Assembly: GCA_023269235.1 (NCBI GenBank)
Contig: JAHFTW010000004.1
Span: forward strand, 1-64,000
Origin: Thermoplasmata archaeon
Lineage (GTDB): Archaea; Thermoplasmatota; E2; JACPAO01; JAHFTW01
Reading direction: 5' to 3'
DNA length: 64,000 nt
Shown: positions 1 through 64,000 of the stretch, one piece after another
Layout of the letters: every line of letters begins with the position of its first letter
Numbering within the stretch: position 1 is the stretch's first letter
Program-made: the position numbers and the translations under genes
The notes under the pieces: generated by a model
Seen by the model: the letters and a program-made list of their open reading frames with translations, nothing else
What the model was told of the DNA's origin: nothing
Databases searched by the model: none

Positions 1-656
1 GCCGCGGCCGGCTCCGCGGGCGCGGCAGCCTCGGCCTCCGAGGTCGGCTTTGGTTCGCGCGGCGCCCGCGGCTCGCGGGGCTGCCGAGGCCCGCGCGGCT
101 GGCGCTCCGGCCGCGGCTCGCCAGGCTGTCCCGCCTCGCCTTCGGGCCGCGGCTGGCGGGGTTGATTGCGCTGCCCCGGCTGCTTGGGCTTGCGCTGTTG
201 GTTGCTCTGCCGGCGCGGGCCTTCGCCCCAGTGGCGCACCGGGTCGGCGCGCGGCTGCGGCATGACGATCTCGGGGTCCAGGTCGGCCGCGAGGAACACC
301 TTGGTGTCCCACTTCCATTCCAGGGAGATGATGCCCGTCTCGTCCGAGACCGCCACGGTGTAGCCCTGGAACCGGATGGGGCGCCCCGTGGCCGGGATGC
401 CAAGGTAGTCGCCACCATGCGTGCCGAAGAAGTTCCAGGCGATGACGTAGCGGCCGGAGCCGCCGGTGGGCTCCAGAACGAAGGCGCCGTCGGGGAACCC
501 GGCCCAGAAGGATTCCAGAAGGGCGATCTGCGCGTCGCGGTCGAGGCCGCGGCCGTTGGCCTTGCCGACGAAGGCGGGGGAGAGGGCGGCGCGCGCGCCG
601 GCGGCGTCGCGGGCATGGACCGCCGCCACGAAAGCGGGGACCGGGCTGGGGCTCAT
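1..656 (-). CDS. NTF2-like/SnoaL-type fold protein with Arg/Gln/Pro-rich C-terminal tail; truncated by left window edge
   Basis: Reverse-strand frame opens at ATG (654-656) as MSPSPVPAFVAAVHARDAAGARAALSPAFVGKANGRGL..., with SnoaL/ester-cyclase-like pattern, then a QRKPKQPGQRNQPRQPRPE... tail running off position 1. Absent from the ORF track because it is edge-truncated. Confidence 0.6.
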   Translation of the reverse strand, partial: MSPSPVPAFVAAVHARDAAGARAALSPAFVGKANGRGLDRDAQIALLESFWAGFPDGAFVLEPTGGSGRYVIAWNFFGTHGGDYLGIPATGRPIRFQGYTVAVSDETGIISLEWKWDTKVFLAADLDPEIVMPQPRADPVRHWGEGPRRQSNQQRKPKQPGQRNQPRQPRPEGEAGQPGEPRPERQPRGPRQPREPRAPREPKPTSEAEAAAPAEPAA

Positions 657-717
657 GGGTTCGGCGAGACACCCACAGGCCAAAGCGGTTATCTTCCGAG
701 CCGCTCAATCGAAGACG

Positions 718-1563
718 ATGGTCGAACCGCGCGAGCCCAAGGAGAAGGACGGGGACGACGAGAGGCGCAAGCCGGCCCGGAAGGCGAAGTCCCCCAAGGT
801 CGCCAAACCAGGCCCCAAAGCCGAACCGGGGCATCCCCGGTTGCCGGTGCGCCGTGAGCGCAACAGCCTGTTCTTCGACGCCTACGACGGCACGCCGCCG
901 TGGGACATCGGCCGCGCCCAGCCCGCCTTCGTCGAGCTGGCCAACATGGGGCAGATTGAAGGGTCCGTCCTCGACCTCGGCTGCGGCACCGGCGACCTGG
1001 TGCTCGAGATGGCCGAGGAGGGCCATGAGGCGTGGGGCGTGGACTTCGTGCCGCGCGCCATTGACCAGGCCAAGGTCAAGGCCCGCCTTCGTGGCATGGA
1101 GGGGGAGGCGACCTTCCTCGTCGGCGACGCCCTCGAGGTCGAGCACCTCAACCGTACTTTCGACACCGTCCTCGACTGCGGCCTCTTCCACACCTTCAGC
1201 GACCCCGAACGGGAACTGTACGAGCAACAGCTGCGCGCCGTCACCCACCCCGGAAGCCGCGTCCACATCATGGCGATGAGCGACTGGGAGGACGATTCCT
1301 GGGGCGGCCCGCGCCGCGTCACGCAGGCCGAGCTCATGGACACGTTCCGCGACGGCTGGCGCGTCGAGGACATCGTCGAGGCCCGCTTCCTGGTGCTGCC
1401 GGGCTACAATGTGCGGGCGCACGCTTGGCTCGCGAGCTTCGTGCGCGAAGCCGCCCCTGGCAGGAAAGTGGCTCGCAAGGCGGTGCCGAACAAGCCCATC
1501 AAGAAGGCCGTCAAGGCGGCGCCCGCTCCGAAGGGCGGTAAGGTCGTCGAGGCCGCGGCTTAA
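718..1563 (+). CDS. Class I SAM-dependent methyltransferase with basic N- and C-terminal tails
   Basis: VLDLGCGTGDLVLEMAEEGHEAWGVDF SAM-binding motif; Lys/Arg-rich termini. Start chosen at ATG 718. Confidence 0.8.
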   Translation: MVEPREPKEKDGDDERRKPARKAKSPKVAKPGPKAEPGHPRLPVRRERNSLFFDAYDGTPPWDIGRAQPAFVELANMGQIEGSVLDLGCGTGDLVLEMAEEGHEAWGVDFVPRAIDQAKVKARLRGMEGEATFLVGDALEVEHLNRTFDTVLDCGLFHTFSDPERELYEQQLRAVTHPGSRVHIMAMSDWEDDSWGGPRRVTQAELMDTFRDGWRVEDIVEARFLVLPGYNVRAHAWLASFVREAAPGRKVARKAVPNKPIKKAVKAAPAPKGGKVVEAAA

Positions 1564-1586
1564 TCCCCGGCCGCCGGTTCCCCGCC

Positions 1587-1841
1587 ATGGCCGACATCAG
1601 CGCCTGCATGCGGTGCGGCTCGGCCGACCTCCGGGTCCCCGGGCTGCGGGATGGGGTCCTCGTCGGCCAGGCGCAGGATTTCGGGCGCTGGAGCTGCAAC
1701 CGCTGCGGACTCACGGCGACGCCCATCCTGTTTGACGACGAGGCGGCGCGGCTCGAGTACGAGGCGGAGCGCGCCAAGGACCCGGACCGCAGTTGGCCCG
1801 CGACGGGGTGGCCGGCGTTCCACCGCCCCCGGAAACCGTGA
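1587..1841 (+). CDS. Small zinc-ribbon protein
   Basis: CMRCG...CNRCG pairs in MADISACMRCGSADLRV...WSCNRCGLTATP. Confidence 0.6.
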   Translation: MADISACMRCGSADLRVPGLRDGVLVGQAQDFGRWSCNRCGLTATPILFDDEAARLEYEAERAKDPDRSWPATGWPAFHRPRKP

Positions 1842-1856
1842 CAGGCTGCTTCGACC

Positions 1857-1868
1857 TCTTTTATAGCC
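1857..1868 (+). promoter_or_regulatory. Archaeal TATA box of the sdh operon
   Basis: cttttatagccc about 30 nt before ATG 1894. Confidence 0.5.
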
Positions 1869-1893
1869 CCTTTTCGTGCGCGCCTTGAGGGGC

Positions 1894-2283
1894 ATGTACC
1901 AGCTCAAGGAAGGCCAGATCGCCTACATCCTGCACCGCGTCACCGGCGTCGCGGTCATCCTGTTCCTGTTCGTCCACCTGGTGGAGAACTTCTTCCTGCT
2001 CATGGGCCCGGCCGCCTACAACGCCGCCATCGGCATCTACGACCACTGGTGGTTCCGCCTCGGCGAGTTCGCCCTCATCGCCGCCGTCGTGTACCACTCG
2101 CTCAACGGCCTGCGCATCATCACCATCGACTTCTGGCAGCGCTCCACGAAGTACCACAAGCAGATGTGGTACGCGGTCATGGCGCTCTCCGTCGTCACGT
2201 GCGCCTTCGTGGCGTACCGGATGCTCTGGCTCTACCCGGGCTGGCCCTGGATGGCGCACGCCTCCGCTGGGGTGGCCCCATGA
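1894..2283 (+). CDS. sdhC: Succinate dehydrogenase cytochrome b subunit
   Basis: MYQLKEGQIAYILHRVTGVAVILFLFVHLVENF (H-R-x-T-G motif, TM helices); followed by sdhDAB. GTG 1876 is an alternative start. Confidence 0.85.
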   Translation: MYQLKEGQIAYILHRVTGVAVILFLFVHLVENFFLLMGPAAYNAAIGIYDHWWFRLGEFALIAAVVYHSLNGLRIITIDFWQRSTKYHKQMWYAVMALSVVTCAFVAYRMLWLYPGWPWMAHASAGVAP

Positions 2284-2669
2284 GCAGCTCCACCTACCTC
2301 GCCGGCTCCGTGAAGCCAAGCAGCAAGGGCGAGGTGCGCCTGTGGTACTTCATGCGCATCTCCGGGCTGATGCTCACCTTCCTGGTCCTCTTCCACCTGT
2401 GGCTGAATCATATCCACACCGAGGTCGGCAGCCTGAGCTACGACCTCGTCGTGAAGCGCTTCGGCTACTACCCGTTGCTGCGCGTCATCGACTTCCTGAT
2501 GCTGACGCTCGGCCTCGGCCACGGCGTCAACGGCCTCAAGCACATCATCGACGACCGCGTCCACGAACCGGGCAAGCGCGCCTTCTGGCTCAGCCTGCTT
2601 CTCGTGACCTTCACGGTCTTCCTCGCGGCCGGAACGGCCGTCCTCTTCGTCCTCCCCGGAGCCACCTAA
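2280..2669 (+). CDS. sdhD: Succinate dehydrogenase membrane anchor subunit
   Basis: Three TM segments with HLWLNH and [12 protein letters not shown]; overlaps sdhC by 4 nt. Confidence 0.8.
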
Positions 2670-2670
2670 C

Positions 2671-4425
2671 ATGGCCTACCACAAATTCGACGCCATCGTC
2701 GTCGGCGCCGGCGGCGCCGGCCTCATGGCCGCCTACGAGCTCAGCAAGAACAAGGACCTCAACGTCGCGGTCCTCACCAAGCTCTACCCGGTGCGCAGCC
2801 ACACCGGCGCGGCGCAGGGCGGCATCTCCGCGGCCCTCGGCAACGTCGGCGAGGACCACTGGGAGTGGCACGCCTACGACACCGTCAAGGGCAGCGATTT
2901 CCTGGGCGACCAGGACGCCATCGAGATCATGACGCGGGACGCGCCCGAGACCATCATCCAGCTCGAGCACATGGGCCTCCCCTTCGACCGCCTCCCCAAC
3001 GGCAAGATCAGTCAGCGCCGCTTCGGCGGCCACACGCGCGACCATGGCAAGGCCCCCGTCGAGCGCGCCTGCCACAGCGCCGACCGTACCGGGCACGCCA
3101 TGCTGCACACGATGTACCAGCAGTGCCTGAAGAACGGTGTCCGCTTCTTCAACGAGTACCAGGTCCTCGACGTCGTCGAGGCGAAGGACGCGAAGGGCAA
3201 GAAGGCAATCGCGGGCGTCGTCGCCTACCAGATGGAGACCGGTGAGGTCCACACCTTCCACGCCAAGGCGACGATGTTCGCCGCCGGCGGCTACGGCCGC
3301 GCCTGGAAGGTCACCTCGAACGCGCACGCCCTCACGGGCGACGCGGTCGCCATCAGCATGCGCCACGGCATCCCCATCCAAGACGCCGAGTTCTACCAGT
3401 TCCACCCCACCGGCCTGTGGCGCATCGGCGTCCTGCTGTCGGAGGCCGTCCGCGGCGAAGGCGGCATCCTGCGCAACTCCTTGGGCGAGCGGTTCATGGA
3501 GAAGTACGCGCCCACCATGAAGGACCTCGCCAGCCGCGACGTCGTCAGCCGCGCCATCTACACCGAGATCCGCGAAGGCCGCGGCATCGGCCCGAAGGGC
3601 GACCAGTACGTCGTCTGCGACGTCACGCACCTGGACCCCGAGGTCATCGACAAGAAGCTCCCCGAGGTCACCGGCTTCGCCCGCACCTACCTCGGCATCG
3701 AGCCCAAGACCGAGCCCATCCCCGTCGCGCCCACCGCGCACTACGCCATGGGCGGCATCCCGACCAACGTGGACGCCGAGGTCGTGGCCGACAACAGGGG
3801 CACCACGGTCACCGGATTCTTCGCGGCCGGCGAATGCGCGTGCGTCTCCGTGCACGGCGCCAACCGCCTTGGCACCAACTCGCTGCTCGACCTGGTCGTC
3901 TTCGGACGCCGCGGCGGACGCCGCATGGCCGAGTTCTGCGCCAAGGCCGACCACCTCAGTCTCCCCGTCGGCCCGCAGGCCGCCGCCGAGGCGCAAATTA
4001 AGGCGCTCCTGAACGGCTCCGGCAAGGAATCCGTTTTCAAGCTGCGCGAGGAGATGCAGGTCGCGATGATGGACCTGTGCGGCGTGTACCGCACCGAGGA
4101 GTCGCTCACCAAGTGCCGCACCATCATCCAGGCCCTGCGCCGCCGCGTCAAGGACATCGCGGTCTCCGACAAGGGCAAGCTGTTCAACACCGAGCTTCTC
4201 GAGGCCCTGGAACTGGGCTACCTGCTCGACATCAGCCTCGCCGTCGTCGAGTCCGCGCTGGCCCGCAAGGAATCCCGCGGCGGCCACGCGCGCGACGACT
4301 TCCCCAAGCGCAACGACCAGGCGTGGCTCAAGCACACGCTCGCCACCATCACCGGCGACGCCATCGCGCTCGACTACAAGCCCGTCACCATCACCCGCTA
4401 CCAACCCGTGGAGCGTGTCTACTGA
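2671..4425 (+). CDS. sdhA: Succinate dehydrogenase/fumarate reductase flavoprotein
   Basis: FAD motif [76 protein letters not shown]. Confidence 0.95.
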
Positions 4426-5198
4426 TGAACACCGAAACCATCCACCAGACCGTCACGCTGCGCGTCGCGCGCCACAACCCCGAGGCCGGCGAGACGAAGC
4501 CGCACTGGGAGACCTACACGCTGACGGAGGTCAACCCGATGGACCGCGTCCTCGACCTTCTCTTGCGCGTCAAGGGCGAACAGTCGGGGAGCCTTGCGTT
4601 CCGCAAGTCCTGCGCGCACGGCATCTGCGGCTCCGACGCCATGCAGATCAACGGCCGCAACCGCCTCGCCTGCAAGACCCTCGTGCGCGAGCTGGGCAAC
4701 GGTCCCATCACCGTGGAGCCCCTCAAGGGCCTCGCCGTGAAGAAGGACCTCATCGTGGACATGGATCCGTTCTTCGAGTCCTACAAGTCCGTCATGCCCT
4801 ACCAGGTCACGACGCACGAGCCCTCCGGCCGTGAGCGCCTCCAGTCGCCCGAGCAGCACGCCAAGATCGACGACCAGTCGAAGTGCATCATGTGCGCCGC
4901 GTGCACCACCTCCTGCCCCAGCTTCTGGGCGAACGACCAGTTCGTCGGCCCCGCCGCCGTCGTCCAGGCCAGCCGCTTCCTCTTCGACTCGCGTGACGAG
5001 GGCAACAAGGAGCGCCTCGAGGTCCTCAACGACTACACGGGCGTCTGGCGCTGCCGCACCGTCTTCAACTGCGTCGAGGCCTGCCCGCAGGGCATCGACA
5101 TCACCAAGCACATTGGCAACGTCAAGAAGGCCATCCTCTACGGCACGACGGACTTCGTTCCCGACGAGTCGCACGCCGGCCACGACCACCCGCACTGA
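4425..5198 (+). CDS. sdhB: Succinate dehydrogenase iron-sulfur protein
   Basis: KSCAHGICGSDAMQINGRNRLACKTL [2Fe-2S]; CIMCAACTTSCPSFW and CVEACPQGIDITKHI cluster motifs. Confidence 0.95.
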   Translation: MNTETIHQTVTLRVARHNPEAGETKPHWETYTLTEVNPMDRVLDLLLRVKGEQSGSLAFRKSCAHGICGSDAMQINGRNRLACKTLVRELGNGPITVEPLKGLAVKKDLIVDMDPFFESYKSVMPYQVTTHEPSGRERLQSPEQHAKIDDQSKCIMCAACTTSCPSFWANDQFVGPAAVVQASRFLFDSRDEGNKERLEVLNDYTGVWRCRTVFNCVEACPQGIDITKHIGNVKKAILYGTTDFVPDESHAGHDHPH

Positions 5199-5256
5199 GC
5201 GTCCGTGGCCCTGCGCGGCCGATATGCTTTAGCGCACGCCCTTCGCATCGCCCGCC

Positions 5257-6105
5257 ATGGGCAAGCTCGCCAACTCCTGGGCGCTCACGAAAGCCAGCCT
5301 CGCCGTCGTCCGGAAGGACAAGGAGCTTCTCTGGCTGCCCGTCCTGAGCCTTGCCGCCACCGTCGCCTCGTTCCTCCTCGTCGTGGGCATCGGCTTCAGC
5401 GTCCCGCACCTCTACTTCACCGCGATGGACGCGCAGGGGAACGGCGGGACCTTCACGCCGATGGGCATCGCCGCCTCCGCGGTGCTCTACTTCCTGCTCG
5501 CGTTCGTCCAGGTCTTCTTCGCGGCCGCTATCCTGGCCGGCGCCCATGAGCGCCTCTCGGGCGGCGACCCCACCGTGGGCTCCTCCGTCCGTGCCGCGTG
5601 GAAGCGCCTTGGTCGTCTGCTGGCCTGGTCGTTCGTCGTCGCCACCGTGAATCTGCTCCTGCAGATGCTGCGCGAGCGCGGCGGGGCGGCCGGCAAGGTC
5701 GGTTCCGCCTTCGGCAGCCTGGCGTGGAACCTCCTGACCTTCTTCGTGCTGCCCGTCCTGCTGTTCGAAGAAGTCGGCGTCGGGGCCGCGTTCGGCCGCT
5801 CAGGGGCGCTCTTCAAGAAGACCTGGGGCGAGACCGTCCTCGGCACCGGCGGCATCGGCGCCGTCTTCGCCCTGGCGTTCTTCCTCATCGTCCTGCTGGT
5901 CATGCTGCCCATTACCTTTGTGCAGTCGCCGTTCATCGGCCTGCCCCTCGTCGGTGCCGGCATCGCGGCGCTGGCCATCCTGGTGACGCTGGGCATCGTC
6001 GTGCAGGGTGTCTACAAGGCGGCGCTCTACCGCTTCGCCACCACCGGCCAAGGGGGAGCCGGGTTCACGCCCCAACAGCTCGGCGGCGCCTTCGTCCCCA
6101 AGTGA
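5257..6105 (+). CDS. Polytopic membrane protein (resembles DUF6159 family)
   Basis: MGKLANSWALTKASLAVVRKDKELLWLPVLSLAATVASFLLV; several TM segments. Confidence 0.6.
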   Translation: MGKLANSWALTKASLAVVRKDKELLWLPVLSLAATVASFLLVVGIGFSVPHLYFTAMDAQGNGGTFTPMGIAASAVLYFLLAFVQVFFAAAILAGAHERLSGGDPTVGSSVRAAWKRLGRLLAWSFVVATVNLLLQMLRERGGAAGKVGSAFGSLAWNLLTFFVLPVLLFEEVGVGAAFGRSGALFKKTWGETVLGTGGIGAVFALAFFLIVLLVMLPITFVQSPFIGLPLVGAGIAALAILVTLGIVVQGVYKAALYRFATTGQGGAGFTPQQLGGAFVPK

Positions 6106-6152
6106 CCGGCTCTCCCACAACGCCTTTAGCCCAACGCCGCAAGCCGCCCCCG

Positions 6153-7589
6153 ATGCGCCTTCTGGTCGCCACCCTCCTCGTCGTCGCCCTCCTCGCAGGG
6201 TGCGCCAAGCCGGCCCCATCCTCGAACTCCTCCGCCCAGGTGGAGGCCCCGCTCGTCCCCGCGGACCTGTCGGTCCTCTCCGGCAACACCACGAAAGCGC
6301 TCCCCGCAGCCTTCGGCGGCGGCTTCCACATGGCGTGGAAGGACACCGGCTTTGACGGCGCCGAGCCCAACATCGGCATCACGCCGGCGGGCAACGCCTT
6401 TATCACAGCCTTCTCCACGGTCATCCGCTCCAAGGACGTCGGGCAGACCTGGGAGGCCACCGTGGACCGCACCGTCGCCCCCACCACGCTCGACCCCATG
6501 CTCTGGGTGGACCCCGCCACGGGCCGCGTCTTCAGCAACCAGCTCAACGTCGCGTGCGCCTGGCTCTCCTGGTCCGACGACGAGGGCGACTCCTGGACCC
6601 CGAGCCCGGTCTCGTGCGGCCTGCCCGCCATCGACCACCAGAAGTTCGCGAGCGGCCCCTACTCGGCCTCCTCCCCGCTCGCCCCCGCCGCAGGAAATCC
6701 CCTGTACCCGAACCACGTCAGCTTCTGCTACAACAAGATCGGCGGCACCTTCTGCGCCGTGAGCGTGGACGGCGGCATCCACTTCGTCCTCGACAACCTC
6801 GTGGACACCGCCCCCATCGGCCCCTCCATCGCGACCGACCGCTCCTGCGGCGGCATCAACGGCCACCAGAAGTACGCCCCCGACGGCACCATCTACGTCC
6901 CCTACGGCCTGAACTGCGGCATCGCCTTCGTCGCCGTCTCCACGGACTCCGGCGTCTCCTGGACGCTGCACCGCCTCGGCTTCCCCCAGTTCGAGGCCGA
7001 CCCCTTCATCACCGTCACGAGCGACGGCACGGCCTACTACATGTGGCGCGACGACACGCAGCGCATGAAGCTCATCCGCTCGCACGACCGCTTCGCCACC
7101 TTCGACGGCCCCTTCGACATCACGCCGCCCGAGGTCACCGGCACGATGTTCGCCGGCCTCACCGCCGGCTCCCCCGGCCGCATCGCGTGGTCCTTCCTCG
7201 GCCACACCACCCCGTACACGGGCGACCCGCCCTCGGCGACCTTCGTCAACGCCACCGCGCGCTGGCACCTCTACGCCGGCATGAGCCTGGACGCCGACGC
7301 CGCCGAGCCCACCTTCGTCACCCAGCGTGTCACCCCCGCCGACGACCCCGTCCAGGTCGGCCCCATCTTCGAGGGCGGAGGCGGCGACCCGTCGCGCAAC
7401 CTGCTCGACTTCATCGACATGCACACCGGGCCCGATGGCCGCCCGTGGATCGCCTTCACCGACGGCTGCACCTCGAAGGCCTGCAAGACGCCCGACGCGA
7501 AGCCGAGCGACTCGCGTGACGCCCAGATCGCGGCGGCCTGGATGCAGTCTGGCCCGTCGCTCTTCGCGGACAAACCGCGCCTGAGCTAA
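6153..7589 (+). CDS. Lipoprotein with Asp-box (BNR/sialidase-like) repeats
   Basis: Lipobox VVALLAGC; Asp-boxes SKDVGQTW, SDDEGDSW, STDSGVSW. Confidence 0.7.
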   Translation: MRLLVATLLVVALLAGCAKPAPSSNSSAQVEAPLVPADLSVLSGNTTKALPAAFGGGFHMAWKDTGFDGAEPNIGITPAGNAFITAFSTVIRSKDVGQTWEATVDRTVAPTTLDPMLWVDPATGRVFSNQLNVACAWLSWSDDEGDSWTPSPVSCGLPAIDHQKFASGPYSASSPLAPAAGNPLYPNHVSFCYNKIGGTFCAVSVDGGIHFVLDNLVDTAPIGPSIATDRSCGGINGHQKYAPDGTIYVPYGLNCGIAFVAVSTDSGVSWTLHRLGFPQFEADPFITVTSDGTAYYMWRDDTQRMKLIRSHDRFATFDGPFDITPPEVTGTMFAGLTAGSPGRIAWSFLGHTTPYTGDPPSATFVNATARWHLYAGMSLDADAAEPTFVTQRVTPADDPVQVGPIFEGGGGDPSRNLLDFIDMHTGPDGRPWIAFTDGCTSKACKTPDAKPSDSRDAQIAAAWMQSGPSLFADKPRLS

Positions 7590-7681
7590 GCCTCAGCCGA
7601 CGAGCCGCTCTTTCGGGTGGACGCCCCACCCGAGGAATCCACCGCCCGCCGCGCCGCCCGCCGTAGGTCTTGCGTCGCTTC

Positions 7682-9616
7682 CTACGAGACCGTGGCCGTG
7701 ATCTGGAGGCCGCTGCGCTCCGCGGCATCTAGCGCCAGCCCTTCCGGCGAGTCCGACTTGAAGCGCAAGCGGCCTTGGTTGCTCGCGGTGGCCTCGCCGA
7801 TGACGGCGCCCTCGGCCTCGACGCGGTACACTTGGCCCGCCTTCGCGCCGTCGACGAGCACGAAGATGTTGGTGCTGGCGCGCTTGACGCGCACGCGCGG
7901 CACGCCGGCTGCGCCTCGCGGGCCGCTGGAGCGTGGCCCTGCGTCGCGCCCGCCGTCCCAGCCGCCCTGGTAGCGGTCGTCCTCGCGGTTGGCGCGCGGC
8001 TTCTCGGCCAGCGCCTTGATGTCGAGCCGGATGCCGAGCTTGCGCTCCAGCATCTGGACGGTGCGGCCGCCTTTGCCGATGAGCATGGGGACCTCGGATT
8101 CGTCGACCATGACGGTCGCCTTGCCGCCGCGCACGGTGACCTCCATGCGCCCTTGCACGTTCTTGCGCAGGACGCGGCTCAGTTCCCGTTCGGCCAGCTG
8201 GTTCGACGGGTCCTTGGCGGCTTTCGCGTTCTCGAGCGGCATCACGACGATCTGCTCGCCGTACGTGTAGAGTTCGTAGACCGGTTTGTTCTCCAGGACG
8301 TCCTTGACGACGACGACGGGGCGGGCGAGGTCCTCCATGACCATGCCTTCGGGGACCTTGACGGTGAACTCCAGTTCCAGGACTTGGCCGATGCGGCCGG
8401 CGTCGATGAAGAGGACGGTGTCCACGACCTGGGGGATCATGCCCAGATCGACGCGGCCGATGAGGCGCTGCACGGCGTCGATGGCTCGGTTGGCGTGCGT
8501 GACGCCGAGGAGGCCGACGCCGGCGAGGCGCATGTCGCCAAAGACGCGGAAGTCCTCGGTCGTGCGGACTTCGTCGTACACGACGTTGTCGGGGCGGACA
8601 AGCAGGATGACGTCGCCGGTCCACTTCATGTCGCGGTCGAGGGCGCCGTACTGCGTGACCTCCTTGGGGACCTGCAGGTCGCGCGGCTGCTCCATCGTCT
8701 TGACGACGCGCTTGAGGCCGTGCAGATGATCCGCGACGGCGGCGGCGAAGGTGGACTTGCCCGACCCGGGCGGACCCGCGATGAACACGCCGCGGCTGTG
8801 GCCTTCAAGCCGGCTCAGGATGTCCTCGGTGAGCTCATAGTCGGCGATGTGCTTCTTCGCGATGGGGCGCACCGCGGTGAGCTCGAGGCCGTCGCTGAAC
8901 GGGGGTTGCGCGATGGTGATGCGCATGGGGCCGACCTGGAGGACGGTGCAACCGTGCTTCTCCATCTCGATGAAGGAGTTGTAGTCGCGCTTGCAGTGCT
9001 CGATGCACTCGCGCACGATGGCGCGCAGCTCGCTGTGCTGCATCTCCTTCGTGCCCTTCGCCTCGTAGACGACTTCACCGGGGCGGCCGCGCTTGACCAT
9101 CGGCACGCAGTCGGCCTTGAGATGCACCGACATCGTCATCGCGTCGAAGAACGCCCACAGCTTGAGGCCCGTCAGGTCCGGGTTCTCCTGCACGATGGGG
9201 CGGACGTAGTGGTGGCGCACGCCCTGCGCGGCGGCGGCATGGGCGCTGACGCGGTCCGAGGTGACGTAGAGCGCCTTGTGCTCGACCGCGGCGTCGCGGA
9301 TGCGGGCGTCGATGGCGCCGGACTTGGCGCGCTCGATCTCATCGGCGGAGGGGCGCACACCGACAAACTGCACGGACACCGTCCCGTCCTTGGCGAGCTT
9401 CTGCAGATTGGCGAGCTCGTCGAGGCCGGCGAACCCGGTCTCCTGGCCGCGGTTGGCCTGCGCCTCCAGCTCCGCGAGGGCGGCAAGGGGAACGAGGACC
9501 TTGGCGCCCGCGAACTGCCCGGACCGCACCAGCTCCGTGATGCGGCCATCCACGAGGACGGAGGTGTCGGGGACGAGGACTTCAGGCACGCCTCTGGGAA
9601 GGGGAGCCGTCCCCAT
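7682..9616 (-). CDS. PIN-domain/PilT-like ATPase with KH-like C-terminal region (PINc/VapC family ATPase)
   Basis: N-terminal PIN (VLVPDTSVLVDGRI...SDRVSAHAAAAQG), Walker A GPPGSGKSTFAAAVAD, KH-like VPMLIGKGGRTVQMLERKLGIRLDI. Confidence 0.85.
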   Translation of the reverse strand: MGTAPLPRGVPEVLVPDTSVLVDGRITELVRSGQFAGAKVLVPLAALAELEAQANRGQETGFAGLDELANLQKLAKDGTVSVQFVGVRPSADEIERAKSGAIDARIRDAAVEHKALYVTSDRVSAHAAAAQGVRHHYVRPIVQENPDLTGLKLWAFFDAMTMSVHLKADCVPMVKRGRPGEVVYEAKGTKEMQHSELRAIVRECIEHCKRDYNSFIEMEKHGCTVLQVGPMRITIAQPPFSDGLELTAVRPIAKKHIADYELTEDILSRLEGHSRGVFIAGPPGSGKSTFAAAVADHLHGLKRVVKTMEQPRDLQVPKEVTQYGALDRDMKWTGDVILLVRPDNVVYDEVRTTEDFRVFGDMRLAGVGLLGVTHANRAIDAVQRLIGRVDLGMIPQVVDTVLFIDAGRIGQVLELEFTVKVPEGMVMEDLARPVVVVKDVLENKPVYELYTYGEQIVVMPLENAKAAKDPSNQLAERELSRVLRKNVQGRMEVTVRGGKATVMVDESEVPMLIGKGGRTVQMLERKLGIRLDIKALAEKPRANREDDRYQGGWDGGRDAGPRSSGPRGAAGVPRVRVKRASTNIFVLVDGAKAGQVYRVEAEGAVIGEATASNQGRLRFKSDSPEGLALDAAERSGLQITATVS

Positions 9617-9659
9617 AACCGTGGTGATTGTCGGTGCGCCGTTTCCAGTGGAACCGCGC

Positions 9660-10670
9660 TCAGGGCTCGCCGGGGGGCCGCGCCTCGACGACGGCGGAGG
9701 CCGCGGGTCCCTTGGAAACGGGCTTGGCGCGCAGTTTGTCCACCGTGATGAGGACCACGGCGGCGACGATGAGGAGCGTGGCGGCCGCCGTCTTGGGCCC
9801 GAGCGCCTCCCCGGCGAGCGCCGCCCCGAGCAGGACGGCGACGATGGGGTTCACGAACGCGTAGGTCCCCGCGACGGCAGGCGGGACGTTGCGCAGGATC
9901 CACGCGTAGGCGCTGAAGGCGACGATGGAGCCGAAGACGACGAGGTAGAGCCAGGACCACCAGCTCTTGGCGCTCACGGTGGAGAGGTGGAAGCCGCTCG
10001 CCTCGCCGCGCACGAGGGCGACGGTCGTGATGAGAAGACCCCCGGCGATGAACTGCAGCGCGACGTTGCGCAAGAACGGAAGGCGCGTGCGGTTGCGGCG
10101 CGAGAGAAGGGACGCGGCGGCCCAGCACGCGCAGCCCAGCATGACGCCGAGCAGGGACATCAGGCCGAGGTCGCCCTTCCAGCCTTCCTTGGCGGAGGCG
10201 AGCAGCGCGACTCCCGCGACGCCGGCGATGAGCCCTGCGATGACGAGGAACCCGGGCCGTCGGCGCAGCTGGATGGACTCGAAGACGACGAGCCAGAGCG
10301 GCACCGCACCCACAAGCAGGGCCACGACGGCGCTCGGGAGGTAACGCTCGCCCAGCACGACCATGCCGTTGCCCATCAGGAACAGGAGGCCGCCGAGCAG
10401 GAAGGCCCAGCCCCAGTCTTGCCGGGTGGGCGTGGCCTGTTGGCCGGGCGCGGGGCGGGCGAACGGCCACAGCAGGGCACCGGCCACGAGGTAGCGGGCG
10501 CCCACCATCAACAGCGGCGGCATCGTCTCGATGGTCCACAGGATGGCGAGGTACGTGCTGCCCCAGATGACGTACACCGTCGCGAAGGCGGAGAGCAGGA
10601 GGGTTCGCGGTGGCGCCACGGCGTTCGGAGCACGCCGGGCGACTTCAGGTTGGGTTCGCACCAGTGCCAC
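9660..10670 (-). CDS. EamA/DMT-family transporter
   Basis: Ten hydrophobic segments; IWGSTYLAI and PVGA..NPIVAVLLGAALAGEAL motifs. Confidence 0.8.
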   Translation of the reverse strand: MALVRTQPEVARRAPNAVAPPRTLLLSAFATVYVIWGSTYLAILWTIETMPPLLMVGARYLVAGALLWPFARPAPGQQATPTRQDWGWAFLLGGLLFLMGNGMVVLGERYLPSAVVALLVGAVPLWLVVFESIQLRRRPGFLVIAGLIAGVAGVALLASAKEGWKGDLGLMSLLGVMLGCACWAAASLLSRRNRTRLPFLRNVALQFIAGGLLITTVALVRGEASGFHLSTVSAKSWWSWLYLVVFGSIVAFSAYAWILRNVPPAVAGTYAFVNPIVAVLLGAALAGEALGPKTAAATLLIVAAVVLITVDKLRAKPVSKGPAASAVVEARPPGEP

Positions 10671-10691
10671 ACGCCGGCCAAGCGATGCGGG

Positions 10692-11522
10692 TTAGCGCGG
10701 ATTGTGGACCGGGACGCCGGCCTCGTTGGCCCACGCCGTTGCCTTCTGGCGCAGGGCCCCGTTCATCCCCTTGTGGTGGAGGTGCAGCCCGGCGCAGCCC
10801 GAGGTCTGCTCGACCGCGTGGCGCAGCAAGGCGACCGGGTCGGCGGCGGCTTCGAGACCGTGGTTGGGGATGAGGTGGCCGAAGTCGGCCTCCCCGGCCA
10901 GCGCCATGTCCGTCGCGCGCGGCGCGTAGTGACCGCCCCCGACGCCGACGAGGACGGGGCCCGCGCAGCGCCCGTCGCCCGCGAGGACGTCGAGGATGGC
11001 GTTGGCGACCGCCTGGCCGGAGGCGGGGTCGCCGTACCACGTGGCGTCGGAGCCGATCTCCACGAACAACGTGGGGAAGGAGAGGAACGGGCCGTGGTGC
11101 GTCGCCTCGTACGCGACCTGGTGCGGCAGCCCGAGCACGCTGGCGTGGTGCCGCATGCGGCGCAGGAGGGCGCCCATGTCGCGGGGGGCCGCGGGCACGA
11201 GCTTGCCGGGGTGGCCGCCGTAGCGCGCCTCGCCCGGGTTGCCGATCGGGTGCACGGTCAGGCTCGGTGTCCCCGACGCGGCCGCGTGCTTGGAGAGGAA
11301 CCAGACATCGCGGATGGGGAGGGCCGTCGCGCGCAAATCGGCGTCGAGCGCCTCGTCCGTGATGCTCGGGCCGTCGATCTGGACGAGCAGGGCCTCGCTG
11401 CGGGCCCAGAACGGGTGGCCGCGGAACGTCCTGCCGGTCTCCTCCCAAGTCCCCGACGCCAGCAGCCGGTCGCGCAGGTTCACAGAGGCCGCGTCGCCGC
11501 GATTGCAGACCAGGACGCGCAC
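10692..11522 (-). CDS. dtdA: D-aminoacyl-tRNA deacylase, archaeal/plant type
   Basis: HPIGNPGEARYGGHPGKLVPAAP, YEATHHGPFL, FVEIGS, GVGGGHYAPR. Confidence 0.85.
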   Translation of the reverse strand: MRVLVCNRGDAASVNLRDRLLASGTWEETGRTFRGHPFWARSEALLVQIDGPSITDEALDADLRATALPIRDVWFLSKHAAASGTPSLTVHPIGNPGEARYGGHPGKLVPAAPRDMGALLRRMRHHASVLGLPHQVAYEATHHGPFLSFPTLFVEIGSDATWYGDPASGQAVANAILDVLAGDGRCAGPVLVGVGGGHYAPRATDMALAGEADFGHLIPNHGLEAAADPVALLRHAVEQTSGCAGLHLHHKGMNGALRQKATAWANEAGVPVHNPR

Positions 11523-11595
11523 AGGAGGGCGACCTCGGGCGACCTCATGGCCTCGCCGCTTCGTCTATCAACCCCCTCGGGCATGGTTTCGCGCC

Positions 11596-12774
11596 ATGGC
11601 ATTCGGACGCAAGAAGACCAAGCAGGCCGCCGACGACGGCGCGGAGCAGACCCTCGAGGCCGACGTCCCCGTCGAGCAGCGCGGCACCATCTCGCTCGTC
11701 CTCGAGCCCGGGCGCGTCAAGCACGTCCACTTCGACGGCCGCAACGCCCCTGCGGCGCCTGCCCCCGAGCCGCGCCCGGAGCCCGTCGCCCTCCCCGAAG
11801 CCGCGCCCGCGCCGGTCCCTGCTGGCCGCCGCAGCACGCTCTACGAGACCGACCGCGGCAACCAGGTCGTCGCCTACGAGTCCGGCGACGACCGGAAGTT
11901 CGCCACCACGAGCCCCTGGGGCGAGCGCCCCTTCGACCCCGCCACCGACGTGGACCCGCTCGTCAAGGACGTCCCGCTGGAGCGCACGTACCATGAGGTC
12001 ATCCCCGTCGCCCCCGTCGAGCAGGTCCCCCCGCGCGTCGTCGAGTCGGCCTGGGAACCCGCCGGCGGCCCGCGCGTCCGCACCCTCAAGTCCACGGAGC
12101 CCAAGAAGGCGAAAAAGGCCCGGAAGGCGCGCAAGCCCACCCGCAAGCCGGTCGTCCGCAAGGTCAAGCGCGCTCCGCGCAAGCCGCACAGCGACTTCCC
12201 CGGCGACGACCACCTTGTCATCGACCTCGAGGGCATCGGCCCGGTGTACGCCAAGCGCCTGCAGAAGCAGGGGGTCTACACGACGAGCCGCCTCGCGTTC
12301 GAGAAGCCCGGCAACCTCGCCAAACGCATCAAGGCTCCCCGCAAGCTCGTCAAGAACTGGCGCAACATGGCCGAACTCATCAAGGTCAAGGGCATCGGCA
12401 AGCAGTACGCCGAGGTCCTGGTGCGCGCCGGCGTCAAGGGCATCGACGACCTCAAGCAGCGTGAGCCCGAAGCCCTGTCCAAGAAGGTCAACAAGTTCCT
12501 GCGCAGCGTGGACACCACCGTCATCGGCACCGGCGTCCATGCCAAGCGCGCCAAGGGCTGGATCAAGGCCGCCAAGCCCATGCGCCGCCGCCCCATCCCC
12601 GTTCCCCGCAAGGGCCCGCCGCAGACCGAGACCGTGAAGGGCTTCATCCAGAAGCTCCCCAAGTACGGCTCCAAGCCCAAGAAGGCCGCCAAGGCCAGCA
12701 AGGCGAAGGCGAGCCGCAAGCCGGCGCGCAAGGTCGCCCGGAAGGCCAAGAAGGCGACCCGCAAGAAGCGCTAA
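11596..12774 (+). CDS. Helix-hairpin-helix-like (DUF4332-like) DNA-binding protein with very basic C-terminal tail
   Basis: DLEGIGPVYAKRLQKQGVYTTSRL and LIKVKGIGKQYAEVLVRAGVKGIDDL repeats; tail KPKKAAKASKAKASRKPARKVARKAKKATRKKR. Confidence 0.65.
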   Translation: MAFGRKKTKQAADDGAEQTLEADVPVEQRGTISLVLEPGRVKHVHFDGRNAPAAPAPEPRPEPVALPEAAPAPVPAGRRSTLYETDRGNQVVAYESGDDRKFATTSPWGERPFDPATDVDPLVKDVPLERTYHEVIPVAPVEQVPPRVVESAWEPAGGPRVRTLKSTEPKKAKKARKARKPTRKPVVRKVKRAPRKPHSDFPGDDHLVIDLEGIGPVYAKRLQKQGVYTTSRLAFEKPGNLAKRIKAPRKLVKNWRNMAELIKVKGIGKQYAEVLVRAGVKGIDDLKQREPEALSKKVNKFLRSVDTTVIGTGVHAKRAKGWIKAAKPMRRRPIPVPRKGPPQTETVKGFIQKLPKYGSKPKKAAKASKAKASRKPARKVARKAKKATRKKR

Positions 12775-12829
12775 GCCGCCTCGTCTTCCTGGGCCAACAG
12801 GTTTAGGACGGGAAGCCGTCGCCGCGCCC

Positions 12830-14623
12830 GTGCTGGAAGCCATCGCGCTCGACGGGCGCGGACGCTGCATGACGTGGAGCCCGAGCGAGGGCTCCCGCGT
12901 GCGCACGCCCGGCCTCCTGTGGCCGGACACCACGTTCGCCTCGCCTCCCGCGTGGGTCGACGGCGTCCTCACCGGCAAGCCCGGCACCCACCCCGGCAAG
13001 GTCGAGTTGGTCTCGGGCGGCACCTGGTTCTACCCGACCGGCGCCACCGGCCCGCTCGTCGTCCCGCCGACGCAGCCGGCCCCGTCCACGAAGGTCCAGG
13101 TCGTCCCCGTCGGCGACGAACTCGCCATCTTCCACGACGCCGCCGGATGGGCCAGCAACCCCAAGGTGCTCATCCCCGCCTTCATCGAGGCGCGTCGCGA
13201 GGCCACCCCTGGCCGCCTGCTCTGGGCGCCCGGCCTCGGCACACCCGAGGACTACGCTCTCTGGTGCTACCTCGGCGTGGACCTCTTCGACGCGAGCCCG
13301 CTTCTGCTCGCCGCCCTGCGCGGCCAGGCCCTCACCACCGACGGCACGATGGACGCGGTCTCCGCCTCCCGCGCCGTCGGCGACGGCAAACCCTGGGGCG
13401 AGGCCGAACTTCTTGCCCACAACGTCGAGGCCGCGCGCCGCGAGATCGAGAAGATCCGCATGGCCATCGAGACGGGCACCCTGCGCGCCCTCGTCGAACG
13501 CCGCTCCGCCAGCAAGCCGGCGAGCGTCGAGCTCCTGCGTCGCTTCGACCGCGAGCACGGCTACCTCGAGGCCGCCGCCCCGCACCACCGCACCGCGACG
13601 CTGCCTGCCATGACGGTGGACGCGCTCTGGATGCCGGAGGTCGAGTCGTTCCGCCGCCGCCTGCGCGGCAGCTACCAGCCCCCGTCGGCGCCCATCCTGG
13701 TCCTTCTGCCTTGCAGCCAGAAGAAGCCCTACAAGATCAGCCGCAGTCATCGCGCCTTCCAGCGTGTCCTGGACGAGTCCGGCATCCGGCACCTTGTGCA
13801 CGAGGTCATGATCACGAGCCCGCTCGGCCTCGTGCCGCGCGAGCTGGAGGAGGTCTACCCCGCGCAGGCGTACGACATCCCCGTCACCGGCCACTGGCTC
13901 CGGGACGAGGAGGCCATCGTGCGCGAGCAGCTCGCCGCCATCCTCGTCAAGGGGCAGTACAAGCACGTCATCGTCCACTCCGGGCAGGCCACCTTCGACG
14001 TCCTGCGCGACCTCCTGCCCGAGGAGACGCGGCATACCTGCCTCCACCACCCCACGCGGGGGGATGACCTCGCGCGTCTCGCCGCCGAGCTCGCCCGCGT
14101 CAAGGCCCTGCTCACGGAAGGAGTCCCGCGCCATGAACGCAAGCTCGCCGACCTGCGCGCCCTCCTGTCGTTCCAGTTCAACGAGGCCGTCGCCGCCGAG
14201 CTCACCGATGGCGCGGTCGCGCACGGCCGCATGCCCTTCGTCAAGCTCGACCGCGCCAACGTCCAGGTCGGCATGACGACGCTCGACCGCGGCGTCGTCT
14301 CGCTCACCCTCGACGGCGCGCAGGCGCTCGCCAAGCACAAGACACGCCGCGTCTTCATCGGCGACTTCACGCCCAAGAAGACCAGCACCCTCTTCGCCGT
14401 CGGCGTCACCAGCGCCGACCCCGACGTGCGAGCCGGCGACGAGGTCGCCATCGTGCGCGCCTCCGACCCCGCGAAGGTCCTCGGCTGCGGCGTCGCCCAG
14501 ATGGACGCCGCCAGCATGACGCACCTCAAACGCGGCGTCGCCGCGACTCTCCGCCATCTTGTCGGCGAGGCCAAGCCCGCTGCGCCGGTTCCCACGGTTT
14601 CCGAGAAGGAGGTCGTGGCATGA
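12830..14623 (+). CDS. arcS: Archaeosine synthase alpha (ArcS, TGT-like with PUA domain)
   Basis: LLPCSQKKPYKISRSHRAF, ITSPLGLVPRELEEVYPAQAYDIPVTGHW, C-terminal PUA-like region; followed directly by a RaSEA-like gene. GTG start. Confidence 0.85.
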   Translation: MLEAIALDGRGRCMTWSPSEGSRVRTPGLLWPDTTFASPPAWVDGVLTGKPGTHPGKVELVSGGTWFYPTGATGPLVVPPTQPAPSTKVQVVPVGDELAIFHDAAGWASNPKVLIPAFIEARREATPGRLLWAPGLGTPEDYALWCYLGVDLFDASPLLLAALRGQALTTDGTMDAVSASRAVGDGKPWGEAELLAHNVEAARREIEKIRMAIETGTLRALVERRSASKPASVELLRRFDREHGYLEAAAPHHRTATLPAMTVDALWMPEVESFRRRLRGSYQPPSAPILVLLPCSQKKPYKISRSHRAFQRVLDESGIRHLVHEVMITSPLGLVPRELEEVYPAQAYDIPVTGHWLRDEEAIVREQLAAILVKGQYKHVIVHSGQATFDVLRDLLPEETRHTCLHHPTRGDDLARLAAELARVKALLTEGVPRHERKLADLRALLSFQFNEAVAAELTDGAVAHGRMPFVKLDRANVQVGMTTLDRGVVSLTLDGAQALAKHKTRRVFIGDFTPKKTSTLFAVGVTSADPDVRAGDEVAIVRASDPAKVLGCGVAQMDAASMTHLKRGVAATLRHLVGEAKPAAPVPTVSEKEVVA

Positions 14624-15738
14624 GCAACCCCGAAGCGATGACGGTGGAGCCCGCGGCCCTGAAGGTCGTGGATTACAACGTCGTCAACAAGGAGCTCAAC
14701 GCCGAGGCGCGCGCCCTTCGCTCCAAGATCGCCATGCGCTGGGAGCCGGGCGACCTCACCGAGTACATCCGCTGCTGGTCCGAGGAGGACGTCCTCGACA
14801 ACCGCCCCTGCCAGGCGCTCGTGGTCATCCTGAAGACGCGCGGCTGCACATGGGCCCTGGCCGGCGGCTGCACCATGTGCGGCTACGCCAACGAGTCGGC
14901 GTGGACCAAGGTCGGCGAGGAAGAACTGGTCGCCCAGTTCGAGCGCGCCTGGAAGAAGTACAACAACGAGGAGCTCGTCAAGATCTACACCTCCGGCTCC
15001 TTCCTCGACCGCTTCGAGGTCATGCCCGGCGCGCAGAAGCGCATCCTCTCTATCATCGGCCAGAAGCCCAAGAAGGTGGCGTTCGAATCGCTGCCTGGCT
15101 TCGTCACCGATGAGGCGTTCGCGCCGCTCGACGGCATCTGCCAGAAGCTCGAGGTCGGCATCGGCGTCGAGTCCGCCAATCTCCTCGTCCTGCGCGACTC
15201 CATCAACAAAGGCCACTCCTTCGACGCGTTCCCCATCGCGGCCGCCGCGTGCAAGCGCCACGGCGTCTCCGTGAAGTCGTACCTGATGTGCAAGCCGCCG
15301 TTCCTGAAGGAATCCGACGCCTTGACCGACGCGACGCGCACCATCATCGCCGCCGCGCCGCACGCCGACATGGTGAGCCTGAACCCCACCAACATCCAGG
15401 CCAACACGCTCACCGACGCCCTGCACAAGCGCGGCAGCTACCGCCCGCCTTGGCTCTGGACCATCGTCCAGGCGCTCCTCGACGGCCGCACCGCCGCCGA
15501 GGCCGCCGGCTTCAGGGGCATGCTCAAGTCCGACGTCATCGCCGCCGGCCAGTCCCGCGGCGCGCACAACTGCGGCACCTGCGACGAATCGGTCGCGGGC
15601 TACCTCAAGAAGTACAAAGCGACGCAGGACAAGAAGTGGCTCGCTGAGTGCCTCGCCAAGGTCGAGTGCCGGTGCCGCCGCGAGTGGCAGCTCACGCTCG
15701 AGCTTGGTCCGCTCATCCCGGTGTACGCGAGCCTCTAG
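14620..15738 (+). CDS. Archaeosine biosynthesis radical SAM protein (RaSEA)
   Basis: RGCTWALAGGCTMCGYANES (radical SAM Cys motif), YTSGSFLD, GVESAN; 4-nt overlap with arcS. Confidence 0.85.
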   Translation: MSNPEAMTVEPAALKVVDYNVVNKELNAEARALRSKIAMRWEPGDLTEYIRCWSEEDVLDNRPCQALVVILKTRGCTWALAGGCTMCGYANESAWTKVGEEELVAQFERAWKKYNNEELVKIYTSGSFLDRFEVMPGAQKRILSIIGQKPKKVAFESLPGFVTDEAFAPLDGICQKLEVGIGVESANLLVLRDSINKGHSFDAFPIAAAACKRHGVSVKSYLMCKPPFLKESDALTDATRTIIAAAPHADMVSLNPTNIQANTLTDALHKRGSYRPPWLWTIVQALLDGRTAAEAAGFRGMLKSDVIAAGQSRGAHNCGTCDESVAGYLKKYKATQDKKWLAECLAKVECRCRREWQLTLELGPLIPVYASL

Positions 15739-15739
15739 C

Positions 15740-16990
15740 ATGGCCGAGGTCGCCGCCCCCGCATCGGTCCCCGCGCCTGTCGTGCTGAAGCTGGAGCCCG
15801 CGCACGTCCTGTGCGACCGTTGCCTCGGGCGCCGCCTCATCGGCGCGGCCGGGTTCGACGCGCAGGCGGCGAAGGCGCGCGAGGTCCGCACCTGGGCCGA
15901 GGTCCCGGAGCCCAAGTGCCCCGTCTGCGAGGGCGCCTTCGAGGACGCGCCAAAGTGGCTCGCCGTCGCCCTCGAGGCCGCAGCGCCCTTCCAGTTCGCG
16001 ACGTTCCAGGCCGGCACGAAGTTCCCCAGCCCATGCGAAGGCCTGGAAAAAGAGATCTCGAGGGCGATGGGGCAGGAAAAATCGGGCGAGAACATCCGCA
16101 CCGAAGCCAACCGCTGGCTCGCCACGGCCATCGCGAAAGCCACGGGCGCCACGACGTCGCCGGAGGGTCGCCCCGAGCTGGTCCTCGACGTGGACACGCG
16201 CTACTGGTCCGCCACCGCCGAGTCCAACTCCGTCTTCGTCAAAGGCCGCTACAACAAGTTGCGCCGGGACATCCCGCAGACGCACTGGCCCTGCCGCCGC
16301 TGCACGGGCAAGGGCTGCTGGGAATGCAACGACACCGGCGTCACCTACGCGGAGTCCGTCGAGGACGCCATCGGCGAGCCCGCCGAACCCCTGTTTGGCG
16401 CCACCGGGTTCAGCTTCCACGGCGCCGGCCGCGAGGACATTGACGCCCTCATGCTTGGCACCGGCCGCCCCTTCATCCTGGAGCTCAAGAACCCGCGTCG
16501 CCGCGTCGCCGACCTCCCCGAACTGGAGTCGCGCATCAACGCCGTGACCGCTACGAGCGGCGCCGCCGTGCGCGACCTGCGCATGGCCGCGCCCGAGGAG
16601 GTCGCCGCCATCAAGGAAGGCGAGTACGGCAAGGAATACCTCGCCCACTGCCTCGCCGAGACGGCGCTTGCCAAGGCGAAGGTCCTGGAAGTCGCCGCCG
16701 CGCTCACGGGCGTCGCGCTCGACCAACGCACCCCCGACCGCGTCAGCCACCGCCGCGCGGACCTGGTGCGCAAGCGCACGCTCCACAAGGTCACGCTCGA
16801 GGCCATGGAAGCCGACCCCGGCGTCCGGTTCTCGCTGCGCGTCCACGCCGAGTCCGGGACCTACATCAAGGAGATGGTGAACGGCGACGAAGGCCGCACC
16901 ACGCCTTCGTTCGCGGCCCTTGCCGGCGTCCCGGTGAAGGTCGAGTTTCTTGACGTCGTTGCTATCTTGGACGACGCTCCGGCCGCCTAG
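15740..16990 (+). CDS. pus10: tRNA pseudouridine(54/55) synthase Pus10
   Basis: CDRCLGRR THUMP-type N-terminus, CRRCTGKGCWECNDTG, GAGREDIDALMLGTGRPFILEL. Confidence 0.9.
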   Translation: MAEVAAPASVPAPVVLKLEPAHVLCDRCLGRRLIGAAGFDAQAAKAREVRTWAEVPEPKCPVCEGAFEDAPKWLAVALEAAAPFQFATFQAGTKFPSPCEGLEKEISRAMGQEKSGENIRTEANRWLATAIAKATGATTSPEGRPELVLDVDTRYWSATAESNSVFVKGRYNKLRRDIPQTHWPCRRCTGKGCWECNDTGVTYAESVEDAIGEPAEPLFGATGFSFHGAGREDIDALMLGTGRPFILELKNPRRRVADLPELESRINAVTATSGAAVRDLRMAAPEEVAAIKEGEYGKEYLAHCLAETALAKAKVLEVAAALTGVALDQRTPDRVSHRRADLVRKRTLHKVTLEAMEADPGVRFSLRVHAESGTYIKEMVNGDEGRTTPSFAALAGVPVKVEFLDVVAILDDAPAA

Positions 16991-17760
16991 GCCTTCGTCA
17001 AGCCCCATCGCCGCCGGACAAAGCGCTCCAGGCGCGCGAACAGGAGGCGCTCGAACGCGGAGCCGAGCACCAGCACCGCCACCATCGTCCCGAACACCTG
17101 CGCCACGTTGAGGAACTCGCGGCCCTGGTTCAGCAGGAACCCGAGCCCCACGCTCGCGAAGACGATCTCCGCGCCGATCAGGCTGCGCCACGCGAACGAC
17201 CACCCCACTTTCGCGGAGGAGACTAGGTGCGGGGTCGCGGCCGGGATAGTGACGCGCACCAGGAGCCGAACGCCGCTCACGCCCATGTTGCGGCCGGCCT
17301 TCGCGTAGAGCGGCGGCACGAGGGAGAAGGCGTCCACGAAGCCCATCGTGATGGCGAACACCGAGCCGATGACGGTGACGAAGTAGAGCGCGTTCTCGCT
17401 GAAGCCGAACCAAAGCAGCGCCACAGGCACCCAGGCGATGCCGGGAAGGCTCTGCAGCCCGAGCAGGAGCGGCTGGACCCCCCGGCGGAGCCAAGGGATG
17501 AGCACCAGCAGGGCCGCGAGGATGGCGCCCAGCACGAGCGACAGGAGGAACGAGATGCCCAGACGCGTCAGCGTGGCCGTGAGCGAGGGCAAGAGCTGGC
17601 CCGAGCGGGCGAGGGCGACGAGACTGCGCGCCGCGTCGAGCGGCCCCGGGAAGAGGAAGTCCGGGTAGAGATGGAGCCGATGCGCGGCTTCCCATGCCAG
17701 GACGAGGACGGCGAGGACGATGAGCGGCGGCCGCACGCGCGCCCAGCGCGACAGGGTCAC
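16987..17760 (-). CDS. ABC transporter permease (SsuC/TauC type)
   Basis: Binding-protein-dependent permease pattern SLPGIAWVPVALLWFG...; GTG start; overlaps the ATPase gene by 4 nt. Confidence 0.85.
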   Translation of the reverse strand: MTLSRWARVRPPLIVLAVLVLAWEAAHRLHLYPDFLFPGPLDAARSLVALARSGQLLPSLTATLTRLGISFLLSLVLGAILAALLVLIPWLRRGVQPLLLGLQSLPGIAWVPVALLWFGFSENALYFVTVIGSVFAITMGFVDAFSLVPPLYAKAGRNMGVSGVRLLVRVTIPAATPHLVSSAKVGWSFAWRSLIGAEIVFASVGLGFLLNQGREFLNVAQVFGTMVAVLVLGSAFERLLFARLERFVRRRWGLTKA

Positions 17761-18578
17761 CGGGGCAGGCGCAGCCAATCGAGCTCCTCCACCAGGGCGT
17801 TCTTGATGAGGCGGGCCGCCTCGATGACGAGCGGGTCCTCGATGTTGCGCGGACGCGGCGCGGTGATGCGGAAACTGGCCTTGATGGTTCCCGGGCGGTG
17901 CGAGAGGACGATGACCCGGTCGCCGAGGCAGGCCGCCTCGCGCACGTTGTGGGTGACGAAGAGCGTGGTGTGGCGCTGCTGCGCCCACAGTTTCTGGACG
18001 AGGGCGAGCATCGCGTCGCGCGTCTGCGCGTCGAGGGCCGCGAACGGCTCGTCCATGAGCAGCAGCTCCGGCTGCAGCGCGAGGGCGCGGGCGAGGGCGA
18101 CGCGCTGCTTCATGCCGCCTGAGAGCTCATGGGCGTGCGCCTGCGCGAACTCCTCAAGCTGCACGAGGTTGAGGTATCCCTTGGCGCGCTCGCGGCGTTT
18201 GCGGCGGCTGAGCCCGGTCCCCTTGAGCCCGAACTCGACGTTCGCCTGCGCGCTGAGCCAGGGGAAGAGCGCCCCTTCCTGGAACATGAGGATGCGGTCG
18301 CGGCCTGGTCCCGTGATGGGCTTTCCGGCGGCCTCGAGGGTGCCCGACGTGGGCGTCTCGAGCCCGGCGACCAGCGAGAGCAGCGTGGACTTGCCGCAGC
18401 CGGACGGCCCCACGATGACGACGAACTCCCCCGGGGCGACGTCGAGGTGGATGTTGCTCAGCGCCTCCAGGGGCCCCGCGTTGGCTTGGTGGGTGTGGCT
18501 GAGCCCGGCGATGCGCAGGGCCGGCGGCACGGTCGGGGCGGCCGGGGTCGGCGAGTCGGGCTTGGCGGAAGTCGTCAT
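17757..18578 (-). CDS. ABC transporter ATPase (SsuB/TauB type)
   Basis: Walker A GPSGCGKSTLL, signature LSGGMKQRVALARAL, Walker B LLLMDEPFAALD. Confidence 0.9.
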   Translation of the reverse strand: MTTSAKPDSPTPAAPTVPPALRIAGLSHTHQANAGPLEALSNIHLDVAPGEFVVIVGPSGCGKSTLLSLVAGLETPTSGTLEAAGKPITGPGRDRILMFQEGALFPWLSAQANVEFGLKGTGLSRRKRRERAKGYLNLVQLEEFAQAHAHELSGGMKQRVALARALALQPELLLMDEPFAALDAQTRDAMLALVQKLWAQQRHTTLFVTHNVREAACLGDRVIVLSHRPGTIKASFRITAPRPRNIEDPLVIEAARLIKNALVEELDWLRLPR

Positions 18579-18584
18579 GGCGTC

Positions 18585-19628
18585 CTAGGGCGTCCCGATG
18601 GCGGAGAGGCCGCGCGCGGCGCGGGCGGCGTTCAGGAGGTCGAGGCGGTACATGGCCACGACGGGAGGGATGGCCCCGGACGGGATCCCGAGGTCGCGGG
18701 CGTCCTGCGCGTCCTTGAGGAAGCTCGCGGCGAGCGGGTCGTCGGTGAACGTGAGCTTGGCGAAGGCGGCCGCGAGGAGGTCGTCCCCCAGCCGTTGGCC
18801 GGTGGCGGCCTGGATTCCGTCGTTGATGGTGGCGAGGACATCGGCCCCGCCGTCGCGCACGGCGGCCGTGGCGGCGACGTGGGCGTCGAGAAGGCGACGG
18901 ACGGTGCCGGGGTGGCGGTCCAGGTACGTTTGGGTGGTCACGAGCTGCGTCGTGACGAACTGGCCGTCCGGCCACAGGCTGCGCTCGTCAAGGAACTGCA
19001 CGCCGTGGCCGTCGCGCTCCAGCCGCGTCGCCCAAGGTTCCGGCACCCAGGCGCCATCCACCTGCCCGCGGGTGAACAAGGCGAGGATGTCCGGGTTGGC
19101 CGCGTTGATAACCTGCACGGAGCCGCCTTTGTCCGTCGTCGACTGGCCGCGCGACTGGAGGTAATGCTTGAGGCTGATGTCCTGCGTGTTCCCGAGCTGC
19201 GGGCTCGCGAAGGTCTTGCCTGCGAAATCCCCGTCCGCCTTCAGGACTAGGTCAGGCTGGACGATGAAGCGTGCCCCGCCCGAGGCGGCACCTGCCACGA
19301 TGACGACGACGCCGGGGCCCGCGACCGCGAGGGCGTTGAGGGTCGGGCTGGGGCCGACGTAGGTGGCATCGACACGCCCGGTCAGGAGGGCGCCAATCGC
19401 CGTGGGGCCGTCGAAGAACTTGGTCGCCTGGACCTTGACCTCGGGGCCAAGCGCCTTCGCGAAGAGGCCGGTCTGCAGTCCGTACAGCGCCTGGGCATGC
19501 GTCAGGTTGGGGAAATAGCCCAGGCGCAAGGTGCCCGGGTCGTCCGTCTGGACGCAGCCGGAGGCAGCCAACGCCCCGGTGACGAGCAGGGCCAAGGCCC
19601 AAGCTGGCCGGATGGGGACCCCCGTCAT
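18585..19628 (-). CDS. ABC transporter substrate-binding lipoprotein (nitrate/sulfonate/taurine-like)
   Basis: Lipobox GALAASGC; LRLGYFPNLTHAQALYG, ATKFFDGPTAIGALLTGRVDATYVG. Confidence 0.85.
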   Translation of the reverse strand: MTGVPIRPAWALALLVTGALAASGCVQTDDPGTLRLGYFPNLTHAQALYGLQTGLFAKALGPEVKVQATKFFDGPTAIGALLTGRVDATYVGPSPTLNALAVAGPGVVVIVAGAASGGARFIVQPDLVLKADGDFAGKTFASPQLGNTQDISLKHYLQSRGQSTTDKGGSVQVINAANPDILALFTRGQVDGAWVPEPWATRLERDGHGVQFLDERSLWPDGQFVTTQLVTTQTYLDRHPGTVRRLLDAHVAATAAVRDGGADVLATINDGIQAATGQRLGDDLLAAAFAKLTFTDDPLAASFLKDAQDARDLGIPSGAIPPVVAMYRLDLLNAARAARGLSAIGTP

Positions 19629-19727
19629 CCAGCTTCCATCCCCCCCGTGGTGATAAGCGCTCCTCCAGGGCCTCCGGTGCCTCCTGGGGCCCTCCTGGAC
19701 CAGTTTGCTCCCTGCGGCCGGAGCAAC

Positions 19728-19741
19728 GGCTATAAGGGTCC
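19728..19741 (+). promoter_or_regulatory. TATA box candidate for the rpl21e cluster
   Basis: acggctataagggt upstream of rpl21e. Confidence 0.4.
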
Positions 19742-19806
19742 ACACGTCGCCGCAGGACACCGCGTGCGGTCACCTCTAGGGAGGCCGCCGACATAAGAGG
19801 ACCACC

Positions 19807-20103
19807 ATGCCCGTCCGCTCCAAGGGACTCCGCTCGAAGACCCGCCACCTGCTGCTCAAGGACCCCAGCAAGCGCGGCGTCCTGCCGCCTAACCGCGTGC
19901 TCGCCCAGTTCCCCGTTGGCTCGTCCGTCGCCATCAAGATGGAGCCCAGCCAGCTCAAGGGCATGACCCACAAGCGCTTCCAGGGCCTGACTGGCAAGGT
20001 CGCCGGCAAGCAGGGCGATGCCTTCGTCATCGACGTCCTGCACGGCAACATGGCCAAGACCCTCGTCGTTCGCGCCGAGCACCTCATCGCCATCACCCAG
20101 TAG
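19807..20103 (+). CDS. rpl21e: 50S ribosomal protein L21e
   Basis: RSKGLRSKTRHLLLKDPSKRG...MTHKRFQGLTGKV. Confidence 0.95.
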   Translation: MPVRSKGLRSKTRHLLLKDPSKRGVLPPNRVLAQFPVGSSVAIKMEPSQLKGMTHKRFQGLTGKVAGKQGDAFVIDVLHGNMAKTLVVRAEHLIAITQ

Positions 20104-20115
20104 GAGGATTTTCCC

Positions 20116-20481
20116 ATGTCCGACGCTGACGTCATCCTCGAGGAGACGGTGGAGGCCGGCCGCCTGGTCAGCCTCGCCGAGGTCAAGGCCATGCTCGAGA
20201 AGGCCGGCGAGGGCCGCGTCGAGCTCACCTACGAGCAGAAGATCGCCCTCGAGCACGCCCGCCGCTTCGCCCGCGTCGAGCCCAAGGTCGCGCAGGCCAT
20301 CGTGGCCGCCGTCCAGAAGGCGCTCCCCGACGTGGAGGCCAAGTTCGCCGTCCGGGTCGCCGACCTGCTCCCCCAGCACGCCGACGACGTGCGCGCCCTG
20401 TTCCAGAAGTCCCGCCATGACCTCTCCGACGGCGACGTCGCGAAGATCATCGCCATCGTGGACGAGAACTACACTCCGTAG
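20116..20481 (+). CDS. rpoF: DNA-directed RNA polymerase subunit Rpo4/RpoF
   Basis: Rpb4 family pattern; canonical position between L21e and DUF655. Confidence 0.85.
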   Translation: MSDADVILEETVEAGRLVSLAEVKAMLEKAGEGRVELTYEQKIALEHARRFARVEPKVAQAIVAAVQKALPDVEAKFAVRVADLLPQHADDVRALFQKSRHDLSDGDVAKIIAIVDENYTP

Positions 20482-20489
20482 GTGACGCC

Positions 20490-21089
20490 ATGGAAGACAA
20501 CGTGTACATCCTGGACTACCTGCCGCAGGGCCGCCCCGACGCCCCGCCGTCGCGCCGCGAGCCCACCCTGATGGGCATGGGCGAGCAGCAGTTCACCCTC
20601 TTCGAGCTCAGCCCCAAGCCGGGCGCGAGCTTCACCATCGGCGACAAGGCCTACGTCGGCAAGGACGTCGAGGGCCGCACGCTGGTCCAGAAGATCCGCG
20701 GCCGCATCGCCTACCACGAGCTGACCCCCGCCGCGCACGGCGAGCTGCCGTACGTCATCGAGGAGATCATCAAGGCCGACGAGAAGCGCTTCGTGGGCTT
20801 CTTCAACACGGCCCCCAGCATCTCGGTGCGCTACCACGCCCTCGAGCTCCTGCCGGGCGTCGGCAAGAAGACCGTCGAGCACCTCGTCCAGGAGCGCAAG
20901 AAGCCCTTCGAGTCGCTTGCCGACATCGAGGCGCGCGGCAAGATCGCCAACCCGCTCAAGGTCATCGTCGGCCGCGTCCTGCACGAGCTGCAGGACCCCA
21001 CCGAGAAGTACCACATCTTCGTGCGCCCCCCGGCCCGCGAGGACGAGTGGCGCGGTGGCGGCGGCTACGGCGGCCCCCGGCGCACTTAG
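20490..21089 (+). CDS. DUF655 family protein (HhH)
   Basis: YILDYLPQGRPD, LELLPGVGKKTVEHLVQERKKPFESLADI. Confidence 0.9.
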   Translation: MEDNVYILDYLPQGRPDAPPSRREPTLMGMGEQQFTLFELSPKPGASFTIGDKAYVGKDVEGRTLVQKIRGRIAYHELTPAAHGELPYVIEEIIKADEKRFVGFFNTAPSISVRYHALELLPGVGKKTVEHLVQERKKPFESLADIEARGKIANPLKVIVGRVLHELQDPTEKYHIFVRPPAREDEWRGGGGYGGPRRT

Positions 21090-21126
21090 GCCAGGCAATC
21101 GCGCTTAAGCCCAGCAGGCTCCCTTC

Positions 21127-21981
21127 TTGGGCATGGCCAAAGCTTCGCGCATCGCCCTCGTCACCGGCGGCACCTCCGGCATCGGCAAGGCCACAGCCAC
21201 GGGTCTCGCGAAGGCCGGCTTCCACGTCGTCCTGCTCGCCCGCGACGCCGCGCGTGGCCGTGCCGCCCTGAAGGACATCCAGGCCGCCGTCCCCGGCGCC
21301 TCCTTGGAGCTGCTGGCCGGCGACCTGGCGTCGCAGGCCTCCGTCCGCAAGGCCGCCGCCGCGTTCGCGAAGGCGCACGGGCGCCTCGACGTCCTCGTGA
21401 ACTGCGCAGGCGTCTTCCTGCCCGAACGCCAGGTCACCGAGGATGGCGTGGAGACCACCTTCGCCACCAACTACCTCGGCTCCTTCCTGCTCACGAACCT
21501 GCTGCTGCCGAGCCTGCGCAAGGCGTCCCCGAGCCGGGTCATCAGCGTCGCCTCCCGCTACGGCGGCGCCGCCCTCGACTTCGACGACCTGCAGATGGAG
21601 CGCCGCAAGTTCAGCTACATGAAGGCCGTCCCCGCGAGCAAGCTGGCGCAGGTTCTCTTCACGCAGGAGCTGGCGCAGCGGCTGGCGGGCTCAGGGGTCA
21701 CGGCCTACGCCGTCCATCCGGGCCTCGTCGCCAACACCAAGCTCCTCGACCAGACGGGCGGCTTCTTCCGGTGGATGACGAACCGCATGGGTGGCACGCC
21801 GGAGAAGGGCGCGGACACGCCGGTCTGGCTCGCGACCGTCCCCGCGGCCGAGGCAGCCGCCCTCAACGGCATGCTGGTGTCGAAACGCAAGGCCATGAAG
21901 ACGCCAGGGCAAGGCTCCGACCCCGCCGCCCGCAAGCGGCTCTGGCAGGAAAGCGAGCGGCTCGCACCCCTCAAAGGCTGA
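21127..21981 (+). CDS. Short-chain dehydrogenase/reductase (retinol dehydrogenase-like)
   Basis: TGGTSGIGKATATGL, NCAG, Y-x3-K-like region. Confidence 0.85.
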   Translation: MGMAKASRIALVTGGTSGIGKATATGLAKAGFHVVLLARDAARGRAALKDIQAAVPGASLELLAGDLASQASVRKAAAAFAKAHGRLDVLVNCAGVFLPERQVTEDGVETTFATNYLGSFLLTNLLLPSLRKASPSRVISVASRYGGAALDFDDLQMERRKFSYMKAVPASKLAQVLFTQELAQRLAGSGVTAYAVHPGLVANTKLLDQTGGFFRWMTNRMGGTPEKGADTPVWLATVPAAEAAALNGMLVSKRKAMKTPGQGSDPAARKRLWQESERLAPLKG

Positions 21982-22018
21982 CCGACCGCTCCAAATCACC
22001 GCACCCCATAGGGTCCCT

Positions 22019-22918
22019 GTGCAGCCTCCCGACCCCTTTCGGCAGCGGCGGCCGCACAAGCAGGAGGGCGGCACGGACGTGTCCGGCTTCCGCAACGCAA
22101 CCCCCGGCGTCCCGGGGCATCGCCAGCGCAAGGACCTCGGACAGCATTTCCTGCGCGACCTCGGCGTCCTCGACTCCGTCGTCGCGAGCGCAGGCCTGGC
22201 GGAGGGGCAGCGCGTCCTCGAGGTCGGCCCAGGCCCTGGCAACCTCACCGACCACCTGCGCCACCGTGTCGGCCCTACCGGCAAGGTTGTCGCCATCGAG
22301 GCCGACCCGACGCTCGCCGCTGCCCTCATGGGCCGTTGGCCCAACGTCGAGATCGTGACGGCTGACGCCGTGCAGACCGACCTCGCGGCGCTCGGCCGCT
22401 TCGACCGCATCGTCGCCAACCTGCCCTACCTCATCTCGGGCCCCATCACCGTCGCGTTCCTCCAACTCCTGCGCGACCCAGCGACGCGCTGGGACCGTGC
22501 TGTCCTGATGTACCAGAAGGAGTTCGGCGACCGCCTGCTCGCCAAGGCGGGCGACGACGCGTACGGACGCCTCAGCGTGCACGCCGCGCGCCAGGTCGCG
22601 GTGCGCAAGGTGCGCGACGTCCCGCCGGGGGCCTTCGACCCCCCGCCCGCGGTGGACTCCATCGTCGTCGCGCTCGAGCCGCACGCCGCCCCGCCCTTCG
22701 CGGTCGCCGACGAGCGCCTGTGGACCGCCGTCGTGGACGGTGCGTTCCAGCAGCGCCGCAAGCAGATGCGCAACACCATTCCCCCCGCCGTCGCTGGGCT
22801 TGGTGTCCCGAAGGAGAAGGCGATGGCGGCCCTCGACGCGATGGGCCTCGCCTCCGAGCGGCCGGAGCAGGTGGCGCCCGAGCGCTTCGCCGAGCTCGTG
22901 GGGCGGCTCGCGGCATGA
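22019..22918 (+). CDS. rsmA: 16S rRNA dimethyladenosine transferase
   Basis: KDLGQHFLRDLGVLD, VLEVGPGPGNLTDHL, IVANLPYLIS. Start may be further downstream. Confidence 0.92.
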   Translation: MQPPDPFRQRRPHKQEGGTDVSGFRNATPGVPGHRQRKDLGQHFLRDLGVLDSVVASAGLAEGQRVLEVGPGPGNLTDHLRHRVGPTGKVVAIEADPTLAAALMGRWPNVEIVTADAVQTDLAALGRFDRIVANLPYLISGPITVAFLQLLRDPATRWDRAVLMYQKEFGDRLLAKAGDDAYGRLSVHAARQVAVRKVRDVPPGAFDPPPAVDSIVVALEPHAAPPFAVADERLWTAVVDGAFQQRRKQMRNTIPPAVAGLGVPKEKAMAALDAMGLASERPEQVAPERFAELVGRLAA

Positions 22919-23535
22919 GGTGGACCGGCCCCGATGGGCACGCCTACGCCATCGTCCTCGACAAGGACGTCTATCGCCCGAGCGACGACACGTTCCTGCT
23001 CGCCAAGGCGGTCCACGCCAACGTGCGGCCGGGCGAGCGCTTCCTCGAGGTCGGCTGCGGTTCTGGGCTCGTCAGCCTGGTCGCCGCCCGCGCCGGTGCC
23101 GACGTCGTGGCCTGTGACCTCAACCCGCACGCCGTCGCCGCGACGCGCCGCAACGCCGCCGAGAACCGCCTCGCGCTCACGGCAGTGGAGTCCGACCTCC
23201 TGACCGCGGCGCCGGGCCCCTTCGACGTCGTCGCCTTCAACCCACCCTACCTCCCGACTGGGCCCGAGGAAATCTTGCCAGGCCCGCTCAACCTGGCGTT
23301 TGACGGCGGGCCAGACGGCAACGCCACGGTCCTGCGCTTCGCCGAGCAGGTCGGCCGCCTTCGCCCCCCGCCCCGCCTCATCCTCGTCGTGCACTCCAGC
23401 CTCGCCGACCCGGTCGCGTTGGAGGACGCGCTGGGCAAGCTGGGCTACAACTGCTCGGTCGTGGCCGAGGAGAGCCACTTTTTCGAGCGGCTCGCGGTGC
23501 GGGCGTTCAATCGTCCTAGCCAATCGTCATCGTGA
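22915..23535 (+). CDS. HemK/PrmC-like glutamine methyltransferase
   Basis: FLEVGCGSGLVSLVAARAGADVVACDLNPHAV, FNPPYLP (NPPY motif). Confidence 0.88.
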   Translation: MRWTGPDGHAYAIVLDKDVYRPSDDTFLLAKAVHANVRPGERFLEVGCGSGLVSLVAARAGADVVACDLNPHAVAATRRNAAENRLALTAVESDLLTAAPGPFDVVAFNPPYLPTGPEEILPGPLNLAFDGGPDGNATVLRFAEQVGRLRPPPRLILVVHSSLADPVALEDALGKLGYNCSVVAEESHFFERLAVRAFNRPSQSSS

Positions 23536-24343
23536 CGGATGTCCCCCGTGCGCCGCAGTTGCGGAACGAGGCGAGGGTGGCACCGTCAGGCACCACGCCC
23601 TCGATTACGGCGGGGTCCTTCGTGACGGCCAGGACGGGGAGGCGGGTTGCGCCCTGGAAGAAGAAAAGGTCATCTTCCAGGTTGTCGGGAGTGAAGGCCG
23701 AGAACACGGCCTTGAAGGGATGGCCCGGCGCCGCGGGGTCGAGGTTGCGTGCCGCGGAGATGACTCCGTCGCCCGTCCCATGATCTGCCGTCTCGACCAA
23801 TCCGCAACCAGCGACGCCGACGGTCCACGAAACTGTGAAGGTCTGGATGACAGCGCCTGAGGAGGCCGCGGCCGGCGCGGCAACCTTGACCAGAAGAGTC
23901 CTGTTGGCGATGAGCACACCGTCGCTGACAACCAGTCTCGAGGTGTAGTTTCCGACGGCGGCATAGACGTGCGTGACGTTCGCGAGTGGCAGCTTGCCGG
24001 TCGCGTTGACGGTCTTGTCGCCGAAACTGAGGATGAAGGTGAGGTTGTCCTTGTCCGCGTCGGTGGCGTTGAAGGTGAACTTCGCCTTGAAGGCGGTCAC
24101 ATTGGCCTTGAAGGAGTTGATGACGGGGGCCGCGTTGGCCGTAGAGCCGGCCGCGGTCGCGCCGGACGAAGAGGTCGCCGCGCCCGTCGCGGTCGAGGCG
24201 GAGGTTCCAGCGCTGCTCGAGTTCTGGGTTCCGGACGAGGACGACCCGGCCAGGGTGGACGAGCTGGAGTCCGACTTGCTCGCGCAACCGGAGAACACTA
24301 GAGTCGCCACGAGGGCGATGCTAAGCAATGCGACACCACGCAT
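23516..24343 (-). CDS. PKD-like domain lipoprotein with Ser/Thr-rich linker
   Basis: Lipobox LVFSGC, SSSSTLAGSSSSGTQ linker, PKD-like NATDADKDNLTFILSFGDKT...VYAAVGNYTSRLVVSDG. Confidence 0.7.
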   Translation of the reverse strand: MRGVALLSIALVATLVFSGCASKSDSSSSTLAGSSSSGTQNSSSAGTSASTATGAATSSSGATAAGSTANAAPVINSFKANVTAFKAKFTFNATDADKDNLTFILSFGDKTVNATGKLPLANVTHVYAAVGNYTSRLVVSDGVLIANRTLLVKVAAPAAASSGAVIQTFTVSWTVGVAGCGLVETADHGTGDGVISAARNLDPAAPGHPFKAVFSAFTPDNLEDDLFFFQGATRLPVLAVTKDPAVIEGVVPDGATLASFRNCGARGTSVTMTIG

Positions 24344-24393
24344 GGTCGTCTCAGGGGGAACCAGGGCTGAAAAGCCTTGTGGGGCCGCCCGGC

Positions 24394-25659
24394 TCAGGCC
24401 AGCAGCGCGTGTTGCTCGGCAACACTCGCGACCGCGAAGGCGGCGTTGTCGAGGCGGGTCCAGGCGCCGACCTCCGTCATGCCGGGGCCGGTGATGGCGA
24501 GGCCGACGGGTTTCTCGAAACGGAGCGCGAGCTCCTGCAGGGTCTTGGCGGTGGCGTGCGCGATGAGCTCGTCGTGGCGCGTCTCGCCCTGGATGATGCA
24601 GCCGATGACGATGACAGCGTCCACGTCGTCGCGCTTGAGGAGGTGCTGGGCGGCGAGCGGCGTGTCGTAGGCGCCGGGGACGCGCACGTGGGCGGCGAGG
24701 CTCAGGCCGAGGCGGTCGATCTCGCGGCGCGCCTTGGCGAGCATGGCGTCCGTGATGGCGAGGTTGAACGTGGCCTGCACGACGCCGACGCGGCAGGAGT
24801 CGGGGCCCTTGGGCTGCGGGGCGGGCCGAGGGGCGTCGCTGAAGTGCGGTTGGGAGGCTTGCACAGGTTGGGAAGGCCGCGGCGGCAGCGGCGACGGGGT
24901 GGGGGGCGGGAGGATGACCTCCTCGCGGTGGCCCTCGTCGTGGTGGATGACGGTCTTGATCGGGCCGTTCTCGACGGGCTCGCTCATCACGACGTCCGGG
25001 GCCGCGACGGCGGTGGCGGCGACGTCGGCCTGGGCGTCAAGCTCGGCGGCGTCCTCCTCTTGCTCGGTCGGCTTGGGGCGCGAGGGCGGGTCGTACACGG
25101 CGAAGCGCTTCGGGGTGACGACCTCGGCCTGCGGCTCCGGCATGCGGGCGAGGATGTCGGCCGCCCTGGGGGTGGAGGGCTCGCTGCGCAGGCCACGACC
25201 GGTGCGCGGGTTCTGGTCGAGGCCGGGGCGCTGGAACACCTCGAAGAGGCCGGTGTCCTCGACGGTCTCGGAAGGGGGCGGGAGGGGTTTGTCGGTGCGG
25301 GCGTGCGCCGGGGGCACGGAGCGCGCCGGCTGGCCGGGAAGGGACGGGACAGGCCAGCTCGCCGGGGCCGCCGAGCCGCCGGGGGCAGGGCGGGGAATCT
25401 CGGGGACACCGATGCCCTTCGCCAGGTTCGCCTTCGTCATGGGAGGCGTCGGGGCGTTGGGGTCCTTGGGCGGGAACTGGTAGCCCGCCTCCTTGAGGCC
25501 CTTGGACTTCCCGATGGGGCGGCCATGCTCGTCGAGGCGCGGCGGGGCCGTGTACTCCTCGAACTCGGGGGTCGCGTCCACCGTGCCGGCGGCAGCGGCG
25601 CGGGGGTCGGGCTGGCCCGCCTTGAGCATGCGCTCCACCTCCTTGCGGTCCAGTGCCAT
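24394..25659 (-). CDS. ribH: 6,7-dimethyl-8-ribityllumazine synthase with long Pro-rich N-terminal extension
   Basis: C-terminal CRVGVVQATFNLAITDAMLAKAR...VPGAYDTPLAAQHLLKRDDVDAVIVIGCIIQGETRHDELIA; about 280 aa disordered-looking N-terminus in the same frame. Confidence 0.85.
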   Translation of the reverse strand: MALDRKEVERMLKAGQPDPRAAAAGTVDATPEFEEYTAPPRLDEHGRPIGKSKGLKEAGYQFPPKDPNAPTPPMTKANLAKGIGVPEIPRPAPGGSAAPASWPVPSLPGQPARSVPPAHARTDKPLPPPSETVEDTGLFEVFQRPGLDQNPRTGRGLRSEPSTPRAADILARMPEPQAEVVTPKRFAVYDPPSRPKPTEQEEDAAELDAQADVAATAVAAPDVVMSEPVENGPIKTVIHHDEGHREEVILPPPTPSPLPPRPSQPVQASQPHFSDAPRPAPQPKGPDSCRVGVVQATFNLAITDAMLAKARREIDRLGLSLAAHVRVPGAYDTPLAAQHLLKRDDVDAVIVIGCIIQGETRHDELIAHATAKTLQELALRFEKPVGLAITGPGMTEVGAWTRLDNAAFAVASVAEQHALLA

Positions 25660-25717
25660 CCCAATCCCCTGGACGCCTACCTGGCTTGAAGGTTTTGAGT
25701 TCTGTGCCTGGGTCGTC

Positions 25718-26371
25718 TCAGGAGGGGCGCAGGTGGCGGGTCTCGCTCCGCTTGGGGTCGGCGGCGCCGAGGTCGCCGAAGCCCTGGCGTTGGCCCGTGC
25801 CGGCGCGCTTGACCAGCTCCTCCGGCTTCTCAAGGAGCCAGAAGGCGTTGACGGCGTGCTCCGCGACGCGGTTCTCGGTGACCTGGATGAGCTGCGCGTC
25901 GTCCTTCGCCTCGTCCATGTGGACGAAGACCTCCAGGATGTGCGACGAGGTCAGGAGCTGGGCCTGCGCGATGGCGAGGCTCGCCTCGTGGCCGCACTGC
26001 TTGTCAATGGGCTCGGGGCCGACCATGCCGCAGGCGACGACGATGGCGCAGCCGTCCTCGATGAGACGCTGGGCGGCGACGGCGAGGTCCTTGAAGCCGG
26101 GGACGGTGCGGCGGATGACGCGGCTCCCGGGGATGCCGAGGCCTTGGAGGGTGCGCACGGCGATGGCGCCCATGTTGGTGGTGCTGAACGTGGTGTCGAC
26201 CACGCCGTAGACTGGGGCGCCGGACGGCGTGCCCGTGGCCGTGGACTGCGTGGTGCTGGGCTTGTTGGCCAGGACCTCGTAGCCGAGGCGGCGCTCGATG
26301 GAGCGGGCCGTGACGGTGCGCGTGGCGGGGGCCGTCGGCTGCTCCTCCGGCGGCTTCCACATGAATCCCAT
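25718..26371 (-). CDS. ribC: Archaeal riboflavin synthase
   Basis: YGVVDTTFSTTNMGAIAVRTL...IRRTVPGFKDLAVAAQRLIE...CGMVGPEPIDKQCGHEASLAIAQAQLLTSSHILEVFVHMDEA. Confidence 0.9.
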   Translation of the reverse strand: MGFMWKPPEEQPTAPATRTVTARSIERRLGYEVLANKPSTTQSTATGTPSGAPVYGVVDTTFSTTNMGAIAVRTLQGLGIPGSRVIRRTVPGFKDLAVAAQRLIEDGCAIVVACGMVGPEPIDKQCGHEASLAIAQAQLLTSSHILEVFVHMDEAKDDAQLIQVTENRVAEHAVNAFWLLEKPEELVKRAGTGQRQGFGDLGAADPKRSETRHLRPS

Positions 26372-26498
26372 GCTCCTCGGACCGTGGCCGGGAGCTAAAC
26401 CTTGCCGAACGGAGGCGGGGCCGCCCAGGCCCTTCGGGCGCGCGACGGAGCGAAGAACTCCCCAAAACGGCCAAATCCAACGACATGGCTGGAAAGGC

Positions 26499-26942
26499 AT
26501 GGCCAACCGGCCGCCCGCATGGCCCCTCCTCCTCATCATCGTCCTCGCCGCAGGGTGCAGCGCCCCGTCCGGCACGACGCCCAGGACGACGTCCACGACC
26601 GGGTCCACCGTCGAGCCTCAAGTGATCGGCGAAGGGAGCTACGTCCTGGGCCTCCCGGACAACGGTCCCGTCAAGGTCTTGGTGGGCCTGGAGTTCGAGG
26701 TTCCGGCCAACGCCACGCACCTCCAAGTTCTTCTGACGGCCACCCAGGGCGCCAGCTTCGGGTTCAAGGCGTCCGGCGTCGCGGGGTGCGACCACGCCTA
26801 CGCAAGCCCGCTCCTGCCTGACAGCCACCCCATCCTGTACACGTGCGACACGACGTCGGGCAGTCATCTCCTGCGGTTCACGGAGGATGGCGGCAACATC
26901 CATTTCGACGTCAGCGTGACGGCGTTGGCGCCTCAGGGGTAG
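26499..26942 (+). CDS. Small lipoprotein
   Basis: Lipobox IIVLAAGC; MANRPPAWPLLLIIVLAAGCSAPSGTTPRTTSTTG. Confidence 0.6.
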   Translation: MANRPPAWPLLLIIVLAAGCSAPSGTTPRTTSTTGSTVEPQVIGEGSYVLGLPDNGPVKVLVGLEFEVPANATHLQVLLTATQGASFGFKASGVAGCDHAYASPLLPDSHPILYTCDTTSGSHLLRFTEDGGNIHFDVSVTALAPQG

Positions 26943-27418
26943 AGGCTCTGGGACGCCGCCCGGGCGGCGACCTTCTCGATGATCTTGCGCGTGCCATCGA
27001 GGTCGCCCATGAAATGGGGCAAGCGAACCACTTTGCAAGGGACGCCGCGGGCGGCGCAGGCGGCGGCGACCTTGGCCTCGTCATAGGCCTGGTCGAAGCC
27101 GAGCGCGAAGACGTCGGGGCGCAACTCCTCGATGATGCGGTAGTAGTCGCCGTGGTGGCCAAGCACGGCCTGGTCCACGGCCTTGAGGGCCGCGACCATG
27201 CGGCGGCGGTGCTCCTCGGGCGTGATGGGGGCGTGCTTCTCGCGCGCCGCGGAGGCGTCGCGGGCGAGGACGACGACCAGCTCGTCGCCGAGCGCCCTGG
27301 CGGCCTCCAGCATCGCGATGTGGCCGGGGTGCAAGAGGTCGAAGACGCCGGTCGTCATGACGCGCACGTGCGGCCGCGGGGCGGACGCCTGAGGGGCGGT
27401 CGCGGCGGCCTCGTTCAC
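26933..27418 (-). CDS. ribL: FAD synthetase, archaeal RibL type
   Basis: TTGVFDLLHPGHIAMLEAARALGDELVVVLARD (HxGH nucleotidyltransferase). GTG start overlaps the ribB stop. Confidence 0.85.
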   Translation of the reverse strand: MNEAAATAPQASAPRPHVRVMTTGVFDLLHPGHIAMLEAARALGDELVVVLARDASAAREKHAPITPEEHRRRMVAALKAVDQAVLGHHGDYYRIIEELRPDVFALGFDQAYDEAKVAAACAARGVPCKVVRLPHFMGDLDGTRKIIEKVAARAASQSLYP

Positions 27419-28182
27419 GCCGGGACGGTCGCCTTCCACGCCGCGACGACGTCGGCGCCGGTCAAAAAGACCAACCCGTGCTTCTTGGCGTACGTCTGGG
27501 CGTCGGCCTTCGAGAGGGCGCGGCCCGTGCTGGGGTCCAGCATCTCGCAAATCGAGGTGCTCGGGACGAGGCCGGCAAGGCGCGCCAGCTCGAGCGAGAG
27601 CTCGGTGTGGCCTTGGCGCTTGGCGAGGCCGCCGGGGTGGCCGTTGAGGAGGATGGCGTGGCCGGGCGTGCGGAACTGCGCGCCGAACTCCTGCTGTGCC
27701 GCGTGGGCGGCCTTCGACCCGATGCCATCGAGAAAGCGTGCGAGTTCCGTGATGGTGAGGCTGCGGTCCCCGTCGGGAATTCCCGTGAAGGTCTTGCGGT
27801 GGTTGATGGTGATGCCGAAACTGGACTTTGAGGGGTCGTAGCGCAGGTCGTTGGCGCGCATGTGCGCGAGGACCGGGTGCGCGGCGCTCATCCCGGAGAG
27901 CAGGTCGGCGGCGAACGGGAGGCCGAGCTTCTGGTGGTGCTCCGGGGCGACGGTGGTGCACAGAAGGCCGCCGCCGTCGGTGCGCAGGGCGCGGATGGCC
28001 TCCGGGGTCGCGAACTGGGAGGCGACGACCATGTCGGTCTCGCCTTCGCGGCCGTCGGCGTCGTACAGGAGGACGATCTGGCCGGCCTGGAGGGCGGAGA
28101 GGGCGGCAGGCAGCGGGCCGGCGCTGGAGGGCACGATGCCGTCCAGCCCAGGCGAGGATATCAAAGGTGAGTTTGGAGCCAA
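27415..28182 (-). CDS. ribB: 3,4-dihydroxy-2-butanone-4-phosphate synthase
   Basis: LLYDADGREGETDMVVASQF, ITINHRKTFTGIPDGDRSLTI, TPGHAILLNGHPGGLAKRQGHTELSLELARLAGL. Exact start uncertain (TTG 28182 or downstream GTG). Confidence 0.9.
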   Translation of the reverse strand: MAPNSPLISSPGLDGIVPSSAGPLPAALSALQAGQIVLLYDADGREGETDMVVASQFATPEAIRALRTDGGGLLCTTVAPEHHQKLGLPFAADLLSGMSAAHPVLAHMRANDLRYDPSKSSFGITINHRKTFTGIPDGDRSLTITELARFLDGIGSKAAHAAQQEFGAQFRTPGHAILLNGHPGGLAKRQGHTELSLELARLAGLVPSTSICEMLDPSTGRALSKADAQTYAKKHGLVFLTGADVVAAWKATVPA

Positions 28183-28201
28183 AAACGAGTAATTCGTTTT
28201 T
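28181..28201. promoter_or_regulatory. Palindromic operator candidate at the ribB promoter/start
   Basis: AAAAACGA-GTAAT-TCGTTTTT, perfect 8-bp arms. Confidence 0.45.
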
Positions 28202-28224
28202 CCAGGAGCTGGCTCCAGTGAAGC

Positions 28225-28303
28225 GCTCTAAAAACCAAAAAACGGGTTGGAAAAGCAGGAAAGAAGAAAGAAAAGGATGGAAAGAGGAACCAGGGAAGCC
28301 GGC
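28225..28303 (-). terminator. Pyrimidine/T-rich terminator region downstream of rps17e
   Basis: Minus strand reads ...CTCTTTCCATCCTTTTCTTTCTTCTTTCCTGCTTTTCCAACCCGTTTTTTGGTTTTT directly after the S17e stop. Confidence 0.5.
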
Positions 28304-28307
28304 GCGC

Positions 28308-28541
28308 TTACGCGGCGGGCTTGCCCGACTCGGCGGCGGCCTCGACGGTCGCGGCCTCCCAGTTCTTCCGGTAGGTGGTGACGTAGCCGGCGATGCGGTT
28401 GCGGAAGACGGTGGTCTTGACGTCGGTCAGCTGGGCGACGACCTTCTTGTTGTGGTCGAAGTCGCCCGTGAACTGGTCGTTGTACTTCTTCACCAGGTCG
28501 ATCGCGACGCGCTTGATGTAGGTCTGGCGGATGTTGCCCAT
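28308..28541 (-). CDS. rps17e: 30S ribosomal protein S17e
   Basis: [59 protein letters not shown]. Confidence 0.95.
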
Positions 28542-28662
28542 ACAATCACCGGATGGGAGTTCGTGAGAAGAAGACCGATATAAGCTTCACCTGGAGGCCC
28601 CCAGGATAGACGGGCGCGGCCTTGGCGCATCCTTCATCATCGCGCACAGGGTCGTGCTCCGC

Positions 28663-28899
28663 ATGGGACGGCTAGCTTGGGGGGCGGCGACCACCACCGT
28701 CGCCGGCTTCCTCCTGCGCGTCGCCACCGCGACCCCGTCCGCCAACGCGACCTCGGATCCGTTCCTCGACAACGTCCCGTCGCTCGCCCTCAGCACCGCT
28801 GGCGCCAGCCCGGTCCTCTGGGTGCTTCTCGCGGTCGCGTGCTCCGGCCTCATCGCCGTCGGCTACTTCGCGTTCAAGCTGGCCCGCAGCCGGCTCTAG
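28663..28899 (+). CDS. Small membrane protein
   Basis: N-terminal signal-like helix and C-terminal TM (PVLWVLLAVACSGLIAVGYFAFKLA). Confidence 0.45.
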   Translation: MGRLAWGAATTTVAGFLLRVATATPSANATSDPFLDNVPSLALSTAGASPVLWVLLAVACSGLIAVGYFAFKLARSRL

Positions 28900-28922
28900 G
28901 GCGGCGACCGAAGATCCGGGTC

Positions 28923-29579
28923 GTGTTCGACGACCTGACGGCAAGGACCAAGAAGCCCGGCGGGCGATGGCGCCGCGTGCGTTGGACCGTGGCGTTGGTG
29001 GCGCTGCTGCTCGCCGGGTGCGCTTCTCAGGCGGTCCCGCCCGCCGCTGCCCCCGACGACGACGGGGTGAGCGCGACCGCGGTCCGCGTCGAGCCCACGA
29101 CCACCCGCCTCGACCGGTCCGGGGCCTTCGGGCTGGGCTTCTGCCCGAACGCGCTCCGCTCCTGCGACGCCCCAGTTCCCGTCCTTGCCAACACGTCCTG
29201 GAAGCAGGACGTGGCCGACGACGCGGCGCTCTTCTGGCGCGTCAACGCGACCCTTGCCTGGGACCGGCCTTGGGAGGTCGGCCTCGTGCTCCGGCTTGAG
29301 GCGCTCCACTCCCCGCAGTGCGGCGGCGAGAACGACACCGCCACGTGCGAGGGCACGCGCCTCCTCCTCAACATTCCTCCGGGCAACCCGGCCCGTCTCG
29401 CGGGCGAGTTCATCCTCCGACCGGGGGAAGACGGGTTGCGCGTCACCGCCGCCCCGGACTACCTGGGCAGCACCTTGGAAGGGAATTTGGCTTTCTTGCA
29501 CCCCGCCCACTTGGAAGGGACCATCCTTGCGTTCCGTCCCGCCGGCCCACCCGTGGCGCTTGACGTTGGGCAAGGCTGA
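28923..29579 (+). CDS. Putative lipoprotein
   Basis: VALVALLLAGCASQA lipobox; GTG start. Confidence 0.5.
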   Translation: MFDDLTARTKKPGGRWRRVRWTVALVALLLAGCASQAVPPAAAPDDDGVSATAVRVEPTTTRLDRSGAFGLGFCPNALRSCDAPVPVLANTSWKQDVADDAALFWRVNATLAWDRPWEVGLVLRLEALHSPQCGGENDTATCEGTRLLLNIPPGNPARLAGEFILRPGEDGLRVTAAPDYLGSTLEGNLAFLHPAHLEGTILAFRPAGPPVALDVGQG

Positions 29580-29604
29580 TGCCGGCGCCAGGCTTGACGA
29601 GGTC

Positions 29605-29991
29605 GTGGACCTGCGCGACGTCGGCCTCGTGGCCGTGGGCGGCGCCCTCGGCGCGGTCGCGCGCTTTGCCCTCAGCGACGCCTGGCCGACGCGGCCTGGC
29701 GGCGTCCCATGGGCGACCTTGGCCGTGAACTTGGTCGGCGCGTTCGCCATCGGGGCGCTGCTGATGCCGTCCGGGATGGAGCACGGGACTCGCCTGTTCG
29801 TCGCCGTCGGCGTCCTGGGCGGCTTCACGACGCTCTCGACGTTCAGCTTCGAGGCGGTGGACCTGTGGCGCGGTGGCCACGCCGCCATCGCGGGACTGTA
29901 TCTCGCCGCGACGGGGGCGGGGGGGCCGCTCATGGCACTGGCAGGCTGGCGGCTGGCGGTGGCGTTCGGCGCGGGTTCGCCTGCCCCGTAA
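29605..29991 (+). CDS. crcB: Fluoride ion transporter CrcB/Fluc
   Basis: VGGALGAVARF...WATLAVNLVGAFAIGALL...GVLGGFTTLSTFSFEAV. Confidence 0.85.
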   Translation: MDLRDVGLVAVGGALGAVARFALSDAWPTRPGGVPWATLAVNLVGAFAIGALLMPSGMEHGTRLFVAVGVLGGFTTLSTFSFEAVDLWRGGHAAIAGLYLAATGAGGPLMALAGWRLAVAFGAGSPAP

Positions 29992-30001
29992 TTCCCATCG
30001 C

Positions 30002-31489
30002 TCAGAACAGCGACTTCTGCCCCGCCTTCGGCGAAGGCTTCTTCGTTTTCTCCGCTGGCGCGTCAACCTCGGCGTCGTCCGCAAGCGCAACCTTCGCCTT
30101 CCCCTTCGAGGGCTTCTCGTCGGCCTCCGGAGGGTTGGCGGCGGCGCGGATGGCCTTCAGGTTCACGCTGGTCCCTTCGGTGCCAAGCAGCATGAGGACC
30201 TCCTCGTCCTCCAACTCCAGTTCTTGCGTCATCGCGACGGCGAACTCGCGGTCCATTCGGAACAGCGCCGCGACGGTCTCGACTTGGTCCTGGCGCGCCT
30301 TGCGCTTGCTCATGTGCGTGAGGCGCCCGAGGCGGTTGGCGAGCTCGTCCTTGGCCTGGCGCACGCCCTTCGTGCGGCCCATCTTGCTGAGCCACTGCGG
30401 GAAGCCGAAGGGGACGAAGTCGCGGTACTCGTGGCGGCGCGCGGCCATGACGCCGATGGTCGCCATCTCGGAGGCGTAGCCCCACAGCGCGTAGTCCTGC
30501 GTGCGGCGCGTGCGGCCGAGGAACAGGTCGGCGCGCGCGAGGGCGTACGTGCCGGCGACGAGGTCGTGCGGGTCGCGGTACTCTTTCGGCAGGTTCTCGT
30601 TGATCCACAGCACCAAATCGTCCGGCGTGGCGTCGGTCTGGAAGGTCTCCTTCTTCAGTTCCTCGATGGAGCGGCCTTTCAGCACGTGGCGCACCAGGTC
30701 GAAGAGGCTCGTCTCGGTGTCGCGCGTGCCGAGCCCCTTGAGGTCCGCGAGCTTGAGGTGCGTGCGGCCTTGGCCGTGCGCCTGCAGGTCGCGCACCGCG
30801 GCGCGAAGGTCGCCCTCCGCTGAGATGGCGATCTGCTCGAGTGCGTCGCGGTCGGCGGCGAGGCCCTCCTCGTGCGCGATGCGCGCGAGCGCGGGCGTCA
30901 TGCTGCGCGCCTGGACCTTGCTGAACTTCACGAGCTCGGCGAGCGTCTTGAGGGCGGCGCCGGAGCCCTTCTCGAGCGCGTAGAGATCGTTGACGATGAG
31001 GAGGACCGGTTGGCGCGTGGCGCGGATGGTCTCCAGGATGGCGCCCTTGCCGCCGGAGTCGGAGAAGTCCTCGGTCTCGGTCTTGGCGCCCGGAGCGCGT
31101 TCGGTGAGGTTGTCGGCCTCGTCGAGGATGATGAGTTTGCGGCCGCCGTCGGAGCCGGTGGCGTGGAAGGAGCCGTCGGAGGCGAAGGTCTGGTGGACGG
31201 CACCCGCGAGCGCGACCTTCTGGATGGCCGAGGCGTTGCGGGCGTCGGAGGCGTTGAGCTCGATGACGGACCAGCCCATGTCGGCGGCGAGCGCGAGCGC
31301 GGCCGAGGTCTTCCCGGTCCCCGGCGGGCCGGCGAGGATCAGCGCCTTGCGGGCCGGCACGCCGCCCTTCCACGCCGCGCCCCATTCGCGCAGCCGCGCC
31401 ACGGCCGGGCCGTTGCCGACGAGGTCGGCAAGACCCTTCGGTCGGTAGCGCTCGGTCCAGTCCACGGAGGCGGGACCGGTTCGCTCCAT
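30002..31489 (-). CDS. rfcL: Replication factor C large subunit
   Basis: WTERYRPKGLADLVGN, AGPPGTGKTSAALALAADMGWSVIELNASDARN, LILDEADNL. Confidence 0.92.
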   Translation of the reverse strand: MERTGPASVDWTERYRPKGLADLVGNGPAVARLREWGAAWKGGVPARKALILAGPPGTGKTSAALALAADMGWSVIELNASDARNASAIQKVALAGAVHQTFASDGSFHATGSDGGRKLIILDEADNLTERAPGAKTETEDFSDSGGKGAILETIRATRQPVLLIVNDLYALEKGSGAALKTLAELVKFSKVQARSMTPALARIAHEEGLAADRDALEQIAISAEGDLRAAVRDLQAHGQGRTHLKLADLKGLGTRDTETSLFDLVRHVLKGRSIEELKKETFQTDATPDDLVLWINENLPKEYRDPHDLVAGTYALARADLFLGRTRRTQDYALWGYASEMATIGVMAARRHEYRDFVPFGFPQWLSKMGRTKGVRQAKDELANRLGRLTHMSKRKARQDQVETVAALFRMDREFAVAMTQELELEDEEVLMLLGTEGTSVNLKAIRAAANPPEADEKPSKGKAKVALADDAEVDAPAEKTKKPSPKAGQKSLF

Positions 31490-31502
31490 ATGATTGCTCG
31501 CG

Positions 31503-32870
31503 CTATTTCCGGACGAGCTTGGCGAGCTCGGCGGCCGCGACGACGATGGGGTCGTACACGGGGCTGAAGGGCGGCGCGTACGCGGTTTCCACCTCGGCGA
31601 GCTTCTTCGCGGTGAGGCCGGCCTGGATGGCGACGGCGGCGGTGTTGATGCGGAGGGCCACCTCCTCCGGGCCGGCGAGCTGGCAGCCCAGGAGTTTTCC
31701 CGTGCCCGGTTCGGCGACGAGCTTGAGCGCCATGTCGGCGACGCCGGGCATGTAGCCGGCCTTCGTCTTCGACTCGACGAGGTAGGCGACGGGGTCCATG
31801 CCCTCCTTCTTGGCCTCCGTCTCGGTGATGCCGGTCTGCGCGAAGGCGAGGCCGTGCACCCGCGTCACTTGCGTGCCAAGGACGCCCGGGAAGCTCATGG
31901 ATGGGGCAGGAATCTTGCTCAGGCTGGCCGCGATGTTGTCGCCGGCGACCTTGCCCATGCGGTTGGAGGGGAGCGCAAGCGCCATCGGCGTCGGGCGGCC
32001 CGTGACAAGGTGGCGCGCCGCGACGCAGTCGCCGGCGGCCCAGACGTCGTGGAAGTTGGTGTGCATGTTGTCGTCCACGAGCAGGTGGCCGGTCTTGGTC
32101 GAGTGCACGCCGGCCTTGACGGCGAACTGGGTGTTGGGCTCAACGCCCACGGCGACGACGGCGAGGTCCACGTCCAGGTCGTTCTTCGCCTCGACGCGGC
32201 CGAGGCCGCCCGGGGTCTTGCCGGGGGCGAAGCCCTTGACGTCGGCCTTGCGGTGCAGCGTGATGCCCTGCTCCTCGATCCACTCCTCGAGCCCGTCCGT
32301 CATGTCCGGGTCCATGCTGGAGAGGAGCCGCTCGCCACGGGCGAGGAGGTGGACGTCAGCGCCGAGCTCCAGGAACGCGGAGGCCATCTCGAGGCCGACG
32401 TAGCCGCCGCCCACGATGGCGACGCGGCGCGTGTCGGATTCGCGCAGGTGGCGGATGAGGCGCACGCCGTCGCCGACGTGGCGGATGGTGAAGACGCCGG
32501 CGAGGTCGCGCCCGGGGAACGGGTTGCGCGGCGACGAGCCGGTGGCGATGAGGAGCTTGTCGTACTGGATGGAGTCGCGGCCGGTGGGGCCGGCGAACGC
32601 GACCTCTTTGGTGTACGGGTTGAACGCGACGGCCTCGGTCTTGGCGCGGACCGTGATGCCGCGCTCGGCGGCGTCCTCCTCGGACAGCACGAGCAGTTGG
32701 CTCGGCTTCTCGACGGTTCCTTCGACGAGGTACGGGATGCCGCACGCGCTGTAGCTGATGTCGTGCCCGGCCTCGAGCACCTCGACCTCGAGATCGGGGG
32801 CGCGGCGCTTGGCTTTGCTCGCGGCGCTCATGCCGGCGGCGTTGCCGCCGATCACGACCAGCTTCGTCAT
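31503..32870 (-). CDS. FAD-dependent pyridine nucleotide-disulfide oxidoreductase (CoA-disulfide reductase/NADH oxidase-like)
   Basis: VVIGGNAAGMSAASKAKR, SYSACGIPYLVEG, IVGGGYVGLEMASAF, AAGDCV. Confidence 0.85.
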   Translation of the reverse strand: MTKLVVIGGNAAGMSAASKAKRRAPDLEVEVLEAGHDISYSACGIPYLVEGTVEKPSQLLVLSEEDAAERGITVRAKTEAVAFNPYTKEVAFAGPTGRDSIQYDKLLIATGSSPRNPFPGRDLAGVFTIRHVGDGVRLIRHLRESDTRRVAIVGGGYVGLEMASAFLELGADVHLLARGERLLSSMDPDMTDGLEEWIEEQGITLHRKADVKGFAPGKTPGGLGRVEAKNDLDVDLAVVAVGVEPNTQFAVKAGVHSTKTGHLLVDDNMHTNFHDVWAAGDCVAARHLVTGRPTPMALALPSNRMGKVAGDNIAASLSKIPAPSMSFPGVLGTQVTRVHGLAFAQTGITETEAKKEGMDPVAYLVESKTKAGYMPGVADMALKLVAEPGTGKLLGCQLAGPEEVALRINTAAVAIQAGLTAKKLAEVETAYAPPFSPVYDPIVVAAAELAKLVRK

Positions 32871-32919
32871 CGCCCGCTCGCAGGCCGCGGGGGGCCCTTA
32901 ACCTGCGCGCTTGGTGGCC

Positions 32920-33312
32920 TTAGCGGCCCGAAGGCGGCGCGGACCCGGCGGTGGGCTTGGCGCCGACCTTGCAGAAGATGGCGCCCATGAGAAGGACGAC
33001 CTGGAGGGGCGGCAGGAGGGAGGCGGTGAGGCCGAAGGCGAAGGCGCCAGACAGGTCACCGCGCTTGGCGCGGCCGTAAGAGAGGAAGCCGAAGACGCTG
33101 CCCACGATGCCGATGGCCCCGAAGATGCCGTAGACGATGGGCAAGGCGCGGAAAATCGCCCCGGCATTGGGGCTCGAGGATGACGACGTGCTGGCGCCGA
33201 CCACGGCGAGCACGATGGCCATGATGACGACCACGGCGCTCGCGACCACCTGCATGATGGACCCCACCAGCAGAAGGATTTCCCCGGCCTTCGTCATCCC
33301 GTCGTTGCTCAT
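32920..33312 (-). CDS. Membrane protein
   Basis: Three to four TM segments. Confidence 0.5.
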   Translation of the reverse strand: MSNDGMTKAGEILLLVGSIMQVVASAVVVIMAIVLAVVGASTSSSSSPNAGAIFRALPIVYGIFGAIGIVGSVFGFLSYGRAKRGDLSGAFAFGLTASLLPPLQVVLLMGAIFCKVGAKPTAGSAPPSGR

Positions 33313-33333
33313 GCCGGCGGCAGCGGGGGAGGC

Positions 33334-34392
33334 CTACTTGAGAGGTCGCTTGGCCGGGCGCAGGGCGGCGATGCGCTCGAGGGCTTCCTTGCCGTCGGCG
33401 GCGGAGACGTTGCGGTGGGTGACGAAGCGCACGACCGGGCCGGCGTCGCGGCGGCCCGCCAGGATGCCGGCCTTCTTGCACGCCTCCACGAACCCTTGCG
33501 CGGTCCAGCCGGTGCCGGTCGTGTCGGCCATGACCATGTTGGTCTCCGTCGCGGCGACGTCCACGCCGAAGCCGAGGCCAGCGAGGCCTTTCGCGAGGGC
33601 CTTCGCGTTGGCGTGGTCGTCGGCGAGCCGCTCGACGCACGTGTCGAGGGCGACGAGGCCGGCGGCGGCGAGGTGGCCGGCCTGGCGCATGCCGCCGCCC
33701 AGCGTCTTGCGGGCGAAGCGGGATTTGGCGACGAAGTCGGCGCTGCCCGCGACGAGTGAGCCGACGGGGGCGCTCAGCCCCTTGCTCAGGCAGACCATGA
33801 CAGAGTCGGCGCCCTTGCAGAGCGACGCGACCGAGGCCTTGCGCGCGATGGCGGCGTTCCAGACGCGGGCCCCGTCGAGGTGGAGCGTGGCGCCGTGGTC
33901 GTGCGCGGCGTCGGCGATGGTCCGGGTCTGGGCGGCGCTCCAGGTGCGGCCGCCGGACCAGTTGTGCGTGTTCTCGACGGCGACGACCTTGACGTGGGCG
34001 AAGTGCGGGTCCCGGGGGAGCCAGAAGCGCTCCAGGTCGGCGGGGGCGAACGTGCCGGCCTTGCCGGGGACGGGGAGGACGGCGGCGCCATAGAGCAGGG
34101 CGGCGGCTCCGCCTTCGTAGAAGCTGATGTGGCTGTGCGTCTCGGCGACGATGGCGCCGTTGCGGCCGGTGTGGACCCAGAGCGCCGCCTGGTTGCCCAT
34201 CGTGCCGGTGGGGACGAACAGGGCGGCCTCCATCCCCAGCAGTTTCGCGACCTTGTCCTGGAGCCGGTTCACGGTGGGGTCGTCGCCGTAGACGTCGTCG
34301 CCGACCTCGGCGGTGGCCATCGCGTGCCGCATCGCGTCCGTCGGCTGCGTGACGGTGTCGCTACGGTAGTCAAGGACGCGGGGCCCGGCCAT
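33334..34392 (-). CDS. Low-specificity L-threonine aldolase
   Basis: [62 protein letters not shown]. Confidence 0.9.
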
Positions 34393-34434
34393 GCGCGGCC
34401 CAGCGGGAGGCCTGGTGTAAGGGTTGGCCTGCGC

Positions 34435-34587
34435 CTACTCGTCGGTCGCGTCGTCGTCGGCGTGGCAGACGGCGTAGAGGCGGCTGAAGTAGGCCTCGGC
34501 CTGGTCGGGCGTGGTGGGTAAGCCCATGGCGTAGCCATAGACCGGCGTGCTGGCAAGGGTTGCGAGGGGTTGGTCGTGAGACACCAT
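34435..34587 (-). CDS. Small orphan protein (50 aa)
   Basis: MVSHDQPLATLASTPVYGYAMGLPTTPDQAEAYFSRLYAVCHADDDATDE*; below the ORF-track length cut-off. Confidence 0.35.
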   Translation of the reverse strand: MVSHDQPLATLASTPVYGYAMGLPTTPDQAEAYFSRLYAVCHADDDATDE

Positions 34588-34623
34588 CGAAATCACCGGG
34601 TTTGCGTGGAGCCGGTGCGACCC

Positions 34624-34764
34624 CTAGAGGTCGTGGACGACGGGCTCGGGGTCCGCATGGTGGACGTTCTTCGCCTTCGCCAGGAAGCCGTCGAGCTCCT
34701 GGTCGCGGTGGACCTCGTTCCACTGGTCCTTCGTTTGCTGATGCAGATGCGCGTTGGGCTGCAT
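34624..34764 (-). CDS. Small orphan protein (46 aa)
   Basis: MQPNAHLHQQTKDQWNEVHRDQELDGFLAKAKNVHHADPEPVVHDL*; frame distinct from the listed 34593..34808 ORF. Confidence 0.35.
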   Translation of the reverse strand: MQPNAHLHQQTKDQWNEVHRDQELDGFLAKAKNVHHADPEPVVHDL

Positions 34765-34832
34765 GACCCCTCCTTTCCTGCCTGGTCCCTATAGCCTGTT
34801 TCGGGCAAGGTTCAAACGGTGGACAGAGCCCG

Positions 34833-35159
34833 TCAGGATTTCGGGGGCCCTTCGGGGGATTCCGGCCCGTCCAGGTCGGGGTCGTAGGCCCAAGGGTCAT
34901 GCGCCCGGTGCAGCCGCCACCCGCGCCAGCCCCACTCGGCCCCGGTCCCCACGACCGCGACAAGAAGGAGGACAATGGCCAAGGCGACGGGCGCGACGCC
35001 ACCCCAACGCGTGCCCGCGATGCGCGTCCCACCGCCGAGGACGAAGAGAAGGACCATGGCGACCACGAAGCGGTTGCGGGCCATGTCGCGGGCGGCGCGC
35101 AGCGCGGCCACGGCGTCGAGCGCCGGCTCAGAAGACGGCGGGCTCACGGTACTCGCCAT
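34833..35159 (-). CDS. Small membrane protein
   Basis: Two TM segments ([34 protein letters not shown]). Confidence 0.45.
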
Positions 35160-36855
35160 GCACCTGGACCATCGCCTCGCGGATTTCCCCCAAGGTGCAG
35201 TAGGCGCGGCTCGCGTCAATCAGCGCAGGCATGAGGTTGGGCCGGCCCTCGATGCGGCCGGCCTCCTTGCTGCGGCCGGCCAGCGCGTCGCGTTCCAGCT
35301 CGCACGCCTTCGTGAGAGCACGCAGGGCGGCTTCGACTTTCTTGCCTTCGCGTTTGCGCTTGAGCTCCGCGAGCTCCTGGAGCTGGCGTTTCTCGCCCGC
35401 CTCGTCCACCCGGAGCAGGTCCGCGTAGGGTGGCTCGTCGATGCGGTAGTCGTTGAGACCGACGATGACGCGCTCGCCCCTCTCGATGGCGCGCTGCTGC
35501 TGGAACGCGGCCTCGGCGATCTCGCGCTGGAAGAAGCCGGACTCGATGCCGCGCACGATGCCGCCCATCTTGTCGATGCGGCGGAAGTAGTCGTTCGCCT
35601 TCTCTTCCATCTCGGTCGTGAGGGTCTCGAGGTAGTAGCTGCCGCCGAGGGGGTCGATGGTGTTGGCGACGCCGGACTCGTGCGCGATGATCTGCTGCGT
35701 GCGCAGCGCGATGCGGACCGCCTTCTCCGTGGGCAGGGCGAGGGCCTCGTCGAAGGAGTTGGTGTGGAGCGACTGCGTCCCGCCAAGGACGGCGGCGAGA
35801 GCCTGGAGGGCGACGCGGACGATGTTGTTCTCGGGTTGCTCGCGGGTGCACGACACGCCGGCCGTCTGGGTGTGGAAACGGAGCAGGAGCGAGCGCGGGT
35901 CCTTGGCGCCCTGGGCGACCATGAACTTGCTCCAGATGCGGCGGGCCGCGCGGTACTTGGCGATCTCCTCGAAGAAGTCGTTGTGCGCGTTGAAGAAGAA
36001 CGAAAGCCGCGGGGCGAAGGAGTCCACGCTCATGCCGCGCGCCTTGCCGCGGCGCACGTACTCCATGCCGTTGGCGAGGGTGAACGCGAGTTCCTGGACG
36101 GCGGTGCTTCCTGCCTCGCGGATGTGGTAGCCCGAGATGCTCACCGTGTTGAACTTCGGCGCGTGCTGGGCGCCCCACTCGAAGGTGTCGAGCACGAGCT
36201 CGATGCTCGGCTCAGGCGGGAAGATGAACATCTTCTGCGCCTGGTATTCCTTGAGAATGTCGTTCTGGATGGTCCCGGAGACCTGGTTGAACGGCACGCC
36301 CTGCTTCTCCGCCGCGCCGAGGAACATCGCCCACACCATCGGCGCCGGGCCGTTGATGGTCATGCTGACAGAGACGTCCTGGAGCGGGATGCCCGCGAAG
36401 AGTGTCTCCATGTCCTTCTGCGTGTCAATGGCGACGCCGACCTTGCCGACCTCGCCTTGGGCGAACTCATGGTCGGAGTCGTAGCCCTGCAGCGTCGGGA
36501 AGTCGAACGCCGTGGAGAGGCCGGTCGTGCCCTGCGCGAGGAGGAACTTGAAGCGCTCGTTGGTCTCGTGCGCGGTCCCGAAGCCGGCGAACTGGCGCAT
36601 CGTCCAAAAACGGCCGCGGTACATCGTCGGCTGCACGCCGCGCGTGAACGGGAACTCGCCGGGGAACCCAAGGTCACGCTCTGCGTTCCAGCCGACGCGC
36701 TCGAGGTCGTGCCGGTCGTACAGCCGCTCGACTTTCTGGTTCGACAGCGTCGTGAACTCCGGCTTGCGCTCCGGCGCCTTCTCGAGCGACTTGCGCAACG
36801 TCGTCTCCTCCCAGCGGCTCCGGGCCGACGCGTGCTCCTGGGACGCCTTGCTCAC
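35128..36855 (-). CDS. Methylmalonyl-CoA mutase large (catalytic) subunit
   Basis: [70 protein letters not shown]. Confidence 0.93.
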
Positions 36856-36918
36856 GCCGCCAAGCAGGATTGAGGGCCGTATGAAGGGTGCGGACGCGGC
36901 CGTCGGCCAACCGGGCTC

Positions 36919-37737
36919 CTACCACGCGGCCAAGGGCTTGCCGAGCGCGGCCAGGACCGCCTCGTCGTCGGTGATGACGCACTCCACGCCGAGGGCCGCG
37001 AGCTCCTTGGCGCGGTCGGCGCGGTTGATCGTGTACGCCCCCAAGCGGAAGCCGGCCCCCAGGATGCGCGCGGCCTCGTCGGCGTCCAGGTAGTCGTGGT
37101 CTGCGTTGATCCAGCGCGCGCCAGCCGACCGCGCGGCGTCCAGGTCGTCCTCCTCGATGGGACCAAGCGCGATGAAACCGCGGGGCACGTGGGGCGCGAG
37201 CGCTTGGGCCTCCTCCAACACTTCCGGGTCCATCGCGGAGACGAGCGAGCGGGAGTCAAGGCCGTGGCGCGCGGCGAGTTCCAGAACGCCGACGAGTGCG
37301 GCAGGGGCCTTGACCTCCAGGTTCCACAGGCCGTCCCAGGCGCGCAGGCTCGCCATGAGGTCGTCAAGGCGCGGCACTGGACCGTCACGCGTGTCGAGGC
37401 CGGCCACTTCCTTCCAGTCGAGGTGGCTGATGCGGCCTTTGCCGTCGGTGGTGCGGTCCACGGTGGCGTCGTGCAGGACGACGACGTGGCCGTCGCGCGT
37501 CAGCCGGAGGTCCATCTCGATGGCCGGAAAGCCCGCCGCGACAGCGGCCCCGAAGGAGGCCATGGTGTTCTCCGCCTTGCGCGAGCTGAGGCCGCGGTGG
37601 GCGCAGGCGAACGGGGGCACAGCCGCAACACGGCCTCGTCCGACTTGACCTTTCTGAGCGGCGGCCTTGAGGGACGAGACGAGGGGCTCCCCAAAGGCGT
37701 TAAAGCCGCCTTTCGGTCGGCGACCAACCGGTGCCAT
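36919..37737 (-). CDS. Glycerophosphodiester phosphodiesterase family protein
   Basis: FACAHRGLSSRKAENTMASFGAAVAAGFPAIEMDLRLTRDGHVVVLHDATVDRTTDGKG. Start uncertain. Confidence 0.85.
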   Translation of the reverse strand: MAPVGRRPKGGFNAFGEPLVSSLKAAAQKGQVGRGRVAAVPPFACAHRGLSSRKAENTMASFGAAVAAGFPAIEMDLRLTRDGHVVVLHDATVDRTTDGKGRISHLDWKEVAGLDTRDGPVPRLDDLMASLRAWDGLWNLEVKAPAALVGVLELAARHGLDSRSLVSAMDPEVLEEAQALAPHVPRGFIALGPIEEDDLDAARSAGARWINADHDYLDADEAARILGAGFRLGAYTINRADRAKELAALGVECVITDDEAVLAALGKPLAAW

Positions 37738-38923
37738 GATGACCGCCGCCCCCGCCCCCGCCAAGCCGACGCTCACCAAGGGACTGGAGGGCATCGTCGC
37801 GGCGCAGTCGAGCATCTGCTTCATCGACGGCGACAAGGGCGTCCTCTCCTACCGCGGCTACGACATCAACGAGCTGGCGCCGCACGCGACGTTCGAGGAG
37901 ACGACGTTCCTTCTCTGGGAAGGCCACCTGCCGACCAAGACCGAACTGGAGGAGTTCAACGGCGACCTCGTCGCCAACCGCGAGCTCCCGCCGATGGCGC
38001 TCAAGGTCCTGAAGGACGTCGCGAAGAGCATGGGTCCGATGGATGCCCTGCGCACCACGGTCTCCGCGCTCGGGGCCGGCCGCGCCGACGCGGACAAGTA
38101 CAGCGTCGACGTCGACCGCGCCAAGGCCATCGAGACGACCGCCCAGCTCGCCACCATCGTCGCGTACTACCACCGCATCCGCTTCGACAAAGAGCTTGTC
38201 CACCCCGACCCGAAGCTCAGCCACGCCGCGAACTTCCTCTACATGCTGACCGGCAAGAAGCCGACGCCCGCGGCGGAGCGGGCCTTCGACGTCGCCCTCG
38301 TCCTGCACGCGGACCACGACCTCAACGCGAGCACGTTCTCGGCCCGCGTCACCGCCGCGACGCTCGCCGACTACCACGGCGCCATCACGAGCGCCGTCGG
38401 CACCCTCAAGGGCCCCCTGCACGGCGGCGCCAACATCGAGGTCATGAAGGTCCTCCTCGAGATCGAGGCCAGCCACGAGGAGCCGAAGGAGTGGGTGCGG
38501 CACCAGCTCGCCAAGAAGCGCAAGATCCCCGGCTTCGGCCACCGCGTGTACAGCACGCTCGACCCGCGCGCCATCCACCTTGCCAAGCTCAGCAAGAGCC
38601 TTGGCGAGCAGGCCAAGGAGACGAAGTGGTACGAGATGTCGCTCAAGCTCCAGAAGGCCATGAAGGAGCAGAAGGACATCGACGCCAACGTCGACTTCTT
38701 CTCGGCCTCCAGCTACTACGTCATGGGCATCCCGCTCGACCTCTACACGCCCATCTTCGCGGTCAGCCGCGTCGCGGGCTGGTCGGCGCACGTTCTCGAG
38801 CAGCACGGCGACAACCGCCTCATCCGCCCGCTCTCGGAGTACACGGGCGAGCTCGGCAAGAAGTGGGTCCCCGTCAGCAAGCGCTCCAGCTCCGTTGTCG
38901 AGGCCAAGGCGAAGGCGGCGTAG
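37736..38923 (+). CDS. gltA: Citrate synthase
   Basis: SYRGYDINELA, LHADHDLNASTFSARV, GPLHGGANIEVMK, GFGHRVYSTLDPRA. Confidence 0.95.
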   Translation: MMTAAPAPAKPTLTKGLEGIVAAQSSICFIDGDKGVLSYRGYDINELAPHATFEETTFLLWEGHLPTKTELEEFNGDLVANRELPPMALKVLKDVAKSMGPMDALRTTVSALGAGRADADKYSVDVDRAKAIETTAQLATIVAYYHRIRFDKELVHPDPKLSHAANFLYMLTGKKPTPAAERAFDVALVLHADHDLNASTFSARVTAATLADYHGAITSAVGTLKGPLHGGANIEVMKVLLEIEASHEEPKEWVRHQLAKKRKIPGFGHRVYSTLDPRAIHLAKLSKSLGEQAKETKWYEMSLKLQKAMKEQKDIDANVDFFSASSYYVMGIPLDLYTPIFAVSRVAGWSAHVLEQHGDNRLIRPLSEYTGELGKKWVPVSKRSSSVVEAKAKAA

Positions 38924-38928
38924 GCGCG

Positions 38929-39951
38929 ATGAAAGCGGCTTATTTCGAGGCTCATGGACCGCTGGACGTCATCCAGGTCGGCGACCTGCCAGCCCCCGTC
39001 CTCGGCCCCGGCGACGTGCGCATTCAGGTGAAAGCGGCCGCGCTGAATCATCTCGACCTCTTCGTGCGCGACGGCTGGCCCGGCCTCAAGGTCCCGCTCC
39101 CGCACGTCGGTGGCACCGACCTTGCCGGGGTCGTCGTCGAGGTGGCCCCGGATGTCCGCTCGGTGCGCGTCGGCGATGAAGTCCTCGTCAACCCCGGCCT
39201 CAACTTCGAGGCGGGCCCCGACGGCCACCAGCGCATTCCGGCCGACGTCAGCATCGTGGGCGAGACGCGTTGGGGCGGCCTCGCCGAGCAGTGCGTCGTC
39301 CCGGCCACGCACGTCCTCCCCAAGCCGCACGACATGAGCTGGGAGACCGCGGCCGCGCTGCCGCTCGCCAGCATCACCGCGATGCAGATGGTCAAGCGCA
39401 AGGCCCGTGTCAAGCGCGGCGACCGGGTCCTCATCGTCGGCGCCGGCGGCGGAGTCGCCATCATGGCGCTCCAGATCGCGAAGGCGTCCGGTGCGTGGAT
39501 CTGCGCCACCACGGGCGGCGCCGACAAAGTCCTCAAGGTCAAGGCGTTGGGCGCCGATGTCGTCATTGACTACAAGGCCAGCTCCGACTGGAGCAAGGAG
39601 GCGTTCCTCGCGAGCGGCAAGAAGGGGTTCGACGCCATCATCGACTCCACGGGCACCGCGACGTTCAGCAAGTCGGTGCGGCTCCTCGGCCTCGGCGGCA
39701 AGCTCGTCACCTGCGGCGCCACCACAGGCGGCCTCTCCGAGGTGGACGTGAAGGCCATCTTCTGGCGCCAGCTCAGCATCCTCGGCTCCACGATGGGCAT
39801 TCCCCAGGACCTGAAGGATGCCATCAAGATGTGGGAGGCCGGCCAGCTCCGCGCCGTCATCGACTCGACCTGGAGCCTCGACCAAGTCCGCGACGCCATG
39901 GCGAAGATGGAGCGAAGCGAGCAGTTTGGAAAACTCGTCATTAAGCCTTGA
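38929..39951 (+). CDS. Medium-chain dehydrogenase/quinone oxidoreductase family protein
   Basis: MKAAYFEAHGPLDVIQVGDLPAP, GGTDLAGVVVEV, LIVGAGGGVAIMALQIAKASG. Confidence 0.88.
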   Translation: MKAAYFEAHGPLDVIQVGDLPAPVLGPGDVRIQVKAAALNHLDLFVRDGWPGLKVPLPHVGGTDLAGVVVEVAPDVRSVRVGDEVLVNPGLNFEAGPDGHQRIPADVSIVGETRWGGLAEQCVVPATHVLPKPHDMSWETAAALPLASITAMQMVKRKARVKRGDRVLIVGAGGGVAIMALQIAKASGAWICATTGGADKVLKVKALGADVVIDYKASSDWSKEAFLASGKKGFDAIIDSTGTATFSKSVRLLGLGGKLVTCGATTGGLSEVDVKAIFWRQLSILGSTMGIPQDLKDAIKMWEAGQLRAVIDSTWSLDQVRDAMAKMERSEQFGKLVIKP

Positions 39952-41011
39952 TTGGCGGCACGACGACGGGGTTCGCGGCGAGGTTGTCGAAGAGCGTCGA
40001 TAGGACGCCAACCCCGTGTTCCAGTTCCGCGAGCTCGATGCGCTCGTGCGGCGTGTGGTCGAGGTGGGAGTCGCCTGGCCCGTAGGCGACCATCGGGACG
40101 CCGGGAAACCATCCCGCGAGGTGGTTGAAGTCGGCCGTGCCGGTCTTGTGCTTCAGCCGGGGGGCCATCCCCTGGGCGCGGATGGCCGTCTTGAGGTGCG
40201 CCACCAAGGGACTGCGCGGGTCTGTCGTCGCGGCCGGCATCGCCTCGGTCACCACGACCGCCCCCTGGTGCTGCTCGGCTATGGCGCGCAGGGCGGTCTT
40301 CGCGGCCGTCGTGGTTAGAGTCGGGGGAAGACGGACCTGGAAGCTTGCCTCCGCCATCTCGCGCAGGCCATCCGCGTGGCTCCGCAGCGCTCCGAGGCGA
40401 CCGTGGCACGTCGTGAAACCGTCCTCGAAGGCGAGATCGCGGGAAACTTGTGACCACCAGGCGACGAGCGCGTCGGACGCGCTTCCGCCCGGATGGCCGG
40501 CGTGCTGCGCTTCGCGTTCGACGGTGAAGGTGCCGCGCAGGATGCCCTTGTAGCCCAGCGTAATGCCGTCGGCGCCGCTTGGCTCCCCGACGAGGATGGC
40601 CTCAGGCCGCAGGTCGCGCGCGAGCGCCTTCGCCCCCGCGGAACCGCCCTCTTCGTCCACGCAGCCCGCGATGAGGATGCGCAGGGTCGGGTCGTCGAGC
40701 CGTTCGCGCGCGGCGCAGTAGGCTGCGACGAGAGGGGCCTTGGCGTCCACGCTGCCGCGCCCCCATAGTACGCCCTCCGCGATGCGAACCGGAATCGTGC
40801 CTGGCACGGTGTCCACGTGGCCCACGAAGAGAACAAGACGTTCGCCTCGGCCGGCCTCGGCGAGAAAGTTGCCGGCAGCGTCGGTGCGGACGCGGAACCC
40901 GTCGGCGCGCGCCTCCTCCTGCAGGAACGCGACGGCGGCCGCCTCGGAGCCGGTGGGGCTGGGAATGCGCACGAGGCGCTCCAGCAGGGCGGCGGGGCTC
41001 AGCCCAGGCAT
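39941..41011 (-). CDS. lysK: [LysW]-lysine/ornithine hydrolase (M20 family)
   Basis: LFVGHVDTVPG, GRGSVDAKAPLVA, GCVDEEGGSAGAK; in the lysWXYZJK cluster. Confidence 0.88.
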   Translation of the reverse strand: MPGLSPAALLERLVRIPSPTGSEAAAVAFLQEEARADGFRVRTDAAGNFLAEAGRGERLVLFVGHVDTVPGTIPVRIAEGVLWGRGSVDAKAPLVAAYCAARERLDDPTLRILIAGCVDEEGGSAGAKALARDLRPEAILVGEPSGADGITLGYKGILRGTFTVEREAQHAGHPGGSASDALVAWWSQVSRDLAFEDGFTTCHGRLGALRSHADGLREMAEASFQVRLPPTLTTTAAKTALRAIAEQHQGAVVVTEAMPAATTDPRSPLVAHLKTAIRAQGMAPRLKHKTGTADFNHLAGWFPGVPMVAYGPGDSHLDHTPHERIELAELEHGVGVLSTLFDNLAANPVVVPPIKA

Positions 41012-42171
41012 CGCGGCAGCACCTCCAGGAACTTGTCAAGGGTCGCGTCCTCCACGGTGAGCGGCGGGAGCAGGCGCAGGCCGGTGGTGCCTCCGCCAAG
41101 GACGAGGAACCCCTGCGCCTGAAGGGCGGTGATGGCGGGTTGCGGCTTGACGCGCAGTTCGATGCCGACCATCGCCCCCGAGCCGCGCACGTCGCGGACA
41201 AGAGGATGCGCAAGCGAGCGGATGCCGGAGAGCAGGCGTTCGCCGATGGCGTGGGCTCGCCAAAGGAGCCGTTCGTCGTCGAGGATGCCAAGCACCGCGG
41301 AGCCGGCTGCGCAGGCGAGCGGGGCGCCGCCGTACGTGGAGCCGTGGCCGCCGGGGGGCAGCCGCGCCGCAAGCTCCTCGGTCATGGAGCAGGCGCCGAT
41401 GGGTAGCCCGCCGGCGAGCCCCTTGGCAAGGGCGACAGCGTCCGGCACGACGCCGGACGGTGTGGCAGCCAGGAACGTCCCGGTGCGACCGAGGCCGGAC
41501 TGGACCTCGTCGAAGACCAGGATGGCGCCGACGTCGGTGGCCACGTCGCGGGCGGCGCGGAGGAACGACGCCGTCGCGGCGCGCACGCCGCCTTCGCCCT
41601 GCACGGGCTCGACGACGACTGCCGCCGTGTCACGCGGGACGGCGGACTTGAGCGCCTCCTCGTCATTGAACGCCACGAACTCGGTTTTGGGCAGCATGGG
41701 CTGGAACGGCTCGCGGAACGCCGCGCGATGGGTGACCGACAGCGCCGCGGCGGTGCGACCATGGAACGAATCGCGGCAGGCGACGAAGCGGCCTCGCCCG
41801 GTCGCGGCGACGGCCAGTTTGAGGGCGCACTCCATCGCCTCGGCTCCGGAGTTGGCGAGGAACGTCCGTGCGAGCTGGGATGGAAGCCGGGCGTGGAGCG
41901 CATCAAGGAACGCGGCGCGCTCGGGGCTCTGGATGCCGGCGGCGACATGGAGGAGACGGTCGGCTTGCGCCTGGATTGCGGTGACGACGCGCGGATGGTT
42001 GTGGCCGACGAGGGCGACGCCGTGGCTGGCCCCTCCGAGATCGGTGTAGGCGCGGCCGGCCGCGTCCCAGATCGTGGCGTTCAGGGCGCGCTCGGCGACG
42101 ATGGGCTTGGCGGCGAACCCGCGCAGGAGCCGCGCCTCGCCCCCGGGAAGGGTCGCCTGCGCAGGGCTCAC
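40999..42171 (-). CDS. lysJ: [LysW]-aminoadipate semialdehyde/glutamate semialdehyde transaminase
   Basis: Class III aminotransferase FDEVQSGLGRTG, AKGLAGGLPIGA, GGHGSTYGGAPLACAA. GTG start overlapping lysZ. Confidence 0.88.
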   Translation of the reverse strand: MSPAQATLPGGEARLLRGFAAKPIVAERALNATIWDAAGRAYTDLGGASHGVALVGHNHPRVVTAIQAQADRLLHVAAGIQSPERAAFLDALHARLPSQLARTFLANSGAEAMECALKLAVAATGRGRFVACRDSFHGRTAAALSVTHRAAFREPFQPMLPKTEFVAFNDEEALKSAVPRDTAAVVVEPVQGEGGVRAATASFLRAARDVATDVGAILVFDEVQSGLGRTGTFLAATPSGVVPDAVALAKGLAGGLPIGACSMTEELAARLPPGGHGSTYGGAPLACAAGSAVLGILDDERLLWRAHAIGERLLSGIRSLAHPLVRDVRGSGAMVGIELRVKPQPAITALQAQGFLVLGGGTTGLRLLPPLTVEDATLDKFLEVLPRCLG

Positions 42172-42971
42172 GCGACCACCGTTCCCTGGCCCGCGAGCGC
42201 GTCGGCGATGGGCGTGGCGCGGCGCGTATCCGCTAGAATGACACGACGAACGCCGCCTGCAAGCGCCTCTTGCGCGCCGAGGAGCTTCTTCTTGAACCGG
42301 CCCTGCGCGAGGGTCTGCGCCTCCGCGAAGGCGTCGCGGCCGATGCGGGGCACCAGGCTGGCGGGGTCGGCGGGGTCGCGCAGCAGGCCGGGGACGTTGC
42401 TCAGGATGACGAGCGTGCTCGCGCCAAGGGCGCAGGCCACGACGGCCGCGGCGCGGTCGTTGTCCACGTTGACCGCCTCCCCGGTGTCGGCTAGCGCGGG
42501 CAGGGTGAGGACGGGGCGGTAGCCGTTGTCCAGCAAGAGGCGCAGCAGGTGCGCGTTCACCGTGTGGACCTTGCCCGTCAGGTCGTCGCGGAGCATCAGG
42601 GTCCGTCCGCCCTCGACGATGCGGATGGCCTCCTTGCGCGTCGCCTGCCAGAGGCGGCCGTCCACGCCGGAGAGTCCCACGGCGTTGCACCCAAGCCGCT
42701 GCAGGCGCAGGACGAGGTCGTTGTTGACCTGGCCGCGGTAACTCATCTGCAGCAGCGCAAGGGTCGCGGCGTCGGTGGCGCGGCTAGTGTGGCCGCTCGG
42801 GCTCGTGACGTAGCGTGGCTCCTGGCCGACGCGGCGAGTGAGGGCGTCCATCGCGGCGTTGCCGCCGTGCACCAGGACCCAGGGCTCCGTCCGGGCGGCG
42901 AGCTCGCGCAGCAGGGGCTCCAGGTCCACGTTGGCGCCGCCTCCGACCTTCACGACGAGTACGTCCGTCAT
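42168..42971 (-). CDS. lysZ: [LysW]-aminoadipate/glutamate kinase
   Basis: VLVVKVGGGANVDL, WVLVHGGNAAMDAL, NVDNDRAAAVVA. Confidence 0.9.
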   Translation of the reverse strand: MTDVLVVKVGGGANVDLEPLLRELAARTEPWVLVHGGNAAMDALTRRVGQEPRYVTSPSGHTSRATDAATLALLQMSYRGQVNNDLVLRLQRLGCNAVGLSGVDGRLWQATRKEAIRIVEGGRTLMLRDDLTGKVHTVNAHLLRLLLDNGYRPVLTLPALADTGEAVNVDNDRAAAVVACALGASTLVILSNVPGLLRDPADPASLVPRIGRDAFAEAQTLAQGRFKKKLLGAQEALAGGVRRVILADTRRATPIADALAGQGTVVA

Positions 42972-42973
42972 CG

Positions 42974-44017
42974 TCACACCGGGTGGAGCGGAATCTGCCC
43001 AAGGCCGTCCGTCTCCGGGAGGCCGAGGGCGACGTTCATGGACTGGACGGCGGAGCCGGCGGCGCCCTTGACGAGGTTGTCGAGGGCGCAGGTGGCGACG
43101 ATGCGGCCAGGGCCGTCGCCGGCCTCAGCGTGGAAGGAGACGTCCGCGAAGTTGCTGCCCGCGACGAGGTTCGGGTCCGGTCCGCGGTGGGTGCCGGCGC
43201 GCTCCTTGACGATGCGCACGAACGGCTCGTCCTGGTACTGCGCGCGGTACGCCTTCCACAGGGTCTTCTCGTCCGGCGCGGGGCCCGGCAGAAGGATGTG
43301 GCAGGTGGAGAGGACGCCGCGCACCAGCTCGACGGTGTGCACGCTTGCGTGGACGCGGGCGCCCGTCTCTTGCTCGACCTCGGCGGCGTGGCGGTGCGAG
43401 GTGGCCGCGTAGAGACGGTGGCTGCGGCTGCGCTCCGAGTGCATTCCCGCCGCGTTGACCTCGGCGCCGGCGGCGCTGGAGCCAATTTTCCCGTCCACCA
43501 CGACGCGCGCTCCTTCGAGGAGTCCTGCGCGGGCAAGCGGCAACAGGGCAAGGTTGGTCGCGGTGGCGAAGCAGCCAACACCCGAGATGAGACGGGCGCC
43601 CTTCACCGCGGCGCGGCGGGTCTCGGGCAGTCCATAGACGGCCTCGGGAAGCAGGTGAGCGGCGGTGTGGGGCGTGCCGTACCAGCGCTCGTAGGCGGCG
43701 GGGTCGCGCAGGCGGAAATCGGCGGAGAGGTCCACGACCACGCGACCGTCGCGCATCAGGTTCGGGACGACGGCCATCGCCTCCGTGTGCGGCGTGCAGG
43801 AGAAGATGACGTCTGCGTCGGGGAGCTTGTCGCGGGGCAGGAAATCCAGGGTCGTGGCGCCGCGCAGGTTGGGGTGGGCGCGATGGACCGGCTCGCCGGC
43901 GTGGCCTTGGCTCGTGACCCCGACGACCTCGATTCCAGGATGGCGCAGAAGGAGGCGGAGCAGCTCGCCGCCCGTGTAGCCTGAGCCGCCGAGGATGGCG
44001 GCCGTCCGCCGTGTCAT
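42974..44017 (-). CDS. lysY: [LysW]-aminoadipate/glutamyl-phosphate reductase
   Basis: AAILGGSGYTGGELLRLLLRHPGIEV, SGVGCFATATNLALLPL. Confidence 0.92.
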   Translation of the reverse strand: MTRRTAAILGGSGYTGGELLRLLLRHPGIEVVGVTSQGHAGEPVHRAHPNLRGATTLDFLPRDKLPDADVIFSCTPHTEAMAVVPNLMRDGRVVVDLSADFRLRDPAAYERWYGTPHTAAHLLPEAVYGLPETRRAAVKGARLISGVGCFATATNLALLPLARAGLLEGARVVVDGKIGSSAAGAEVNAAGMHSERSRSHRLYAATSHRHAAEVEQETGARVHASVHTVELVRGVLSTCHILLPGPAPDEKTLWKAYRAQYQDEPFVRIVKERAGTHRGPDPNLVAGSNFADVSFHAEAGDGPGRIVATCALDNLVKGAAGSAVQSMNVALGLPETDGLGQIPLHPV

Positions 44018-44880
44018 GCCTTGGCCTGCCGGACGCAGTACTCGATGATCTTTCCTGGGATGTCCACGCCGGTCGGCGCGACGGAGTTGCGGAACTCCAT
44101 GGTGTGGTTGATCTCGTGGCACACCAATCCGGCGGACGTTTCCATCAGGTCGAGTGCGAGGACGCCTCCGCCGACGGCGGCCGCGGCACGCTGGCACAGG
44201 TCGTGCAGCTCCGGAGTGACGGGGCAGACGCTCGCCTTGCCGCCGCGCGCGGTGTTGGTGATCCAGTGCGGGCTGTTGCGCCAGATGGCCGCAATGGTCT
44301 CGTCACCGACGACGAAGGCGCGCAGGTCGCGGTGGAGGGTCGGCTCGCCGGCGGCGCCGAGCTTGTTGACGTACTCCTGGAGGTAGTACACCTGCTGGAC
44401 GGGGTTGGGCAACTCGGAGCGGTGCTCCAGGATCTGCTCGGCCTCGCGGCGCGAGTCCACGCGGGCGACCATGCGGGCCCAGGAGCCGGTCGTCGGCTTG
44501 ATGACGGCGGGGTACCCGAGCTGGTCGAGGGCGGCGAGGGCGGACTCCTGCTCGAAGGCGACCTTGGTCCGGGGCGTGGGGACGCCGGCGCGGCGCAGCT
44601 TGAGGCTGGTCTCCGTCTTGTCCGCGCAAGCGGCGGCGACGGCGTGGCGGTTGATGGCGGGGATGCCGTGCGCCCCGCAGAACTTGAGGACGTAGAGTCC
44701 GCGCGTCGTGCTGACGCTGCGCTCCAGCACCGCGTCGAACGGGAGCGCGCCCGGGTCCAGGTCGAGGATGAGGGTGTCGTCCTGGACGGCCGTGAACTGG
44801 ACGCCCTGGCGCTGCGCGGCTTCCTGGAGCATCTTCTCCTCGACGCGGCCGCGACTGTACACCATGCCGATGTGCGTCAT
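44014..44880 (-). CDS. lysX: [LysW]-aminoadipate/glutamate ligase (ATP-grasp)
   Basis: VYSRGRVEEKMLQEAAQRQGV, PAVIKPTTGSWARMVARV, VCHEINHTMEFRNSV. Confidence 0.92.
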   Translation of the reverse strand: MTHIGMVYSRGRVEEKMLQEAAQRQGVQFTAVQDDTLILDLDPGALPFDAVLERSVSTTRGLYVLKFCGAHGIPAINRHAVAAACADKTETSLKLRRAGVPTPRTKVAFEQESALAALDQLGYPAVIKPTTGSWARMVARVDSRREAEQILEHRSELPNPVQQVYYLQEYVNKLGAAGEPTLHRDLRAFVVGDETIAAIWRNSPHWITNTARGGKASVCPVTPELHDLCQRAAAAVGGGVLALDLMETSAGLVCHEINHTMEFRNSVAPTGVDIPGKIIEYCVRQAKA

Positions 44881-44970
44881 GCGGGACCTACGCGGCGGCG
44901 CAGTGGCCGAGGGGGGCGGTGGCGAGAGGGTGAGGGGTTGGCCGGACGGGCTCCGGGCGGGGCGGGCGGT

Positions 44971-45159
44971 TCACTCGCCCCAGTCCTCTTCGGCGTGGGG
45001 GGCGAGCTGGACGAGCAGGGGCGTGAGGCTCACGACCTCCAGTTCGGCGCCGCAGCCGCGGCAGTCGAGGACCTCGCCGGCGAGCGTGGGCGTGATGGCG
45101 AGACGGGCCGCGCATTCCGGGCATTCGAGGGGGGCGGTTTCCAGGATGGTTTGGCTCAT
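44971..45159 (-). CDS. lysW: Amino-group carrier protein LysW
   Basis: CPECAARLAITPTLAGEVLDCRGCGAELEVV...EEDWGE C-terminus. Confidence 0.95.
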   Translation of the reverse strand: MSQTILETAPLECPECAARLAITPTLAGEVLDCRGCGAELEVVSLTPLLVQLAPHAEEDWGE

Positions 45160-45187
45160 GGGGTCACCAGGGCGGCAGCTCGGTTCC

Positions 45188-45204
45188 GGAAACCGTTGGT
45201 TTCC
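45188..45204. promoter_or_regulatory. Perfect inverted repeat upstream of lysW (operator or 5'-leader hairpin)
   Basis: GGAAACC-GTT-GGTTTCC, about 30 nt upstream of the lysW ATG. Confidence 0.4.
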
Positions 45205-45310
45205 TTCCGGATTTGCCAGTGCCCTTGCGACAAACCTGTCCTATATCTACGATTCTCGACTTTTTCGTAGGATTAGAACCTCTTCGTGCGATTTTCGCAA
45301 GCCGGGAAGG

Positions 45311-46240
45311 TCAGCGCGCGCGGAACTCGTCGAGCCAGCCGTCGAAGCGCTTCTTGCTGTGGGCCAGCGCCTTGGCCGGGTCGGCGGCGGCTTGGACCGC
45401 GGAGGGGACGCCGGCGTCGGCGGGCAGCGGGTGCGCCATGTCGTGGAGCGTCGGGCGCGTCGCCTGGTACAGGATTCCCACGGGGACGTTCGCGCGGTCG
45501 TTGGCGACGCGCATCGCGGCGTCCCAGTCCGACGCGTCGTGGCCCGCGGCCGCGATGTCCTTCGTGTTGGCGCGGAAGAAGTCGTACGTGTTGACGAGGT
45601 TGTACGTCACGCAGGGGCTCTGCACGTTGACGAACGCGAAGCCTTGGTGCTTCACCGCCGCCTCGAGGATGGCGACCAGTTGCGCCATGTTGCCGCTGAA
45701 CGCTTGGGCGACGAACGTGGCTCCGGCGGAGAGCGCGAGGGCGAGCGGGTTGAGCGGGGCGGCGAGAGGGCCGAGCGGGCTGGCCTTCGTGCTCATCTCC
45801 ATCGGCGTCGTGGGCGAGGTCTGGCCCTTCGTGAGCCCGTACACCTGGTTGTCCATGACGATGTAGGTGAGGTCCACGTTGCGGCGCGAGGCGTGCAGGA
45901 AGTGGCCCAAGCCGATGCCGAAGCCGTCGCCGTCGCCGCCGGCCGCGATGACCGTCAACGCGGGGTTGGCGACCTTGACGCCCGTGGCGAGCGGCAGGAC
46001 GCGGCCGTGGATGCCGTGGATGCCGAACGTGCGGAAGTAGGCGGTGATGTTCCCTGAGCAGCCGATGCCAGTCGCGAGCACGGTCGTGTTCGGGTCGAGG
46101 CCGAGGTTGGCCGCCGCCTTCTGCATCGCGGTCAGGACGCCGAAGTCGCCGCAGCCTGGGCACCAGATGGGGTCCTTGCCCTTGAACTCCTTGAAGGTCA
46201 GCTTGGCGGAGGGCGACGGCGTGGGGGAGGGGGACTCCAT
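45311..46240 (-). CDS. korB: 2-oxoacid:ferredoxin oxidoreductase beta subunit
   Basis: PIWCPGCGDFGVLTAMQKA, GIGCSGNITAYF, GDGDGFGIGLGHF. Confidence 0.92.
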   Translation of the reverse strand: MESPSPTPSPSAKLTFKEFKGKDPIWCPGCGDFGVLTAMQKAAANLGLDPNTTVLATGIGCSGNITAYFRTFGIHGIHGRVLPLATGVKVANPALTVIAAGGDGDGFGIGLGHFLHASRRNVDLTYIVMDNQVYGLTKGQTSPTTPMEMSTKASPLGPLAAPLNPLALALSAGATFVAQAFSGNMAQLVAILEAAVKHQGFAFVNVQSPCVTYNLVNTYDFFRANTKDIAAAGHDASDWDAAMRVANDRANVPVGILYQATRPTLHDMAHPLPADAGVPSAVQAAADPAKALAHSKKRFDGWLDEFRAR

Positions 46241-46491
46241 CAGTCGTCCACCTCCTTGCGGTCGTCGAGCAGACGGGCCGGGTACGGGCCCGCGACGGCG
46301 AAGCGGCCGAGGAAGCCGCCGACCGTGAGCGCGCCCACGCCGACGGAGCCGAGCGCGAAGCCGGCGAGCGGGACGCGCGTGCCGCCCGCCATGAACGCGC
46401 CCCACACCATCAGCGCCAAGCCGAGCGGCATCAGGACGAACGCCCAGACCATCATCTGGCGCGCCCACTGGCGACGGGTGGTGGCGGTCAT
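46240..46491 (-). CDS. Small two-to-three-TM membrane protein between korA and korB
   Basis: MTATTRRQWARQMMVWAFVLMPLGLALMVWGAFMAGG...; overlaps both neighbours. Confidence 0.6.
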   Translation of the reverse strand: MTATTRRQWARQMMVWAFVLMPLGLALMVWGAFMAGGTRVPLAGFALGSVGVGALTVGGFLGRFAVAGPYPARLLDDRKEVDD

Positions 46492-48281
46492 GCCATGCCT
46501 CCGACGGCGTCCAAGATGCGGTCGCTGGCCATGGTGAGTCCGTCGTACTGCAGGACGCTGGTGAGCCGGTCGTGCACGGGAGCCTCCGACTTGACGAGGC
46601 GGGCAAGCTGCGCGAAGGCGTTGGCCTCCACGACTAAGAGGCGCGCGGAGCCGATGGCCGCGAGGAATTCCGTGCGCGGGAACGGCCAGAGAAGGCGGAC
46701 GGCGACGACCTTGGCCTTCACGCCGTTCGCGGCCAGGCGGATGGCGGCCTCGCGGCAGGCCTCGACCGTCGAGCCCCATGACACGAGGGCGATGGGGGCA
46801 TCGGCGGGGCCTTCGAGGGTGACGGGGCGGTCCACGGAGGCGGGGATGGCGGCCATGCGCGCCAGGCGCCGATCCACCATCGCGACGCGCAGGTGCGGCT
46901 GCTCGTTCGTGAAGCCGCTCGCGGCGTGCTCGGTGGAGTTGCTGTAGAAGCGGCCGCCGGGCTCGCCGGGCAGCGCGATGCGTTGGGGATGGGCACCCGG
47001 GTCCCCGTAGGGCGTGTAGGTCTGGTCCCACGACGACGAGCCGACGACGGCGGGGCTGGGTCCGCGCGGGGCGTGGCGCTTGGCCGCGGCGGCGACGTCG
47101 AAGGGCGCGGCGGTCTGCTTGAACAGGCTCATCTGCTGGTCCAAGGCGACGAACGTCGGGCAGCGCCACTGCTCGGAGAGCCGGAACGCCTCGGAGGTGG
47201 CATGGAACGCGTCGGCGACGTCGGTGGGGGAGAGGACGATGCGGACATGCTCGCCGTGGCCGCCGTGGATGAGGTGCCAGAGGTCCTCCTGGCCGTGCTT
47301 CGTCGGCATCCCGGTGCTGGGGCCAGGGCGTTGGCAGTCCACGACGACGAGCGGCGTCTCCGCGGAGCCGGCGAACCCGAGCGCCTCCGTCATGAGCGAC
47401 AGGCCGGGACCCGACGTCGCGGTGAGCGCCTTCGTGCCCGCGAAGCCGGCGCCGGCAAGCACGTTGGCGGCGGCAAGTTCGTCCTCCATCTGGAGCGCCG
47501 TGCCGCCGAGCGCCATGAGGCGGGGCGTCATGTACTCCAGGATGTCGCTGGCCGGCGTGATGGGGTAGGCGGCGGCGACGCGGCAGCCTGCGGCGAGCGC
47601 CCCGAGGGCCGCAGCCTCGTTGCCGGAGAGGAAGAGCGCTGGCGCGGTGCCCGGCTTGGGCGCGGAGAACTTCGGCGACTGCCCGAAGCGGGAGAGGGCT
47701 TCAGCGTGGCCGGCCTTGAGCGCGGCGCGGTTCTGCTCGACCACCTTCGCGCCCTTGGACGCGAACTGGTCCCCGACGCTGGCGAGCAGGGCATCGAGGG
47801 CGACGCCGAGCAGGGCCGCGGAGGCGCCGAGAGCGACCATGTTCTTCGCCTTCGCGAGGCCGGCGGCCGTGGCGAGCGCGGTGAACGGGAACGGCTCGAC
47901 GGTGGCGCCGTTGGTGGAGACGAACGGCCCCACGCCGTCGTCCAGGAGGATGAGCGCGCCCTTGCCCATCCGGGCATCCACGCGAGGCAGGACGGTCGCG
48001 TTGAACGCGAGCGCGAGGTCGATGCGCTCGGGCGGGCAGAGATGCCCTTCCGGCGTCAGGCGCACCGTGAACGTCGTGTCGCCGCCGCGGATGCGGCTCG
48101 GGAAATCGCGCTGCGTCGTCGGCCGGTAGCCGAGCGCCGCGAGGGCGCGGGCGAACGTCTCGCCGCCGGCCTCCAAGCCTTCGCCTGCGGTCCCCGCGAT
48201 GAGCCACGCGACGCCGTGCTGCACGACGCTTCGACAGGGGCCCAGGCCATCAACGCTTGGGTCGTCAAAGGGAGGCGGCAC
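46488..48281 (-). CDS. korA: 2-oxoacid:ferredoxin oxidoreductase alpha subunit (fused gamma domain)
   Basis: GNEAAALGALAAGCRVAAAYPITPASDILEYM, ATSGPGLSLMTEALGFAGSAETPLVVVDCQRPGPSTGMPTKHGQEDL. Start uncertain. Confidence 0.9.
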   Translation of the reverse strand: MPPPFDDPSVDGLGPCRSVVQHGVAWLIAGTAGEGLEAGGETFARALAALGYRPTTQRDFPSRIRGGDTTFTVRLTPEGHLCPPERIDLALAFNATVLPRVDARMGKGALILLDDGVGPFVSTNGATVEPFPFTALATAAGLAKAKNMVALGASAALLGVALDALLASVGDQFASKGAKVVEQNRAALKAGHAEALSRFGQSPKFSAPKPGTAPALFLSGNEAAALGALAAGCRVAAAYPITPASDILEYMTPRLMALGGTALQMEDELAAANVLAGAGFAGTKALTATSGPGLSLMTEALGFAGSAETPLVVVDCQRPGPSTGMPTKHGQEDLWHLIHGGHGEHVRIVLSPTDVADAFHATSEAFRLSEQWRCPTFVALDQQMSLFKQTAAPFDVAAAAKRHAPRGPSPAVVGSSSWDQTYTPYGDPGAHPQRIALPGEPGGRFYSNSTEHAASGFTNEQPHLRVAMVDRRLARMAAIPASVDRPVTLEGPADAPIALVSWGSTVEACREAAIRLAANGVKAKVVAVRLLWPFPRTEFLAAIGSARLLVVEANAFAQLARLVKSEAPVHDRLTSVLQYDGLTMASDRILDAVGGMA

Positions 48282-49254
48282 AGGAGGAGCAGAGCCGCGC
48301 TCCCTGCGGCTCCAGGTGCCCGCACGAAGGGCAGCGGACCTGCACCTCGCCGGGTCTGGCGCTCTTGGCGGCGCGGCCCAGCACCTCGACCGGCTGGAGG
48401 GCGGCGAGCCGGCGGCGCTCGGCGGCCTGCTCGGCGGCCTGCAGCGCTTTGGCTTGCTCTTGGCGCTTGCGCGCGAGCACCGCCTCTGTGGCCCGCATGG
48501 CGTCGGCCAGCCGTTGGCGCTCGCGCTCCGCCGATTCCTCCGCCGCTTGGGCCCGTCGCCTCAAGACCTCCTCCGCGACGACGCGCTTGGCTGCCTCGCG
48601 TTCGTCCTGGCGCTCGCGTTCGGCGGCGGTCTGCGCTTGGCCCAGTTGCCGGGATTCCTCGCGCAGGCGAAGCGTCTCCGCCGCCTGCTCGGTCTTCAGC
48701 TTGGCCACCGCGGCGGCCCGGGCCGCGGCATTGGCGAGCGCCTGCTGGGTGCGGCGCTCTGCGGCCTCGCGCTCCTGCTGGAGGAGGTCGGCCCGGCGCG
48801 CTTCGTCCCTTTGGCGGGCGCCCTCATCTTCGGCCTCCCGCTGGGCGTGTTCTTCGTCGGCGGCCTGCCGGGCCGCGGCCTCGACCGCGCGCTCTGCCTG
48901 CCGCGCGGCCGCACGCTGGGCCTTCGCCGTCGCGGTGGCCGCACGGTTGGCCTGGCGGCGTTGCTTCGCCTCCGCGTCGGCCTGGGCGCGGTCCGCCACC
49001 GCGCGCGCCAGAGCCTCGGCTTTGGTCCGGCGGGCTTGCTCCGCGTCCCGTTGCTTGGCGGCCTTCGCCTCGGAGGCGGCGGACGTTTTCCGCCGCGCCG
49101 CATCGTCTTTCTTGGCTTTGGCGGCCGCGCGCTCCGCGTCATCCGCCTGCGCCGCGGCCGCGCTTTGTGCCTTGCGCTCCCGCAGGCGCTGCAGCTCTTC
49201 CATGGCGCGTCGCCAGGCTTCCTCCTCGCGCGCGGTGCGGGGTCGGCTCGCCAT
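48265..49254 (-). CDS. Very long charged single-helix/coiled-coil protein with C-terminal zinc ribbon
   Basis: About 280 residues dominated by A/R/E/K/Q, ending CPSCGHLEPQGARLCSSC. Confidence 0.65.
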   Translation of the reverse strand: MASRPRTAREEEAWRRAMEELQRLRERKAQSAAAAQADDAERAAAKAKKDDAARRKTSAASEAKAAKQRDAEQARRTKAEALARAVADRAQADAEAKQRRQANRAATATAKAQRAAARQAERAVEAAARQAADEEHAQREAEDEGARQRDEARRADLLQQEREAAERRTQQALANAAARAAAVAKLKTEQAAETLRLREESRQLGQAQTAAERERQDEREAAKRVVAEEVLRRRAQAAEESAERERQRLADAMRATEAVLARKRQEQAKALQAAEQAAERRRLAALQPVEVLGRAAKSARPGEVQVRCPSCGHLEPQGARLCSSCAASL

Positions 49255-49256
49255 GG

Positions 49257-49940
49257 CTACCGGTCGCAGACGCGGCAGAACCGGCCGCCGAGAAGCATGC
49301 GGCCGCAGCGCGGGCACCGGCCCGGCTGTCCCGCGTTGGTGAGCAGGAGCGCGGAGGCGGCGACGGGCGGCCTGTCCACCCAGACTCCCGTAGGACTCTG
49401 AGACGAGGCAGGAACGGTCGGTCGCGGGGACGCCACAGCGATCGGCTCGTCAGGGACCGAGGCCGCGAGGACGGAGGCGGCCAGGCCCCCGGTGGCGACG
49501 CCATCACGCGCGCCCAGCTCGGCAAGGCGCCGCCGCACAGCCTCCTCGACCTGCTCCTCCACGGTCTTTGGCTTCGGCTTGCGGAACGCGAGCTTCAAGC
49601 AGACGATGCCGGCGATGAGGAGGACGAAACCGACGACGTCCCAGACCATGCGGCCCTTCAGGCCCGCGATCGCGCCATCAATCTGCGCGCCCAGGTCGTC
49701 CGGGGGCGTGCCCCCGCCGAACGCGACCTTCATGATGGAAGCGAACGCCCCCGCGGGGGCCAGCCCGTAACCAACGAGCGAGACGCCAAGAAGGATTCCA
49801 AGGGCGCCACTCGCGGCGAGCGGGACGTTCGCCTTCGGTTTCGGCGCCGGCTCGAGGATGGCCTCATCGGTCCTGGTCTTGCCCACGCACGGCGACCGAC
49901 CCGTCGGCGAAGAACCTGCCGTCGCCACCGGCGCCTTCAT
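49257..49940 (-). CDS. Membrane protein with C-terminal zinc ribbon
   Basis: Two TM segments and CPRCGRMLLGGRFCRVCDR; directly upstream of the coiled-coil zinc-ribbon gene. Confidence 0.6.
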   Translation of the reverse strand: MKAPVATAGSSPTGRSPCVGKTRTDEAILEPAPKPKANVPLAASGALGILLGVSLVGYGLAPAGAFASIMKVAFGGGTPPDDLGAQIDGAIAGLKGRMVWDVVGFVLLIAGIVCLKLAFRKPKPKTVEEQVEEAVRRRLAELGARDGVATGGLAASVLAASVPDEPIAVASPRPTVPASSQSPTGVWVDRPPVAASALLLTNAGQPGRCPRCGRMLLGGRFCRVCDR

Positions 49941-49989
49941 ATCAACCACCCAAGTCGCAAACATCGCCGCCGCAAGGCAGCTACACACC

Positions 49990-50064
49990 AGCGGGGTGGG
50001 GTAGCCAGGAGATCCCGACGGGCTCATAACCCGTAGATCAGTCGTTCAAATCGACTCCCCGCTA
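49990..50064 (+). tRNA. Initiator tRNA-Met (CAT)
   Basis: AGCGGGG/CCCCGCT perfect 7-bp acceptor stem with A1:U72, ACGGG CTCATAA CCCGT anticodon arm, AGTCG TTCAAAT CGACT T-arm; no encoded CCA. Confidence 0.95.
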
Positions 50065-50103
50065 TTCACTATCCAGCTCCGCTTTGAACGAACGGACCCG
50101 CTT
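50052..50103. repeat. attL-like direct repeat copy 1, overlapping the tRNA-iMet 3' end
   Basis: cgactccccgctattcactatccagctccgctttgaacgaacggacccgctt; matches 52928-52979 at 46/52 positions by hand. Confidence 0.8.
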
Positions 50104-50201
50104 TGAACGAATGGCGGGCCTCGATTTGTTCAAGCGGCCGGAGACACTCCGCGCGAGCCCACTTCATATAGGCAGGGCAGGCGCTCGGGGGCCACGCGAC
50201 T

Positions 50202-51308
50202 ATGGCCGACCGGAAGCCGATCCTCGAACTCGGAGGCCCAAAACGGTTCGACCATCCGGAGGAGTTCCACCAAATCTTAGTCGAGCTCGCTCGCTGGGGA
50301 ATAGCGTCGCCGGCTAGCGACCTGGAATGGCTACGCAAGACAATCGGCGCCAAGTGGCGATGGGAGGCCGTTGGTGCGGTAGGGCAACTTATCGAAGCTC
50401 CAGGTCGGCGACACGGCCTGTTCCTGCAACACCTGCTTTCGCTTGTCCCCGCCCTCCGGCCTCTTTCCGTCTGTCCAGGATTCGAGAGGCTGATTCCTTC
50501 CCTCGTGAACGAGTCGGCCTACGACGCCACCATGTTCGAGCTCAGCGTTGCCATGCGTGTCGCCGAGAACGTATCGCCGTTCCAAATTGAGTTCAGCCCG
50601 GACGTCGTTGTTAAAGGCCGCAAGCGGCAGGCGGACATCGCCCTCAATCTTTCCCAACGAGTATGGGTTGAATGCAAAACGGTGCAGCCCCTGGAGCAAA
50701 GTTTCATCCAGGCACGACTAGGACGTCTCGGGGACGAATTCAAGCGCCTCATTCTTGCCCAAGGCCTTCCCGATCCAAATCCGCACATCGGCATCCATCT
50801 AAACGTGGGGGACGGCAAGGCATTCGAACGCCGTCTACCCGCATTGGCGGCTTCCCTCGGGCGGTTGGTCAGGTCGCAGGGATGGCAATCATTGATGGAT
50901 CATGACATCGACCCGACCGGCAAGGCTTGGCCAGCGGAAGGCCGCGAGGCCCGCGCAGGCATGGCCGGAATCCGCATTCCGCCGCTTTCGCCCAGCTTGC
51001 AGCCCCTACATTTCCATCATTCCATTGATTGGACTGCTTGGCAGTCGCGCAAGATCATCGATTTCATCAAGGAGGCCCTTGAACAACTGCCTCCAGGGGA
51101 GCCGCAAATCGTGTGCATCCGGACGCCCAATCCGCAAACGCATATCCAACGCGCCGAGCATTGGATCAAGGAAAGCCCGCGGGGCGAGAACGTGGCCGTA
51201 GTCCTCGTTGACTCAAACGAGACGACCGCAAGTTGGGTATCTAGACTGCGCCTGCCCGAATTGCTGACCGCAATCATCGGTTCGGTCAAAGAGAGCAACA
51301 CCGCCTAG
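50202..51308 (+). CDS. PD-(D/E)XK nuclease-like protein
   Basis: D-x(n)-ExK core: RKRQADIALNLSQRVWVECKTVQ. Confidence 0.5.
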   Translation: MADRKPILELGGPKRFDHPEEFHQILVELARWGIASPASDLEWLRKTIGAKWRWEAVGAVGQLIEAPGRRHGLFLQHLLSLVPALRPLSVCPGFERLIPSLVNESAYDATMFELSVAMRVAENVSPFQIEFSPDVVVKGRKRQADIALNLSQRVWVECKTVQPLEQSFIQARLGRLGDEFKRLILAQGLPDPNPHIGIHLNVGDGKAFERRLPALAASLGRLVRSQGWQSLMDHDIDPTGKAWPAEGREARAGMAGIRIPPLSPSLQPLHFHHSIDWTAWQSRKIIDFIKEALEQLPPGEPQIVCIRTPNPQTHIQRAEHWIKESPRGENVAVVLVDSNETTASWVSRLRLPELLTAIIGSVKESNTA

Positions 51309-52072
51309 GCCGACAATGTTGAACGCGAGGCCGTTCCGTCAGTGGAAAGCCAAGGCATGGGTGGGGGTGCATCGCAAAAGACCGGCTTGCCAACGCCATC
51401 TGCAAGCGTAGTTGCCACGCTGCCTTCGCTCCACAATACCACATTGCTCCCGGCGGCCTGCTTGCCATCAGTGCGGAGCGCCGCTACACTATCGTAGATG
51501 GCGCCTGCAAAATGGCGCCGAGCGGCCGTCGCCAATACTTGAGTGCCAAGGTGTGGCGACGGACCGCGATTGCCGACGTCCCGGCGGATAGTGCCAGTCC
51601 ACATGGACAGATGCGCCAGGAGGGAACCTTGGGCCAGGGCCGCGAGCCGCAAGTCTAGCAGTTGTTGCGGCGGTACCCGGAACGCATGGAACGAGTAGTC
51701 AGTGGGATCAGTGTCCTGGAAGATTTCGAACGGAACGTCCTCTGGGCTAGTGCACGCATACCATGCATGCTCGTCAGCAGAGTGGAAGCGTGACCCCTTG
51801 CCCTTCCAGACGCCATAGAATTTCGCGATTGGTGAGTTGTCATACAGGTGCGTCGACCCGTGAACAACTACTCCTTCGAACGGGCTTGCCTGAGACTCAG
51901 CAATTTCCAAGACTAAGCGTTGGCGCCCAAGTTCATGGGCCTTACGTTCAATGTTCGTTTCCGGGAACTTGATGCCATAGTTGGCCAAGACGCGTGCCTG
52001 CAATTCAGGGGTCTCGGGATCGTCGGATGCCTCAACAAGAGGGAATCCTTTGCGCTGAATGAAGGCGGCCAT
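51305..52072 (-). CDS. RES-domain-like protein (putative toxin)
   Basis: GKGSRFHSADEHAWYACTSPEDVPFEIF, FRVPPQQLLDLR, GTQVLATAARRHFAGAIYDSVA...GSNVVLW resemble the RES fold pattern. Confidence 0.55.
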   Translation of the reverse strand: MAAFIQRKGFPLVEASDDPETPELQARVLANYGIKFPETNIERKAHELGRQRLVLEIAESQASPFEGVVVHGSTHLYDNSPIAKFYGVWKGKGSRFHSADEHAWYACTSPEDVPFEIFQDTDPTDYSFHAFRVPPQQLLDLRLAALAQGSLLAHLSMWTGTIRRDVGNRGPSPHLGTQVLATAARRHFAGAIYDSVAALRTDGKQAAGSNVVLWSEGSVATTLADGVGKPVFCDAPPPMPWLSTDGTASRSTLSA

Positions 52073-52079
52073 TGAAATC

Positions 52080-52832
52080 CTATGCGAGCGGCGTCGCAGT
52101 CGTCCAGACCTTATCGAAGAACGCGCGATCCTCCAGATCTGGTTCAAGCCGAATGGCCTCATTCTTGTGTAGGGAATTCAAGGACAGACCCAGTAGGAGA
52201 GATTGCCCCCCGCTCAGAAGCATGAAGCGACGATGTTCCGACCCTGACATGATTCGGATTTCACCCGTGATCTTGAGTTGTGCCAGCCACATGTCAAAGC
52301 CAGCCTTCGTCAGGGTGGGAATTTGCCCGGTGGTCTTCGCAGTACTCAGCACACGAACCCCGTTCGTTACCGTGCCCCGGCCGAACGAGAGAACCTTGAT
52401 CAGTTCAGCAAGAGACCGGTTTTCTAGGTAGGGGTCGAAAATGGCCTGTACGGTTTCTGTGCCGACAAGGCTCGAAATCGTTGCCAAGTTAGAGGCGGGT
52501 GAATCTTGAGCAAGGCGACCGGAGGTTGGCGACCTTGCCCACCCCGCGCCGAGCACACGCTGAGCAATTCCATCCACAGCGCTCCGAAGTTGGGCTGAAG
52601 TTGAGACATCTGCAATTGACCACGGTTGGCCGAATTCTTCGGCCTGCACTTGGCAGCCTCCGGCGGTAAGAACGAAGTTGATCCGCTGGCGCTCGGTCAA
52701 AGCAAGGACGAGGAAATGCGGCCCTTGAGAACCTTGGAAAACCTGGTAGCCGCGTTGGCTTTGTTCGGTGAGGTAGCGAACGACGTCGTCACGCCCAAGC
52801 GACGTAGCCGGCATCTGCGGGAACTCGTTCAC
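52080..52832 (-). CDS. PLD-like/degenerate HKD domain protein with novel N-terminus; partner of the RES-like gene
   Basis: C-terminal VQAIFDPYLENRSLAELIKVLSF...VRVLSTAKTT...SEHRRFMLLSGGQSLLLGLSLNSLHKNEA...VWTTATPL. Confidence 0.45.
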   Translation of the reverse strand: MNEFPQMPATSLGRDDVVRYLTEQSQRGYQVFQGSQGPHFLVLALTERQRINFVLTAGGCQVQAEEFGQPWSIADVSTSAQLRSAVDGIAQRVLGAGWARSPTSGRLAQDSPASNLATISSLVGTETVQAIFDPYLENRSLAELIKVLSFGRGTVTNGVRVLSTAKTTGQIPTLTKAGFDMWLAQLKITGEIRIMSGSEHRRFMLLSGGQSLLLGLSLNSLHKNEAIRLEPDLEDRAFFDKVWTTATPLA

Positions 52833-52927
52833 GAGATTGAATGATCGACTGGTCTCTTAGCATTCGCGGACAGCCCCTAAACGGCGCCGCGATTCGACGC
52901 CCAAATCGAGCCTTTCCTGCTGAACCT

Positions 52928-52979
52928 CGATTCCCCGCTATTCACTTCCCAGCTCAGCCTTGAACGAATGGACCCGCTT
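52928..52979. repeat. att-like direct repeat copy 2
   Basis: cgattccccgctattcacttcccagctcagccttgaacgaatggacccgctt; same orientation as copy 1. Confidence 0.8.
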
Positions 52980-53187
52980 GGGACGAACGCGAGGCCAATG
53001 GTTGGACGAGGTCCCCGTTACTAGTTGGAGGGCCGGCCGTCCTGAGGATGGTAGCCCAGGTCCCTTGCGTGCGAGGAGGGAGGATGGGCTCGTCCCGATT
53101 TGGCGGAAAAACTTATGGCCGACCGTTGTGTGCCACCTATGGGGACGCATTGGCGTCTTCCAACGAACCTGTGGAGGTTCGACGCAC

Positions 53188-54192
53188 ATGAGCTACGGAG
53201 CTACTGAACGCCTCGAAGAACAAGTGGACATCCTCGTACAGGATGCATCGCCGTCGGCCATCGTCCAGATGAGCCTGCTAGGGGCTCCCGCAGTCCCGCA
53301 TCTTGTAAAACGGCTCAACGAAGAGGAAACCGATGGGTACGGAAAGGTCGGACCAGCTCTCCCCGGACACAAGGCTGAGGCCGTGTCTCGGGCCTTGGGA
53401 ATGATTGGTCACCCCGCCGCGATTCCTGTCCTTGCAAAGCTCTTGCAGAGGGCTGACGATCGCAGTTACCGCGCCCCCGCGAATGCCCTTCGCAAGATTG
53501 GAACCAACGAAGCCCTTGAGACCTTGGTTTCCCGCTTGGACCTCTTTGACCCACGCCACGCCGTGGACACGCTGGAATCCTTCGGGGACAGTGGGACGCG
53601 CGCGGCGCTTCGACTAGTTTCAGAGGCAAAAGGCAAGGTTCAGCGGGTAGCCATGCATGTCTCAGTTGCACGAAATCCCGTCGAGTCAACCCCAAAACTC
53701 CTTCAGGTCCTGGGAAGCGGAGAGCCCACCAGCCGCATCCTTGCCGCAGGTTTGCTCGCCTCTTGCACGAATGTTCCAGCCAAGCCGCTCATGGACGCCT
53801 GGCAGCAATCCATCAAGGCCGAGAAGGCCGCCGCGGGCTATACGAATCGCCTCCCGGAGGATGAACGGTTTGCTGTGCGCGAAGACTACCAACGCAACGT
53901 TCTCGCGGCCATCTACTTCACCCAAAAGGCCGAGTCGGTGCCCGAAATGCTCCCGACTGCGGCCATTGAACTTGAGGTGGGGCGAACAGGAAGAGACAGT
54001 GTCCTTGGCATCATTGCCTGCTACGGCGACAAGGCGCTTCGCTTCCTCGAAGGCCGTTCAATTGAGTCGTATCCGGCCAGCCTTCATGCGGTTTGCAACC
54101 ACCTAGCCTATCGGATTCGCAATAACGGCCTCAGCTACCTGGCCAGCAAACTGGAAGTTGCTCCAAGCCAACGGGAGCATTGGGCGGTGTAA
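53188..54192 (+). CDS. HEAT-repeat protein
   Basis: VSRALGMIGHPAAIPVLAKLLQRADDRSYRAPANALRKIGTNEALETLVSRL. Confidence 0.65.
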   Translation: MSYGATERLEEQVDILVQDASPSAIVQMSLLGAPAVPHLVKRLNEEETDGYGKVGPALPGHKAEAVSRALGMIGHPAAIPVLAKLLQRADDRSYRAPANALRKIGTNEALETLVSRLDLFDPRHAVDTLESFGDSGTRAALRLVSEAKGKVQRVAMHVSVARNPVESTPKLLQVLGSGEPTSRILAAGLLASCTNVPAKPLMDAWQQSIKAEKAAAGYTNRLPEDERFAVREDYQRNVLAAIYFTQKAESVPEMLPTAAIELEVGRTGRDSVLGIIACYGDKALRFLEGRSIESYPASLHAVCNHLAYRIRNNGLSYLASKLEVAPSQREHWAV

Positions 54193-55136
54193 GCTTGACG
54201 ACCATCGGGGACCAGAACCCCGGATTCGCCGCATCCTGGTCGAACGGATACCATCCGTTGGGAACAGCGAATTCAGTTGAAGGTCGCCTCTTCGTCGTAA
54301 TGTTGCATGCAGGGAACAAGCGCGGCGAGCCCTTTCTTCTTCCGAACACGCGCCGTCTTGCCGTGCTCGATGGCCGCGATGCAAGCCGTGGCAAGGCAGA
54401 GCCTGGGAAATGGCTGATTGGTCGGGCTGAGACCCTCCGCGGATCAAGGCACACTGCCTTCCACGTGTTGCAACGTCTCACGCCTGGCGCTCTCGCTAGA
54501 GCCCGTACCCAAGAGCGTTCAGATCTTCTCCGGCAGATGCTCGGCGCCCAAAGAGAGGCATTGGTCAGGCTCCGCGAGGGGCTCGAGACTGCGGAGCCCT
54601 CGGGACGACGGGATGAGTTCCGGACAACCTTGAATCGCGTGCTTGCCAACCGGGAACCTAACCCAGTTCGCGAATACGCAGAGCTTAGGCGTCCACTCCA
54701 GGACTATTGCAGCGAACTGCGTAGATCGAACCCGCGGCAGCGGGAGGTCGCTATCATCGACACCAGTGTTTTCATCGACGCTGACAAGAACCCCGACGGC
54801 GCCTCGAGGGAATTCCTTGATTGGGGTAGCGACGACTACGAGCTACTGACGACAGAAGGAGTTGCAGCCGAGCTTCGCGTCGGAGCCATGGCCGTCCCAA
54901 CCAACGTAAAGCTTGTTCCCGAGGCTCCCTTAACGGCAATGATTGTTGACGCAGGAATCGAGGTTGGAACAAGACGAAACAAGGCCATTTCACGAGTCGA
55001 CCTTGGGGCCGTTGCGACCGCTCTGGCCTGGAACCCAACTGCTCGCGTGGTCACACATGACGCCGACTTCTGGGCGGTACGAGATCTCCTGCTTGTCCGA
55101 GGAGGCCCCGAGTTCTACGTGGTCCGCCCTTGCTAG
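54180..55136 (+). CDS. C-terminal PIN-domain protein with uncharacterised N-terminal region
   Basis: VAIIDTSVFIDADKNPDG...RVDLGAVATALAWNPTARVVTHDADFWAV. Overlaps the HEAT gene; start uncertain. Confidence 0.6.
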   Translation: MGGVSLTTIGDQNPGFAASWSNGYHPLGTANSVEGRLFVVMLHAGNKRGEPFLLPNTRRLAVLDGRDASRGKAEPGKWLIGRAETLRGSRHTAFHVLQRLTPGALARARTQERSDLLRQMLGAQREALVRLREGLETAEPSGRRDEFRTTLNRVLANREPNPVREYAELRRPLQDYCSELRRSNPRQREVAIIDTSVFIDADKNPDGASREFLDWGSDDYELLTTEGVAAELRVGAMAVPTNVKLVPEAPLTAMIVDAGIEVGTRRNKAISRVDLGAVATALAWNPTARVVTHDADFWAVRDLLLVRGGPEFYVVRPC

Positions 55137-55151
55137 TTGTCTCGTGCTATT

Positions 55152-55397
55152 TCAGCCGTCGGCCCGGGCCAACGTCTCTCGCACAAGCTCCAGAATCTGG
55201 CGGCGGAATCTTGGCGCCAACAGGTCTCGAACTTCTTCGAGGCTGAGCCTGTTGCCTTCCATGGCGGCGGTGCCGTACGCGTTCTTGGCCAGCGCATCTT
55301 GACGCAAACTGAGCGTTTGGATTTTGGACCACAGGCCGGGGTGAAGGCTGGCCGTGGCCCGGAGGCGGGATTCGAGGTCTGGTGGGATCACAACCAT
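55152..55397 (-). CDS. Fic/DOC N-terminal-like stand-alone fragment (81 aa)
   Basis: LAKNAYGTAAMEGNRLSLEEVRDLL resembles Fic N-terminal region incl. (S/T)xxxE(G/N); no HPFx[D/E]GNGR core follows. Confidence 0.45.
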   Translation of the reverse strand: MVVIPPDLESRLRATASLHPGLWSKIQTLSLRQDALAKNAYGTAAMEGNRLSLEEVRDLLAPRFRRQILELVRETLARADG

Positions 55398-55431
55398 AGA
55401 ACTCGACACCCATCTTGGATGTTGCCAGGGG

Positions 55432-55680
55432 TTAGCCGGTTGTTTCGGCCTCTTCCTGTGGGGTTCCGGACGACGACACTGCGAATTCGTAGGCATCCGC
55501 CGCGTTGCGTACCCGCCCCTGTCCACCCGCACTGTGGACGACGGCTTCTTCGGCTCCCCAAAGAGTGTAGAACAAGACTGCTCGGTGCAGGTCGGATGTC
55601 CAGACGCCTCGATCCGCGAAGAATTCCCAATCGGTTTGCGGGTTCTGGCGGGCGATGACCCACCTTTGGCGGAGGTCCAT
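55432..55680 (-). CDS. Small orphan protein
   Basis: MDLRQRWVIARQNPQTDWEFFADRGVWTSDLHRAVLFYTLWGAEEAV...; sits between Int1 and the Fic-like gene on the same strand. Confidence 0.45.
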   Translation of the reverse strand: MDLRQRWVIARQNPQTDWEFFADRGVWTSDLHRAVLFYTLWGAEEAVVHSAGGQGRVRNAADAYEFAVSSSGTPQEEAETTG

Positions 55681-55733
55681 GGGGGCGCATCAAACCGGCA
55701 ACCGTTTCACGAAATCGAGGGGGGAAGTGAAAC

Positions 55734-56909
55734 CTATCCGTAACCCAGGTCGTTGTCCTTTGTTGGCGGCTTGACGGCTTCGGACAGAAGGCCACGGCGA
55801 AGCTCGTCGTCGAATTCCTGCTGGGAGATCTTGCCGCGCTTGAGGTCGATGTACAGGGAGCCGATGCGTTCCGCAGGGGACTTTGACACGTTGACACCGG
55901 GAAGAAGATCGCGGCGAGCCATGCGGTCGTCGATGGTGGGCTGGTTGTAGTGTTTCTCGAAGATTTTTGCCGTGATTCCCAACTGTTCGCGCGCAAGGCG
56001 TGGGTTGTCTCGCGCCATGTGCGTGCCCACACTCTTGCGAGGAACATGGGTGGTTACGCGCTTGCGCAATCCCGCCAATTCGGCCAATTTGTGAAGACCT
56101 TCGTTGACCGTCTTGTACGTCACGACAGCCCCACGGGGACCCATGAGGAGAGGAGTTTTGTCCTCGCCTTGCCATGTACCGGCCTTGATGAGGAAGGCGC
56201 GCTGCTCCGCAATTGCGCGCAGGGCTCGATCCGTAACGAGCGCCTCGTGGGATTCCTTGTTCTTGACCTTGGGAAAATTGATGATCCCGCGGTGGAAATC
56301 TACCTGCTGGAACGTGGTTTTCGGGGAGCCAATTGAATCCCAACGTCCGGCGCTGCTCATGGCGACCTCGAGGAAGAGGCCGACCGCGTTGCGGTAGTGG
56401 GCGTTCTGCATTCCGAGCTCCGGAAGGTGGCTCAGCATGGCTTCCATGTCCTCGATTGTAAGGTGGTCGCCTTGCTTGGCGGTCTGGCGAAAGACCTTCA
56501 TTTTGAGGCAGCCGTCAGTGCCGGGTCGCTGGTCCCCTTGTCCCATTAGCAAATTTTGGACGGAATTCCAATCTTTCGAGAGGTTATGACAGTAATTTTC
56601 GGAGAGAATTTCGCTTTGGATCTGCGCTCTAAGAAACGCTCGGTATTCCGTGATGGACTTCGTGTCAACTGTCGCCATGTCGAGGCCGCGCTGGGCCAAG
56701 TCGCGGAGGATTTTGCAAAGCACCACAGTCTTGTTTCGCTTAGTGCTGGGCTCGAGGATGCGCTTAGCGTGAAAGTCCTCCATGATGAGATCGGCTGCCT
56801 GCTTTGGCGGAAGACCGGCGTAGCGGGCGCGGTCAATGACCTCGACTTTGGCTGCCTCGGGCGCCACGAAGGAGCCGAAGCTGGGCTTAGTGGACTTCGG
56901 GGTCGTCAC
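55734..56909 (-). CDS. Tyrosine recombinase/integrase 1 (canonical catalytic motifs)
   Basis: Box I SSAGRWDSIGS, beta-hairpin Lys FPKVKNKES, HVPRKSVGTHMA (HxxR), KHYNQ nucleophile Tyr. GTG start within the end of the histone-fold gene. Confidence 0.8.
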   Translation of the reverse strand: MTTPKSTKPSFGSFVAPEAAKVEVIDRARYAGLPPKQAADLIMEDFHAKRILEPSTKRNKTVVLCKILRDLAQRGLDMATVDTKSITEYRAFLRAQIQSEILSENYCHNLSKDWNSVQNLLMGQGDQRPGTDGCLKMKVFRQTAKQGDHLTIEDMEAMLSHLPELGMQNAHYRNAVGLFLEVAMSSAGRWDSIGSPKTTFQQVDFHRGIINFPKVKNKESHEALVTDRALRAIAEQRAFLIKAGTWQGEDKTPLLMGPRGAVVTYKTVNEGLHKLAELAGLRKRVTTHVPRKSVGTHMARDNPRLAREQLGITAKIFEKHYNQPTIDDRMARRDLLPGVNVSKSPAERIGSLYIDLKRGKISQQEFDDELRRGLLSEAVKPPTKDNDLGYG

Positions 56910-57213
56910 GGACGTCCGCCTCCTCTTTGGCTTGACGGATGGGCAACTGGCCAAGGCCGCGGAGAACGTGGCGGGTCCGGACCTTCGGAGTCGCGGGAGT
57001 GCGGCCTTGGATTTGCCTCGAGGTGGCCTGCGCTTGCCATGACCTGGCAATCGCGGCGATGAGGTCCGTGACGAGGTCTTGGATCGCTTCATCGAGTTCG
57101 TCGACGGCATCGTCTTCCATGCTGCTTGCGCCCGTCTGGTCAAGCACTCGCTTGCGCAGTGTGGCCTTGCTTGCGTGATGGATCCCGTGCTTCGGGGGTT
57201 CGCGCTTGGTCAT
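56887..57213 (-). CDS. Histone-fold-like protein
   Basis: LRKRVLDQTGASSMEDDAVDELDEAIQDLVTDLIAAIARSWQAQ...GRTPATPKVRTRHVLRGL parallels archaeal histone helix1-L1-helix2-helix3. Confidence 0.55.
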   Translation of the reverse strand: MTKREPPKHGIHHASKATLRKRVLDQTGASSMEDDAVDELDEAIQDLVTDLIAAIARSWQAQATSRQIQGRTPATPKVRTRHVLRGLGQLPIRQAKEEADVRDDPEVH

Positions 57214-57220
57214 GGGCGCC

Positions 57221-57718
57221 TCAACGAGGATTAGCGCCCTCGGGCGCTCCAGCTTGGTCATCACGGTCTTCACTGGCCGCCGGCGCGGCCCGCCCCACGG
57301 CCGCGCGGCGAACCACGTGGGCATGATCTCCGTCGATGGCCTGGTAGTTGTTGCAGCGGCGGTAAATCTGGAAGTACAGGGTCTGCCGGGGCTTGCCGTT
57401 GCGGCCATCCAGGCGCTTGCCGCCGCCAATCCAGCGCCAGATTTCCACCGAGTCGTGGGTATCGTTCCACGGGACGGCCTCAAGTTCGCGAATCTTGCGT
57501 CCGATGTTGCGGCCGCCCGTCACCTGAACCCAACGCGTTGGGCCCGAGTTCTTGGCGAGGAGGTCGATGCAGCCGAAGACGTCACTGGCGACCATAATCC
57601 ACCCGCGGCCCGTGCGAATCGGTGTTCGCGTGCAGCGATGCACCGTGTAGCCTTGGTCTTCGAGGATGCGGATGGCCTCGCGTTCGATGGCGGTTCCTTT
57701 GGCGACATTGTTGGCCAT
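57221..57718 (-). CDS. Hjc-like/PD-(D/E)XK superfamily nuclease
   Basis: KGTAIEREAIRILEDQGYTVHRC...SDVFGCIDLLAKNSGPTRWVQVTGGRN. Confidence 0.55.
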   Translation of the reverse strand: MANNVAKGTAIEREAIRILEDQGYTVHRCTRTPIRTGRGWIMVASDVFGCIDLLAKNSGPTRWVQVTGGRNIGRKIRELEAVPWNDTHDSVEIWRWIGGGKRLDGRNGKPRQTLYFQIYRRCNNYQAIDGDHAHVVRRAAVGRAAPAASEDRDDQAGAPEGANPR

Positions 57719-57719
57719 G

Positions 57720-58958
57720 CTAGTCCTCCGCGAGAGCCAGTTCGGCGCCGAGCTCCAACCGAAGCTGGTCCGCGTCGAGGGGAATCGTGTTCGCGTTGCG
57801 CAGAGGGTGGCCGCAGTGACGACACGCCTGGTCCGCTAGGCCGTGTGGGCCGCGGCAGCGCGTGCAATACCTGCCCTTCGTTGGCTTGCCCTGGAGTTCA
57901 TCCATAATTTGGACGACTTCCTCGAGCCCCAGTTTCGTGTAGCGCATGCCCATTTGACTCATCGGGCTGTGTGCGAACTTGAGGCGCATGTCGCGATCTG
58001 AGTCTCCACTGGCTGCGGCCTGGTTGTGGCCGAGCCGGCGGAACGATTGCACCCCATAGTAGGGCAGTTTGGCCTTGCCGCAGGCACGCCGAATCAGGCG
58101 ATCAGCCGTCGCTCGGTGCATCGGGGCGCAGACTCCTTTGCTAGCCTGCCACGGATCGGGAAGGAGAGGGGCGTTGGGGTCGTCCTTCTTCGGATGCAAA
58201 GACAGCAGGTGGAGGAGGGCGTTTGTTTGGTCGCGGTTGTGGTAGAGGGTCACGGTCTTCTTGTTGCGGTAGCCGCGCGGCACGTCGACGGTGGCCAAGT
58301 CGCCCTCGATGCGCAGGTGTTTCCGGGCGGTGCGCAGGAAGGGTGTGCCGCGGGTGTGGGGAAGAATCTGGATTAGGTACGTAGCGGTGGCCTTGTGCAG
58401 TGCCGGGAGCCGAATTTTCGGGCAGGCAGCCAGCATCTTGACGCGGTGCTCCTCCTTGAGCCAAGTTCTCTTCCGGGGTCGGCCTTTTGGCAGGTCAATG
58501 AGGCCATCTTGGTAGACCAGGTTCCGCGCCTGCTCTTCGGCCTCCTTGGTTGTCACGCGTTGGCGAATCAGATGGAAGCGAACGTACTCGGAAAGTTGCT
58601 TCATCTGTTCACGGCGAGTGCTGGCCGAAACGGGCCGCATGCGAGTTTCGTGAAGCTTCGTTCCCGCCCGAGGGTACTGAGGCCATGCAGGCGTGTTTGC
58701 CCAAGCGCGTACGACTTCCTGGGACGGCGGTGCCAGCGAGGCGCTTCCGACCAAAGTGGCCATGCGGACCAGAGGCCGGAGCACGTCCTGAACCGTAGAG
58801 AGGGTCTTGCGGTTGCGCGCCAAGTTGGCCAAGTAGGCATGAACCTCGCGGACTTGTCGTTCCGTGTTCAAACGTGAAAGGTGACTCAGCACTTGCACTG
58901 CCTCGCGTCGGTGCCAGGTCTTCTTGACCCACGTTTCAATGTCGGGTGGCAGCTTCAT
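57720..58958 (-). CDS. Tyrosine recombinase-like protein 2 with C-terminal zinc ribbon
   Basis: HTRGTPFLRTARKHL, GVQSFRRLGHNQAAASG (QxxR), FAHSPMSQMGMRYTKLG, zinc ribbon CTRCRGPHGLADQACRHCG. Confidence 0.7.
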   Translation of the reverse strand: MKLPPDIETWVKKTWHRREAVQVLSHLSRLNTERQVREVHAYLANLARNRKTLSTVQDVLRPLVRMATLVGSASLAPPSQEVVRAWANTPAWPQYPRAGTKLHETRMRPVSASTRREQMKQLSEYVRFHLIRQRVTTKEAEEQARNLVYQDGLIDLPKGRPRKRTWLKEEHRVKMLAACPKIRLPALHKATATYLIQILPHTRGTPFLRTARKHLRIEGDLATVDVPRGYRNKKTVTLYHNRDQTNALLHLLSLHPKKDDPNAPLLPDPWQASKGVCAPMHRATADRLIRRACGKAKLPYYGVQSFRRLGHNQAAASGDSDRDMRLKFAHSPMSQMGMRYTKLGLEEVVQIMDELQGKPTKGRYCTRCRGPHGLADQACRHCGHPLRNANTIPLDADQLRLELGAELALAED

Positions 58959-58959
58959 G

Positions 58960-60219
58960 CTAGTTCACCTTCTCGACGGCGGCGATGGCGGCCCGGATGC
59001 GTTGCTCCAGGCTTTGTCCGTTGACCTCGAGCAGGTCAGCCACGTCGCGCATGATTTTGGCACGAATGGCGTTGGCTTCGCTCAGGACATCTTCGGTGAG
59101 CTCGGTTCCGCACACGGGGCAGTACTGGTCGCCGGCTGCGTTGTTTGGGTTGCCGCATCCGACGCAGGCAACTAGGCCTGCGTCCGGGCCGGCCTGGCGG
59201 GCGGGTCCCCCGATGGGTCGGCCGGCCTTCTTGGCACGGTCTGCGTAGTCTCGCATGTAGTAGACTCGGTTCATGCTGCCAACGCCCATGATGTGGCTGA
59301 GAAACTGGTCGGGAACAGCGCGGCCCGCTAGGTAGAGCAGGTAGGCTTCCTGCATGGTGCGCGTGTTGACGCCTCGGACGACGGCCTTCTTGGACCAAAA
59401 CTTGACTTTGTACGCGAGATGGGCGCGACTCATCGGCTTGGTGGAATCAAGGGGGTCCGGGAACAGGAACTGGCGTTCGGGTTCGTTTGCCTTGACGTGG
59501 CGCACGAAGGCGCCCATGGTCTTGGCTTCGTGGTGGATGGGAACGATGCGTTCGTCCGGCCAGTTCCTCGTTGGGGGGACGCGAAGCAGGGCTCGCCCGC
59601 CTTCGAAGAAGACGGCCTCCATGCGGATGGCGCGCAGGTCCTGGCTGTGCACCCCGGTCCCGCTGAGCAAGTCCAATTGCGCCTTGCCTTCCAGGTCGGT
59701 CAAGCCGCGCATCTTGGCGATGTCTTCCCAGGAGCAACCGAGGGGGCGGTTGCTTCCCCAGGCAAGGTTGGAGCTCATGATGGGCGCCCTCCGGAGGCCT
59801 TCGTCGGCGCCGAAGCGGCTCTGGAGAAAGTAGAGAACGAAGCGTTGGTGCTCGTAGGCGACTTGGTTGCTTAGTGTCTGCCGCGGTTGTTCCGGGTTGG
59901 GAGTTGTGCGGTCGGTGAAGTACTCGTTGAAGAACACATCATCGAGGCTTTCCAATTCGCGCTCGCCGGCCGCTACGAGGTAGCTGCCGACGGCTTGCAC
60001 ACGGTTGACGATGGTGGAGGTCTGGACGCGTCGATCGCGCTTCAATCCGGTGCGGCCGTCGGGTGCGGTGGGGAGTTCTGCCGTCCACTCCGCCAGCGCC
60101 AGGGCGTTGTCCTGGTTGGGCACACACAGGACCTTCGTCATGATGTGGCGGCGGTGCTCGGAGTCCGGGATGGCGGCTTCGATGATGGTACGGACCTTGG
60201 CTTCGTGTTCCGGGTTCAT
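58960..60219 (-). CDS. Tyrosine recombinase-like protein 3, degenerate active site, C-terminal zinc ribbon
   Basis: LLSGTGVHSQDLRAIRM (box I Arg replaced), no HxxR in NTRTMQEAYLLYLAGRAVPDQFLSHIMGVGSMNRVYYM, zinc ribbon CVGCGNPNNAAGDQYCPVCG. Confidence 0.65.
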   Translation of the reverse strand: MNPEHEAKVRTIIEAAIPDSEHRRHIMTKVLCVPNQDNALALAEWTAELPTAPDGRTGLKRDRRVQTSTIVNRVQAVGSYLVAAGERELESLDDVFFNEYFTDRTTPNPEQPRQTLSNQVAYEHQRFVLYFLQSRFGADEGLRRAPIMSSNLAWGSNRPLGCSWEDIAKMRGLTDLEGKAQLDLLSGTGVHSQDLRAIRMEAVFFEGGRALLRVPPTRNWPDERIVPIHHEAKTMGAFVRHVKANEPERQFLFPDPLDSTKPMSRAHLAYKVKFWSKKAVVRGVNTRTMQEAYLLYLAGRAVPDQFLSHIMGVGSMNRVYYMRDYADRAKKAGRPIGGPARQAGPDAGLVACVGCGNPNNAAGDQYCPVCGTELTEDVLSEANAIRAKIMRDVADLLEVNGQSLEQRIRAAIAAVEKVN

Positions 60220-60542
60220 GTTTCGTCCTCCTGGATGATGGGCAGCGCCGCGGCGCCCGACCCCAGGCGCCGCCGCGCGCCAAGTCGTTCCTTCAGGGCC
60301 CGGAGATGGTCGTGGAATCGCAGGCGCGTTGCCCGCAGCATCTCCTCATGGCCGGCGTGTCGGGGGTTCTGCTTCTGGGCCATGGCGTCGCAAAGGTCTT
60401 GGGCCAACGCGAGCCGGGTCTGCGGGGGTGCCGATGCAATCATGAGGTTGGCCGCCAGGCGCCGGTCCTCGTCCCAGAACGTCTCGCGCACAATGCGCAA
60501 GGCGACATCGAGTTGGTACTCGGCATTCCGCGTGAGGTTCAT
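60216..60542 (-). CDS. Small orphan helical protein C of recombinase operon
   Basis: MNLTRNAEYQLDVALRIVRETFWDEDRR...; ATGA overlap with Int3. Confidence 0.55.
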   Translation of the reverse strand: MNLTRNAEYQLDVALRIVRETFWDEDRRLAANLMIASAPPQTRLALAQDLCDAMAQKQNPRHAGHEEMLRATRLRFHDHLRALKERLGARRRLGSGAAALPIIQEDET

Positions 60543-60868
60543 TTCCGGGCCCTCCGTTCTGCCAGGTCAGTGAGCAGGCGTGCCGCCTTGACGAGCGAAG
60601 CCGAATCGACCTTGGCTGGGTGGAAGTGCTCTTCGTCGGGGTCAGACGAGAACAGGGCGGCGAGGCGCAGCGCCATGAGGTGCCGGCGGTTCCACAGGTT
60701 GTCGGACACGTTTTGAGCTGCGTCCAGGGCCGCTTGCGGTCCGCGGAGGCGTCCGACCTCCTCGACCATGACCGTGAGCAGCCACAGGAAGGGGCCGTCG
60801 GGGATGACGTCGTCCAGGATGCGGCGAGCCGTGCTGACCTTGTAGGCCGGAGAGTCGGTCAGGTTCAC
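60539..60868 (-). CDS. Small orphan helical protein B of recombinase operon
   Basis: VNLTDSPAYKVSTARRILDDVIPDGPF...; GTG start, 4-nt overlaps on both sides. Confidence 0.55.
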   Translation of the reverse strand: MNLTDSPAYKVSTARRILDDVIPDGPFLWLLTVMVEEVGRLRGPQAALDAAQNVSDNLWNRRHLMALRLAALFSSDPDEEHFHPAKVDSASLVKAARLLTDLAERRARK

Positions 60869-61314
60869 GCCGGCACCCCCGGCTTGGCCGCTGTGGGCCC
60901 GTTCTTGCAACCGTACGGCCCACGTGTAGCGACGTTTGTTGTAGCGATGGAAGTCATCGACGACAAATCGTCGTTGGACGTGCGCGCCGCCATGGCGGCG
61001 CGCTGCTCGGCGTCATTCAGGCGCCCAATGGCTGCCTCAGTCTTGGCGCGCAGAGCGTCATCAAGGCAGGCGCCGGCACTGGCGGGCGTGTGGGGATGGT
61101 CGGCGCAGTAGGCGTTGGCGAACTCGATGAGTTGCGGCGGGGCCTGAACGGGCTTCAGGTTGGCAAGGCCCGTGGAGCCGGGGACGCGCGCGAGGATGGC
61201 CTCGCCGCAGATCCAGGACTCGGTGGTTAGGTGGGTGTGGCCGTGGGGAATGCAAAAGATGTGGCTAAGGGTCGCGAGGGCTGCGGCGTTGGTCTTGGTG
61301 ATTTGGAGACTCAT
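60865..61314 (-). CDS. Orphan protein A, first gene of recombinase operon
   Basis: MSLQITKTNAAALATLSHIFCIPHGHTHLTTESWICGEAIL...; minus-strand TATA-like cattgtaaag about 40-50 nt upstream. Confidence 0.55.
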   Translation of the reverse strand: MSLQITKTNAAALATLSHIFCIPHGHTHLTTESWICGEAILARVPGSTGLANLKPVQAPPQLIEFANAYCADHPHTPASAGACLDDALRAKTEAAIGRLNDAEQRAAMAARTSNDDLSSMTSIATTNVATRGPYGCKNGPTAAKPGVPA

Positions 61315-61373
61315 GCGAATCCAAACCGCAACTCGCTGCGCTCCTACTTGGCTTTACAATGTACCTGCGGGCG

Positions 61374-61397
61374 AACTGGCGGGCGATATCGCCAGTT
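61374..61397. promoter_or_regulatory. Nested palindrome upstream of the recombinase operon
   Basis: AACTGGCG-GGCGATAT-CGCCAGTT; includes perfect 12-bp palindrome GGCGATATCGCC. Confidence 0.45.
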
Positions 61398-61704
61398 ACG
61401 CAGCGCGGCTTCCCAATGGGAAGCGAGGTTTTCGGGTTCCCCACGTGAGGACGAGCTGGTCCAAACCCTGCTCGATGTGACGAACATCAAGTAAAGGGTA
61501 ACGACGCACCCAATTCGGTAAGGCATCCCTTGTGGCCTTCGTCTCGGTTACGTACGCCTTTGAGCTCAGCTGGGCCAGATCTTGAATGAAGGAGGCGGTT
61601 GCCAGTTCGGCGTACGAAAGGGCCAGGACTGACAGGCGGCCGGGCTCGGCGACGTGAAAGAGCCTACGAAGCTCGTCAGTGCTCACCAGCTTTGCCGTGC
61701 GCAT
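61396..61704 (-). CDS. Small orphan protein
   Basis: MRTAKLVSTDELRRLFHVAEPGRLSVLALSYAELATASFIQDLAQ...; TATA-like ggtataagtg upstream. Confidence 0.5.
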   Translation of the reverse strand: MRTAKLVSTDELRRLFHVAEPGRLSVLALSYAELATASFIQDLAQLSSKAYVTETKATRDALPNWVRRYPLLDVRHIEQGLDQLVLTWGTRKPRFPLGSRAA

Positions 61705-61742
61705 CCAATTCAGCGAAGTCTAGGGATGCGGTGTCGCACTTA

Positions 61743-61763
61743 TACCGCCCACTTCCGGCGGTA
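61743..61763. promoter_or_regulatory. Inverted repeat at TATA box, with a second copy of its right half at 61809-61821
   Basis: TACCGCC-CACTTCC-GGCGGTA; ACTTCCGGCGGTA recurs 58 bp away. Confidence 0.45.
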
Positions 61764-61880
61764 ATTCGGTTTTGGCGCGGGAGATGTCGAGACGAATCAG
61801 GGGTGCCAGACTTCCGGCGGTACCCCAAATCAAGGATTAGGTGCATCGAATTTTTCTGTCAGGTGAAATCGGCGAGACAC

Positions 61881-62651
61881 CTATGACTCGTTGGCAAGCA
61901 TTCTGTTCAACCAGGCCTCTGCTTCCGGTTGGTTTCGAAGATGGCGGTGAACTGCCAGGGCTGCGACTACTTCCAGCATCGCCGCGCAGGCCCAATCCAA
62001 CTCCTCCATGCGAGCCACGGCAGACTCCGGAGCAAGGCCCACGAAGGCTTGCGCTTCATCGCCAAGTCGGTCCAACATTCTAGCTGGTAGGGCTGGCTCC
62101 TCGACTTTCATGACGACCCGGATCCATCGGCGAAGATCCGCGCTCTCTTCTCGCCGATCATTTTGGGTGGTCCAAGCCGTGAATAGCATGCGCGCGGCAA
62201 CTTGGGCAGCGAAGTACGCGGACTTGGGCGGGTACTGTTGCAGAGTCTCCAATAGGCGTGGCCACGCTTGGCTGGGTCGACCGTGTACGGCCAGGCAGTG
62301 GGCCGCCTTCGCCATCGCGCCCCAGTCGGTAGCTGTGAACATGGGCCGGCAAGCGAGGATTGCGCGGGCCGCGCTGACTTGGATAAGTTGCCAGGGGTTG
62401 TCACGCCACCGTTCTCGGCTCCAGCTCGTTGCTCGTCCGCTCCAGACATTGAGGGCCTCTAGGGTTCGGATTACGGAGAGCAAGTGTTGCGGATTCGTGG
62501 GCTTGCGCAAATGAGCCGGGACGAACTGGATTAGTGCGGCCTTCTGCTCTTGGGTGAGCCCTGAGGTGAGACTCATTCGCAGCGCGACGTGGGCTTGTTC
62601 AATGGTGACCGCGGCTTGCAACTCACGAATTAGGCGTTGGTATTCGTCCAC
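61881..62651 (-). CDS. Orphan all-helical protein
   Basis: VDEYQRLIRELQAAVTIEQAHVALRMSLTSGLTQEQKAALIQFVPAHL...; GTG start. Confidence 0.5.
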   Translation of the reverse strand: MDEYQRLIRELQAAVTIEQAHVALRMSLTSGLTQEQKAALIQFVPAHLRKPTNPQHLLSVIRTLEALNVWSGRATSWSRERWRDNPWQLIQVSAARAILACRPMFTATDWGAMAKAAHCLAVHGRPSQAWPRLLETLQQYPPKSAYFAAQVAARMLFTAWTTQNDRREESADLRRWIRVVMKVEEPALPARMLDRLGDEAQAFVGLAPESAVARMEELDWACAAMLEVVAALAVHRHLRNQPEAEAWLNRMLANES

Positions 62652-62665
62652 GTTTTCAGCTCGGC

Positions 62666-62703
62666 GGGGCGGCAAGCCCCTCAACCCGGAGGGGCGCCGC
62701 CCC
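62666..62703. repeat. Strong GC-rich hairpin at right side of island
   Basis: GGGGCGGC-aa-GCCCCTC-aacccg-GAGGGGC-GCCGCCCC: 7-bp plus 8-bp perfect stems. Confidence 0.6.
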
Positions 62704-62731
62704 AAACTCAGTCTAGACAGCGGTTCTGAAG

Positions 62732-63844
62732 CTACAATACGCCGGGCGTGAACGTCTCGGTTCCGGCTTGCATGATGAGGTCCTGGATGTCGTTGGGCAG
62801 GCACCACGCGCAGCCGCGGTGCGTGAACGCGTAGTCGAGCATTTGGCCAACGTAGCTGAATTGGCAATTCGACCCGATGACCACGATGCTGCGCTCGATG
62901 ACACCCAGAGCGTGGCCGGCGGCGTCGACGACCGGGCTGCCCGAGTCGCCGCCCAGGCATTGGCCCTCAAATTGTGCGGTGCTGCCCCAGTGGAGGTGGT
63001 AGGGGTCAACGGGGAGAGCTTCACTCGGCGTAGCGATGCCTTCGCGCGGCCGCGTCATCTCCTGGACGTGGGGGACGGTGCCGGCGACGCCGGGGGCTGT
63101 CTCGCGGTAAATGGTGCCGCCCACCGTGTAGAGGTGGTCACCTGCGACGGGGTGGGTGCTCGTCGTGGGAGCCACGGGGCCGCCCCAGTGGTCGAGGCTG
63201 GGGTTGACGACGTGGGGGTCGACTTCGATGAGGGCGAAGTCGTTCTCGTAGCACGCTTCAACGTTGTGTTCGCCGATGAGCTTCATGGCGAGGTTGGAGT
63301 TGTAGACGAGGTGGCCGACGCTGGTGGCGGCCGCGGCATTCATCCATTGGAGGTTGGGGCCGAAGAAGGCGAGGCGTTGGTCGTTGGTGGGGTCCGCGGG
63401 GGCCGGGTCCGCGAGGGCGGCGCAATCGCCGCCGCTCTTGGGGAGGGCCGCGCAGTGGGCGGCGGTGCCGATGAAGACGCGCGTCGCGTTCGGGTTGGTG
63501 AACACGAAGTTGGCGGTGCAGTCGCCGTTCCAGGAGATGAATTGCACGCCGGGGTACACTTTGGCGTCCGCTTTCGGGGTCCAGCCGTCGTGTGTGAGGT
63601 TCCACGCGGGAGGCTGCGTGGTGTTCGTCGTCGAGTTGGTGGTGGGGTGCGAGCTCGTCGAGGATGAGGAGCTGGGCGGCGACGAGGAAGCGGAGGACGA
63701 GTGGCTGCTCGTCGAGGATGCCGAGGTGGTCGTCGTAGTGCCGGACGTGTCGGTGCCGGTGATGGGCGCGGTGGGCGCGTCGTGGGCGGAGCTGGTGCAC
63801 CCGCTGAGCAAGGCAACCAGGGCAACGAAGACGAGGAACTTCAT
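62732..63844 (-). CDS. Trypsin-like serine protease lipoprotein with Ser/Thr-rich linker
   Basis: LLSGC lipobox; triad motifs GTAAHC, ENDFALIEV, GGDSGSPV. Confidence 0.8.
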   Translation of the reverse strand: MKFLVFVALVALLSGCTSSAHDAPTAPITGTDTSGTTTTTSASSTSSHSSSASSSPPSSSSSTSSHPTTNSTTNTTQPPAWNLTHDGWTPKADAKVYPGVQFISWNGDCTANFVFTNPNATRVFIGTAAHCAALPKSGGDCAALADPAPADPTNDQRLAFFGPNLQWMNAAAATSVGHLVYNSNLAMKLIGEHNVEACYENDFALIEVDPHVVNPSLDHWGGPVAPTTSTHPVAGDHLYTVGGTIYRETAPGVAGTVPHVQEMTRPREGIATPSEALPVDPYHLHWGSTAQFEGQCLGGDSGSPVVDAAGHALGVIERSIVVIGSNCQFSYVGQMLDYAFTHRGCAWCLPNDIQDLIMQAGTETFTPGVL

Positions 63845-64000
63845 GGCCTAGTCCACGTGATTTCCTGCGCACGATTCAATGCAGCGTACCGCTTCTTGTT
63901 CCAGTCGGCGCCCCGACGGTTCCAATCACGCTTTTCTTCCTCACTTAGCGGATCATCGCCGGGGCTAGTCGGCCGATGATGAGCAAAAGTCGCCCGCGCC
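63841..64000 (-). CDS. Unknown protein, truncated by right window edge
   Basis: Open frame ARATFAHHRPTSPGDDPLSEEEKRDWNRRGADWNKKRYAALNRAQEITWTRP*; stop overlaps the protease ATG (ATGA). Confidence 0.45.
   Translation of the reverse strand, partial: ARATFAHHRPTSPGDDPLSEEEKRDWNRRGADWNKKRYAALNRAQEITWTRP

Follow-up and report, generated by a model that had tools for sequence, protein, structure and literature searches.

The question raised by this locus is what a protein built like a recombinase might do once most of its catalytic residues have gone. The window, by which we mean the whole 64,000-nucleotide stretch of DNA that was analyzed, belongs to contig C15 of an archaeal genome of ~1.96 Mb (26 contigs, ~70% GC). 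It encodes, among other proteins, a replication factor C large subunit and a PINA-type ATPase, and on its minus strand lies a cluster of genes in the order orfA, orfB, orfC, Int3, Int2, Hjc-like gene, short ORF and Int1. The probable start gene of the operon is orfA (60868-61314; 149 aa), and this is followed by orfB (60539-60910; 123 aa) and orfC (60216-60542; 108 aa), all three of unassigned function. Adjacent genes overlap by 4 nt (ATGA) where orfB meets orfC and where orfC meets the start of Int3. Int3 (58960-60219; 419 aa) and Int2 (57720-58958; 412 aa) lie where the first-pass annotation had placed them, and the gene for the Hjc-like protein (57221-57718; 165 aa), the third of the unit, starts 1 nt past the Int2 stop; the same sequence, TAGCATG, joins Int3 to Int2 and Int2 to the Hjc-like gene, with a 1-nt gap each time. 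Finally come a short ORF (56887-57212; ~108 aa), whose coding status is doubtful since its GC content is highest at codon position 2, and Int1 (55734-56909; 391 aa; GTG start), a near-canonical tyrosine recombinase that lies outside the 57720-60219 segment.

Int3 is, on alignment evidence, a full-length protein of the recombinase fold that is catalytically degenerate. It has core-binding and catalytic domains homologous to those of the tyrosine recombinase superfamily. Against the profile of recombinases of the class it scores 45 in HHalign, where 100 shuffles peak at 19, and a core HMM (E=5.5e-7 for 6 sequences) supports the homology. The ten best PDB matches found by Foldseek are chains of Cre, Tre, XerH and IntI (best E=6.5e-4), although the query model is of low confidence (pLDDT 50) and, with a TM of ~0.2, too poor for active-site geometry. 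What the superfamily's R-K-H-R-H/W set and Tyr would lead one to expect is mostly missing. Box I reads GTGVH191SQDL, with H191 in the place of Arg; box II is R287-T-M-Q290 rather than HxxR; and box III is G-V313 rather than G-H/W. The only catalytic residue left is Tyr320/321, which falls at the nucleophile position within the uncertainty of the alignment. HMM, HH and multiple alignments concur on H191 and the box II region, and the register of box III and the Tyr is uncertain by 1–3 residues. The first-pass annotation, which reported that Int3 has neither a box I Arg nor an HxxR, read these regions correctly, and profile alignment puts H191, R287, Q290 and V313 at the catalytic positions. In an alignment of 27 tyrosine recombinases, of which 5 belong to this genome and 22 come from elsewhere in the class, all 27 have the box I Arg, all 27 have the box II Arg, and 26 have the Tyr.

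Int1 and Int2 depart from the standard far less. Int1 matches PF00589 in a profile search (E=2e-8) and displays R189, a Lys-rich hairpin, H288-V-P-R291 and Y321; it had been called canonical, a label that is slightly generous given that the box III His is replaced by Ile312, and near-canonical describes it better. Int2 displays R203, Q304-S-F-R307, H330 and Y340. The QxxR that had been noted in it is thus there, with Gln304 replacing the box II His; R203 was assigned to box I by motif reading, and its register is uncertain, the HH alignment being shifted by one residue. This QxxR is a mild departure, because Tyr occupies the same position in L064, an otherwise intact archaeal recombinase, and in the counterpart of Int2 on contig C9 described below. 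Single-family models give no significant match to Int2. When paired with its C9 counterpart, it matches recombinases of the class in HHalign with 90% probability; the Int2 score is 27.9, versus a shuffle maximum of 20.7. Searching other genomes of this phylum with the Int2 profile finds three recombinases (E=1e-6 to 9e-4). No recombinase is found among the PDB structure matches of its predicted model, whose confidence (pLDDT 36) is too low for residue positions to be fixed by superposition on Cre/XerA. From its motifs, we infer that Int2 would be catalytically active.

Both proteins carry a C-terminal four-Cys zinc ribbon (C365/368/379/382 in Int2; C352/355/367/370 in Int3), as had been seen by eye. 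The best structural matches of the Int2 ribbon region are to a zinc-ribbon ribosomal protein of archaeal and eukaryotic large subunits (E ~1). The ribbon was considered as a special feature of this cassette and rejected as such, for ordinary recombinases from other archaea of the phylum, with sites intact or nearly so, also end in one: L063 (R166, H262xxR265, W287, Y297) and L064 (R175, Y275xxR278, W302, Y312). It is an ordinary family trait of archaeal recombinases. L063 and L064 have the same order of core-binding, catalytic and zinc-ribbon domains as Int2 and Int3, and match the Int2 profile significantly; unlike Int3, they possess R, H/Y-xxR, W and Y. Neither an Int3 nor an Hjc-like neighbor gene occurs within the 3.4 kb examined around them. 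The L063 gene (L063:871-2115), with its intact site, adjoins a gene for a GHKL-type (Hsp90/MORC-like) ATPase, a neighborhood that suggests another defense island.

A second copy of the unit is present in the same genome, on contig C9, in identical order and strongly diverged. It comprises Int3' (94135-92867), 24% identical to Int3 (E=1e-11); Int2' (92870-91641), ~22% identical to Int2, a likeness undetectable by BLAST that positions and motifs nevertheless fit; and the Hjc-like' gene (91644-91225), 41% identical in product (E=4e-31). The junctions are ATGA and TTGA overlaps. Int2' has R232, Y342xxR345, H368 and Y377, and is without a ribbon. Int3' has Gln205 in box I, Glu295 and Arg298 in box II, Thr322 in box III, and no Tyr in the region of the nucleophile position; its ribbon consists of C360, H364 (possible), C373 and C376. 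Thus, both Int3 copies are without the box I Arg, the box II His and the box III His/Trp, whereas the box II Arg is kept in the C9 copy (R298) and lost in the window copy, and for the Tyr the reverse is true. As aligned, the box II Arg and the Tyr have been lost separately in the two copies, the pattern to be expected if catalysis is no longer under selection while the fold and the partners are. Both copies are intact frames of ~420 aa with a normal GC3 coding signature (0.81 and 0.76). What is conserved is the Int3–Int2–Hjc-like unit; in the C9 island Int1 has been swapped for an unrelated recombinase, whose likeness to Int1 is no closer than that of the family in general.

The proposal that Int3 is a pseudo-recombinase fares well on these comparisons, with some qualification. 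The protein is degenerate, its gene is intact, and a paralogous unit has the same gene order and shares the loss of the box I Arg, the box II His and the box III His/Trp; for these reasons a non-catalytic DNA-binding role seems likely and random decay unlikely. The losses are neither absolute nor identical between the copies, however: conservation of the degenerate residues, which had been put forward as a test, extends to an intact and likewise degenerate paralog in which the box II Arg and Tyr losses differ, and the sample is two sequences from one genome. Relatives of Int3 outside this genome were found neither among viral contigs and genome contigs, nor by tblastn of phages and plasmids, nor when 390 genomes of the phylum were searched with profiles, and in all of the collections searched the family has two members, both of them from here. 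Two further matches to the Int3 profile were rejected as relatives, being unrelated zinc ribbons. Pair profiles disclosed no hidden Int2 or Int3 partners for the other recombinases in the genome (contigs C10, C11 and C21). On C21, two recombinase genes at 41890 and 98572 (L014 and L015) give identical scores and represent a duplicated 449-aa frame.

The third protein of the unit recalls the Holliday junction resolvase Hjc. E12 and R13 lie in its first helix, KGTAIEREAIRILEDQGYTVHR, and these are followed by D46...D52 and then Q65-V-T67; it is the helix and the D...D...W-x-Q-V-T pattern that bring Hjc to mind. The matches themselves are sub-threshold, to a Holliday junction resolvase phrog (E=0.48) and to PDB 1gef (Hjc; E=1.7), the sole PDB match, and a Pfam search gave none. 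In all three copies in the genome, Q-V-T replaces the E-x-K of Hjc, and K75 is invariant. The protein may bind junctions without cutting them, or cut them by means of a displaced Lys. Relatives elsewhere were found in neither viral nor genome contigs, phages, plasmids, nor the 390 phylum genomes. The third copy, on contig C10 (L010:7773-8342), is solitary and adjoins a MutS2-like gene in core, high-GC DNA; it was considered as a third cassette and rejected, since recombinase neighbors are absent and the surroundings are of ordinary high GC.

Both units reside in islands of low GC content within this 70% GC genome. The C15 island is ~37 kb long (50.05-87.19 kb). GC content drops from 0.71 to 0.58 at the very position of a tRNA-Met gene (49990-50064, plus strand), the left end of the island and a candidate integration target, and recovers at ~88 kb of the contig. 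A 16-bp att-type core, CGACTCCCCGCTATTC, occupies the 3' end of this gene (50052-50067, plus strand) and recurs exactly at position 87173 of the contig. An internal copy with one mismatch (52928-52943, plus strand) marks the left end of the segment that bears the cassette, and a further one-mismatch copy is found at 85880. The flanks of these cores are also alike: 61 bp at 87% for the left pair (E=4e-14), and 81 columns at 70% for the right pair (E=7e-5). The island thus reads as three tandem segments, of 2.9 kb, 33 kb (cassette-bearing) and 1.3 kb, and the cassette operon begins 2.8 kb inside the C15 segment. The outer segments (50052-52943 and 85880-87188) are without a recombinase, as if such att-flanked segments were mobilized in trans by the neighboring element; the latter contains a third trypsin-like gene. 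The C9 island (~36 kb, ~63.94-99.60 kb) has a 14-bp direct repeat at both of its GC steps, for which the chance expectation in the stretch searched is ~0.3, making it supporting evidence only. Its target is the 3' end of a protein gene, and that of the C15 island is tRNA-Met.

The cargo of both islands is defensive in character. That of C15 includes MzaB (E=5e-70), MzaC (E=3e-138), MzaD, MzaE (E=4e-74), a methyltransferase, AbiEi (E=2e-34), AbiEii (E=3e-51), LmuB (E=7e-80) and LmuA (E=8e-31). On the contig, partly past the window, these form a near-complete Mza operon (MzaB, C, D and E) with a DNA cytosine methyltransferase nearby (66479-73970 and 76586-78241), and an AbiEi/AbiEii pair and a Lamassu LmuA/LmuB pair (79962-81496 and 81586-85072). 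C9 carries E2, E1-JAB, an IetA-like protein, MzaC/D-like proteins and a methyltransferase; E2 and E1/JAB (72537-74687) make up a ubiquitin-like conjugation defense operon, and the IetA-like ATPase lies further left. Genes for trypsin-like lipoproteins recur (L005:16442-17602; 62732-63844 in the window; C15 86060-87067). The window copy (minus strand) is 85% identical in nucleotide sequence to one in the C9 island, and the cassettes of the two islands are far more diverged than this shared gene; such identity between copies in otherwise diverged islands points to recent exchange.

The closest parallels are GInts and SEs. A GInt needs every one of its four gin genes, which encode GinD and three proteins resembling recombinases; among the latter, GinC is without the first Arg (PMC5385486). 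Their median size is 34.9 kb (PMC10214605), and they were not found in archaea (PMC5385486). Like GInts, the present elements have recombinase genes in an operon, one of them without the first Arg (H191 here, Q205 in C9), adaptive cargo, putative site-specific insertion with short direct repeats, and similar size. Unlike them, they are archaeal, the degenerate gene comes first (GinC is third), the accessory protein is Hjc-like rather than the helix-loop-helix GinD, and there are zinc ribbons; moreover, the third recombinase is not likewise adjacent and differs between the islands, and the operon is not at the element's very end. Plasmid and phage records searched by tblastn with Int3, and plasmid records searched likewise with Int2, yielded no match. 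In SEs, Tfp is a protein of the recombinase fold without RHRY, suggested to be a DNA binder, and the Tfp/GinC type is stated to be unique to SEs and GInts (PMC10214605). Tfp is translationally coupled to catalytic recombinases and a fourth protein, much as here; SEs differ in being gammaproteobacterial and in having Srap where the Hjc-like protein stands here; their ends are imperfect inverted repeats of 13–19 bp, with a 6-bp footprint. Family searches reported no srap-like gene beside the cassette. In anatomy, then, our case seems to resemble GInts and SEs; we do not claim membership, gene order and the fourth protein being different.

A different parallel is MrpR/YopR of phage SPbeta, a repressor of recombinase fold that has lost R, H and R, kept the Tyr, and has no recombination activity (PMC10516654). 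The fold, the loss of the catalytic Arg/His/Arg and the retention of the Tyr are shared with the window Int3; in contrast, MrpR is a stand-alone gene, without a zinc ribbon and uncoupled from recombinase and resolvase-like genes. Nor is the cluster a RIT (recombinase in trio): only Int3 and Int2 adjoin, two genes separate them from Int1, and C9 has a pair. Gamma-Mobile-Trio (GMT) islands have a recombinase-bearing module that carries defense cargo. Membership of this group was rejected, because GmtY (NF040693) has no match in the genome at E up to 1.

From what was computed, namely the fold, the residue losses, the gene order and coupling in two islands, the island boundaries and the cargo, Int3 probably serves as a non-catalytic subunit within a site-specific recombination module made of several proteins, by which the defense island would be moved. 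It would use its core-binding domain, its former catalytic domain and its zinc ribbon to bind att DNA, and would take protomer positions in the synaptic complex and orient that complex. The chemistry of strand exchange would fall to Int2 (R, QxxR, H, Y) and/or Int1, and the Hjc-like partner would bind or process the Holliday-junction intermediate. The conserved core would consist of Int3, Int2 and the Hjc-like protein, with an extra recombinase setting the target site, as is suggested by the fact that Int1 and its C9 counterpart are unrelated beyond the family while the target sites differ. Complex formation, DNA binding, the identity of the cutting protein and the mobility of the island are what we infer in this scheme. 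Counting against it, the window Int3 keeps its Tyr, so that residual activity is conceivable, and kinship to plasmid- or phage-borne proteins is undetectable by sequence. In a bolder and rather unlikely version, Int2 and Int3 would carry out a single-strand exchange that is finished by the Hjc-like partner, instead of by a second recombinase exchange or by replication, and an interchangeable third recombinase would pick the target; this would constitute a new archaeal class of integrative defense element.

It is possible, if doubtful, that the Int3–Int2–Hjc-like unit is some other module altogether (e.g. for dimer resolution or defense), and that Int1 alone integrates the element. Int1 is near-canonical and matches at the family level by itself, a different recombinase stands by itself beside the right end of the C9 island, and the Hjc-like gene is likewise found alone in C10, adjoining a MutS2-like gene; but two recombinase-fold proteins coupled to a junction-resolvase-like protein read most simply as recombination machinery, and GInts and SEs need all of their recombinase genes. 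We regard as unlikely a role for Int3 as a recombinase-derived repressor that binds sites in the island and silences the recombinase operon or the cargo, outside of recombination. The window Int3 does share the loss pattern of MrpR, Tyr included (PMC10516654), yet the C9 copy is without the Tyr that matters for DNA binding by MrpR, and the closest parallels at the level of the operon, GinC and Tfp, belong to recombination modules. In both islands Int3 partners Int2 and the Hjc-like gene in one operon, and it is for this partnership that we favor the recombination subunit over the repressor.

That Int3 is an active recombinase, with other residues substituting for the missing ones, is very unlikely. 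Tyr320/321 is present, the register of box III and the Tyr has the latitude already described, and IntDOT functions without the usual box I Arg; against this, the box I Arg and both the His and the Arg of box II, three positions at the least, have been lost together, and in the C9 copy the nucleophile position and its surroundings are without a Tyr. Least credible of all, and extremely improbable in our view, is the reading of Int3 as a one-time recombinase now decaying as a pseudogene: loss of catalytic residues and high divergence are what one would see, but two frames of ~420 aa have stayed intact at 24% identity with zinc ligands retained, coupled to Int2 in both places and normal in GC by codon position.

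If Int3 is indeed a non-catalytic recombination subunit, it would extend what is known of such proteins. Until now, catalytically dead recombinase subunits in mobile islands were known in bacteria alone, from GInts and SEs. The archaeal case looks independent: a dead and a live recombinase are conserved as a pair twice, with different losses, and are tied to a protein of the Holliday-junction type. Such a case would show this division of labor to be general, and would provide a compact system in which to study it. The islands themselves are a possible vehicle for the exchange of Mza, AbiE, Lamassu and ubiquitin-like defense systems among archaea.
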